NCBI GenBank assembly: GCA_903910385.1
Contig: CAIVZM010000078.1
Location: 1 to 40,958, forward strand
Source of the DNA: an uncultured Armatimonadota bacterium
Lineage (GTDB): Bacteria > Armatimonadota > Armatimonadia > Armatimonadales > Armatimonadaceae
DNA: 40,958 nucleotides
Direction of reading: 5' to 3'
Part shown: positions 1-40,958 of the stretch, piece by piece
Position numbering within the stretch: the first letter of the stretch is position 1
Layout of the letters: each line of letters starts with the position of its first letter
The notes under the pieces: model-generated
What the model was told of the DNA's origin: nothing
The model's database searches: none
The model's input: only the letters and a program-made list of their open reading frames with translations
Program-made: the position numbers and the translations under genes

Positions 1-138
1 CATAGTCGTCACCGTGGTCCGTGCGGTTTTCTGTGGAATCTGGCGGCGGGACTGATTGCGTATTGCCACCAGCCTACGAAGCCGTCGCTGCACCTGCGAG
101 ACGTGGGAGCATTGACCCAACCTTAACCCGAACTCACG

Positions 139-1317
139 TTAGTTAGCGCAATTCTGAACGAATGTCTTTACCTGAGAGACCTGTAGATTGGCGCCCCCCC
201 AGTACCCTGCCATACTTCCTTCCGGTTCGTTGACGATGTCATAACCGAGGACACGCGCCCGGTAAGGGCTTGCAGCGATGTGCTGAACCAGCGGTTTGAG
301 CGCATTATCCAGATAGGAGGTTTGCACGGTCGCATTAGTGACCATGGCGCTATGACCGCCCATGACGACCGTGCCATTGGTGGAACCACTATTCCACATC
401 CCAAAATCGATCAGGGTGAACAGGATATAGAGTTTGTTGGCACCCGCCATTTGCAAGAAGCGGTCGATATCCGGTAGGACATTGGCGTCCAGACCGGAGA
501 TTGTGCCATCGCTTCGGAATTCGGGGGAGTAACGACCATCGCCGAATACCCAGAAGCGGATGATACGAACTCCCTGTCCGTTCAGAGTCGCCATGCCGTT
601 ATTGAGACTGGTCCAGTCGGTGTATTTTCCCCATCCGCCTGTTCCGAAATCCGTAGCATAGTTGTACCAGGGGTAGTTCGCCCCCAGTAAGTAGGTACTG
701 GAACCATTCCAGTCGATGACGCTTCCGGGACCGACTACCACGACCGCCATCAATGCGAAATTGACGGTAACCGTCGCGCCATTGGCGATGGTGGTCGCGG
801 AAGTGGCGTTTTGATAGCCGGCGGCGACAACGGAAACAGTAAGGCTTGCCACCGGGGCTTTCGCGAAACGGTAGAAACCGTTAATATCTGTGGTCGCTTG
901 CAACATCGTACCAGCGATGCTAACGGTGACGTTTGAGATCGGCTTCAATGTAACGACATCACTGACCGTTCCGCTGATACTGCCATAGTTCGGCGATAAA
1001 ACGAGGTTCGGCGCTGTGACGGTTTTGCTGGCAGATACCTGCACCGTGACCGACTTAGAGGTGAAAAATGTGGCGGTGGCTGTTATCGATTGAGTTCCGG
1101 TGGGAACGCCGGAGAGAGTATACTTACCTGTAGCGTCCGTGGTAGTCGTCTTGCCGCCAGCGGAAACTCCTGCACTGGAGATCGCTGCGCCGGTAGCGTC
1201 CACAACCTTGCCGGTCACTGTTCCTGAGCCTCCTGCCGCACTGGCAGGGATTCCTGAACCGAGCGTAAGGACGAACGCAAACAAAGCCAAGACAGAAACG
1301 AAAGAACGTAACACCAT
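139..1317 (-). CDS. Secreted CarboxypepD_reg / GH5-like protein, truncated
   Basis: The 392-residue product opens with a signal peptide (cleavage near ASA-AGG, about residue 27). Two carboxypeptidase-regulatory-like beta-sandwich repeats follow (about 30-108 and 110-190, each with a T(D/T)xxGxY/F core). Then comes the first half of a TIM-barrel hydrolase: a LLGANYPWYNY start, the RIIRFWVFGDGR strand, and GYDIVNEPEG, whose NEP matches the strand-4 acid/base glutamate of clan A (GH5-type) enzymes. The protein stops 27 residues later, so the half holding the nucleophile glutamate is missing. An AAAGGA ribosome site lies 7 bases before the ATG. After the stop, continuation-like pieces (REFGL, then KVGSML) occur in two different frames, which suggests a decayed or frameshifted gene, but the window ends too soon to tell. 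The CAZy family is a guess; the fold is more secure. Confidence 0.7.
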   Translation of the reverse strand: MVLRSFVSVLALFAFVLTLGSGIPASAAGGSGTVTGKVVDATGAAISSAGVSAGGKTTTTDATGKYTLSGVPTGTQSITATATFFTSKSVTVQVSASKTVTAPNLVLSPNYGSISGTVSDVVTLKPISNVTVSIAGTMLQATTDINGFYRFAKAPVASLTVSVVAAGYQNATSATTIANGATVTVNFALMAVVVVGPGSVIDWNGSSTYLLGANYPWYNYATDFGTGGWGKYTDWTSLNNGMATLNGQGVRIIRFWVFGDGRYSPEFRSDGTISGLDANVLPDIDRFLQMAGANKLYILFTLIDFGMWNSGSTNGTVVMGGHSAMVTNATVQTSYLDNALKPLVQHIAASPYRARVLGYDIVNEPEGSMAGYWGGANLQVSQVKTFVQNCAN

Positions 1318-1582
1318 TGCCGTTTCCTTTCTTTTTAGGCAGGTAACAATCAGATACGGCGACTTCTGTAGCGGGATTCAGGGAGTCACCTTTATTTGCA
1401 CGAGATTCTGATCGCTACTAAAAAAGTGTAACACAGAATCATGAAATTAGATTAATGAGATTTTAAGGAATTTAATGTGTTTTTGGTTATTTATAACCGT
1501 TCTTTTCTCTTTTGTATCCTGACTTAAAAATATTTAAAGATTTCAGGAATCACGAGAGGAATTGACGAATAGAAGTGAAGCC
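1318..1582. other. AT-rich divergent intergenic region
   Basis: This 265-base spacer separates two divergently read genes and must hold both promoters. It is clearly richer in A and T between about 1430 and 1550 than the genes around it. I could not pick a convincing -35/-10 pair on either strand, and I see no hairpin or operator palindrome. Confidence 0.5.
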
Positions 1583-4500
1583 ATGAAATCTGTGTTAATA
1601 GTCGCTTTTTGCATAACGATACCCTGCGCTATGAGCGCGTTCGGGCAGCAAGCCGTCAAAACGCCTCCCGTAGCGACGCCCGCCGATATCGAACAGTTTG
1701 AGAAAAAGGTTCGCCCTTTGCTGGTGGATAACTGTGTCGCCTGCCATAGCGGAGACCATCCGCAAGGTGGACTGCGATTCGATCCTATTGACGCTGCATT
1801 CAAAAGAGGGGCGCACGGATCAGCGCTCGTTCCCGGTGATCCGGATAAAAGTTTGATGATTCAGGCGGTTCGACGCGCTCGTGGCATCGCTGCCATGCCC
1901 CCTTCCAATCATCTTTCCCCTGAACAGGTTGCCATTCTGACGGACTGGGTGCAACGAGGCGCACCGATACCTGCCAAAAAGTCAGCCACTGTCGTCACGA
2001 AGGGATTTCCGCTGGCGCAACGCCGACAATTCTGGTCATACCGTCCCGTCCTGCGTCCTGTTGTGCCCGTCGTTAAGAACCGGCAGGTCATCTTTAACCC
2101 GATTGATGCATTTCTGCAGGCGAAGCGCGAGGCGAATGGACTTACTGTCGCTCCTCCGACGGATAAGAATACGTTGATCCGTCGCGTCACCTATGACCTG
2201 ACAGGACTGCCCCCGACTCCACAAGAGGTCAATACATTTCTCGCGGATAAATCGCCGAACGCGTATGAGAAAGTCGTGGATCGTCTGCTGGCGTCTCCCC
2301 ACTATGGCGAACGGTGGGCGCGACACTGGCTAGACCTGACACGGTATGCCGAATCCCTTGGTCATGAGTTCGATTTTTCCATCTTCAACGCGCACCATTA
2401 CCGGGATTATGTCATTCGTTCCTTCAACGCTGATGTGCCTTATGACCAGTTCATAAGGGAGCATCTGGCGGGCGATTTAATGTCCTCTCCTCGCCGCGAC
2501 CCGACAAGCGGCGTCAATGAGTCTCTCTTGGCGACCGGATTCTTCTTTCTGGGAGAAGGCAAGCACTCTCCCGTGGATGTTCGACAAGAACAATCCGACC
2601 GAATTGACAACCAGATAGATGTTCTCGGCAAGACATTCCTCGCGCAGACCCTTGCCTGCGCCCGCTGCCATGACCACAAGTTCGATCCCATTCCTACCCG
2701 TGACTACTATGCCCTATACGGCATTCTGAAAAGTTCGCGGTATCAGCAGGCATTTACCACTCCTGACTCTGTATTTAAAGTAGCGAAGGAGGCGATCTCG
2801 GAGCAAAAACGATCTTATGACCGAGTCGCTCTCGCCGCACGTTGGCGCGATAACCTTGCGAGTCTTGATGATACTCAACTTCTGAAAATCCTTCAGGATC
2901 CAAAGGTGAACGACGCTCTCAGTAAAGCGAATGGAACTCCGATTGCACCATTGACAAAATGGGTTCCGTCCGGCCCCGCCTTTACCTCGTTGTCCGCGCC
3001 GGGCGACCTCATTCTTTCTGAGTCGATGCTTCCTGCACTGATTGCCCGGCCGGCGGCGAATAGCGCTCGTCTGTCCCGCGCCTTTCAGGGCGTTTTGCGC
3101 TCTCCTACCTTCACGATAGATAAGGATTTTCTTCATCTGAGATTAGCGGGTCAGGGTGGTCGTATTTCGATTGTTGTCGATAACTTCATGATGATTCGTG
3201 ACCCGCTGTACGGCGTACTGGGGCAGGGGGTGGACAATCCTTCGCTCCAATGGCGCACCATCGACCTGAAGACCTGGAAAGGACATGAAGCGTATATCGA
3301 ACTTGCCGATAGCTCTGTCCCCATTCCCGGAACTGTGGATTATCCGGTGTTGCCTAAAGAAGCCTACCAGCCAGGCAATACATGGATTTCCCTGACCGAT
3401 GCCGTGCTATCCGATACCGCTAATCCGGCGGCGCGACCACTGGATCATCCGGGTGCGCCATCCGATATTCGTAAAATCCTGACGGAGACGCTCGACCGAT
3501 GGGCGCAAGACAGAACGACCAGCATGGATGTCACCGGGTTGACATGGTGGAACGAACTTCTGCAGGCGCGGCTGCTGAATTTATCGCCTTTGACCGAGGT
3601 AACGGCGAGAATCGCAAAAATTGAGGCTTCGATCCCAGCTCCCGAAAGGGCGCTAGCGATCTGTGATGGAACCGGGCGCGACGAACGCATCTTTGTCAGG
3701 GGCAGTCATAAGACGCCGGGTGATGTAGCGCCCCGACTCCAGCTTGCCTCCCTCTTTACGGAAGCCGCTCCAATGCCCGCCATCGCCGGAAGTGGAAGAC
3801 GCGAACTGGCGGAGCGCATCGCCTCACCGACCCACCCCCTGACCGCCCGCGTCATGGTCAATCGTCTCTGGAAGCATCATTTTGGGACGGGTATCGTCGC
3901 ATCTACCGATGACTTCGGGCATATGGGCGAGAAACCTAGCCACCCGGAACTGCTGGACTGGCTGGCAAGCGAGTTTGTTGGACAGGGCTGGAGCCTCAAG
4001 AAAATGAACCGCCTGATAGTCCTTTCCAACGCATACCGAATGAAAAGCGCGGCAACGGATGTCGCTGCCGAAAAGAAAGACCCTCGAAATATCTATCTTC
4101 ATCGGATGCCCGTGCGACGCCTGGAAGCTGAACAGGTGCGCGATGGTCTTCTGGCGGTTTCCGGACGACTGGACTCTACTCTTTATGGGCCGAGCGTACA
4201 CCCTTACCTGATGGGGCAGGATGGGCGCGGTTACCCCCCGACGGGTTCACTCGATGGTGATGGTCGCCGCACCATTTATCAAGAGGTTCGTCGCAATTTC
4301 CCGTCGCTGTTTTTGATGGCATTCGACTTCCCGACACCGTTTACCACCATCGGGCGTCGTACCGTCTCCAATGTTCCGGCGCAATCATTGACTCTAATGA
4401 ACAGTGATTTTGTCTGGCAACAATCGGAAGTCTGGGCGGATCGTATGTTGAAAACGCAAAAAGATGCGTCCATCGAAACAAAGATACGATTTCTGTACGA

Positions 4501-4639
4501 GACCGCTTTCGCCCGTCCGCCCTCTATTGCTGAGCGAGATGCGATTCAGGCATACTTGAATGGCAAAAATGACCGAACGACATGGACGGAAATCTGCCAT
4601 GCTTTGTACAACGCGAAAGAGTTTATCTACGTCTTTTGA
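1583..4639 (+). CDS. PSD1-type cytochrome (PSCyt1 + DUF1549 + DUF1553)
   Basis: This 1018-residue exported protein belongs to the large c-type-cytochrome-like family abundant in Planctomycetes, Verrucomicrobia and Armatimonadota. From the ATG at 1583 the order is: signal peptide (1-21), a PSCyt1 domain with the haem-binding CVACH at 51-55, DUF1549 (about 165-370) with the LTGLPPTP and GERWARHWLDL signatures and a second haem-like CARCH at 359-363, then DUF1553 (about 725-1000) with MVNRLWKHHFGTG at 758. The frame is open further upstream to a TTG at 1562. I prefer the ATG because it begins directly with the signal peptide, though neither start has an ideal ribosome site. The next gene encodes the DUF1501 partner that nearly always accompanies this family. 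The biochemical role is unknown; an exported redox role linked to polymer breakdown is the usual proposal. Confidence 0.93.
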   Translation: MKSVLIVAFCITIPCAMSAFGQQAVKTPPVATPADIEQFEKKVRPLLVDNCVACHSGDHPQGGLRFDPIDAAFKRGAHGSALVPGDPDKSLMIQAVRRARGIAAMPPSNHLSPEQVAILTDWVQRGAPIPAKKSATVVTKGFPLAQRRQFWSYRPVLRPVVPVVKNRQVIFNPIDAFLQAKREANGLTVAPPTDKNTLIRRVTYDLTGLPPTPQEVNTFLADKSPNAYEKVVDRLLASPHYGERWARHWLDLTRYAESLGHEFDFSIFNAHHYRDYVIRSFNADVPYDQFIREHLAGDLMSSPRRDPTSGVNESLLATGFFFLGEGKHSPVDVRQEQSDRIDNQIDVLGKTFLAQTLACARCHDHKFDPIPTRDYYALYGILKSSRYQQAFTTPDSVFKVAKEAISEQKRSYDRVALAARWRDNLASLDDTQLLKILQDPKVNDALSKANGTPIAPLTKWVPSGPAFTSLSAPGDLILSESMLPALIARPAANSARLSRAFQGVLRSPTFTIDKDFLHLRLAGQGGRISIVVDNFMMIRDPLYGVLGQGVDNPSLQWRTIDLKTWKGHEAYIELADSSVPIPGTVDYPVLPKEAYQPGNTWISLTDAVLSDTANPAARPLDHPGAPSDIRKILTETLDRWAQDRTTSMDVTGLTWWNELLQARLLNLSPLTEVTARIAKIEASIPAPERALAICDGTGRDERIFVRGSHKTPGDVAPRLQLASLFTEAAPMPAIAGSGRRELAERIASPTHPLTARVMVNRLWKHHFGTGIVASTDDFGHMGEKPSHPELLDWLASEFVGQGWSLKKMNRLIVLSNAYRMKSAATDVAAEKKDPRNIYLHRMPVRRLEAEQVRDGLLAVSGRLDSTLYGPSVHPYLMGQDGRGYPPTGSLDGDGRRTIYQEVRRNFPSLFLMAFDFPTPFTTIGRRTVSNVPAQSLTLMNSDFVWQQSEVWADRMLKTQKDASIETKIRFLYETAFARPPSIAERDAIQAYLNGKNDRTTWTEICHALYNAKEFIYVF

Positions 4640-4727
4640 TCTATGCCGGATGTTTCGTAAGGATCCGTGAAGCGATTTCTTAAAGCGATTTCTCAACCGG
4701 GCAGTTGTAGTAGGGGTATAATTCACT

Positions 4728-6176
4728 ATGCATATTGAAGGTCCTCCGTGTGGGCGCGTTCGGCGTCCTCTGACGCGGCGCGAAATGCTGGCGTCCTGTG
4801 CGAATGGCTTTGGCGGGCTTGCCATGCTCAGCTTGCTTGCCGGGGAATCTCAGGCGAGCGATAGCGGGGCAGAGGGGCGTAAGGTTATCCACGGACTGAG
4901 CGGTCTTCACCATCCCGCCCGCGCTAAAGCGGTAATTTTTCTGTACATGGATGGTGGCCCATCACAGATGGACACATTCGATCCCAAGACCCGACTGGAT
5001 CGAGACAACGGAAAACCGCTTCCTTTTCCGGTTCCTGCCACTCAGTTCAATAGCAACGGGACTATTCTCAAGAGCCCCTGGGAATTCAAGCAATACGGGC
5101 AGAGCGGTCTGCCAGTCAGTTCATTGTTCCCCGAAGTCGCTACCTGCGCCGACGATCTGTGCGTGATCCGTTCAATGACCAGCAATTTTTCGGAGCATAC
5201 GAACGCCAACTACTTCCTGCATACTGGAAGCGGTCAACAGGGACGCCCTTCCATGGGAGCCTGGACAACGTATGGACTTGGCAGTGAAAGTCAGGATCTG
5301 CCCGGTTTTGTCGTTCTTAGTGGCGGATTGATTCCTCCCGGCGGGGCGGATTGCTTCGGAAGCGGTTTCTTGCCCCCGGATTATCAGGGATCAGTCTTTC
5401 GACAGGGGGCGAAGCCGATTCCCAATCTCGAACGTCGTGAACCGACCGAAGCGGAACAGCAACGGCAATTAGCCCTCGTGCGTCAGTTAGACCGCAGTCT
5501 AATGGGTCGTGTCGGCGCGACTCCTGCGGTCGAATCCGCGATTGCAAACCATGAACTGGCGTTCCGCATGCAACGCACCGTCCCGGAACTGACCGATATT
5601 TCAAAAGAATCCGAGGCGACGAAGCGTCTCTACGGGTTGGACAGCGACTACGCCCCGACGCGCAACTATGGGACGCAATGTCTGCTGGCGCGACGATTGG
5701 TAGAACGAGGTGTCCGCTTTATCGAACTTACCTGCCCCCCGACCGGTGGCGACCGCTGGGATCAGCATGGCAACCTGAAAGTTGGTCATGAGAATAACGC
5801 TCGCGCCGTCGACAAGCCTATCGCTGGGCTGCTTAAGGACTTGAAATCACGCGGACTGCTGGATTCTACCCTTGTCCTGTGGGGCGGTGAGTTCGGGCGC
5901 ACTCCGATGGCGCAGGGCACGGACGGTCGCGATCATAACCCGTTCGGATTTACGATGTGGATGGCGGGCGGTGGCGTCAAAGCCGGGAGCGTCTACGGCG
6001 CGACCGACGAGTTCGGCTATTACGCCGTCGAGGGCAAAATGGAGATGTACGACCTCCACGCCACTATGCTACACCTCCTCGGCGTCGACCATAAGCGCCT
6101 CACCGTTCGTTTCGGAGGTCGCGATATGCGCCTTACTGATGTCCACGGCAACGTTATCCATGAGTTGGTGGGATGA
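4728..6176 (+). CDS. DUF1501 family Tat-exported protein
   Basis: This 482-residue protein carries a twin-arginine export signal (TRREML at 16-21, then a hydrophobic stretch GGLAMLSLLAG), so it is probably exported folded. The body is a DUF1501 domain, related to the alkaline phosphatase/sulfatase fold: AVIFLYMDGGPSQMDTFDP near the start, HTNANYFLHTG in the middle, and LVLWGGEFGRTP...GRDHNP near the end, whose Asp/His residues sit where the superfamily binds metal. It follows the PSD1 cytochrome by 88 bases on the same strand. The two families are strongly linked across genomes, so they probably act together. An AGGGG motif lies 12 bases before the ATG. No enzymatic activity can be assigned with confidence. 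Confidence 0.92.
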   Translation: MHIEGPPCGRVRRPLTRREMLASCANGFGGLAMLSLLAGESQASDSGAEGRKVIHGLSGLHHPARAKAVIFLYMDGGPSQMDTFDPKTRLDRDNGKPLPFPVPATQFNSNGTILKSPWEFKQYGQSGLPVSSLFPEVATCADDLCVIRSMTSNFSEHTNANYFLHTGSGQQGRPSMGAWTTYGLGSESQDLPGFVVLSGGLIPPGGADCFGSGFLPPDYQGSVFRQGAKPIPNLERREPTEAEQQRQLALVRQLDRSLMGRVGATPAVESAIANHELAFRMQRTVPELTDISKESEATKRLYGLDSDYAPTRNYGTQCLLARRLVERGVRFIELTCPPTGGDRWDQHGNLKVGHENNARAVDKPIAGLLKDLKSRGLLDSTLVLWGGEFGRTPMAQGTDGRDHNPFGFTMWMAGGGVKAGSVYGATDEFGYYAVEGKMEMYDLHATMLHLLGVDHKRLTVRFGGRDMRLTDVHGNVIHELVG

Positions 6177-6244
6177 CTGTCATTTTTCCCGGTTCATGTG
6201 AGCGGTCCGTGATGACTTCCTGTGGAGATTTTTCGGCGCTCGAT

Positions 6245-7327
6245 TTACCCGTCAGGGCGTCGGGCGTCCAACCATATCGTCAGCACGAAATGTGGAAAGG
6301 TCAACGCCGCAATCAAGGCAAGATAGAGAGATACGAACCCTCCGACACTCTGCACAGTAGGCGCCCAGTACAGGTAGACTCCCCCTAGCAGCGACAGCGA
6401 TGCCCCCATAATAAGCAATGTTTGCTGTCCGAATCGCAATGCTGCCGCGCCTACATAGCCACCGGAGCACAGGCTACGTAAATTATCGTCCAACAGCAAC
6501 AATCGGGCGATGTGGCGCAGACCATGCCATAGACAGAAGTAAATCCCTATAGCGAAAATTGGGTCAGCGAAAGCGAAGACGGTGTAGAGCAGCCCTACCT
6601 CACCGGCGTCCTCTCGAAACTTGCCCTTGTGCCGCATTGCACTTTCCCAACCGCCGTTACTCTGAAAAGAACGTATCATGTAGAGAACGACGAGCGCTCC
6701 CAGAACGAACAAACCTACACGGCATGTCAAAGGCGGCAACCACTGTTTCCAGAGTTCCGGTCCCACAGGCGTCAGGTTGCTACTGTCGCGGAATCGACTG
6801 GTAATATCCGCCGCTGCTTGGGCGAACGCTTGCGGATGCGTCAGAATTGGCAACGCGATTGGCGCTCCACCCCTTACCAGCCAGACAAGAAGCGATGCCA
6901 TGCGTCCCGTCCGAGCGTGACCCCAAATTCGCAAATAGGCGGCATCCCCCTGACCCCAGTGGAGCCAGGACATAGCGATAAACAACAGATAAGCGACGGT
7001 CGGCGCGAGGGGCCAGAGCGCGCCATATGCCGCAACAAGCGCCAGGTAGATAACGCAAAACGCCGCTACAAACGTAAGACGCAAAGGCGCACGTTCTGCG
7101 GCGGACATGACCCGATGATCCCACGCGCCATGCGGCAAACCCAGAAACAGCAAACTGACCAGAAACGGCAACAGACTGATGCGCCGAAGCAGGTCGGGCG
7201 GCAGAACGAGAGACAAAATGAGCGCCGTCGCTAGCGATGCCCACGCAGGGATCGTCACCCAGAATCTGAGATTCTTCACTGCCTCCGTCAATTCTGGCGT
7301 CTGCACTTCAGGTGTCGGGGCATTCAT
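6245..7327 (-). CDS. blh: Brp/Blh family beta-carotene 15,15'-dioxygenase
   Basis: This integral membrane enzyme splits beta-carotene into two retinal molecules, the chromophore of the rhodopsin encoded just upstream. The 360-residue protein is hydrophobic throughout, with about eight to ten membrane segments. It shows the histidines expected for the non-haem iron site and its surroundings: LGLPHGAWDH (H66, H71), SWLHWGQGD (H123), LWHGLRHIA (H268, H272) and TFPHFVLT (H346). The start is well supported by AAGGGGA 7 bases before the ATG. It lies 88 bases downstream of the rhodopsin gene on the same strand, and that gap contains a strong hairpin, so opsin and enzyme may be made in different amounts. 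No carotenoid biosynthesis gene is nearby, so beta-carotene must come from elsewhere in the genome. Confidence 0.93.
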   Translation of the reverse strand: MNAPTPEVQTPELTEAVKNLRFWVTIPAWASLATALILSLVLPPDLLRRISLLPFLVSLLFLGLPHGAWDHRVMSAAERAPLRLTFVAAFCVIYLALVAAYGALWPLAPTVAYLLFIAMSWLHWGQGDAAYLRIWGHARTGRMASLLVWLVRGGAPIALPILTHPQAFAQAAADITSRFRDSSNLTPVGPELWKQWLPPLTCRVGLFVLGALVVLYMIRSFQSNGGWESAMRHKGKFREDAGEVGLLYTVFAFADPIFAIGIYFCLWHGLRHIARLLLLDDNLRSLCSGGYVGAAALRFGQQTLLIMGASLSLLGGVYLYWAPTVQSVGGFVSLYLALIAALTFPHFVLTIWLDARRPDG

Positions 7328-7350
7328 AGTTAAATCCCCTTGCAGAGGAA

Positions 7351-7399
7351 GTTAAAGCCCCCTGTTCTTGAGATTACTCAACGTACAGGAGGCTTTAAC
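7351..7399 (-). terminator. Hairpin between rhodopsin and blh
   Basis: Two 15-base arms (7351-7365 and 7385-7399) are perfectly complementary on the minus-strand transcript, with one U-G wobble that only pairs in that orientation. Inside, 7368-7372 and 7377-7381 can form five more pairs. The stem begins 16 bases after the opsin stop and ends 23 bases before the blh ATG. No long U-run follows, so it may be a partial terminator, an mRNA-processing or 3'-protection site, or an attenuator setting the opsin-to-dioxygenase ratio. Confidence 0.7.
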
Positions 7400-7415
7400 T
7401 AAGTTACAAGAAGGG

Positions 7416-8195
7416 TTAATGCTCTACTGCAAGAGCGCCCACCGGGGCTTCCACCTTGTCCTGTTGCGTCTTAATGCGTATAATCGCATAAATCATCAAG
7501 CCATATATTGGTTTGGCGACTACGTCGGCAATCGAATATCCGACCTGACGACCCACCAGTGCAGTCGCGGCGTCCAGATGGAGAAATGGGAGAAGGTAGG
7601 CGATGGGATAGACTCCCCAGCTTGCCAGTAACAACCATCGCAAATTGCTCAGGAGGTCACGGACTTCCGGGGTCTCATTTGCCATTACAGTTCCGAGTTC
7701 GCCCCAGAGAACGTAGAGAATGTATACGAAGGGAATGGTGCTCAGAATGCCCCATACAAAGCGGGTAGTTGTATCTGCCGTAACTTCTCCGGGGTAGCCC
7801 AGAACAATCATCAGGATGGCGGCAATTACCAGGCGCGTCGTTAATCCGCTACGTTGCTTCGCCGTCAGGTTGAGAACGGCTATCAGTTCGGCGAGTAGTA
7901 GAGGGACTGTCAGAAGCCAGTCAGCATAGCGATACGCTTCATTAAAGCGTTCATTAGTCGGAGTGTAGGTTGCCCCCGTATGATTAAAGGCAGCGTTCCA
8001 ACTGGCGAACATTCGAACGTAGTGGTAGGCGGCGATACCGACAATAACCGCCGCAATCATAGTGACGCGCTGGTATTTGTAAGCGACAGTATTGCGCGCT
8101 AGCAAGAAAAAGACGAACGCCGCGCCCATAGCAGCAATGGTGAACGACAGCGCATTGTAGACCATATCATATTGGTCTAGCGAAAGATTAGGCAT
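7416..8195 (-). CDS. Xanthorhodopsin-like proton-pumping rhodopsin
   Basis: This is a seven-helix microbial rhodopsin of 259 residues that should pump protons outward in light. Helix B has YHY with H58, the histidine that partners the counterion in proteobacterial and xanthorhodopsin types. Helix C reads RYADWLLTVPLLLAEL, giving acceptor D92, T96 and donor E103 (the DTE pump motif) and L100 at the green/blue tuning site, which predicts green absorption. Helix G has ADVVAKP with the retinal lysine K228. Helix E reads FVWGILST, so G149 lies where bacteriorhodopsin has a bulky Trp138. In xanthorhodopsin and Gloeobacter rhodopsin the matching glycine opens a window for a carotenoid antenna. The blh gene for retinal synthesis follows. 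The ribosome site before the ATG is weak. Confidence 0.96.
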   Translation of the reverse strand: MPNLSLDQYDMVYNALSFTIAAMGAAFVFFLLARNTVAYKYQRVTMIAAVIVGIAAYHYVRMFASWNAAFNHTGATYTPTNERFNEAYRYADWLLTVPLLLAELIAVLNLTAKQRSGLTTRLVIAAILMIVLGYPGEVTADTTTRFVWGILSTIPFVYILYVLWGELGTVMANETPEVRDLLSNLRWLLLASWGVYPIAYLLPFLHLDAATALVGRQVGYSIADVVAKPIYGLMIYAIIRIKTQQDKVEAPVGALAVEH

Positions 8196-8267
8196 GAAAT
8201 CACGCTTTCTAACCGGAGAGTTAACCGCCCGGTATCCTGTTTCTATCCGGTGGTTGGGAAAGGCATT

Positions 8268-8295
8268 AGATTAACAAGAGTAGCGCTCTTAGCAA
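8268..8295 (-). promoter_or_regulatory. Candidate promoter for rhodopsin-blh
   Basis: On the minus strand a TTGCTA box (8290-8295) and a TAATCT box (8268-8273) are 16 bases apart, with a TGn extended -10 immediately before the second. This would give a leader of roughly 65 bases before the rhodopsin ATG. The match is moderate only. Confidence 0.4.
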
Positions 8296-8473
8296 TACAC
8301 TAACGACATTCCGTTACAATAACACATGGTGGAAGCAAGCGTTCCAGCTTTCTTTGTTGCTTTCTCCTATTTGTGAGAGGAGAGATTAGCCCCGTCAGGA
8401 AATGCTGTGTGCGATGCTCACGGCGAACAAATTCCCCCTCGGCTTGGGGGTGCCATTGTCTTGAGGTAAATCT
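8296..8473. other. Intergenic upstream of GH32-like gene
   Basis: This stretch holds the upstream region of the rightward GH32-like gene. It includes a TACAAT at 8315-8320 without a good -35, and a small imperfect stem around the TCTCCT...AGGAGA pair near 8365-8385. Nothing else is recognisable. Confidence 0.35.
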
Positions 8474-10036
8474 ATGGAAAGAACGAACCCAGTAGTTTCC
8501 ACACCCATCACCGATGACGTTTTGCAGGCGGCGCGACGATTGCGTGAAAAGTTGCTTGCCGACCCCTACCGTCCCGGCTACCATTTTTGTCCTCCGGAGG
8601 ATCTCGCGATTCCTGGCGATCCGAACGGCGCGTTTTTCTCTGAGGGGACATACCATCTTATGTACCTGTATAGCAGGAGTGGGTCGGGTTTCTGCTGGGG
8701 GCATATTTCGAGCCGTGACCTCGTTCACTGGCGGCATCATCCTGACGCCATCGGTCCCGGTGACGGCGACGAAGGCTGTTTCAGCGGTGGAGCGTTTCTG
8801 GATGACGACGGCGCGGCATACCTTTCCTACTGGATGTTGCCGCCCGATCCGGCGCGGGGGATTGGAATGGCGAAAAGCGTTGGGCCGCGCTTCGATACAT
8901 GGACAAAACTTCCCGATAACCCCGTCATAGCTTCGAAATCATGGGGATTGACCGAAACAACGGATGTGAATGGCACTCCCATCATCTATGGTTCGGCGGA
9001 TCCTTCCAATATCTGGAAGAAAGACGGTCGTTATTATATGCTGACGGGGAACCTGCTGGCTCTGGAGAAATTCGGACGCGCTCCGGAAGCCCCTGCTGAG
9101 ATGCAGGGCGACCACCTCTATCTGTTCGTCTCCGATGATTTAAAATCGTGGGAATATCTGCACGAATTTTACGAGCGTAACTCCGAATGGACGGATCGTA
9201 GTGAGGACAATATGTGTCCGAGTTTCCTGCCTTTGCCATCCTCTCCAGATGGCGGCCCGCCGTCCGGGAAGCATCTGTTACTTTTCATCAGCCACAATAA
9301 GGGCTGCCAGTATTATATTGGCGACTATCGGGAGGATCGTTTCTTCCCTGATAGCCACGGTCGCATGACATGGATAGACAATACGTTCTTCGCGCCGGAA
9401 GCGCTGATAGATGACTGTGGACGACAAATCATGTGGGCATGGTTGACCGATAACCGCAATGACGAAAAACCGTTCGGATGGTCGGGCGTCTATGGCTTGC
9501 CGCGCGTTCTCTGGCTGGGGAACGATGGCGGATTACGGATGCGCCCCGCGCCGGAACTGGAAAACTTGCGCTGTCACGAAAAATCCTGGTCTGATGTGAC
9601 TCTGAACGCCGGTGAGCGAAAACTTCTGGACGGTATCACCGGAGATTCCTGTGAAGTGATGCTGGAAGCGGAACCGGGGGATGCCATCCGTATCGGCTTG
9701 AGAGTTTGTGTGTCTCCTGACAGTGAAGAGGAAACTCTTCTCTATTACGATACGCAAACTTCGGAACTGGTCTTCGATGCTACCCAAAGCGGTAAGGAAG
9801 GACGCATCATCATCGAACGCGCCCCTTTCGTCTTGATACCCGGCGAAACTCTGAACCTGCGCGTTTTTATCGATAAATCGGTCGTGGAAATCTATGTCAA
9901 TGATCGGCAGGCGATCTGTCGTCGCGTTTACCCGACGCGACCAGACAGCGGAAATATCTTTCTTTTCACTGAGGGAGGATCGATGCACTTCAAAACGGTC
10001 ACGGTATGGGAAATGACGCCATCGAATCCATTCTGA
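8474..10036 (+). CDS. GH32-like beta-fructosidase, altered acid/base motif
   Basis: This 520-residue, apparently cytoplasmic protein has a GH32 layout: a five-bladed propeller (about 35-360) and a C-terminal beta-sandwich (about 375-518) with LRVFIDKSVVEIYVNDR. GH32 enzymes hydrolyse fructosides such as sucrose, inulin or levan by a retaining mechanism. The nucleophile motif is present as GDPNG (D49), the FSG motif as CFSGG (102-106), and the transition-state RDP motif appears as ADP (175-177). The EC motif that supplies the acid/base glutamate reads NMCPSF, with Met247 directly before the cysteine and the nearest acids at E244 and D245. It may have a shifted catalytic acid, act on another substrate, or be non-hydrolytic. 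A GAGGT ribosome site precedes the ATG. A fucosidase operon faces it across a shared terminator. Confidence 0.85.
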   Translation: MERTNPVVSTPITDDVLQAARRLREKLLADPYRPGYHFCPPEDLAIPGDPNGAFFSEGTYHLMYLYSRSGSGFCWGHISSRDLVHWRHHPDAIGPGDGDEGCFSGGAFLDDDGAAYLSYWMLPPDPARGIGMAKSVGPRFDTWTKLPDNPVIASKSWGLTETTDVNGTPIIYGSADPSNIWKKDGRYYMLTGNLLALEKFGRAPEAPAEMQGDHLYLFVSDDLKSWEYLHEFYERNSEWTDRSEDNMCPSFLPLPSSPDGGPPSGKHLLLFISHNKGCQYYIGDYREDRFFPDSHGRMTWIDNTFFAPEALIDDCGRQIMWAWLTDNRNDEKPFGWSGVYGLPRVLWLGNDGGLRMRPAPELENLRCHEKSWSDVTLNAGERKLLDGITGDSCEVMLEAEPGDAIRIGLRVCVSPDSEEETLLYYDTQTSELVFDATQSGKEGRIIIERAPFVLIPGETLNLRVFIDKSVVEIYVNDRQAICRRVYPTRPDSGNIFLFTEGGSMHFKTVTVWEMTPSNPF

Positions 10037-10062
10037 AAGGATTGCTGGAGCCATAAGCGATC

Positions 10063-10095
10063 AGCAGGGCGAACGGTTTCTCCGTTCGCCCTGCT
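10063..10095. terminator. Bidirectional terminator hairpin
   Basis: A perfect 14-base inverted repeat (10063-10076 with 10082-10095) closes on a 5-base loop. It lies between the convergent ends of the GH32-like gene and the oxidoreductase gene and can serve both. U-runs are short on both strands. Confidence 0.8.
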
Positions 10096-10119
10096 CCTAT
10101 ATTTGATGGGATCATCCGG

Positions 10120-11166
10120 TTAAACCTGCTTTGATAAGTTTGCCTTTAGGCGAGAAACTAAATCCGCCGGAGGCGCAAACCCGGAAAGGGAAACGGGGCG
10201 ACGCTCCAGAGCGCTCTGATAAAGCGCAAGGACAACCTCCCATTCATGGAGAGATGCCGCCAGATGGGTTCCCGGCCGCTTGGTGTCATCGCTTAGCCAA
10301 TCGATCATCGCCTGATGGAAGTTCGCCTGCGCTTGCTTATTGTTCTTTCGCCATCCGTCCCATCCGCCATAATCTCCATGCTCGATGCCAGCAGGAGTGA
10401 CGATTTCCCACTTGCCGAACTCTTCATACAGCGTCCTGCCGTACTCCGTATAAACCGCCATGCGCACATGTTGCCATGTCGTGGAGGGATCGCCACAACG
10501 CGGAGAGATATCGCCGGAAGTCCAGAGCGCCCGGACGCCGTTCTCAAAGGTCAGAAACGCCTCAGTGGCGGCGGGCGCTGGATGACCGGGGTCTACATCG
10601 TCCCAACCCTTCGCGCTGGCGAATACATCGGTCACGCAGGCATCACCGACCAGAGATCGTCCGTAGTTCAGAGTATGCGTCCCCTGACCGGCGATATTCA
10701 TTCCGGCGGAGATGTCGAGAAAGAGCGGCTTGCCGAGAGCGCCGCTTTGCAACGCTTCCTGACAACGCATGACATCGGGTTGCCAGCGAAATTGATGGCA
10801 GATAGCGAATTTGGTCGCTGAAGTCGTCGCCAACTCCTGCAGAATTCGCCAATCCGAAACTCCGGAAGCGACTGGTTTTTCCACGGTGCAGAGCGGAACG
10901 CCCATTGAAGAAACCAGTTGCATCAAGTCGATACGAGTATCGGGCCACGTCACTATATGTACGAGGTCGGGCGATTCTTCCCGAATCATCGTTTCGGCGC
11001 TGTCATATGCCCGAAGGCGGTAACGTTCGGCAAGCGGGTCTCGCCGTGTCGGGGTAGGGGCGCAACAGGCGACCACCTCCGCATTTTCCAGAAGCTGATA
11101 CGCTTCGATATGCGCCGGGGCGCGTCCTCCGCATCCAATCAGGGCTGCCCTATATTGTCTTTCCAT
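10120..11166 (-). CDS. Gfo/Idh/MocA family dehydrogenase
   Basis: This 348-residue NAD(P)-dependent oxidoreductase should act on a sugar, sugar acid or cyclitol. The N-terminal Rossmann fold shows ALIGCGGRA (G11-C-G-G14). The EKP motif at 96-98, whose lysine is usually catalytic, is present as CTVEKPVA. The C-terminal half is the alpha/beta substrate domain with AGMNIAGQGTH and a GDYGGWDGWRKNN segment. It is the last gene of a leftward unit, starting 9 bases after the alcohol dehydrogenase stop and preceded by the alpha-L-fucosidase. The context suggests oxidation of L-fucose or a related released sugar, but the family is too broad to fix the substrate. Confidence 0.88.
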   Translation of the reverse strand: MERQYRAALIGCGGRAPAHIEAYQLLENAEVVACCAPTPTRRDPLAERYRLRAYDSAETMIREESPDLVHIVTWPDTRIDLMQLVSSMGVPLCTVEKPVASGVSDWRILQELATTSATKFAICHQFRWQPDVMRCQEALQSGALGKPLFLDISAGMNIAGQGTHTLNYGRSLVGDACVTDVFASAKGWDDVDPGHPAPAATEAFLTFENGVRALWTSGDISPRCGDPSTTWQHVRMAVYTEYGRTLYEEFGKWEIVTPAGIEHGDYGGWDGWRKNNKQAQANFHQAMIDWLSDDTKRPGTHLAASLHEWEVVLALYQSALERRPVSLSGFAPPADLVSRLKANLSKQV

Positions 11167-11175
11167 CAGGCTACA

Positions 11176-12183
11176 TCATCTCCAGGGATACAGAACGATT
11201 TTTCCGCATTCGCCACGTAATTGAATTTCCCACGCTTGCTGAACCTGATCCATGGGCAAACGGTGCGTGATGAGTCGATCGATCGCCGCGCCACTGGCGC
11301 CGATGACCTGCAACAATCGGGGGACGATATGGATGTTGTAGTGCCATGCTCCGTGAATCGTCAAACCCTTGGTGATAATCGTATTCGCTTCGACCTGCCC
11401 GCCCCAACCGACAAACGCCATACTGCCTTTGCGCCGGACGGCATCCATCAAAAAGGTCTTCGCCACCGCTGTACCGCTGGTCTCGATACCCTTATCTGCG
11501 CCATTGCCGCCGGTCAGCGCACGAACTTGCTCCGCCGCATCGGGGTCATGTGGGTCAATCACCGCTTCGGCGCCCAGTTCCTTCGCCAGATTCGCCCGGC
11601 AGGGATGCGTTTCGACCCCGATCACTCGTGCGCCGCGATACCGTGCGTTCACGACGCCGCCCAGACCGACCGGCCCCATTCCGGTGATCAGGACGGTATC
11701 AAAAGAGTCTACGTTCAGGAGCTCCATCGCGCCAAAGGTTGGCCCCAACCCGCAACATGCCATCGCTGCATGTTCGTCGCTGATATCATCGGGAATGGGC
11801 GTTAAGAGGTAATCGGGTTTGAGAAGGTATTGCGCCATCGTCGCCGTCCCCGCTTCGCTCCCGGTTTCCTGAAGGACATTGCGCTGGTTCTGGCAGTGGA
11901 TATGATCGCCAGATTGGCAGAGATAGCACTTGCCGCAGGCGTTTTGCGGTTGGACAATCACCCGGTCGCCGATTTTGACACGACTGGATTTCTGTACCGC
12001 CACAACCTCGCCCACCGCTTCATGTCCCAGGCAATCAGACGGATGCCCGTCGCGAAACCCGTGGTACTCCGTACACATCGGGGCGACCCGCGTCTTCACG
12101 AGGACGATATCATTTCCCGGCGTCGGGTCTGATTTTTCGATCAGCGTTCCCTGTTGCAACCCGGTGATTGCAGCGACTTTCAT
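11176..12183 (-). CDS. Zinc-dependent alcohol dehydrogenase (MDR family)
   Basis: This 335-residue medium-chain dehydrogenase keeps both zinc sites. Catalytic ligands appear as C37 (APMCTEYHG) and GHE (H54-E55). The structural zinc loop is CGKCYLCQSGDHIHC (C83, C86, C89, C97). The nucleotide-binding motif GMGPVG is at 168-173. Members oxidise alcohols or polyols, including threonine, sorbitol and L-fucose-type sugars. It is sandwiched between the alpha-L-fucosidase (13-base gap upstream) and the Gfo/Idh/MocA dehydrogenase (9-base gap downstream), so all three are probably one transcript. The natural substrate is inferred to be a sugar or sugar alcohol. Long open frames on the opposite strand here are shadows. 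Confidence 0.9.
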   Translation of the reverse strand: MKVAAITGLQQGTLIEKSDPTPGNDIVLVKTRVAPMCTEYHGFRDGHPSDCLGHEAVGEVVAVQKSSRVKIGDRVIVQPQNACGKCYLCQSGDHIHCQNQRNVLQETGSEAGTATMAQYLLKPDYLLTPIPDDISDEHAAMACCGLGPTFGAMELLNVDSFDTVLITGMGPVGLGGVVNARYRGARVIGVETHPCRANLAKELGAEAVIDPHDPDAAEQVRALTGGNGADKGIETSGTAVAKTFLMDAVRRKGSMAFVGWGGQVEANTIITKGLTIHGAWHYNIHIVPRLLQVIGASGAAIDRLITHRLPMDQVQQAWEIQLRGECGKIVLYPWR

Positions 12184-12196
12184 GGTGATTACTCCG

Positions 12197-13657
12197 TCAA
12201 TGGATTTTTAGTACGAAGGCGTGTTCGCCCACAGGATTTGAAGGCAATGAAACGGTGAGAGCGTCCGCTGTGCGCGAAAAGGCAAGGGGAGCATCATGAC
12301 CCAGAAGAGTGATGGAGTGAATGTCGCCTTCATACAATCCGGACGCCGTTCCCAGAGATCGGATCGTTGCGGTTTCACCGGGCCATGCCAGTAATGTCGC
12401 GTATAAAGCGTTTCCTTTCACGGTGAAGCGGATATCCTGTCCGGTAAAGGCGGCCCGGTTCGTGTCGGTAAACTGTCCTTCCGGAATTTCCGTCGGCCCT
12501 TCGCCGAAGATTTTCCAGGGGCGTGTCCCGTAGATCGCTTCGCCATTCACCGCAAGCCACTTGCCGATCTCGTGCAGGATGCTCTGATCTTCGTCTGGGA
12601 TCGTTCCATCGGCTCGCGGCCCGACATTCAGGAGGAGAGCGCCATTTTTACTGACGATATCGACTAGGTCTTGCACCAGCGAAGTGACCGCCTTGTACTC
12701 GTTGCCTTGTGTGTAACACCACGAATTTTTCGCCACCGACGTATCGGTCTGCCAGAATTCGGCGCGAATCCCGGCAAGTTGCCCGCGTTCTACATCGAAT
12801 ACTGCTGTTCCCTCTGGAAAAGCGTGATGCTTGAAATTGATTGCGACCTGCTTTCCCCATTGCGCTCCGCGATTATAGTAATATGCGGCGAACAGACGCA
12901 GGTATGGCTCGAATTTCTCCTGCTGGATCCACCAGTCGAACCAGAGTAACTGTGGTTGGTATTTATCGACGATCTCGCAAGTGCGCTGGAGCCAGTCTTG
13001 CAGGTATTCTTCGCTCGGTGGCGCCTGAGTTGTGGAACCCAAATCTTCCGGACCGGGTTGCGCCGGGCCGTAGAAGGATTCGAACGCCGGGTCCTGTACA
13101 TCGGAAGGAAAAGTACGTCCTTTATCCATGAACCACCAGCGCTCCGCACGGTGACTGGACGCCCCAAACACCATTCCCGCATCGCGTGTGGCATTCGCCA
13201 GGTCGCCGATCAAGTCACGGCGCGGCCCCATCTTTGCGGCGCACCATTCCGAAAACGCGGAGTCATACATGGCGAAACCATCATGATGTTCGGCAACCGG
13301 CACGACGAATTGCGCTCCCGCCGCTTTGAAAAGAGCCGCCCATTCCGCAGGATCATACCGCTCCGCCTTGAACATCGGAATAAAGTCTTTGTAGCCGAAT
13401 TCCGTATGCGTGCCATACGTGGCGACATGATGCTTGAACTCATTGCTGGCGGGATCGTACATATTGCGCGGATACCACTCATTGGCGAACGCGGGAACGG
13501 CGTAGACACCCCAGTGGATAAAAATCCCGAATTTCCCGTCCTCGTACCACGCCGGAACCCGGAATCCTTTCAGAGACTCCCACTCCGGCAGAAACGGCCC
13601 CGAATCGGCGACTGCTTGAATATCTGAGATGGTCTTATGATCAGCATTGACTTCCAT
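12197..13657 (-). CDS. Alpha-L-fucosidase (GH29)
   Basis: This enzyme removes terminal alpha-L-fucose from glycans by a retaining mechanism. From the ATG at 13657 the protein has 486 residues. It shows the GH29 opening block YEDGKFGIFIHWG (38-50), the substrate loop AEHHDGFAMYDS (122-133), and LLWFDWW with nucleophile D241, followed by the NGALLLNVGPRADG block near the end of the barrel and a small beta-sandwich. No signal peptide is evident, so it may act in the cytoplasm. The frame stays open to a GTG at 13771, but the extra residues resemble no GH29 start. The ribosome site before the ATG is weak. It heads a three-gene unit with two dehydrogenases. Confidence 0.92.
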   Translation of the reverse strand: MEVNADHKTISDIQAVADSGPFLPEWESLKGFRVPAWYEDGKFGIFIHWGVYAVPAFANEWYPRNMYDPASNEFKHHVATYGTHTEFGYKDFIPMFKAERYDPAEWAALFKAAGAQFVVPVAEHHDGFAMYDSAFSEWCAAKMGPRRDLIGDLANATRDAGMVFGASSHRAERWWFMDKGRTFPSDVQDPAFESFYGPAQPGPEDLGSTTQAPPSEEYLQDWLQRTCEIVDKYQPQLLWFDWWIQQEKFEPYLRLFAAYYYNRGAQWGKQVAINFKHHAFPEGTAVFDVERGQLAGIRAEFWQTDTSVAKNSWCYTQGNEYKAVTSLVQDLVDIVSKNGALLLNVGPRADGTIPDEDQSILHEIGKWLAVNGEAIYGTRPWKIFGEGPTEIPEGQFTDTNRAAFTGQDIRFTVKGNALYATLLAWPGETATIRSLGTASGLYEGDIHSITLLGHDAPLAFSRTADALTVSLPSNPVGEHAFVLKIH

Positions 13658-13808
13658 AGAGCTAGAATCGCTTTCTTTTACGTTTCTGGCGGGATCAAAT
13701 CCGGCGCTGTCATAGGGTAGTGCGTACGGAAACGCAGAGCTTCCGACAACAGCGTCATGCAACGATAACACACATCGCTATCATCCGGCAAGAAACAGTT
13801 AAAGCGGA

Positions 13809-13836
13809 AAGCGGCTCACTTAATAGTGAGCCGCTT
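13809..13836 (-). terminator. Rho-independent terminator
   Basis: A 12-base inverted repeat (13809-13820 with 13825-13836) closes on the 4-base loop TAAT. On the minus strand it is followed by a T-rich stretch (TTTCCGCTTTAACTGTTTC). It ends the pseudopilin-lipoprotein transcript before the fucosidase operon begins. Confidence 0.85.
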
Positions 13837-13863
13837 CCAGATCTCCCTGCGGTCGGCGTCGGC

Positions 13864-14136
13864 TTACGGTTGCTTACCTTCCGCCGCTTTACGCGCCTTA
13901 TTCATTTCATCCATCATTTTTTGCTGTTTAGCGCCCTGCTCCTGTGCCGCGTTTGCCATAGCAGCCGCTTCAGGAGGCATGTTCTTAGCTGAAGCGGCGG
14001 GCGTCGGGGACGTCGCGACTTCCGCAGGCGACTGACCTGTGCAACCGGACAGAAAAGCGCACAGGAGGCAGGTGATTCCGAGAATCAACATCGCCGATCT
14101 TACAGGCGCATTCGAGCCATTAATCCGCATCGTCAT
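13864..14136 (-). CDS. Small lipoprotein
   Basis: From the ATG at 14136 this is a 90-residue protein. A hydrophobic segment (AMLILGITCLLCAFLSG) runs into a lipobox LSGC, so the mature chain starts at the cysteine and is lipid-anchored. The rest is low in complexity: a Pro/Ala/Thr/Ser linker, then a charged helix rich in Ala, Lys, Met and Gln that may form a coiled coil. The stop codon of the pseudopilin gene (14138-14140) lies one base before this ATG, so translation is probably coupled. A second in-frame ATG at 14130 is slightly better spaced from a TTAGG motif. The function is unknown. Similar small lipoproteins often follow pseudopilin genes in this phylum (impression, not a search). Confidence 0.75.
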   Translation of the reverse strand: MTMRINGSNAPVRSAMLILGITCLLCAFLSGCTGQSPAEVATSPTPAASAKNMPPEAAAMANAAQEQGAKQQKMMDEMNKARKAAEGKQP

Positions 14137-14137
14137 C

Positions 14138-14995
14138 CTAATTTCCAAGTCCGGCGCAGGGTTGACCTGCTCCGAAAATCCAGTCCTCGCCGCCTGGATT
14201 CTTAGCATCGTCCGAGGAAAGACCTGGTTGCGCCAAATTCTTACACCAGTTCAATTGACCCTTCTTGAACGATTTTGCATGACCGTCTGCAAAGGCGGAA
14301 TTGATGTTTTCGCTGTGGCGATATCGGGGCATCTGCCAGTTAGGGAAGGCATTATTATCCTTGTCGAACTTGGCGCCGGAGTTCGCTCCCGTGAAAACGG
14401 GAGGCCACTGTGCACCGCCATGCCACCACCAGGCGGTTTCCATAGATTGCCCGGTCGCGCCCCAATCAGGGTTGATTCCTACTTCCGTAACAACCAGCAT
14501 ATCCGCCGGTTTCTGCAATTCCGCCATCGTGTGCGAAGGCATCAGGATATTGCCATCGCCACGCCAGTCATAGCCGCCAAAAACGACCCGGTGAGCGTGA
14601 TAGGTGTACCGACCGACAGGGGCGGAGGGGCAGGTGAAAATCCCTTCGACCGCTGCAACCTGACCCGCGCTAAGATAGCCCGGATTTTTCGTACCGTTCT
14701 TGACATACGGCGAAATGAGTTCGCGCCAGGTCAACTGCGCCCAATCTGGTCGAGTCGTATCGCCCTTTAGCCAGTTGCGCGGATAAGTCTCATCGTAGTC
14801 CTGAGCATACATCATGGTTGCGAGCGCAATCTGCTTCATGTTAGAAAGACAGGATGTTTGTCTTGCTTTCTCACGAGCCTGAGCGAAAACCGGAAAAAGG
14901 ATGGCGGCAAGAATGGCGATGATAGCGATGACAACGAGCAGTTCGATTAACGTAAACGCTACTCGATTCGAACGGCAACTACTGCTTTTCAGCAT
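14138..14995 (-). CDS. Type II pseudopilin-like protein (H-x9-DG / DUF1559 type)
   Basis: This 285-residue protein starts with a class III prepilin leader. After the basic [13 protein letters not shown] comes [19 protein letters not shown], with the glutamate at mature position 5, so a prepilin peptidase should cut before the phenylalanine and methylate it. The segment [22 protein letters not shown] is very typical of Armatimonadota. The globular part has two cysteines in TCPSAP and CKN, and a C-terminal [19 protein letters not shown], the H-x9-DG motif of the DUF1559-type family, which is expanded into many copies in Planctomycetes and Armatimonadota. It is probably exported and attached to the envelope. 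A LacI-type regulator lies upstream on the same strand and a lipoprotein gene directly downstream. The specific role is not known. Confidence 0.93.
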
Positions 14996-15088
14996 TACAA
15001 TGCTCCTTCTAAATTGCAGGGATTCTATGCCTGCTGCGACAAAATAATTATTTCTCGACCATCGTGTCGCGGCGACAGACGAAAAGGG

Positions 15089-16102
15089 TTAAGCCTGATT
15101 CCGAGGGGAAGAAGTCGATCTCCTCTCCCGGAATTCTGGCTTAATTCGGGTAATACTGGGTGGAGCGGGTTTTCCCGCCTTAATTTGATCAATCAGGGCG
15201 TTCGCCGCCGATATGCCCATTTCATTTCCTTTTAAGTTGATGATAGAAATCGGCGGATTCAACCGTTCCAGCGGAAAGGCGTCATTAAAACTGATAAGGC
15301 TCAAGTCGGTCGGGATGCGATAACGCAGCTCCGATGCCGCCGAAAACAGGTCCATCGCGATAACATGGTCGTAGGACAGAATCGCGGTAGCGCGTTCCGA
15401 TAGATAGACCTGACGAACGAATTCTACGCGATCTCCGTCATGCGGACGAATATCATGTCCCGGCAGGGGCGCCAGGCCGAAATCCTGCATAACATTCAGG
15501 TATGCCGAATGCCGCTCCTCGATGCTGTAGTGCGGCAAGTGCATATTCCCGGTAGCGTTCGCGTAAGCGATACGCCGATGTCCGAGCGCAACGAGATGGG
15601 CGACCGCTTGCCGGACTCCTTCCGCTTCGTCCGAAAGCACACATGAAAACCCTGGAATCAGTTCATTAATGGCAATGCATGGCTTTCGGGAAACTTTGAC
15701 GCGGTCGATCGTCTCGCGGGTCGGGTGTTGTAAAATCAAGGAAGCATCGTATTTCCATGCCGGTAGAGGCGGGATTTCATCGATATTTCTCTCGACGGAA
15801 AACGCAAAGAACGCATCGAGACCGTGCTCCTGTAATACTGGAACTGCCTTTCGGACAATATCGGGCGAAATGCCGCTCCAGATACCGGCGAGAGGAGAGG
15901 CGAAAAGCGCGACAAGATTACTCCGGGAATCCCGCATGCTTCGCGCCGCCAGATTGGGCGAATACCCCATTTCCTGCGCCGCATGTAGCACCCGTCGGCG
16001 AGTTTCTTCCGAAATAGGCGTGGTGGACTGACCACTCAGGACACGGGAAACCGTGGAGTGGGAAATATTTAGACGTCGGGCTATTTCTAATATCGTCGCC
16101 AT
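15089..16102 (-). CDS. LacI family transcriptional regulator
   Basis: This sugar-responsive repressor has 337 residues from the ATG at 16102. The N-terminal helix-turn-helix reads ATILEIARRLNISHSTVSRVLSG, followed by the hinge-side RRRVLHAAQEMGYSPNLAARSMR. The rest is a periplasmic-binding-protein-like effector domain with DASLIL, GHRRIAYANATG and PTDLSLISFNDA segments. The frame continues upstream to other starts at 16138 and 16198. I chose 16102 because the DNA-binding helix of LacI proteins sits at the very N-terminus, although the ribosome site is poor. The pseudopilin gene lies 93 bases downstream. Its target could be the nearby fucosidase or GH32-like genes, but no shared operator was recognised. 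Confidence 0.9.
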   Translation of the reverse strand: MATILEIARRLNISHSTVSRVLSGQSTTPISEETRRRVLHAAQEMGYSPNLAARSMRDSRSNLVALFASPLAGIWSGISPDIVRKAVPVLQEHGLDAFFAFSVERNIDEIPPLPAWKYDASLILQHPTRETIDRVKVSRKPCIAINELIPGFSCVLSDEAEGVRQAVAHLVALGHRRIAYANATGNMHLPHYSIEERHSAYLNVMQDFGLAPLPGHDIRPHDGDRVEFVRQVYLSERATAILSYDHVIAMDLFSAASELRYRIPTDLSLISFNDAFPLERLNPPISIINLKGNEMGISAANALIDQIKAGKPAPPSITRIKPEFRERRSTSSPRNQA

Positions 16103-16398
16103 AATACGCTGTCTTTGCGCTGTCTCGTGAGATGTCATATGCACACGTGAACAACTCGATGATATCAGGGTTTGCATCGTTTGTAAAGGGATTGACAAAG
16201 CGTTTTTAGACTTTTTGTCGTATGGTTGACTGATGGGGGATATGTAACTTCAGGTGTACGAATGATCTGTTGCGGACACTCTGTCACAGATAAAATGAGG
16301 TTCAATATCACCTCGTTATGTTGTTTTATGTTTGATCTAATAGATGGGATGAACGACGGGAATAATTCCATCGCAACGGTGGAAACTCCGTCTCTTGC
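16103..16398. other. Intergenic region upstream of lacI-type gene
   Basis: This stretch of about 296 bases lies between the dioxygenase stop and the regulator start, both read leftward. It contains a loose inverted repeat (TTTGT...ACAAA around 16180-16199), which is a weak candidate operator. It also has a TTGACA at 16192-16197 on the plus strand without a good -10. No gene is recognised. Confidence 0.35.
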
Positions 16399-17205
16399 TC
16401 AGGCGATATCCAGAATCCAGCGAACGGCGGGATGGAGGCGCGCATATAACTCCGGCGTACAATGGGCGCGTTGATCGAACTGTTGGGGCAGGTCACGGCG
16501 CGTGAAAGAAAGATGTAACTGGCGCCGTCGCTTTCCGCTGGCATTGCGTGTACCGCTATGCCAGAGGGAACTGTTGATTGCGATAATGGAACCGGCGGTA
16601 GCCGTGACATAAAGTTCGCCGGGGTAGGGCGCACGCCGATCAGCAGGGATCAACACCACATCTTCCTGCGACATCTTCGCTGAGGGGTTGTCACCGGGGG
16701 TGACGTTCCATCGATGCGAACCGGGAATAATGCGCGTACCGCCGTTATCCGGGTTCATGTCATCGAAGCAGATCAGGGCGTTCAGGACGCCCCAATCGCC
16801 CACAAAGCGGCGACCCACATCCACATGAAGGTCTTGTTCGCCAAAGCCGGGAAGGGGTTCGCGCAGATTTGCCCCATGCAATTTAAACTCTCCGAGCAAA
16901 TACTGCGCCGCTACCAGCAGGGGAGGGTATATCAGTAAGAAATCGAAAACATCCGTCTTATTGAAAATGTTGGAGACACGTCGGGCTCCCACTTCGGTAT
17001 GGACTTCACGCCCGCCTTCCGCGCCTTCCTGCTCACTGAGGCGGTCAAATTCCGATGCCGCCCGGGTGTATTGTTCCGCTGTAAGGGCGTTCGGAAACGA
17101 GACATAGCCCGCCTCATCCAGAAGATGCCTGTCCTCCGAGGGGAATAACGCCCCGAACGTTTCCTCCGTGACGCCCAGTTCAATTAACGCCTGTGTCGTG
17201 TCCAT
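16399..17205 (-). CDS. Phytanoyl-CoA dioxygenase (PhyH) family protein
   Basis: This is a 268-residue Fe(II)/2-oxoglutarate oxygenase. The iron triad is visible as LHVDVG (H127 and D129 from the ATG at 17205) and LWHSGTRN (H216). Arginines shortly after the second histidine (KRRRQLHLSF) can bind the 2-oxoglutarate carboxylate. GGTRIIPGSHRW is the standard strand between them. The family hydroxylates small molecules such as fatty acyl chains, ectoine or secondary metabolites. A GTG one codon upstream is possible, but the ATG has AGG 7 bases before it. It stands alone, divergent from the AlkZ-related gene, with no operon partner that would reveal the substrate. Confidence 0.88.
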   Translation of the reverse strand: MDTTQALIELGVTEETFGALFPSEDRHLLDEAGYVSFPNALTAEQYTRAASEFDRLSEQEGAEGGREVHTEVGARRVSNIFNKTDVFDFLLIYPPLLVAAQYLLGEFKLHGANLREPLPGFGEQDLHVDVGRRFVGDWGVLNALICFDDMNPDNGGTRIIPGSHRWNVTPGDNPSAKMSQEDVVLIPADRRAPYPGELYVTATAGSIIAINSSLWHSGTRNASGKRRRQLHLSFTRRDLPQQFDQRAHCTPELYARLHPAVRWILDIA

Positions 17206-17424
17206 CACCGTGCCTGACCTCGCTGTATGTTACCGGGAGCGATCCCGGAGGACGCTCTTGCAGAATACCGAAGATGAACCTTACCAAACGCCGAGGCGCT
17301 TGTCAAGACGGCGTCACTTTCCATCGACCCAAATAGGAGGATAAAATAATCGCTGAAGCGTCGAACGCAACGCCATTCCGCCTGCGAGCGCTGATACACA
17401 TCTTCGAGTCTACTGAAATAACTC

Positions 17425-18066
17425 ATGTCCGATCTTATTACCACTCCTCAGGAATGCATCGCCTACGTCGATCGTGTGGGAATCTGCTCGTGGCGCAAAA
17501 TGGCGAAGACGCCTTCTTTTCCTTCGCTGGAAGAGGCGACACCCTGGGACGGGCATATGCTGACGCTACAAACCTGGTTCTGGAAGGACGATTTGCATAT
17601 CGAAAAGCGTCTGTACTACGGGAAGTTGCTGGATTCGGAAACGCCGACCTTCGTTTCGATGGCGTGGTTACCGGTTTTTATTGCGGCTCAGGGAGATAAC
17701 GACCCGTATACCCTGTACGAAAAGGGGCGTCTGTCACAGATGGCTTTCGAAATCTACGAACATATCGAACGTAATGGCCCGACCCCCGCAAGCCGTATGC
17801 CGTGGCGACGTGGCAGTCATCAGATGCATCTTATCGCTCTGGAACGATGCTTTCTCATCACAAAGCATGGTTTGACCGGACGCACACGTGGGACATATGG
17901 ATACCTCTGGGGGAAGGCGGATACTTTCTTCCCAGAGGCATTCGATACCGCCGCGAAAATTAACGTTGCCGATGCCCGAGAACGGATTCGTCTGCATCTC
18001 GGCGCCCATGGCGTCACGCTATCTGCCGCCGAGACGGCGAAAAAATTCCGTTGGGCGACCGAGTAA
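17425..18066 (+). CDS. AlkZ-related (HTH_42-like) protein
   Basis: This is a 213-residue soluble protein. I recognise a resemblance to short proteins annotated as AlkZ-related: the N-terminal CIAYVDRVGICSW, then LEEATPW and LQTWFWKDDLHIEKRLYYGKLL, and a central winged-helix-like part (LYEKGRLSQMAFEIYEHIERNGPTPASRM) followed by a tryptophan- and tyrosine-rich strand region. AlkZ itself is a DNA glycosylase that unhooks interstrand crosslinks through a QxQ or QxD motif. I cannot identify that motif here, so glycosylase activity is not claimed. The gene is single, divergent from the PhyH gene, and closed by a hairpin terminator. Confidence 0.6.
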   Translation: MSDLITTPQECIAYVDRVGICSWRKMAKTPSFPSLEEATPWDGHMLTLQTWFWKDDLHIEKRLYYGKLLDSETPTFVSMAWLPVFIAAQGDNDPYTLYEKGRLSQMAFEIYEHIERNGPTPASRMPWRRGSHQMHLIALERCFLITKHGLTGRTRGTYGYLWGKADTFFPEAFDTAAKINVADARERIRLHLGAHGVTLSAAETAKKFRWATE

Positions 18067-18106
18067 AAGCGGGAGTAACTGTACCCGTCAGGCGCAGAGA
18101 GACAGA

Positions 18107-18145
18107 AAAGCTCCCTATCCCATGGCTAACTGGTCAGGGAGCTTT
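18107..18145 (+). terminator. Terminator after AlkZ-related gene
   Basis: A 10-base inverted repeat (18107-18116 with 18136-18145) spans a 19-base loop. It begins 40 bases after the stop codon and ends in TTT on the plus strand. On the other strand an A-rich arm would give a T-run, so it may also serve the leftward PEP-CTERM transcript. Confidence 0.65.
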
Positions 18146-18206
18146 CTATGAGAAGGTCAATCGCCGGAAAGGATACGAACCGACCTTTCATCTCGCGGTC
18201 GAAGCA

Positions 18207-18881
18207 TCAGATACGGCGTTTCCGGAGGACGATACCACCGGTTAGCAGTCCGACTCCCGCCAGAATCAGTGTTCCCGGTTCCGGCGCGGTAGATGCGGTA
18301 ATGGCAAGGTTGTCGTAGTTTGCGCCTGCCGGAAGCAAAACATACTGCGCCGCCTTATTGGCGGAGGTCAGTGTATAAGTTCCTCCCGGTTGCGTCTGGT
18401 TCGTGGCGACGGAAGCTACCGTTACGCCGTTGGCATCCAGAAGCAGGGCATCGATAGCTGTATCACCGAAGGTGTCGTTATCGAGCGTAAAAGTGACGGC
18501 ATTGAAATAGTTCAACGGCGCATTCAGGCTGATCAAAATGGGGGACAGACGGTCGCCCATCATATTCAGACCGGAGGGCGCCGAGGGTTGCCCTGCTTCC
18601 GTCGTCACAATTGGGACTGCCGGAGAATTGGGATCGATTCGCCACCGAAACGTGCCGGGGATGGGAAGGAAGTTCTCATCGTAGGCGAAATCCTGCACCG
18701 CAGGATTGATAGAAATCGTCGCCGGCAGTAACGCGCTTACCAGAGTCCCGGCGGCGACGTTATCGAAGTCGAAGTTGTAGTTGATAATGTCATCCGCTTT
18801 CGCTCCCGTCGCTGTCGCCCCGAGAAGGGCGACAGCGCACAGGGCGGCGAAGGCGGAGCGAAGGGCGTTTTTCGCCATCAT
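18207..18881 (-). CDS. PEP-CTERM sorting domain protein
   Basis: This is a 224-residue secreted protein with a signal peptide (cleavage near AKA-DD, residue 29) and a C-terminal sorting tail, APEPGTLILAGVGLL then a transmembrane stretch ending LRKRRI. PEP-CTERM tails are processed by an exosortase in organisms that make an exopolysaccharide matrix. The middle (30-195) looks like a beta-sandwich with Asn/Asp-rich strands (FTLDNDTFGDTAIDALLLDANGV) and resembles no enzyme I know. It starts 24 bases after the alkaline phosphatase stop and has a good AGAGG ribosome site, so the two are co-transcribed. It may be an envelope or matrix partner of the phosphatase. Confidence 0.88.
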   Translation of the reverse strand: MMAKNALRSAFAALCAVALLGATATGAKADDIINYNFDFDNVAAGTLVSALLPATISINPAVQDFAYDENFLPIPGTFRWRIDPNSPAVPIVTTEAGQPSAPSGLNMMGDRLSPILISLNAPLNYFNAVTFTLDNDTFGDTAIDALLLDANGVTVASVATNQTQPGGTYTLTSANKAAQYVLLPAGANYDNLAITASTAPEPGTLILAGVGLLTGGIVLRKRRI

Positions 18882-18905
18882 GTCACTTTCCTCTTACTAA
18901 TTCAA

Positions 18906-20978
18906 TTATTTGCTTCCGCCAACCAGCGCCTGAGCTGCACGGAAGAAGACTTCGGTATTGTCCATGACGCCGCTGAAGAGGATAGATCCTCGGCCGTAAG
19001 CGGACAGAACAATATCGGAAGCCGTATGGACAGCGGTTTCTCCCGGAACCTGACCGGTAATCTGGAAGGCTCCCGCCGTATCGCGGTTCAGCGGACCCGC
19101 CGGATAGTTGGGAAGCTTGCTGCCGTAGTTCAGCAGGCTCTGGCTATCGCGGAGCGGCAGGGGGTTGGTCAACCAGTCTTCGTTGCGGTCCGCGTTGCTG
19201 GCGTATCCGATCAACAGTTTTCGATCCGGATCGGTGGTTGTCGGGTAGCCATCGGAGTTGATGACATAGCGCGGAAAGCCTGCCAGATCGTACGTTCCTA
19301 CCAGCGGAACGCCCGTGACCGGGGACGTGTCGCGCAAAGCGTTCGCCCCGCCACCCAATCCCGCTCGTCGTTGCAATTCCACATTGGTAACGGTGGAAGC
19401 GCCGATCAGGTTGACGCCACCGCATTCATGGTCGGCGGTAACAACGATGAGCGTGTCCGGATTTTGATCTGCGAACGCTTTGGCGACAGCGATAGAACGG
19501 TCGAATTCGATAGCATCCAGAATCCATCGGTCGCTGTCCATGTTGTGCGCCTGCTTGTCGATGGAAGCGCCTTCCACCAGAAGGCAGAAGCCATTGGGGT
19601 TCTTCTTGAGAACATCCAGCGCTTTAGTGGTCATTTCGTCCAGCATCGGTTGGTTCGGGAAGCCATAGTCATCGACCACGAAGTTGCCGGTGTTGGGGTC
19701 TTTGCCACCGAGGTTACCGACCGTCGCATTGCGCCGTTTGGCGATTTTGTCCAGGGCGATATTCATATTGCCCATCGCGAAAAGACCGAGCAACCGGTTG
19801 GGAGTTCCAGCGGCGTCCAGGCTGTTCTTGTCGGAAGCGTACGTGAAGCCCGCCGCCGTGAAGGCGCTGATCAGGTTATCGTTCGGATTGACGGTTCCGG
19901 CATTGACTCCCCAACCGGTCACGATATCCTGCGGCAGGATATAGTCCGTCGCCGCCGTTCGGGAGGAACCGGCGGAAAGGTTGCCCGTCGCGCCAGTGTT
20001 GCCTGGCAGGAACCAGCGGCGACCGCCGCCCATCAGGACGCGCAGGTCAGCGTTCGGAACCGCTTCCAGAAGGAACTGATCGATGATTCCCGTTCCGGCG
20101 CCACGGTTACGAGTATGGATGGCGAAAGCGGCAGGGGTAGCGTCGAAGACATCCGCTGTGGTGACAATCCCCGTGGACTTGCCATATTTGCGGTGCATAA
20201 ACTCGCCCAGATATTCCACGCGAGGATCATCGAAGTCTTTAGATCCGTCCGGATCGGAACTGCCTCGACCCTGAGAGTCCGGGAAGACGCCTTCCTGATT
20301 GTTGTTCGCTTTGTTACCGGTGGAGTAACACGCCATACCCGGCGCGGAGTCGGTGACAATGGAGTTCAGGGAGGACGTTTCGATGATGCCGGTCATCGGG
20401 AAAGTATCCATCGTGAGCGGCGTGTTGGTCTTGCCCTGCGTCAGACCGGAAAGGACGTGGCGTGCGGCGGTGCGGTGGGCGATCCCCATGCCGTCGCCGA
20501 GGAAAATGATGACGTTCTTGGCGCGGCGTCCCTGCTGGGAAATCGACACAATCTCAAAGTTACCAGTCGCCGAGAACGTCTTGCCATCGCTCTGAGTTCC
20601 CGAAATGGCGAACGTGTGCACACCGGGCGTGGTATTACGATAGGCGCGAGCAGTAATGCTGAAGCGGTTGCTACCAATCGAGGTCGCCAGCGAAGCGCCC
20701 GGCGTCACCGAGACGGGGGAGCCATCGACCGTGAACTGAAAACCGTTCAGGGTAGTTCCGGCATCCAACTGCACGGTCGCCTGAAAGTCGAACCGCTGAT
20801 CGGGCAGAAATCGCGCCGTAATCGGTCCGTTCTGAGAACCGGTGGCGAATAAGCGGCTGGGAGGGTTCAGTGTCGTGATGGTGGGGTCCGCCAGGACGGA
20901 GCTTCCGGCAAGAGCGGGCAAGATGCCGGCTCCCCAGAGCGCTGCGAGACGCAATGCACGATACGTTAAGTCAGGCAT
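18906..20978 (-). CDS. Secreted alkaline phosphatase (PhoA family) with N-terminal Ig-like domain
   Basis: This 690-residue exported enzyme releases phosphate from organic monoesters. After the signal peptide (1-30) comes a beta-sandwich of about 115 residues (ARFLPDQRFDFQATVQL to TGNFEIVSI) that may bind polymer. The catalytic domain then runs from NVIIFLGDGMG (first metal Asp) through SIVTDSAPGMACYSTG, where the serine of TDS is the phosphorylated nucleophile, to TADHECGGVN with the metal-binding Asp-His. These match Pfam alkaline phosphatase. A PEP-CTERM gene follows 24 bases later and a secreted small protein precedes it by 82 bases. With the C-P lyase operon close by, it suggests phosphorus scavenging. 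A 608-codon open frame on the opposite strand (19026-20852) is a by-product of codon use. Confidence 0.94.
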   Translation of the reverse strand: MPDLTYRALRLAALWGAGILPALAGSSVLADPTITTLNPPSRLFATGSQNGPITARFLPDQRFDFQATVQLDAGTTLNGFQFTVDGSPVSVTPGASLATSIGSNRFSITARAYRNTTPGVHTFAISGTQSDGKTFSATGNFEIVSISQQGRRAKNVIIFLGDGMGIAHRTAARHVLSGLTQGKTNTPLTMDTFPMTGIIETSSLNSIVTDSAPGMACYSTGNKANNNQEGVFPDSQGRGSSDPDGSKDFDDPRVEYLGEFMHRKYGKSTGIVTTADVFDATPAAFAIHTRNRGAGTGIIDQFLLEAVPNADLRVLMGGGRRWFLPGNTGATGNLSAGSSRTAATDYILPQDIVTGWGVNAGTVNPNDNLISAFTAAGFTYASDKNSLDAAGTPNRLLGLFAMGNMNIALDKIAKRRNATVGNLGGKDPNTGNFVVDDYGFPNQPMLDEMTTKALDVLKKNPNGFCLLVEGASIDKQAHNMDSDRWILDAIEFDRSIAVAKAFADQNPDTLIVVTADHECGGVNLIGASTVTNVELQRRAGLGGGANALRDTSPVTGVPLVGTYDLAGFPRYVINSDGYPTTTDPDRKLLIGYASNADRNEDWLTNPLPLRDSQSLLNYGSKLPNYPAGPLNRDTAGAFQITGQVPGETAVHTASDIVLSAYGRGSILFSGVMDNTEVFFRAAQALVGGSK

Positions 20979-21060
20979 GATAGATCGTTACCTCAATCTT
21001 TCAATCAATAGAATGTGATAAGAGATGAGCAGGCCGCTTGCAGACCTTCCTTGCTTACGC

Positions 21061-21693
21061 TTACTTCGGTTTGCCCGCGCTATTCGTTTTTTCATTGTGG
21101 GCGGGCTTTTTCTGTGACGGAAGACTCGTTGTCTTTTTCGCGGTTTCAGAGACGGGTTTGTCTAAACTCAGGCGCACGAAGGAGATGGCATTCTCACCTT
21201 TTTCTTCCCGGTTCCCTATTTCGAGGGTTCCCGTAAGCAGGAGGGGACGATGCACACGAGGAACCGCCCGGTCCGGGGCATAAGGCAGGAAGACCCAGAC
21301 ATGGGTGGCGGGCAAATCGGCGAAACCCGCTTCGTCATCCTCGATATTGACGGGCGCCCCCGCGAGGATGAAGCGACCGGGAACCTCTTTTTCGCGGATC
21401 GCCATATAACCCGCGATGCGCACTTTTTTCCCCTGAAGCGCTTTGAGTTTGTCGGTGGGTTCGAGTCCATACGGACCGACCGGCGTCTTGAAGAACTCGG
21501 TGAATTTCAGTTCCGTAACGCCTTCGGGTAGGGGGGGAAGCGGCGCAAGTCCGGGGGACGCTTTTCCTGCGCTGAGCGAAACGCCCTGTGACGCCTGCGC
21601 CACAGCGGCATTCGGTGTCAGCAGGACACTCGCCCCCCCAAGAGCGACGATAGCGGGTAAGGAAATACTGATGTAACGCATACGGTGATGCAT
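21061..21693 (-). CDS. Secreted protein with DUF3299/OB-like core
   Basis: This exported protein has 210 residues from the ATG at 21693; a second ATG at 21681 is also possible and is better placed relative to AAGGA. A signal peptide ends near AVAQA. The core (about 65-175) has KLKALQGKKVRIAGYMAIREKEVPGRFILAG, then HVWVFLPYAPDRAVPRVHRPLLLTGTLEIG. This resembles the small OB-like domains of DUF3299-type proteins that bind metal or act as carrier-like adaptors. The tail is Lys/Ser/Thr/Pro-rich. It is encoded just upstream of the alkaline phosphatase on the same strand (82-base gap), so co-expression is likely. Function is unknown. Confidence 0.75.
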   Translation of the reverse strand: MHHRMRYISISLPAIVALGGASVLLTPNAAVAQASQGVSLSAGKASPGLAPLPPLPEGVTELKFTEFFKTPVGPYGLEPTDKLKALQGKKVRIAGYMAIREKEVPGRFILAGAPVNIEDDEAGFADLPATHVWVFLPYAPDRAVPRVHRPLLLTGTLEIGNREEKGENAISFVRLSLDKPVSETAKKTTSLPSQKKPAHNEKTNSAGKPK

Positions 21694-21811
21694 CCTTGAA
21701 TCTGTTGCGAATTGAGTCAACAGTAGAGGATAGCCCCGCTATATTAAATAGATTTTAAGAAAGGATTAAATCTATGTTAAGAAATGTCTACAGTCTTCTC
21801 TTTCTCCCGGT

Positions 21812-21840
21812 TTGACAACTCTTTCGCCTCATGATACGCT
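21812..21840 (+). promoter_or_regulatory. Promoter of split tRNA-fMet
   Basis: A perfect TTGACA -35 box (21812-21817), a 17-base spacer and TACGCT (21835-21840) preceded by a TGn extended -10 element. Transcription would start about 21847, five bases before the first tRNA nucleotide. Confidence 0.7.
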
Positions 21841-21902
21841 GATTGTGTTGACGCGGGGTGGAGCAGTTGGTAGCTCGTTGGGCTCAACCGCGAGGTCAAT
21901 TG

Positions 21903-22448
21903 TTGGATACAAAGCAAAAAGGCGATATAGCCGAGCAAGCAGCTATTCTTCAAGCATTGAAGTTTGGTTGGGGCGTTTTGAAACCAGTTGGAGACCGACT
22001 CCCTTACGATTTGGTCTTTGATGTGGACGGGACGCTAATTAAGATTCAGGTCAAGTATGCATGGTTTGATGGTGTACGCGGCAATTATGTTGTGGACAAT
22101 CGGAGAACCAAAACGAATCGAAGACAAATGCTTCGTTCGGCGTACAGAGAACAGGATTTTGACTTTGCAATCGCGTATATTGCTGACCGGGAATTGTTTT
22201 ACATTTTTCCGGTAGCGGTGTTCATCAGTTTCGCCAGTGAGATTCATCTGGTGGAAACAGACAGGCGTCAGAGGAAACCACGTTCCGCTGCGTACCGTGA
22301 CGCATGGCAATTGATTGAGCGTAGGGCTGCATATCGGGAAACCGGTATGCGAACATCTGTCGAATTCGGGGAAGCCTTTAGCGGGGTAATCCCGAGCCAA
22401 GCCTCAGAAACTGAGGAAGGTGTAGAGACTGAGTGGCAGACACCCTAA
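21903..22448 (+). CDS. Group I intron PD-(D/E)XK homing endonuclease
   Basis: This 181-residue enzyme should cut intron-less tRNA-fMet genes so that repair copies the intron in. Counting from the TTG at 21903, motifs are KGDIAE (E11), LPYDLVFD (D36) and IKIQVK (Q49 and K51), the PD-(D/E)XK core in the variant form with Gln. The conserved blocks GNYVVDNRRTKTNRRQM, FDFAIAYI, FYIFPVAVFISF, EIHLVE and RKPRSAAYRDAW also fit the intron-associated family. The frame is open back to a GTG inside the tRNA exon (21858), which cannot be a real start. GAGGT at 21892-21896 is a ribosome site 6 bases before TTG 21903. The last 22 codons lie inside the ribozyme core. Confidence 0.92.
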   Translation: MDTKQKGDIAEQAAILQALKFGWGVLKPVGDRLPYDLVFDVDGTLIKIQVKYAWFDGVRGNYVVDNRRTKTNRRQMLRSAYREQDFDFAIAYIADRELFYIFPVAVFISFASEIHLVETDRRQRKPRSAAYRDAWQLIERRAAYRETGMRTSVEFGEAFSGVIPSQASETEEGVETEWQTP

Positions 22449-22535
22449 CGGGACGGAAACGTCGCCGAGGGTGAAGAGACAGTCCAGACCAACAAACGGG
22501 CCTGATAGTCCGGTGGCGAAAGCCATAGTGGTAAG
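22381..22535 (+). ncRNA. Group I intron catalytic core (IC3-like)
   Basis: Hand-drawn elements in order: the GGTAATCCCGAGCCAAGC block, matching the conserved P/Q region of tRNA-Leu-type introns; a CCTCAG/CTGAGG hairpin (22402-22407 with 22411-22416); the R region GGTGTAGAGACTG; P7 formed by GACTG (22427-22431) and CAGTC (22480-22484); P8 as GACG-GAAA-CGTC (22452-22463); the S region GAAGAGACAGTCC; and a P9-type TGGC-GAAA-GCCA hairpin (22514-22525). Two GNRA tetraloops are present. A P3 pairing of 22383-22387 with 22442-22446 is possible. The subgroup is inferred by resemblance only. Confidence 0.88.
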
Positions 22536-22606
22536 CATAACCCAAAGGTCGCAAGTTCGAGTCTTGCCCCCGCACCCATTTGCGAGTTAATTCTAACTTG
22601 CTATCG

Positions 22607-22645
22607 AAAAAGGCGGAATCCGTATAAAGCGGATTCCGCCTTTTT
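22607..22645 (+). terminator. Perfect terminator after tRNA-fMet
   Basis: A perfect 16-base inverted repeat (22607-22622 with 22630-22645) closes on a 7-base loop. It ends in TTTTT on the plus strand and begins with AAAAA, so it can also stop the leftward phn operon, whose last stop codon is 38 bases further right. Confidence 0.9.
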
Positions 22646-22682
22646 CTTGTTTTAAGAAGTTGACTGAGGATCGAATAAGTCT

Positions 22683-23831
22683 CTAACCCGTCTGTAATGC
22701 CAGGTGACCCTGGCGCCAGAGGGTGCGAACGATGGGGACGCCTGCGTGTTCGCGGACGGAAATCAAATCGGCGCGGAGACCTTCGCGCAATGCGCCACGG
22801 TCGGTCAGACGGGCGGCGGCGGCAGGCGCTGTTGTGACAAGGTTTACGGCGCGATGCATCTGCCAGCCGTGTTCGCGGGCGACGCGAAATACCGCCGGAA
22901 GCAAGGCGCTCGGCGCGTAATCGCTACAAAGGCAATCGCCCAATTCCGCTCCGATCAAGTCCATCGCCCGGACGCCGGTTCCGGTGCTGCCGCCGCGTAA
23001 TATGTTGGGAGCGCCGACAATCGTGTGCATCCCTCGCTCTTTCGCCGCGCGCGCCGCCTCGAACGATAGCGGAAACTCGGAGATGGTCGCACCCTGTGAA
23101 TGGCGACGCTGAATTTTGGCGGCGTCTTCGTCATCATGGCTCGCCAGTGGGACACCGACGGAATGCGCATACTCCGCCATTTTTGCGCCATGCATTTCCG
23201 CGTCCTTCGCCTTCTCGATGCGCTCTTCGATGTATCGATTCACCTCCGCATCGCTCATGCCGCGCTTTTCCTTCAACCATTCCCGAATGCCGGTTGTGTC
23301 CTGATATTGTCCCTGCCCGGGGGTATGGTCGTTCAGGGAAATCAGAATGCAAACGCCTTCTTCCGTCAGGTTTTGTATATAGGGGAAAGTCGAGGGAACC
23401 GTCATTTCGAATCGGCAGTGAACCTTGTTATCGATCAGGGAATGATTGTTATAGGCATGAATGCGCTGAGCCAGTTCGAACATCAGGTTGGTGTTGCGGT
23501 ATTCATCATCATCCCCGTGAAAACCTATCGCATGGAACATGGTCGTGATCCCAGCGAGGGCGCACTTACGATCCCCCTGCGCAATGGCGAAATCCAGCGG
23601 GAGATTGGCTCTCGGACGTGGGCAGATTTCCTGCTCGATAGCATCCCCATGCAGATCGATCAGACCGGGCATGAGATAATCGCCGTGGACGGAAACTTCG
23701 GTGACGCCATTCAGGGAGACAGAGGAAGGGTTGATTGCCGCAATCTTGCCGTCTTCGATCAGGATGCAACCATCCGGGATTGTCTCCTGAGGCGTGACCA
23801 GAGTCGCTCCGGTGATATACGTTCGCATCAT
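22683..23831 (-). CDS. phnM: PhnM, alpha-D-ribose 1-methylphosphonate 5-triphosphate diphosphatase
   Basis: PhnM is a metal-dependent hydrolase that removes pyrophosphate from the ribose-phosphonate 5-triphosphate intermediate, giving the substrate of PhnJ. The amidohydrolase fold starts with a composite beta-sandwich (TLVTPQETIPDG...VSVHGDYLMPGLIDLHGD). The metal-binding H61-G-D63 is followed by QEICPRPRA, the PhnM version of the motif. Further in-family blocks are MFHAIGFHGDDDEYR, HCRFEMT, ISLNDHTPGQGQY, ASHDDEDA and SDYAPSALLPAVF. The start at 23831 has GGAG 7 bases upstream and overlaps the phnL stop as ATGA, giving 382 residues. It is the last gene of the operon. Confidence 0.95.
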   Translation of the reverse strand: MMRTYITGATLVTPQETIPDGCILIEDGKIAAINPSSVSLNGVTEVSVHGDYLMPGLIDLHGDAIEQEICPRPRANLPLDFAIAQGDRKCALAGITTMFHAIGFHGDDDEYRNTNLMFELAQRIHAYNNHSLIDNKVHCRFEMTVPSTFPYIQNLTEEGVCILISLNDHTPGQGQYQDTTGIREWLKEKRGMSDAEVNRYIEERIEKAKDAEMHGAKMAEYAHSVGVPLASHDDEDAAKIQRRHSQGATISEFPLSFEAARAAKERGMHTIVGAPNILRGGSTGTGVRAMDLIGAELGDCLCSDYAPSALLPAVFRVAREHGWQMHRAVNLVTTAPAAAARLTDRGALREGLRADLISVREHAGVPIVRTLWRQGHLALQTG

Positions 23832-24535
23832 GCCTTCTCCCATGTAACGCCGCCCCCGACGTGTATTTTTTCCTCCGCCAGCGCATCCATCAGTTCTGGA
23901 TCATGGAAAACGCCTAAAAGGGCTACCCCTTCCGCTTTGAGTCGTGCGATTTCTTCCACCATTTTCCGTGTTGATGCAGGGTCAAGACTGGCTGTCGGCT
24001 CATCCAGTAAAAGCAGGCGGGGACGAACGATCAGGGCGCGCGCCATGTTGACCAGTTGTCGTTCGCCGCCGGAAAAGGTCGCTGGAGGCAGGTCCCAGAG
24101 TCGTTGCGGCAGACCGATACGCTCCAGTGTTGCAGTCGCCTGATTCAGGGCATCTTCCGGCGTAATTTCTGATTGAATCAGCGGCTCGGCGACCGCTTTA
24201 CGCGCCGATTGACGGGGCAACGTGTGCAGAAACTGGCTGACGAACCGGATTTCCTTCCGGCGCAATTCCAGTGTTCGTTGATCGGATGCCGTCACCAGGT
24301 CAACGATTTCACCGTCCGTCGTATGAAACCAGCAATTACCGCCGCTGGGCAGATAGCGACGATAGATACATTTCAATATCGACGACTTTCCCGCCCCGGA
24401 CGCCCCGACCAATCCCGTGAAAGAGCCTGCCCGAACCGTCAGTGAGACATTATCGAAGGCATCGAATGAGGTTTGCGTTTCATGTAAAGTGAAACGTTTT
24501 TTTAGATTCCGAACCTCTAAAATAGTGGCGCTCAT
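23828..24535 (-). CDS. phnL: PhnL, C-P lyase ABC-type ATPase subunit
   Basis: PhnL is one of two ABC-type ATPases tied to C-P lyase. With PhnG, PhnH and PhnI it supports attachment of the phosphonate to ribose in place of adenine. The 235-residue protein has Walker A GASGAGKS (44-51), the signature FSGGERQLVNMARAL, and Walker B LLLLDEPTASLD. It has no membrane domain, as usual for the family. PhnL-type specific stretches are the CIYRRYLP block just after Walker A and IRFVSQFLHTLPRQSA before the signature. The gene starts 31 bases after the phnK stop and ends overlapping phnM by four bases. Confidence 0.94.
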   Translation of the reverse strand: MSATILEVRNLKKRFTLHETQTSFDAFDNVSLTVRAGSFTGLVGASGAGKSSILKCIYRRYLPSGGNCWFHTTDGEIVDLVTASDQRTLELRRKEIRFVSQFLHTLPRQSARKAVAEPLIQSEITPEDALNQATATLERIGLPQRLWDLPPATFSGGERQLVNMARALIVRPRLLLLDEPTASLDPASTRKMVEEIARLKAEGVALLGVFHDPELMDALAEEKIHVGGGVTWEKA

Positions 24536-24566
24536 AGACGTATTTCGCTTTCCAACCGCGTTGCGC

Positions 24567-25397
24567 CTAAAGCGACGCCCCGATCAATTCCTGGGTGTAG
24601 GCGTGCTGAGGGTCTTCGAGAATCTGATCCATCAAGCCGGTTTCGACGACCTGCCCGTAACGCATGACGATACAATGGCTCGCCAGCATACGGGCGACAC
24701 CGATATCATGCGTCACCAGCAGGATGCTCAGGCGCGTTCGCTGATGTAGCTCCAGAATCAAGTCCAGAATTTTCGCCTGTACCGACAGGTCAAGGCTGGT
24801 TGTCACTTCATCCAGAAAGAGGACGCAGGGTTCGGTTGCAAGAGCGCGGGCGATCTGAACGCGCTGTTGCATCCCCCCGGAGAATCCTGCCGGAGATTCG
24901 TCCATGCGTCGTGTCGGGACGCCGGTGCGATCCAAAAGAAGTGTTGCCCGTTCACGGATGTTTCCGTAATTCCGCTCACCGCTGACCAGAACGCGTTCCG
25001 CGATATTCCCGCCCGCTGATATTCGAAAGTTCAGTCCCTGATGCGGATTTTGAAAAACGATTCCGAACTCTCTGTCGCGCAGTCGCCGACGTTGCGCTGG
25101 GTCAAGCTCTCCCAGTTCGATCATCTCGCCGGATGGATTGCGGTACAGCGCTGATCCGGTAGCGCCGAAATCCACCCCGTAGAGGTATCGTAACAGCGTC
25201 GTTTTTCCGCTACCCGATTCTCCGATGACGCCCAGTATCTCGCCTTTCGGAACGCGCAGATTCACGTTGTTGAGCGCGACCACAGTTCCGCAGTCGGGAC
25301 AGATGTTCGTGCCCGCCGCCGCCCCGGTTTTTTCGAGGCAACGCGGACAGCGGACGCCATAGAAACGTGTCAGATTTTGAGTTTCAAAAACGGTCAT
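24567..25397 (-). CDS. phnK: PhnK, C-P lyase ABC-type ATPase, with zinc-ribbon-like insertion
   Basis: PhnK is an ABC ATPase that docks on the PhnG2H2I2J2 core and is needed for C-P bond cleavage in the cell. The 276-residue protein has Walker A GESGSGKT (59-66), signature FSGGMQQRVQIARALA and Walker B VLFLDEVTTSLD. Unusually, between the first strand (FETQNLTRFYG) and the Walker A strand lies CPRC (17-20) and CPDC (33-36), with a 12-residue link. This spacing fits a small zinc ribbon or other metal site. It is absent from the E. coli protein as I know it. The gene starts 13 bases after phnJ. Confidence 0.93.
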   Translation of the reverse strand: MTVFETQNLTRFYGVRCPRCLEKTGAAAGTNICPDCGTVVALNNVNLRVPKGEILGVIGESGSGKTTLLRYLYGVDFGATGSALYRNPSGEMIELGELDPAQRRRLRDREFGIVFQNPHQGLNFRISAGGNIAERVLVSGERNYGNIRERATLLLDRTGVPTRRMDESPAGFSGGMQQRVQIARALATEPCVLFLDEVTTSLDLSVQAKILDLILELHQRTRLSILLVTHDIGVARMLASHCIVMRYGQVVETGLMDQILEDPQHAYTQELIGASL

Positions 25398-25410
25398 TAT
25401 TCAATGAGGT

Positions 25411-26364
25411 TCAGAGCGGAATAGGTGAACGGAACTCGACTGCGCCAGAAGGAACGGGGGAGACGATCTCCGCATTTTTACGGCAATACTCGGTGTCACT
25501 GCACATGAATGTCGTCGCGCCGTCTGACAGGTAGATTTCATCGAGAAAAGACCCTGTGGAACCGCATCGGGCGCAAGCGATACGTTCTCCGTTCCTGTCC
25601 AGAAAGGATTCAACAGAAAAACGCTGGTCTGAAAATTGGATCGGCGTCACCTCGGTATAGGGTGGGACAGCAAAGATTTTCTTTTCGCGACCGGCGCCGA
25701 ACAGGTTGAGATTGTGGGACATGCTCAGACGTGGCACATCCCAGCGCGGAATAGGCGATGGGGTCATTGCGTAGTGTCGATTGACCTCCACGGGATAGCC
25801 CGCGCCGGATGTAATGCGCCCGTTCCGAACCACATCTTCATACAATGCGACATACAGTTTGGCGTAGTCCGTCTCTCCGTGCAACTGAACGCGGCGTTCC
25901 TCGTTCATCTCGACGCCGCCCAGAATATCCGGGTAGGGAACCTGAAATACCAGAACCTGATGTTCCCCCAGGATCGTTTCCGGAATACGGTGGCGGGTCT
26001 GCACTATGGTCGCCTCATCTGAGTCCTCTGTAGTGTTCGCGCCGGGGCAGACTTTCTCAATCAGGCTTCGAAGACTTACAGCGTTGACAGAATCATCACT
26101 TCCCTGATCGATGACTTTCAGGGTGTCGCCCGGTCCGATGATCGAGAGAGTGATTTGTAGACCGCCAGTACCGAATCCGCGTGCGATGGGCATTTCACGG
26201 GAAGCGAAAGGGACCTGATAGCCGGGAATCGCTACCGCCCTCAGACAGGCGCGGCGGATTTCCTTTTTCGCCGCTTCGTCCATCAAGCCATAACTGTATT
26301 GGCGCGATGCTTCCGACGTCTCCCCGTCGTTGAATGAGGCGTCCTGCGTGAATGTATCGGTCAT
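25411..26364 (-). CDS. phnJ: PhnJ, radical SAM carbon-phosphorus lyase
   Basis: PhnJ breaks the C-P bond with an S-adenosylmethionine radical, releasing the hydrocarbon and a cyclic ribose phosphate. The 317-residue protein has the atypical cysteine set C264, C267, C288 and C294 (Cx2C-x20-Cx5C, one residue shorter in the middle than E. coli), in CARCGSTGSFLDE and MCSDTEYC. The three first should hold the 4Fe-4S cluster and C294 matches the thiyl-radical cysteine. G48 in AIPGYQ matches the glycyl-radical glycine of E. coli (G32). Other blocks are TGGLQITLSIIG, DQGSDDSVNAVSLR and LFGAGREKKIFAVPPYT. An AAGGGA site precedes the ATG, 9 bases after the phnI stop. Confidence 0.96.
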   Translation of the reverse strand: MTDTFTQDASFNDGETSEASRQYSYGLMDEAAKKEIRRACLRAVAIPGYQVPFASREMPIARGFGTGGLQITLSIIGPGDTLKVIDQGSDDSVNAVSLRSLIEKVCPGANTTEDSDEATIVQTRHRIPETILGEHQVLVFQVPYPDILGGVEMNEERRVQLHGETDYAKLYVALYEDVVRNGRITSGAGYPVEVNRHYAMTPSPIPRWDVPRLSMSHNLNLFGAGREKKIFAVPPYTEVTPIQFSDQRFSVESFLDRNGERIACARCGSTGSFLDEIYLSDGATTFMCSDTEYCRKNAEIVSPVPSGAVEFRSPIPL

Positions 26365-26373
26365 TTCGTTCCC

Positions 26374-27501
26374 TTAACCGACCTCATTGGCTTTGACTCC
26401 CGGATTCTTCGCCCGATAATCGTCCTGACGATCCCGCATCTGGGTGAGGCTGGATTGAAAAGTGACATAATGCGGCATTTTGTAATGGATGCAGAACCCC
26501 ATAGATTCCAGACCGTCGATATGGGACAGCACGAATTCCGGGTCTTCCGAAGGAATCGTACCGTCGCGCCGACCGACACGAATCGAACGCTCCAGAATCG
26601 CCATCGAAATCGCCTTGACTTCATTATGACCGAAGCAGACACCGTAGCCGAGACCGAAGGTGGGTAGTCCGCTCGATTTATTGGCTGTGGAACTGGTAAG
26701 AAGCTCGCACTCCGTGATGAGGGTTTCGCCGACTTCCATCATTTGACCTGTCACCGGATGCGGCATTTCCACGGGCAGATATCCGACACGCAACTCTGCA
26801 ACTGTCGGATGGACGCTGCCATAGCCGCGCATATTCGAATACGCCAATGCCAGTAACGATCCGCGATTCCCACGAGCTAATAGCGTCAATGCGCCGGAAC
26901 GTGGCATCGGGAAAGTGATCGGTTGTCGGGTCACATCATAAGGCGCTTCATTCGGTTCGGACGCTTCTTCGACCAGACCTTGCATGCGGAGGAAATCCAC
27001 TACTTTGGGCAGGCAATCCAGAGAGGGGTCTGGCGTAATGCCATCGAGCCACCTTTCCAGAATGGCGCGGAACGCTTCCGGGGTTTCCTCCATACGCTCG
27101 AAATTCAGCAGGCGATGGGTGTAGTCCGGGGTCGGTCCCAGTATCTGTCCTCCCGGAATCTCTTTGAACGCGGAGGAGATACGACGAATCAGGCGCATTT
27201 TCGAGGTGTCCAGAACGGGCGTAACGCCGATACGCGGGCGCGTCGCCTTGAACGCCCGCAGATAGAACGCCGCTTCCAGCGCATCGCCAAGACTCTGCTT
27301 CAGCGCCAGCGCTGCCAGTTCCTCATCATATAAACCGCCTTCGCTCAACACCTGAGAATGCAGGAAGTGTAACTGATGCTGAATCTGATCCGGCGACAGC
27401 GGGGTTTCGCCCTTCCGGGCGCCTCTTGTCCGTAGAATTTCTAATTGCAGTTCGGCTTCCGCAATCGCTTTCCCGCCGCCCTTTACGGCTACATATCCCA
27501 T
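26374..27501 (-). CDS. phnI: PhnI, C-P lyase core subunit
   Basis: PhnI is the nucleosidase of the C-P lyase core. With PhnG, PhnH and PhnL it replaces the adenine of ATP by the phosphonate. The 375-residue protein begins GYVAVKGGGKAIAEAE, the usual PhnI N-terminus. Typical blocks follow: LSPDQIQHQLHFLHSQVLSEGGLYDEELAALALKQ (read in parts), RPRIGVTPVLDT, RRISSAFKEIPGGQILGPTPDYTHRLLNF, RGNRGSLLALAYSNMRGYGSVHPTVAELR and GLGYGVCFGHNEVKAISMAIL. Length is as expected. Its start overlaps the end of phnH by 13 bases, so the genes are translationally coupled. AAGGCGG precedes the ATG. Confidence 0.95.
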   Translation of the reverse strand: MGYVAVKGGGKAIAEAELQLEILRTRGARKGETPLSPDQIQHQLHFLHSQVLSEGGLYDEELAALALKQSLGDALEAAFYLRAFKATRPRIGVTPVLDTSKMRLIRRISSAFKEIPGGQILGPTPDYTHRLLNFERMEETPEAFRAILERWLDGITPDPSLDCLPKVVDFLRMQGLVEEASEPNEAPYDVTRQPITFPMPRSGALTLLARGNRGSLLALAYSNMRGYGSVHPTVAELRVGYLPVEMPHPVTGQMMEVGETLITECELLTSSTANKSSGLPTFGLGYGVCFGHNEVKAISMAILERSIRVGRRDGTIPSEDPEFVLSHIDGLESMGFCIHYKMPHYVTFQSSLTQMRDRQDDYRAKNPGVKANEVG

Positions 27502-28076
27502 TTATCCGCCTTTTCTATGACGGTTGTTCGTGGAATTGCGACAATTCGTGTGGCGTCACAGAAGATAAAATCCACCCCTGTCGGGAAGTTGGCATTCCAG
27601 CGTTTCCGAACTTCGAGCCATGCTGGATGTAGACCGGAAAGAGATAGTTCTTTCGCCGTTTGTATGCCCGGTCCGGTCAGTTTCAGGTGTGTATCTCCTT
27701 CGTCCAGATTCACATCGGTCAACGCCAGTAATGCGGCGCTCTCCGGACGGTAGATAGTCCCGAGGCGTGGCGTGAGGTTTTCGGGGGGAGCCATAGCGCC
27801 TTCAAACAAAATATAATCCGCTTCACTGGCAGGAGCAGAGCCTGCGCAGAGCATACGGCGGTCATCCTCGGTCAGTCGGAAGCATGGATCGGCGATAGTC
27901 ACCATATCATCCGCGAGGGATGCCAGAACGCCCAGTTCCGTTCTGGCGCCTTCCAGCAGTTCCCCGATATCCATAATTCGACCGGGAAAGCTCATCGCAG
28001 TCAACACAGATCGGAAGATCGCTTGTTGTGTCAGCGGTCTCCAGATTGCCGGCATTTTGATCAGCGTCTGCGTCAT
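27489..28076 (-). CDS. phnH: PhnH, C-P lyase core subunit
   Basis: PhnH is a structural subunit of the PhnG2H2I2J2 complex, related to PLP-dependent transferases but without the cofactor lysine. The 195-residue protein shows PhnH marks: TQQAIFRSVLTAMSFPGRI near the start, SLADDMVTIADPCFRL, and the C-terminal LKLTGPGI...AWLEVRKRWNANFPTGVDFIFCDATRIVAIPRTT (read in parts). Its ATG overlaps the phnG stop by four bases (ATGA) and its end overlaps phnI. Length is normal. There is nothing unusual in the sequence. Confidence 0.93.
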   Translation of the reverse strand: MTQTLIKMPAIWRPLTQQAIFRSVLTAMSFPGRIMDIGELLEGARTELGVLASLADDMVTIADPCFRLTEDDRRMLCAGSAPASEADYILFEGAMAPPENLTPRLGTIYRPESAALLALTDVNLDEGDTHLKLTGPGIQTAKELSLSGLHPAWLEVRKRWNANFPTGVDFIFCDATRIVAIPRTTVIEKADKWDM

Positions 28077-28564
28077 TCGGCTGAACCTTGTTCTGGCATT
28101 TCGTCCTCTTCGTTGAGCAACGCGAAGTTTACCCGACTGCGTTCCAGCATCGTTTTGCGGATTCGGGCTTCGTCATCCAGAGCGTTCAGTCCATCGCGAA
28201 CGCCTTCCGCGATACGCTCCCATCCGTGAAGCCGATGCGCCAGGGCGCCATCACAGAGGGCAAGCGCGGAGGCAAGTTCCGCATCATCCGCCATAATAAA
28301 CGCCCCGCCCTCCACGGTCTTACCTTCCCCTGTGATCCGGATATGACTGGAAGAAAGCGGAAATTCTCCCAAATAGAACTGTTCGCGCTCGACCGAATCA
28401 CGAAGTGTCAGCAACGCTAAACCCGCTTGCGGCAGAGTCACCGGTTGGCAGTCGTAGCGGACGGTGATAGCGCGTCCCAGTTCCGTAACCCGTTCTCTTG
28501 GCAGACTCGCCAGCGCTACCGACCAGCGAGAACGCTCTGCAAGAATCGTTTCATCATCCGTCAT
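28073..28564 (-). CDS. phnG: PhnG, C-P lyase core subunit
   Basis: PhnG is the small core subunit of C-P lyase and the first gene of this operon. From the ATG at 28564 it has 163 residues, close to the usual length. Family features are AERSRWSVALASLPRERV near the start, the central VTLPQAGLALLTLRDSVEREQFYLGEFPLSSSHI (read in parts) and ALALCDGALAHR. The frame runs further upstream to 28615, but those residues are basic and unlike the family. GGAAAC lies about 10 bases before the chosen ATG. No phnF, phnC, phnD, phnE, phnN or phnP is adjacent. Confidence 0.92.
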   Translation of the reverse strand: MTDDETILAERSRWSVALASLPRERVTELGRAITVRYDCQPVTLPQAGLALLTLRDSVEREQFYLGEFPLSSSHIRITGEGKTVEGGAFIMADDAELASALALCDGALAHRLHGWERIAEGVRDGLNALDDEARIRKTMLERSRVNFALLNEEDEMPEQGSAE

Positions 28565-28868
28565 GAAAACAGTTTCCACACGACATCGCATCTGACGCCT
28601 CCGGTCGGCAAGCATCGCAATAGCGGATTACAAAACCGTCCCGGAAGAGTACAACATAAATGCGCTTTTGGTCTGAGTCGAAAAGAAGTCTCCCCATTGT
28701 ACGTCAGAAAGATTAAGACGTTGTTAAACAATAGAGGTAAGCTGTCGTCCAACTAAAATTATTCGGTGCGGATGCGTTGACCGTGCGTGAAATGGTTCGT
28801 ATGACATCGCGCTATTTCTGATTCTCTCTGTTTTGAAGGTTTCCTCCTTTTGATTGTCACTAAGGGCA
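28565..28868. other. Divergent spacer upstream of phnG
   Basis: This 304-base region separates the leftward phn operon from the rightward transglutaminase-esterase gene. A TACAAT lies on the minus strand (28696-28701), but I find no correctly spaced -35. I see no clear Pho box (two CTGTNA-like half sites) although phosphate control would be expected. No gene is recognised. Confidence 0.4.
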
Positions 28869-28896
28869 TTGACAATACGTAGAGCGGAAAGATAAT
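28869..28896 (+). promoter_or_regulatory. Promoter of transglutaminase-esterase gene
   Basis: A perfect TTGACA (28869-28874), 16-base spacer and GATAAT (28891-28896). The predicted start near 28903 is two bases before the hairpin at 28905, so the leader would be only about 26 bases and consist almost entirely of that stem-loop. Confidence 0.65.
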
Positions 28897-28904
28897 AGAA
28901 GGTA

Positions 28905-28930
28905 ATATAGCACTTAAGGAAGTGCTATAT
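28905..28930 (+). promoter_or_regulatory. Hairpin enclosing ribosome site and start codon
   Basis: A perfect 10-base inverted repeat (28905-28914 with 28921-28930) surrounds the 6-base loop TAAGGA. The loop holds the AAGGA ribosome site (28916-28920), and the first two bases of the start codon (ATG at 28929) are in the closing pairs. In RNA this could control translation or protect the 5' end. In DNA it could be an operator. Confidence 0.65.
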
Positions 28931-31331
28931 GACATCGCTTTTAGCCAAATTCCGATTTTCTCTCGGCAACTCGTTTGGAATCGGAGTCGGAATTACCTGC
29001 CTTTTCGCTCCCGGATTCGTGTTCGCTCAACCGAAACCTGCCATGACAACAACGCAACCTTCCGTTCCTGCCTGGATGGCGACGGTTATCAGTCGAACGG
29101 GCAAAAACCGTCCCCAGATTATCACCGCCTGGAACCAGACGCCGCCGGAACAGCGAGAGGGAATGCGTTTCCTTCTGGAGAATATGCCGGACTCCGATCT
29201 ACAGAGTCTCTCTGCTACCTACCTGCAGGAACAGGTCGCTCTGGGCTATCAGGCGCTGGCGGGCGCTCCCTGGAAGGGGCGTATTCCGAAAGCGGTATTC
29301 CTCAACGATATCCTGCCTTACGCGATTCTCAATGAAGAAAGGGACGCATCGCGCAAGATGCTTCGGGAGAAATCCCTTCCTCTTATCGCGGATTGCCGAA
29401 CGCCCGGCGAAGCGGCGATGCGTCTCAATGAAAGGCTTTTTCCGCTTTTTAAAGTGCGCTACTCTACCGAACGCAAGCGTCCGGATCAAAACCCGACCGA
29501 AACCATCGAGAGCGGTAAAGCGACTTGCTCCGGGCTATCCATTTTGCTCGTCGATGCCTGTCGCGCCGTCGGAATACCGGCGCGTGTTGCAGGGACGCCG
29601 CTTTGGGCGAATATGCGTGGGAACCATACATGGGTCGAGATATGGGACGGTGAAAAATGGCGCTTCACAGGAGCGGCGGAACCTGACCCGAACGGACTGG
29701 ACAGAGGATGGTTCACCGGAGATGCGGCGCAGGCGCGTAAGGATGCGCCCCAAAACGCTATCTACGCCAGCAGTTTCAAACGTACCGGGTTGTCGTTTCC
29801 GCTTGTCTGGGCGACGGATATTCGTTGGGTCGCTGCGGAAAATGTCACCGACCGTTACACGGCGAAGACCGCCGTTCTGGATGATGGCAAAACGCGCCTT
29901 CTGATCAAGACTCTGGATTCAACCGGCAAGCGCGTCCCGGCGAAGGTCGAATTACGTGAGGCGGGAAAGAGCTCCATTGCATTCTCCGGGGAGAGCAAGG
30001 GGGAAACCGCCGATTTGAACGATATGCTCTCGTTCCGCATTCTCCGCGTCTGCCCGCCCCAGAAGTACGATATCACTGTCACTCGGGGAAGAAAGACGAT
30101 CCAGCAGACGATTGCCGCCGGGATGCATCCGGAGGAAGTGATTGTCGTTCGTTCGGACGGCTCCGTCGCCATCGAGACGCCGCTGGCTTTAGTCCTTGCT
30201 GACAGGTTCGGCGCAGATGAAGTTCGTAAATCTATCGCGCAGTCGGAGTTAAAGGATCGTCTGTTCGAATCTTCCCTTCGCACATCGGTATGGGAAGCCT
30301 ACAAAAGCTCCGTCGTTCATGATGCTCTCCGGAAAGACTGGGAAGCCAAAATGGTATCGACGTCAGACCGCACCAGCCCGTACCTCTGGCGCACCGTGGG
30401 TGAGAAACCTGCCAGCGGATGGGCGCTCGTCATCGCGATGCATGGCGGTGGAGGCGCTCCCAAAGCGGTAAATGATGGCGAGTGGAAGTACATGTTTGAG
30501 AAGTACTACCGCGACCACCCCGAAGCGGGGGGCTATGTCTATCTTGCGCTACGTGCGCCTAATGACGCCTGGAACGGTTTCTATGATGACGCCATCAGCC
30601 CGTTGATCGAGCGTTTGATACAGCAGTTTGTTCTCTTTCAGGGAGTTGACCCGGATAAAGTCTATACTCTGGGAGCGTCGCATGGCGGTTATGGGGCGTT
30701 CGTGATCGGGCCTAAAATCCCGTACCGGTTCGCCGCCATCCATGCCGCCGCCTCCGCGCCCACCGATGGAGAAACACGCGGTGAAAATTTGCGTAATGCG
30801 CCTTTTACCATTATGACAGGTGCGTTGGACAAAGATTACGGACGAATTGACCGTGACCGCAAGTTTATGGCGCAAGTGGAGGATTGGCGCAAAGAATACG
30901 GCGGTTACGATATCACGCTAACCGCGCCGGAGGGAGTCGGTCATCTCGTGCCAGATCATGATGTACTGGCGGACATGCTGAAGCGCCCACGGAATGCCTT
31001 CCCCAAACACGTCGTCTGGACGCAGACCGACACGATCCTGAAACGGTTCTACTGGCTCGAGGCGCCGAATCCTGTGGAAGAGGGACATATCGAGGCGAAA
31101 ATAGAGGGCAATACGATCACTATCAAGGCGCGTAAGCAGGAACGTATCGCTCTATGGCTGGATACCGATCTGGTCGATGTCAAAAAACCGGTCACCGTGA
31201 TTGTCAACGGGGGCAAGAAACAGGTCTTTACCCTCAAGCCCGATCTGGAAACCTACTGTGAGGGACTGGAAAAGACCGCCGACGTTCGATTGTCTACTCC
31301 GTACCGTATCGAGATAGACCTTCATCCCTAA
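28929..31331 (+). CDS. Secreted transglutaminase-like / alpha-beta hydrolase fusion
   Basis: This 800-residue exported protein joins two catalytic domains. A signal peptide (cleavage near VFA-QP, residue 34) is followed by a transglutaminase-like domain whose triad is readable: C200 in KATCSGLS, H233 in GNHTWVEIWDG and D253 in AAEPDPNG. Such domains act as cysteine peptidases or amide transferases. A linker beta-domain (about 310-420) resembles a carboxypeptidase-regulatory fold. The C-terminal part (about 485-705) is a PHB-depolymerase/prolyl-oligopeptidase-like hydrolase with the oxyanion segment AMHGGGG, nucleophile S584 in GASHGGYGA, D634 in ALDKDYGR and H672 in GVGHLVP. A small beta-domain closes the chain. 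It stands alone, divergent from the phn operon. The substrate is unknown; a peptide- or ester-linked cell-wall or storage polymer is plausible. Confidence 0.87.
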   Translation: MTSLLAKFRFSLGNSFGIGVGITCLFAPGFVFAQPKPAMTTTQPSVPAWMATVISRTGKNRPQIITAWNQTPPEQREGMRFLLENMPDSDLQSLSATYLQEQVALGYQALAGAPWKGRIPKAVFLNDILPYAILNEERDASRKMLREKSLPLIADCRTPGEAAMRLNERLFPLFKVRYSTERKRPDQNPTETIESGKATCSGLSILLVDACRAVGIPARVAGTPLWANMRGNHTWVEIWDGEKWRFTGAAEPDPNGLDRGWFTGDAAQARKDAPQNAIYASSFKRTGLSFPLVWATDIRWVAAENVTDRYTAKTAVLDDGKTRLLIKTLDSTGKRVPAKVELREAGKSSIAFSGESKGETADLNDMLSFRILRVCPPQKYDITVTRGRKTIQQTIAAGMHPEEVIVVRSDGSVAIETPLALVLADRFGADEVRKSIAQSELKDRLFESSLRTSVWEAYKSSVVHDALRKDWEAKMVSTSDRTSPYLWRTVGEKPASGWALVIAMHGGGGAPKAVNDGEWKYMFEKYYRDHPEAGGYVYLALRAPNDAWNGFYDDAISPLIERLIQQFVLFQGVDPDKVYTLGASHGGYGAFVIGPKIPYRFAAIHAAASAPTDGETRGENLRNAPFTIMTGALDKDYGRIDRDRKFMAQVEDWRKEYGGYDITLTAPEGVGHLVPDHDVLADMLKRPRNAFPKHVVWTQTDTILKRFYWLEAPNPVEEGHIEAKIEGNTITIKARKQERIALWLDTDLVDVKKPVTVIVNGGKKQVFTLKPDLETYCEGLEKTADVRLSTPYRIEIDLHP

Positions 31332-31408
31332 TCCCGGAGACGGGTCTGCGAAATTCCGTTGTAATATCTTGCCTGTCAGGAAACAGGAGAATGCCTTGAG
31401 AGGGCATA

Positions 31409-31582
31409 ATGAGTGCGAATTCTTTACTGCATCAAGCGCAAAGGATTCCGTTGGGAAATTGGGCTGCCTGCCGGGCGCATTTCTGGCTGTCGGATGAGGA
31501 AGTCCTCTTTAATCAGAAGGTGGCGGTATCCCTGCATGGGTTATTGCGCGAGCGCTTTATTCTGTGGCCTCTTTCCGGGTAG
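31409..31582 (+). CDS. Hypothetical small protein
   Basis: This is a 57-codon frame starting ATG with GAGAGG 5 bases upstream, a good ribosome site. The product begins MSANSLLHQAQRIPLGNWAACRAHFWLSD and ends LRERFILWPLSG. It is amphipathic, has no signal peptide and matches nothing I know. It lies 77 bases after the transglutaminase-esterase stop on the same strand, so it could be the second gene of that transcript. Existence rests only on the ribosome site and natural-looking composition. Confidence 0.35.
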   Translation: MSANSLLHQAQRIPLGNWAACRAHFWLSDEEVLFNQKVAVSLHGLLRERFILWPLSG

Positions 31583-31640
31583 GGGGAAGTAGCGGAGTAT
31601 CCAACAGAGGCGTCGTATATCGGCATCTCTGAAATAGAGG

Positions 31641-31901
31641 ATGACTTTACCGATGCGGGATGAGGAATTGACGCCAGAAGTTGCGGCGGATTTGGCGGAG
31701 CGAGGGGATAAATTGCGGGATGAATATGAGGACGCCGCTTGCGAAGCCGAGGCGTTGCGCTGTCTGGAGTGCGGTTTCAAACGAGGCGGGCATAGTCCGG
31801 ACTGCGAAAGCGGGTGTCATCATCCCGGTATGATTCTGGTTCCATCGACCCTTTTACCGCCGTCCCTTTTGCCATCGTCCCTTTCCGATACTAACCGTTG
31901 A
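31641..31901 (+). CDS. Small protein with Cx2C...Cx3C zinc-ribbon-like motif
   Basis: This 86-residue protein has an acidic helical N-terminal half (EELTPEVAADLAERGDKL) followed by CLECGFKRGGHSPDCESGCHH, four cysteines and nearby histidines that could bind zinc. The tail STLLPPSLLPSSLSD is low in complexity and comes from a short tandem repeat. AGAGG touches the ATG at 31641, so the in-frame ATG at 31653 might be the true start. No relatives are recognised. The neighbours are also small hypothetical genes. Confidence 0.5.
   Translation: MTLPMRDEELTPEVAADLAERGDKLRDEYEDAACEAEALRCLECGFKRGGHSPDCESGCHHPGMILVPSTLLPPSLLPSSLSDTNR
31845..31889 (+). repeat. 15-base tandem repeat, three copies
   Basis: Three degenerate 15-base units (31845-31859, 31860-31874, 31875-31889), each containing GNCCCTTT, encode the repeated Ser/Pro-Leu-Leu-Pro tail of the small zinc-ribbon-like protein. 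Confidence 0.6.
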
Positions 31902-31939
31902 AGTGAATCACCTGATCTCATTTTTGCGAACGAGTATCT

Positions 31940-32272
31940 TTAACGCGCCTGATTTTCGTCCCAGGGTTCTGGTGATAATCTTCGGGGTGGGGAAGTCGCT
32001 CGGGCAATGCGTAGGGCGATAAGGGTTCGGTTTCCCGCCGAAAAGAGTTGATCCTCGCCAATCGTCGTCAGCAGGGCAACGGCGGACGCGACCGGCAGAT
32101 AGACATCCGATTCTTCGCCCATTCCCTCCGAATTCAATTCCGCCAGCGTCACCGAGATTACGGCATCGGGTTCCGTCTGCGCCAACGTCTGAAGTTCTGT
32201 GGTCGCTTTCGAAACATCGAACCGGTATTCGGGCGGCAAATCGAATATCGTTTTTTCGGGACGCTTCGGCAT
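31940..32272 (-). CDS. Hypothetical protein
   Basis: This is a 110-residue soluble protein: basic start MPKRPEKTIFDLPPEYRFDVSKA, then a mixed region (PDAVISVTLAELNSEGMGEESDVYLPVASAVALLTTIGED, read in parts) and a proline- and arginine-rich tail. AAGG lies about 10 bases before the ATG. No family is recognised. It is convergent with the zinc-ribbon-like gene and lies 82 bases downstream of the large XRE-STAND regulator, read in the same direction, so it may be the tail of that transcript. A longer overlapping frame (31908-32324) is arginine-rich and looks like a shadow. Confidence 0.6.
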   Translation of the reverse strand: MPKRPEKTIFDLPPEYRFDVSKATTELQTLAQTEPDAVISVTLAELNSEGMGEESDVYLPVASAVALLTTIGEDQLFSAGNRTLIALRIARATSPPRRLSPEPWDENQAR

Positions 32273-32354
32273 TGTTGGTGAACCTTAACCTTTTTATATA
32301 TAGCGCTCGCGCCCGGTTTCCCAATGGACGACCGCTGAACGCTATTTCTAAACC

Positions 32355-35024
32355 CTATGCACTGAGGGAAAGAGCGAGCGTAACCGCACTTTCCAGAGAC
32401 ATTACCTGACCATTGGCGAAGGCGGACGAAAATTCCCGCTCGCTGAGGAACTCCCGTGCGCTCTTCATTGAGCGGTCAAACAGAAGTTGTTGAACGGGAG
32501 GCAGACGACTGTTCATTTCCTTCAATAGATGACTTACCGCCCCGCATAGCATAGCTGCCTTGACCGGGGCATAGGTATCCTCTCGAGAACCGAAGGTCAT
32601 GAGCCAATCGGCAACCGTTGTGAGCGTCCAGGCGAAGCCGATCTTCAAACCGACGCGTCGACAGAGGATAATACTTTCTTGCTGATACCGGAGCGCGGCG
32701 GAGCTATCGCCTCGGGCGCTCATCGTGATTCCCATCAAATGGGTGACATGGGCGGCGGGACGCTGATATTGCGTCCGATTCAGGAGTGAGTCCGCCTCCA
32801 GTAACATATTTTCCGCTTCAGCATATCGTTCCTGATAAATCGCGAGGATGGCTTGACCATTGAGCAGGCGGTTAATATTGAGTTTCATTCCCAACCGCCG
32901 CGCCAAATCGAGACCTTCGTCTATCCTCGCCAGACCGGTGGTCAAATCACCGCGAAACCCGGCAATGACCCCGCCCAATGCCAGACCAAAGGAAAGTGTC
33001 ACCGGGTCGTAGTGACGTTCCATCACATAGCGAATACGTTCAAAATACGATTCGCCCAGTGTGTATTCTCCCTGTTCCATACAGGCGTGCAGCAGGCACC
33101 GGAGCGCAATTCCTGCATCTTCCCAGTTTTCACTGGCTTCAAATCCGGCAACCGCTTCTGTCAGGAAAAGATGGGTCGCCGCATAATCGTTTTGCGCCTG
33201 CGCAAGGATTCCTGCCAGGGAAAGAAGCCGGTCAAATGCCAGTTTTTTCCCGAATCCGGCATCCCGTCCCGCCTTGAGCAGGGCGCTGACCTGCGAACGC
33301 GCTTCCGTCACATAATTACTGGTAAACCAGAACTCTCGCAGAGATAATGCCAGTTCGATACCGTTACGGACGCTTTCCTGATCTGCTCCTGTTCGAGCGC
33401 TCCATTCGAGGGCGCTCCGCAGGTTTGCGTACTCTGACTGTATTTGCCTTACAGACTCCGTCGCTTCCGTCCCATGCAAATCCGTCGCCACTCTGGCGAC
33501 GAATGCAGTAAAGTACGCCAGATGTCGTCCCCGAAGTAATTTCTCCTCACTTCCTTTATGGTCGTTCATAAGGCGTTTTTCCTCGCCAAAATGCCGAATC
33601 GTTTCGAGAAACCGATACCGGGCCGCTTTTCCCATTTCATCGACCTGAATCAGAGATTTATTGACCAGACCCGCGAGAATATCCGCGACGGGTTCGCTAT
33701 CACCGCAGACAGCCTCCGCCGCAGACAATGTCAGACCTCCGGTAAAAACGCTCAATCGCTGCCAGAGTTTTTGCTCTTGATCCGTTGTCAGATCATAACT
33801 CCACTGGATCGAGGCTCGCATCGCCTGATGACGCTGGGGAGAATCCCGATAGCCTGCATTAAGGAACTGGAAATCCTTGTCCATTTGCTGTGAGAGCGAT
33901 CTGAGTCCGAAGACAGGCGTACGCGCTGCCGCGAGTTCGATTGCCAGAGGAATGCCGTCCAGTTGTCGGCAAATGTGGGCGATAGCGGATGCATTTCCCT
34001 CATAGAGTGAAATTTCTGCGCCTATGCTGCGGGCTCTCTGGAGGAACAGCGCCACCGATTCGATTTTGGGAAATTCGTCAACGTTCCATTCGGTAACTTC
34101 ATCCGGTGTCTTAAGAGAAGGGACACGCCATTCACGTTCGTCACGTAACCGCATCGCTTCACGCCCGCTGGATAGTATCGTCACGGACGGACAGGAACGA
34201 ACAATTTCTGTAGATAGCGCCGCGGCTCCGTCGAGTAAATGCTCAATATTGTCCAGAAGCAAAAGAGCGCGTCTGGGACGAAGAAAAGTGCACACCGTAT
34301 GAATGAGGGCTCGGTCCGCTTCTTCTCCGATTCCCAGAGTGCGGGCGGTCGCGGACAGGGGGGCGTCTCCGCCGGTCAGGGAGGTCAGTTCGATCAGGTA
34401 GACGCCATCCGGGAATTGGGTCTGGACAGCGTGAGCGACCAGCAGTTGTAAGGTGGTTTTTCCGACGCCTCCGGGACCGGTCAAAGTCAACAGACGGGTA
34501 TCGGTTAGCGCATCCAGAATAGACTGCGTTTCCTGGCGGCGTTCCAGAAGATGAGGGGGTAATGGCGGCAGATTGCCGGGAATCGGTGTAAGTGATGCCG
34601 CAAGTCGTGGACTTGAAGGAGGAAAGGAGTCGCCATCCGCATGTTGTCGTAACTGCGCCAGAAAGGCTTCATCATCGAAGGCTGGATAAACTTCCAGGCG
34701 TTCGGTGGAGTTGTCAAAGTGAGCTTTCACCTCTTGCCAGAGTGAACGGGCTTCCATATGCTCTTCGCCAGGCAGGAAGATGCCGGCTTCCAGATAAACA
34801 GTGAGAAGTTTATATAATGTCGCCGGTTTTGGCAGATTGCAATCACTTTCCCAGTTACGCACTGTCCTGCCGTTGATTCCGCCCAGTCGCGCCCCTAATT
34901 CGCTTTGACTCCAACCGCTTCGACGTCGGTATAATAAAAATAACTCTCTGGGAGTGGTGTATGCTTGAGTAAGATGCGATGGCGTCACCCGTTTTTCGGA
35001 AGCTGATTTCGATTGTATATGCAC
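32355..35024 (-). CDS. XRE-STAND ATPase-TPR transcriptional regulator
   Basis: This is a large 889-residue signal-transducing regulator. The N-terminal XRE-type helix-turn-helix (about 26-75: PRELFLLYRRRSGWSQSELGARLGG...VRNWESDCNLPKP) is followed by a linker and a STAND/NB-ARC-like ATPase with Walker A GPGGVGKT (183-190), Walker B ALLLLDN (D258) and the GIPLAIELAAAR block near 370. The C-terminal 400 residues are helical TPR-like repeats (for example LREFWFTSNYVTEARSQVSALLKAG). Such proteins are thought to bind a ligand through the repeats, oligomerise on ATP binding and switch transcription. The start is GTG, supported by GAGGT 8 bases upstream. The likely target is the divergent AIM24/XRE/sulfatase group, inferred from position. 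Confidence 0.92.
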   Translation of the reverse strand: MHIQSKSASEKRVTPSHLTQAYTTPRELFLLYRRRSGWSQSELGARLGGINGRTVRNWESDCNLPKPATLYKLLTVYLEAGIFLPGEEHMEARSLWQEVKAHFDNSTERLEVYPAFDDEAFLAQLRQHADGDSFPPSSPRLAASLTPIPGNLPPLPPHLLERRQETQSILDALTDTRLLTLTGPGGVGKTTLQLLVAHAVQTQFPDGVYLIELTSLTGGDAPLSATARTLGIGEEADRALIHTVCTFLRPRRALLLLDNIEHLLDGAAALSTEIVRSCPSVTILSSGREAMRLRDEREWRVPSLKTPDEVTEWNVDEFPKIESVALFLQRARSIGAEISLYEGNASAIAHICRQLDGIPLAIELAAARTPVFGLRSLSQQMDKDFQFLNAGYRDSPQRHQAMRASIQWSYDLTTDQEQKLWQRLSVFTGGLTLSAAEAVCGDSEPVADILAGLVNKSLIQVDEMGKAARYRFLETIRHFGEEKRLMNDHKGSEEKLLRGRHLAYFTAFVARVATDLHGTEATESVRQIQSEYANLRSALEWSARTGADQESVRNGIELALSLREFWFTSNYVTEARSQVSALLKAGRDAGFGKKLAFDRLLSLAGILAQAQNDYAATHLFLTEAVAGFEASENWEDAGIALRCLLHACMEQGEYTLGESYFERIRYVMERHYDPVTLSFGLALGGVIAGFRGDLTTGLARIDEGLDLARRLGMKLNINRLLNGQAILAIYQERYAEAENMLLEADSLLNRTQYQRPAAHVTHLMGITMSARGDSSAALRYQQESIILCRRVGLKIGFAWTLTTVADWLMTFGSREDTYAPVKAAMLCGAVSHLLKEMNSRLPPVQQLLFDRSMKSAREFLSEREFSSAFANGQVMSLESAVTLALSLSA

Positions 35025-35386
35025 GATACAGACCTCACCATACCTCGCTTACCTGACGATCAGTTCTTCAGAAGAAAAGCGGAAATAACGTGGAAACGAA
35101 CCGGAAATCAAAGGAGGCTTTTAGTAGCCAGTTATTTGATATCATAAAAACTGGTTATAAACCAAGCGCTGAGTTATCTGATGGTTTATCGGCGCTAGCT
35201 TTGCCCAACGTGTTCCTTGTTTGGTTTGCCTGGTTCAGGATGCGCCATTCCGGGAATCGACGCAACCGATTTTCATTGTGGAACATGACGCTTCGTTTCG
35301 AAAGGGTGATCGCTAACACATCGGATGAAGTCGAGCTTAGAACGTGCAAGGTTTTTCTGCGATGGCGTGTTTGAGGAATGAAAGCG
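35025..35386. other. Spacer between STAND regulator and AIM24 gene
   Basis: This 362-base divergent region has one open frame (35090-35374, GTG start) whose product looks random: Arg/Trp/Phe-rich and without a ribosome site. I do not call it a gene. A short palindrome GGTT-ATA-AACC lies near 35154, and ATGGTTTATC shortly after shares part of it. Either could be a regulator site, but this is weak. Confidence 0.35.
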
Positions 35387-36142
35387 ATGAGTAAGGAAAT
35401 CAACGAACCGTTGTCCCTGACGGAGTTCCTTGAGGAAAGCCGTGAAAGCGGTAGTGCCGTTCGTTTTGGTGCGGAATCGCTGAGGATTCTGCGGGTGGAA
35501 ATCGGTGATGGAGACAATGAAGGGGAAGTGTGGATAAAGCCCGGCGCGAGTATCGCATATCGGGGAGTCATTGATTTCCAGAGGTTACCTACTTTCGCCC
35601 GGGGAGCCAGTTTCAGAGAGACGATGGCGCGGGAAAAGGCGCCGCTGGCTCTGGCGGTCGGTCGCGGTAAAATTTGGCTTGCCCATCATGGTTACCATCT
35701 TCGAGTTTTAAAATTATCAGGAGAAACCATTTTTGTCGCTGCCCGGGAATTGCTGGCGTTTGAAGGGACGCTCGAACACGAAGTCCAGTTGATCGGCGGC
35801 GGAATCGGATTAGTCGAGGGAGGACTATTCGCTGTGCGTCTCTCCGGGCATGGTTCATTTGCTATCGCTATTCATGGCGATCCTCTGATTTTACACGTTA
35901 CGCCGGAGGCGCCCGTCACGACGGATCCGCTAGCGACTCTCGCTTGGACTGATGGCGTCATTCCGCATCTTGCCACAGACGTGGAATGGCGGTCGCTTTT
36001 CCGGCACGGGGGCGGCGAACCTTTCCAGATGCAGTTAATCGGTGACGGTTATGTCGCGGTACAACCCAGTGAAGACGATGATAAGTGGGCGGATGCCGGT
36101 TTACATCCAATGCGTCGCCTCAAATCGTGGATTTTTGGCTAA
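35387..36142 (+). CDS. AIM24 family protein
   Basis: From the ATG at 35387 this 251-residue protein has the AIM24 (former DUF124) double beta-roll fold: GEVWIKPGASIAYRGVIDF, APLALAVGRGKIWLAHHGYHLRVLKL and LEHEVQLIGGG...LFAVRLSGHGSFAIAIHG (in parts), with many glycines at turns. The yeast namesake affects mitochondrial inner-membrane organisation. Bacterial members have unclear roles and are often near stress or transport genes. An ATG three codons upstream is only one base from the GAGGA, so the second ATG, about 11 bases from it, is preferred. The small XRE gene and the sulfatase follow on the same strand. Confidence 0.85.
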   Translation: MSKEINEPLSLTEFLEESRESGSAVRFGAESLRILRVEIGDGDNEGEVWIKPGASIAYRGVIDFQRLPTFARGASFRETMAREKAPLALAVGRGKIWLAHHGYHLRVLKLSGETIFVAARELLAFEGTLEHEVQLIGGGIGLVEGGLFAVRLSGHGSFAIAIHGDPLILHVTPEAPVTTDPLATLAWTDGVIPHLATDVEWRSLFRHGGGEPFQMQLIGDGYVAVQPSEDDDKWADAGLHPMRRLKSWIFG

Positions 36143-36245
36143 TCGAATCGACGTTTACAGGAACGGCTCAGGGTTAGCTGAAAGCCTGACTGCGATTTCA
36201 AGAGTCTATGACGCTGAACAGGTATGGAGAAATAGTTTTAACGTG

Positions 36246-36560
36246 ATGGAACAAAGATCGGAAGCCCTGATACCCTCAAGGGAAGATTCAGGGACGATGG
36301 AACTGGCGAACTATTTACGATCACAACGTGAACGTCGCGCTATTTCATGTACGGGTCTGGCGACGCTTTCCGGCATCAGCCGGATGACGCTCTGGCGATG
36401 GGAAAATTCCGTCTGCATTCCTCATGTTTACGAATTGGAAATCGCCCTTGAAGCGTTATCCGTCCCCACTGAAGAACGGAATTATGCATTAACCCTGCGC
36501 GCTGAACTACTCTCGCGCAAGAGCGTCTGCGAGAATGAGTTGCAACTGTGTTGTCGATAA
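36246..36560 (+). CDS. Small XRE-type helix-turn-helix protein
   Basis: This 104-residue protein carries one XRE/Cro-type DNA-binding domain: MELANYLRSQRERRAISCTGLATLSGISRMTLWRWENSVCIPHVYELEIALEAL in parts, with the recognition helix at ISRMTLWRWEN. The C-terminal tail has three cysteines (CENELQLCC). The frame stays open upstream into the AIM24 gene, so the start is uncertain. 36246 is my choice and the ATG at 36297, close to AGGGA, is the alternative. It has no sensor domain. It lies 103 bases after AIM24 and 87 bases before the sulfatase and may regulate either. Its domain resembles that of the STAND regulator opposite. Confidence 0.7.
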   Translation: MEQRSEALIPSREDSGTMELANYLRSQRERRAISCTGLATLSGISRMTLWRWENSVCIPHVYELEIALEALSVPTEERNYALTLRAELLSRKSVCENELQLCCR

Positions 36561-36647
36561 ATTTTAGTTGATGGAAGAATTCAAGCAACAGTGACGCCTT
36601 AATTCATTTAGGTGTCACTGATAACTGTATTCAAAGGATACAAAGTG

Positions 36648-38984
36648 ATGAGTAATAAGGAATTCAAAGGCGTTATTAGCCTTGATGTACGTGATTCTCA
36701 GCCGGACTGGGAACCCTATGAATTGAAGAAGGCTCCGGAAGGCGCTCCTAATGTGTTGATCGTCCTCTATGATGACACAGGTCTTGCCGCCTGGTCGCCA
36801 TTTGGTGGCAGAATCAATATGCCCACTCTGCAAAAACTTGCTGATAATGGCCTGATGTATTCGCAGTGGCATACCACCGCTCTTTGTTCCCCGACTCGCT
36901 CCACCTTCCTGACCGGACGTAATCACCATGTGAACCGCTGCGCCTGTATCACCGAAGGCTCCAATGGATTTCCGGGAGCCGCTGGACGACTACCCGCAGA
37001 GTGCGCGACCATCGGTCAGGTCTTGCAGGACAATGGTTACAGCACGTACTGGCTTGGCAAGAACCACAATGTCCCCGAAGAAGATATCGCTTCCGGTGGA
37101 ACTCGGAGCGAATGGCCCCTCGCGAAGGGCTTCGACCGATTCTATGGCTTCCTCGGCGGCGAGACCAATAACTGGTATCCCGACCTCGTCGAAGATAACA
37201 AGTTCATAGAGCAGCCCTACGGCCCGGAAGATGGCTACCACCTTTCCAAAGACCTGGCGGATCAGGCTCTCACGATGATTCGTGACCAGAAAGCGAGCAA
37301 CCCATCCAAACCCTGGTTCATGTGGCTCTGCCCCGGCGCCAACCATGCTCCCCACCACTGCCCGCAGGAATACGCGGACAAGTACAAGGGGATGTTTGAT
37401 GATGGTTACGAAGCCTATCGCGAATGGGTGCACACCCGGATGATCGAAAAGGGAATTTTGCCGAAAGATACCGCCCTCACCCCGATCAATCCCTTACCGG
37501 CGGAGGTCGCTGATCTTGCGCCCGGTGATGCGGTACGACCGTGGGATTCGCTGAATGCGGATGAGAAAAAGCTCTTTGCCCGCATGGCGGAAGTATTCGC
37601 GGGATTCTCCGAATACACTGACGTTCAGGTTGGGCGGGTCATCGATTATCTGGAAAAGACCGGGCAACTGGACAACACTATTGTCTTCTACTGCGCCGAT
37701 AACGGCGCATCCGGCGAAGGGTCTCCCAACGGCTCCGTCAACGAGAACAAATTCTTCAATGGTTATCCGGACGAACTTTCCGAGAACCTCAAATATCTGG
37801 AAGTCCTCGGCGGACCTGACACCTACAACCACTATCCGACCGGCTGGGCGGTGGCGTTCTCAACCCCGTTCCCGATGTTCAAGCGTTACTCGCAGTTCTC
37901 GGGCGGCACCTGTGACCCGTTGGTCATTCACTGGCCCAAGGGAATCAAGTCTAAAGGCGAAGTGCGCCATCAGTACCACCACAGCACCGACATCGTCCCC
38001 ACGATTCTGGATGTTATCGGTATCGAAATGCCGGAAGAATACCGGGGCGTCAAGCAGTACCCACTGAACGGCGTTTCCATGCGGTACTCGTTCGATGCGA
38101 AGCCAGATGGTCCGACCGAAAAGAAACGGCAATATTACACCATGCTCGGAACGCGTGGTATCTGGGAAAACGGCTGGAAAGCCTCCGCCCTTCATGCGCC
38201 GTTGACCAATGTCGGAAAGTTCGATCAGGACAAGTGGCAGCTATTCCATGTGGATACAGACCGCGCCGAATCCAAAGATCTGTCGGCGGAGCATCCGGAA
38301 AAACTGGAAGAACTGATCAAAATCTGGTTCGAAGAAGCGGACAAGAACTTTGTCCTGCCACTGGACGACCGAACCGCGACGATAATGCTCGGAGTGGCGC
38401 GTCCTCAGGCGGAACTACCCCGTAACCGGTATATTTACTATCCCGGCACCGCCCCAGTCCCGGAAGGCGTCGCCGTCAACATTCGCGGACGTTCCTACAA
38501 GATTGTCGCCGATGTGGAAATCACGGATGTGAACTGTAAAGGCGTCATCTTCGCGCATGGCTCCCGCTTCGGCGGTCATAGCCTGTTTATCAAAGACAAG
38601 AAACTGTTCTACGTTTACAACTTCCTCGGTATCAAGCCGGAGCAGAAGTTTATTTCTGGAGAACTGACGCCGGGTAAATATACCCTCGGCATGGAGTTCA
38701 TCCGCGAAGGCGCAGGACAGTATGGCGAGTCCCTTGGCACGACCAAGCTTTATGTCAATGAAAAGGTCGTGGCGGAAGGCCCGATGAAGACCCAACCCGG
38801 CAAGTTCACGCTCTCCGGTGACGGTCTCTGTATCGGTCGCGACAGCGGCGACAACGTTTCCGAAGAATATTCAAACCCCGGCACGTTCAAGGGTGGCGAA
38901 ATTCTCGGCGTTGGTGTCGATGTCAGCGAAGAGGTTTATATCGATCTGGAGCTCGAGGCGCACTCGAAGTTCGTTCTCGACTAA
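36648..38984 (+). CDS. Type I arylsulfatase, cytoplasmic
   Basis: This 778-residue enzyme hydrolyses sulfate esters. From the ATG at 36648 (AAAGGA 9 bases upstream) the metal site starts at VLYDDTG (D42, D43), and CSPTRSTFLTGR holds C80, the residue converted to formylglycine. The motif fits C-x-P-(S/A/T)-R-x4-TGR. Further marks are WLGKNH, and FYCADNGASGEGS for the remaining calcium ligands. After the sulfatase domain (to about 590) there is a C-terminal beta-rich region (about 600-778) with ITDVNCKGVIFAHGSRFGGHSLFIKDKKL (in parts), resembling a jelly-roll. No signal peptide is seen, so it is probably cytosolic, like some Pseudomonas arylsulfatases. A formylglycine-generating enzyme must be encoded elsewhere. 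Confidence 0.93.
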   Translation: MSNKEFKGVISLDVRDSQPDWEPYELKKAPEGAPNVLIVLYDDTGLAAWSPFGGRINMPTLQKLADNGLMYSQWHTTALCSPTRSTFLTGRNHHVNRCACITEGSNGFPGAAGRLPAECATIGQVLQDNGYSTYWLGKNHNVPEEDIASGGTRSEWPLAKGFDRFYGFLGGETNNWYPDLVEDNKFIEQPYGPEDGYHLSKDLADQALTMIRDQKASNPSKPWFMWLCPGANHAPHHCPQEYADKYKGMFDDGYEAYREWVHTRMIEKGILPKDTALTPINPLPAEVADLAPGDAVRPWDSLNADEKKLFARMAEVFAGFSEYTDVQVGRVIDYLEKTGQLDNTIVFYCADNGASGEGSPNGSVNENKFFNGYPDELSENLKYLEVLGGPDTYNHYPTGWAVAFSTPFPMFKRYSQFSGGTCDPLVIHWPKGIKSKGEVRHQYHHSTDIVPTILDVIGIEMPEEYRGVKQYPLNGVSMRYSFDAKPDGPTEKKRQYYTMLGTRGIWENGWKASALHAPLTNVGKFDQDKWQLFHVDTDRAESKDLSAEHPEKLEELIKIWFEEADKNFVLPLDDRTATIMLGVARPQAELPRNRYIYYPGTAPVPEGVAVNIRGRSYKIVADVEITDVNCKGVIFAHGSRFGGHSLFIKDKKLFYVYNFLGIKPEQKFISGELTPGKYTLGMEFIREGAGQYGESLGTTKLYVNEKVVAEGPMKTQPGKFTLSGDGLCIGRDSGDNVSEEYSNPGTFKGGEILGVGVDVSEEVYIDLELEAHSKFVLD

Positions 38985-39008
38985 GAAACGTTCCTGACGA
39001 TCCTATTG

Positions 39009-39037
39009 GTCGGGAGGGATCTAACCTCCCTCCCGAC
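39009..39037 (+). terminator. Terminator after arylsulfatase
   Basis: A perfect 10-base GC-rich inverted repeat (39009-39018 with 39028-39037) and a 9-base loop, starting 25 bases after the sulfatase stop. No clear T-run follows. Confidence 0.75.
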
Positions 39038-39287
39038 TACTCCAGAAGTGGTTACATCCAATTCGTACAAAGACAATCCCAGAATGCGAAAATGATTCAC
39101 TCACCGCTAATGTTCTCCTTGTGCAGTAATCGGTATGGTTGGCGGATTTGTAACACTTTATTGAAATCTGAGCAGGAACTCAGGATTCCATAGGGGAAAC
39201 ACGAAAAGATAAAGACGCTTGACAAAAGTCAGGCGTCTTCAACCATCTTATTGCAACAGTGATGCTGGTAGAGAGGCTTTTGACGGT
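39038..39287 (+). other. Leader region with second hairpin
   Basis: This stretch, part of a 303-base gap, precedes the small secreted protein gene. At 39212-39239 a 12-pair stem (one G-U) closes on the loop AAAA. On the minus strand it would be followed by a T-rich run, yet no leftward gene ends here, so it may be a leader hairpin for the rightward gene or a relic. No further gene is recognised. Confidence 0.45.
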
Positions 39288-39659
39288 ATGAAAAAAATAT
39301 TGGTTCTTCCCCTGACAGCGTTTTGCATTGCCCTGGCGACGACGGGAGCGTTTGCGCAGAACAGTCGGCAACGGGTCGAGTTCAGCGGCGAGGTCGATGA
39401 AGAGGCGATTATTTTCATCTCGCGAAACCGGATCAGTCTCAAGACCAGTACGACAGAACCCGTCTATGGATTGAAATATAAATTCGGTTCTGAATTTCCG
39501 CGTAAAAGGGTAAATTGCTACTTTAAGAGTAAAAATGGCAGAGGCAAAATCGAACTGATTCAGCAACCTCTGGAATCCAATAAGTATACTGCCGCAATTC
39601 GCATTACAGATACAGATCGCGCACGAGCGAAATATGACTTCGTTCTGGTGTGGGACTGA
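39288..39659 (+). CDS. Small secreted protein, unknown
   Basis: This is a 123-residue exported protein. The signal peptide (MKKILVLPLTAFCIALATTGAFA) is cut before QNSRQR. The mature part is about 100 residues, basic, with alternating strands (RVEFSGEVDEEAIIFISRNRISLKT, YGLKYKFGSEFPRKRVNCYF, TAAIRITDTD, YDFVLVWD in parts) that suggest a small beta-sandwich. There is one cysteine. GAGAGG lies 11 bases before the ATG. It is followed 93 bases later by another secreted protein on the same strand. No family is recognised. Confidence 0.75.
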   Translation: MKKILVLPLTAFCIALATTGAFAQNSRQRVEFSGEVDEEAIIFISRNRISLKTSTTEPVYGLKYKFGSEFPRKRVNCYFKSKNGRGKIELIQQPLESNKYTAAIRITDTDRARAKYDFVLVWD

Positions 39660-39752
39660 ACATTAACGCTACATTCAAGGCGAAATCATTATCGCTCCTC
39701 TGAAAACTAATACTATTCATCCGAACGCTATTATTTAAGAAAGGTATTTTCG

Positions 39753-40457
39753 ATGCAAATCAATCAAATCGGGCAACGTTTCTGTTCGTTGGCGTTCGCC
39801 CTTGCGTTAACGTCTGGACTGTGCGCGTTTCCTGCTTACGCTCAAGAAACTCCCGCTGCGAAACCCGCAACACTTGCCAAAACGGGGAAGGTGGAAAACG
39901 TTCAGATTCCCAAAGGAGCCGTTATTCTGGTGGTTCTGGATACCGAAATCAGTTCGAAGACTACCAAAGTCGGCGACCAGATTGAAGCCCACCTCAGTAC
40001 GATGGACGAAGCGGACATTTTCCCCAGGAAGACCCAGTTTTTCGGCAAAATCGGCGATATCAAACCGAAGACCGCCAGTGGTCCCGGCGCCGTAGTGGTG
40101 AAATTCACGCAGGCTGTCCTGCCTGATGGCTCCAAGCTCGAAATCGAAGCGAGTCCGCGCCCATTAGCTAAAGAGAACGCTGAGTCCGCGAGCAAAGACT
40201 CCAGAAATAAGCAAAGAGGCGGCGGAATCGGTGGCAAGGCGGCGGTAGGTGCGCTCCTGGGAACTGCAGTTGCGGGAAATGATACCACTGGCGCCATCAT
40301 CGGGGGAACGGTAGCGGCGGCGGCGGCAGGCAGTAAGAAAAACAAAGCGGCGGCAGCGGAAGCGGCGAAGACGGTCGATATCGTTATCAAGGAAGCCACC
40401 AAGTTCGAACTGGTCTTCACAAAGTCTTTTATCCTTAAGAAGACGGTCGCCCCGTAG
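39753..40457 (+). CDS. Secreted protein with glycine-zipper segment
   Basis: This is a 234-residue exported protein. The signal peptide ends near AYA-QE (residue 30). A beta domain (about 50-135) has IPKGAVILVVLDTEISSKTTKVGDQIEA and KTQFFGKIGDIKPK, similar to the SH3-like or TrbI/VirB10-end-like domains of many secreted proteins of Acidobacteria and Armatimonadota (LPxGTxxxVxLDxxISSKTxxxGD). Next comes a Gly/Ala stretch (GGGIGGKAAVGALLGTAVAG then GAIIGGTVAAAAAG) with glycine-zipper spacing that could insert in or associate with a membrane, then a Lys/Ala-rich helix and a final strand. Its role is unknown. The neighbours are a secreted protein and a DUF1622 membrane protein. Confidence 0.75.
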   Translation: MQINQIGQRFCSLAFALALTSGLCAFPAYAQETPAAKPATLAKTGKVENVQIPKGAVILVVLDTEISSKTTKVGDQIEAHLSTMDEADIFPRKTQFFGKIGDIKPKTASGPGAVVVKFTQAVLPDGSKLEIEASPRPLAKENAESASKDSRNKQRGGGIGGKAAVGALLGTAVAGNDTTGAIIGGTVAAAAAGSKKNKAAAAEAAKTVDIVIKEATKFELVFTKSFILKKTVAP

Positions 40458-40530
40458 GGTAGTTTCCCTCAACGGTTTGGGTCGATAGAAGGAGAAGGCG
40501 TGAGCGCTTCTCTGGTAGGGGAAACAGGCG

Positions 40531-40944
40531 ATGGAAGACAAAGCGATCTCGATGAGTTTAGAATCCACGGAGGCCATCTTCAAGGCGATGGCGTCGTGGG
40601 TGGCGCTTGGTGTGGAGATTTTCGCCTGTGCCATCATTGTCGTTGCGATTATAGAAGCGATAGTGATATCGTTTACCTTGAAATTTGACCCACTTCGTCC
40701 GTTGTGGAAGCGTAAACAGATTTTTTTGCGCTTCGGTTCCTGGCTCATTCTGGCGTTAGAGTTTGAACTAGCGGCGGATATCGTGCGTTCCGCAATCGCG
40801 CCTTCCTGGAATCAGATTGGCATGCTTGCGGCGATTGCTGTAATTCGCACCTTTCTGAATTTCTTTCTGGAGCGTGATGTAGAAAAACTTTCAGAATCCG
40901 AACGGGGTTTTGTTGCTGAGCGGGAAGCGGTTATTCGGGAATAG
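40531..40944 (+). CDS. DUF1622 family membrane protein
   Basis: This 137-residue integral membrane protein has about three membrane segments: VALGVEIFACAIIVVAIIEAIVISF, FGSWLILALEFELAADIV and IGMLAAIAVIRTFLNFFL (in parts). DUF1622 proteins are short inner-membrane proteins of unknown function. The GLEFELAADI-type segment with its buried glutamates (LALEFELAADIVRS) and the RTFLNFFLERD turn are their hallmark. AGGGGAAA lies about 10 bases before the ATG. It follows the glycine-zipper protein by 73 bases. The stop is 14 bases from the window end, where an ATG at 40948 may begin another gene. Confidence 0.88.
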   Translation: MEDKAISMSLESTEAIFKAMASWVALGVEIFACAIIVVAIIEAIVISFTLKFDPLRPLWKRKQIFLRFGSWLILALEFELAADIVRSAIAPSWNQIGMLAAIAVIRTFLNFFLERDVEKLSESERGFVAEREAVIRE

Positions 40945-40958
40945 TCATGAATGAGCCG

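Follow-up and report, generated by a model that had tools for sequence, protein, structure and literature searches.

The window analysed here, a stretch of 40,958 nucleotides that makes up the whole of contig C78 in a MAG-like draft Armatimonadota genome (4.47 Mb in 84 contigs, 95% complete), carries at 21852-22578 a tRNA-fMet gene interrupted by a group I intron with a homing endonuclease of its own (Table 1). ARAGORN in default (intronless) mode reports no tRNA in the window, and with introns allowed it recovers a tRNA-Met(cat) with a 651-nt intron. The splice junction falls between U33 (21884) and C34 (22536), the last intron base is G, and alignment places the junction of all related introns between the same two bases. 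Joined exons form a 76-mer that folds into a cloverleaf and, read from the sequence, bears the features of a bacterial initiator tRNA, namely the C1xA72 mismatch at the 1-72 position, the G29-G30-G31:C39-C40-C41 anticodon stem, the A11:U24 pair and the CAU anticodon. Within 18906-26364 of the window, the split tRNA is flanked by an alkaline phosphatase gene on one side and, on the other, by an operon for phosphonate C-P lyase that includes PhnJ, two ABC proteins and a PhnM-like protein.

Table 1. Features of the interrupted tRNA-fMet locus (window coordinates)
Feature	Position	Strand	Basis
Possible sigma-70 promoter, TTGACA, 17 nt, TACGCT	21812..21840	+	Seen by eye, weak; absent from consensus scan output
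5' exon of tRNA-fMet, positions 1-33, ends GGGCU	21852..21884	+	ARAGORN with introns; alignment with relatives
Group I intron, 651 nt, terminal G 22535	21885..22535	+	Rfam, ARAGORN, alignment, fold
GAGGT, possible ribosome-binding site of the endonuclease	21892..21896	+	Sequence; putative
Homing endonuclease ORF, 181 aa, TTG start at 21903, TAA at 22448, I-Ssp6803I family	21903..22448	+	PF11645, 2OST, residues
GGGC, proposed internal guide pairing with G31-C32-U33	22324..22327	+	In all relatives; putative pairing, just 5' of P2
P2 hairpin	22329..22350	+	Sequence; covaries in relatives
P3, 5' strand (3' strand 22435-22440)	22356..22361	+	3 pairs changed on both sides
P4 (22366-22371 with 22390-22395) and P5 (22374-22376 with 22385-22387)	22366..22395	+	All pairs kept in 15/15 sequences
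P6 and P6a	22396..22421	+	P6a: 6/6 pairs changed on both sides
P7, 5' strand (3' strand 22481-22484)	22427..22430	+	Invariant GACU/AGUC
P8 (22442-22446 with 22468-22472), contains the endonuclease stop codon	22442..22472	+	15-core alignment
3' exon of tRNA-fMet, C34 to encoded CCA	22536..22578	+	BLAST, ARAGORN, alignment
Intrinsic terminator 3' of the tRNA, 18 pairs and T run, strong	22606..22646	+	Terminator scan

The Rfam model Intron_gpI (RF00028) is matched over its entire length at 22302-22500 (61.7 bits, E=2e-13), and search with the group I model gave no further intron of this group in the genome. In the alignment of 15 cores, taken from the window, a second genome of the same order (G017), Cyanobacteria, Patescibacteria, Kapaibacteria and Hymenobacter, helices P3, P4, P5, P6, P6a, P7 and P8 are paired in 99.2% of cells, against only 27-50% for slid versions of the structure. 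Changes on both sides of a pair were observed in 36 cells with a shuffle mean of 10.1 (sd 3.6) and affect 11 pairs versus 4.1 in shuffles, the covariation score being twice that of shuffles. Covariation is present in P3, P6a and P8; invariance of P4, P5 and P7 across the 15 cores is consistent with the structure and makes covariation in these helices not assessable. The core from P3 to P8, including the guanosine site in P7, is that of a group I intron, presumably of subgroup IC3 as expected for tRNA introns. Other hallmarks of the group, that is U33, the conserved GGGC before P2 and the terminal G, occur in all aligned relatives, with a putative U:G pair at the 5' splice site. GGUC after GAG, near that site, was discarded as a candidate guide for P1, since several relatives have no equivalent, while GGGC before P2 is universal; with the latter serving as the guide, the endonuclease would lie in the P1 loop. 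Self-splicing is known for cyanobacterial tRNA-fMet introns according to the passage of PMC3610870 that cites Biniszkiewicz 1994, and by analogy the window's intron may be expected to splice itself.

The intron-borne ORF matches PF11645 (PDDEXK_5) with E=1.1e-51 and 175 bits (cut-off 26) and I-Ssp6803I (PDB 2OST) with E=4.4e-66 and about 70% identity. Residues E11, D36, Q49 and K51, which we take to be the active-site positions in the numbering of the I-Ssp6803I structure paper, are present in the window's enzyme and conserved in all intact relatives, the exceptions being broken copies. Endonucleases of the I-Ssp6803I type are tetramers cutting the anticodon region of tRNA-fMet. An AlphaFold model of the window's enzyme has a mean pLDDT of 46, too poor for structural inference. 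GTG at 21858 was rejected as an alternative start, since every relative aligns from the TTG listed in Table 1. Most enzymes of in-intron relatives end near codon 150, in P2; the G017 frame extends as far as P7, and that of the window reads through P3-P6 as far as P8, so that the final ~40 codons share their sequence with the internal guide, P2, P3, P4-P6, the 5' strand of P7 and P8. The initial annotation had described a 651-base insertion between U33 and C34, an initiator cloverleaf restored by exon joining, a group I core and a PD-(D/E)XK homing endonuclease of the I-Ssp6803I class. All four descriptions stand, and the covariance-model search that it had proposed, where failure of the core to fold would have counted against the reading, found the core. 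The observation was thus right, and its interpretation is supported for the most part.

The same gene in Synechocystis PCC 6803 contains an anticodon-loop intron with the enzyme I-Ssp6803I inside it (Biniszkiewicz 1994; Bonocora and Shub 2001; PDB 2OST), 655 nt in length with 150 codons (PMC1995217). The window's counterpart has 651 nt and an enzyme of the same family at the identity given above, but differs in belonging to a non-cyanobacterial phylum, in its TTG start, in an ORF ~30 codons longer that runs across the ribozyme core to P8, and in the target stem, which is TTGGG/CCCAA instead of TCGGG/CCCGA. Short introns of Nostocales (about 244 nt, mostly exactly so; L053-L062 and others) share the insertion site and the core, and their enzymes are 67-77% identical to that of the window but are encoded outside the tRNA, most often ~90 bp downstream, and end in a tail that is a ribozyme relic. 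Introns of bacterial tRNA-Ile2 and tRNA-Leu(UAA) (PMC8450103; PMC3984707) are likewise of group I and situated in the anticodon loop, yet they interrupt other tRNAs and mostly lack an endonuclease, with no PDDEXK_5 enzyme seen in them in this analysis.

Taken together, a mobile group I intron would have entered the sole gene for initiator tRNA in this bacterium. Precursor transcripts would fold as a group I ribozyme and excise the intron, joining U33 to C34 and giving mature tRNA-fMet, and the PD-(D/E)XK endonuclease would be translated from unspliced or excised RNA. This enzyme would cut tRNA-fMet genes that lack the intron, its target spanning the anticodon stem and loop, and the intron would spread when the break is repaired from a copy that has it (homing). 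Splicing, DNA cleavage and homing we infer by analogy with cyanobacterial relatives in which they have been tested. As a whole, the explanation that a self-splicing homing intron was laterally acquired and resides in the sole tRNA-fMet gene appears to us highly probable. Points against it include the TTG start and the passage of the endonuclease frame across the ribozyme core, which implies competition between translation and folding.

An enzyme inside the tRNA-fMet intron was found, besides the window and G017, in a Kapaibacterium (L063), in Uhrbacteria (L064, L066) and further Patescibacteria (L114, L115, L116) and in Cyanobacteria (L127, L128, L131, L139, L141), with a truncated in-intron copy in Hymenobacter (L072). 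Thus the arrangement, which the initial annotation had ascribed to cyanobacteria, is indeed known there but is not exclusive to them, the same-site element occurring in at least 4 phyla, with Cyanobacteria, Patescibacteria and Bacteroidota besides the window's own. Of 291 genomes in the window's own phylum, 22 carry a group I intron anywhere, and only the window's genome and G017 carry one in tRNA-fMet; an uninterrupted anticodon arm is seen in 250 of the 291 (185 of 194 good genomes), and within the family the tRNA-fMet gene is uninterrupted in 10 of the 11 other genomes. Such sporadic occurrence, in disagreement with host phylogeny, is that of a mobile intron. What the window holds is therefore a known kind of mobile intron in a further host lineage and phylum; group I introns in Armatimonadota tRNA are the subject of no paper in the literature searched. 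A phage or plasmid vehicle was considered and rejected, as 50,697 phage and 72,556 plasmid records contain no close relative of the enzyme, phage matches being 27-40% identical. Elsewhere in the phylum, other CAU tRNAs (L082 1451-1813 in G036; L103 350-669 in G017) carry endonuclease-free group I introns, apparently at the same U33/C34 site, and a tRNA-Leu(UAA) from the window's family (L097 146-982, G007) has a 752-nt group I intron, seemingly with an HNH-like ORF.

Identity of the window's enzyme amounts to 69-77% with cyanobacteria, 68% with Kapaibacteria, 66% with Uhrbacteria and 70% with G017, and RpoB of the same genomes gives 63.5-65%, 60%, 57% and ~68% (a partial protein in G017), respectively. 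The enzyme is thus more conserved across phyla than RpoB, which argues for lateral movement. Exon stems, in turn, follow the host, reading GTTGGGC in the window as in most of its family and GTCGGGC in G017 as in its own; since the exons keep stem letters of the host lineage, the intron moved into resident genes and not with a whole tRNA gene. The alternative of an old, vertically inherited intron lost in most of the phylum, as opposed to a recent lateral arrival, might appeal to the location of both carriers in one order and to AU tests, in which a common origin for the phylum's two copies is not rejected (p=0.09 for the enzyme, p=0.65 for the intron). We consider it unlikely in view of the uninterrupted gene in nearly all of the family and in most of the order and phylum, and because the window's enzyme is no closer to that of G017 than to cyanobacterial ones, while RpoB is closer within the order than to cyanobacteria. 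The phylogeny proposed at the outset was computed for both enzyme and intron. The enzyme tree sets apart a clade of free-standing Nostocales enzymes (99/98), and the rest of its backbone, like that of the intron tree, lacks resolution; nesting of non-cyanobacterial introns among Nostocales in the intron tree was given no weight, because the search had missed a better tree, and a cyanobacterial clade is not rejected by the AU test (p=0.47). Judged from these comparisons, lateral arrival of the element in the window's lineage is supported, with donor and direction left undecided by the trees, so that the earlier suggestion of transfer between phyla holds; with at least four phyla involved, the donor need not have been a cyanobacterium.

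The genome of the window yields 47 hits to the tRNA model and 45 genes typed by ARAGORN. Two other CAU tRNAs are among them, one elongator Met-like and one Ile2-like (isotype judged from sequence), and both have a paired 1-72 position and lack the initiator GGG:CCC stem. Neither these searches nor BLAST with the spliced sequence or a pattern allowing 3 mismatches revealed another tRNA-fMet in the assembly, which is 95% complete; hence the gene count asked for initially comes to one, and that one is split. Since the sole tRNA-fMet found is interrupted, translation initiation in this bacterium presumably depends on splicing of the intron. Such dependence on one intron-split tRNA-fMet is not new: reliance on it has been reported in cyanobacteria, and the tRNAscan-SE 2.0 study lists 36 genomes in which an fMet or Ile2 gene had gone undetected owing to group I introns (PMC8450103). 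Also present in the window's genome are a tRNA-like sequence of 115 nt whose anticodon arm is odd (L048, G000:C18:28916-29030) and a fragment of a tRNA 3' half (L049, G000:C8:9458-9517).

Given the incompleteness of the assembly and its 84 contigs, a second tRNA-fMet could be missing from it, and one may imagine that an unassembled gene serves the cell and that the window holds a dead or decaying intron in a pseudogene, the more so as endonuclease remnants and truncated copies do exist in relatives (L072, L142, L143). We regard this as very improbable: both exons are intact and restore all initiator features, neither the ribozyme core nor the 181-aa ORF is damaged, and the intact-gene pattern finds no intact copy in nine of ten split-gene relatives and just a two-mismatch hit in the tenth. 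In the pattern search of ten relatives whose enzymes are close, an intact gene was found in Arsenicibacter, Calothrix brevissima gave the one hit with two mismatches, and the rest gave none. That the ORF is a free gene overlapping the tRNA and the split an assembly artefact, as the MAG-like draft and the adjacency of free-standing relatives to tRNA-fMet genes might suggest, is next to inconceivable and for practical purposes already refuted by the conservation of the same architecture at the same base, which recurs independently in 11 or more other genomes, with named isolates or separate assemblies among them.

Besides the enzyme-bearing intron of the window, relatives preserve other states of the association. 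The distance of ~90 bp between the Nostocales tRNA and its enzyme grows in Cylindrospermum (L053 700-1500) to ~800 bp occupied by other genes. C-terminal tails of the free-standing enzymes, for example CVCSPVSFGEAGF (L062) and KFEEFLGDIIPIQAQ (L069), resemble the same-frame translation of the G017 ribozyme core, CACSPVKFGEAAGGVIPSQAS. At the DNA level the L062 tail aligns with the core from P2 through P4 ungapped, with 33 of 43 bases identical. Of 16 tails tested, 11 score above at least 99% of dinucleotide shuffles, and in most of these cases none of ~120 other segments in the tail loci scores as high; eight alignments that were inspected are all ungapped and in the same frame. At the 3' ends of the free-standing enzyme genes L053-L062, L068, L069 and L133-L135 the relic covers P2-P4, and it reaches P6 in L069. 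As in-frame relics of the ribozyme core, the tails imply that free enzymes of Nostocales descend from an intron-borne one reading into the ribozyme; the enzyme has evidently left its intron there, retaining a translated piece of ribozyme as its tail. In Arsenicibacter (L070 1359-1911) and in two cyanobacterial loci (L142 1247-1660, L143 1250-1650), an intact intronless tRNA-fMet has behind it an endonuclease gene that is broken or reduced to a fragment, which gives these loci the appearance of post-loss states.

Association with tRNA genes extends to distant PDDEXK_5 relatives. Among 20 from bacteria (L076-L080, L112, L117-L126, L146, L147, L149, L152), 16 lie within 200 bp of a same-strand tRNA gene found by ARAGORN, and a tRNA detected by Rfam beside L078 brings the total to 17, with 1-5% expected by chance as estimated from tRNA density. 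Across these and the phage cases below, the adjacent genes encode tRNAs for Ser, Thr, Tyr, Arg, His, Ala, Asn and Pro, and no group I intron accompanies any of the distant enzymes located at tRNAs. In several cases the tRNA begins 3-12 nt after the stop codon; a 19-bp copy of the 5' part of the tRNA precedes the gene in L076, and in L078 the last 28 bp of the tRNA are repeated behind the gene. Phage relatives (L171-L175) are found in or near tRNA genes in 5 of 6 instances, and the last base of the gene touches the first base of a tRNA in two phages, Klebsiella phage K54_rec4 and Vibrio phage River4. This pattern points to tRNA genes in general as the target of the family. We lean slightly towards regarding PDDEXK_5 as a wide mobile family that spreads mostly without introns, settling at tRNAs and sometimes restoring the tRNA end, in which the tRNA-fMet element would be one branch joined with a group I intron and the Nostocales enzyme would have left again with its ribozyme-derived tail.

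In the usual model free endonucleases invade introns. Reportedly, it was Bonocora and Shub who proposed in 2009, for the making of mobile introns, the step opposite to the exit considered here, and the ribozyme-derived tails offer direct sequence evidence of the reverse, that is exit from the intron. Relatives of the element, from which more can be learned than from the copy in the window, record the enzyme inside the intron, outside with a ribozyme relic, beside an empty gene and decayed, and with several states on record the direction of such moves becomes testable. An intron known mainly from cyanobacteria is now found in three or more further bacterial phyla, among them the Patescibacteria with their tiny genomes, and in the window's bacterium the start of all protein synthesis would hang on an RNA enzyme.
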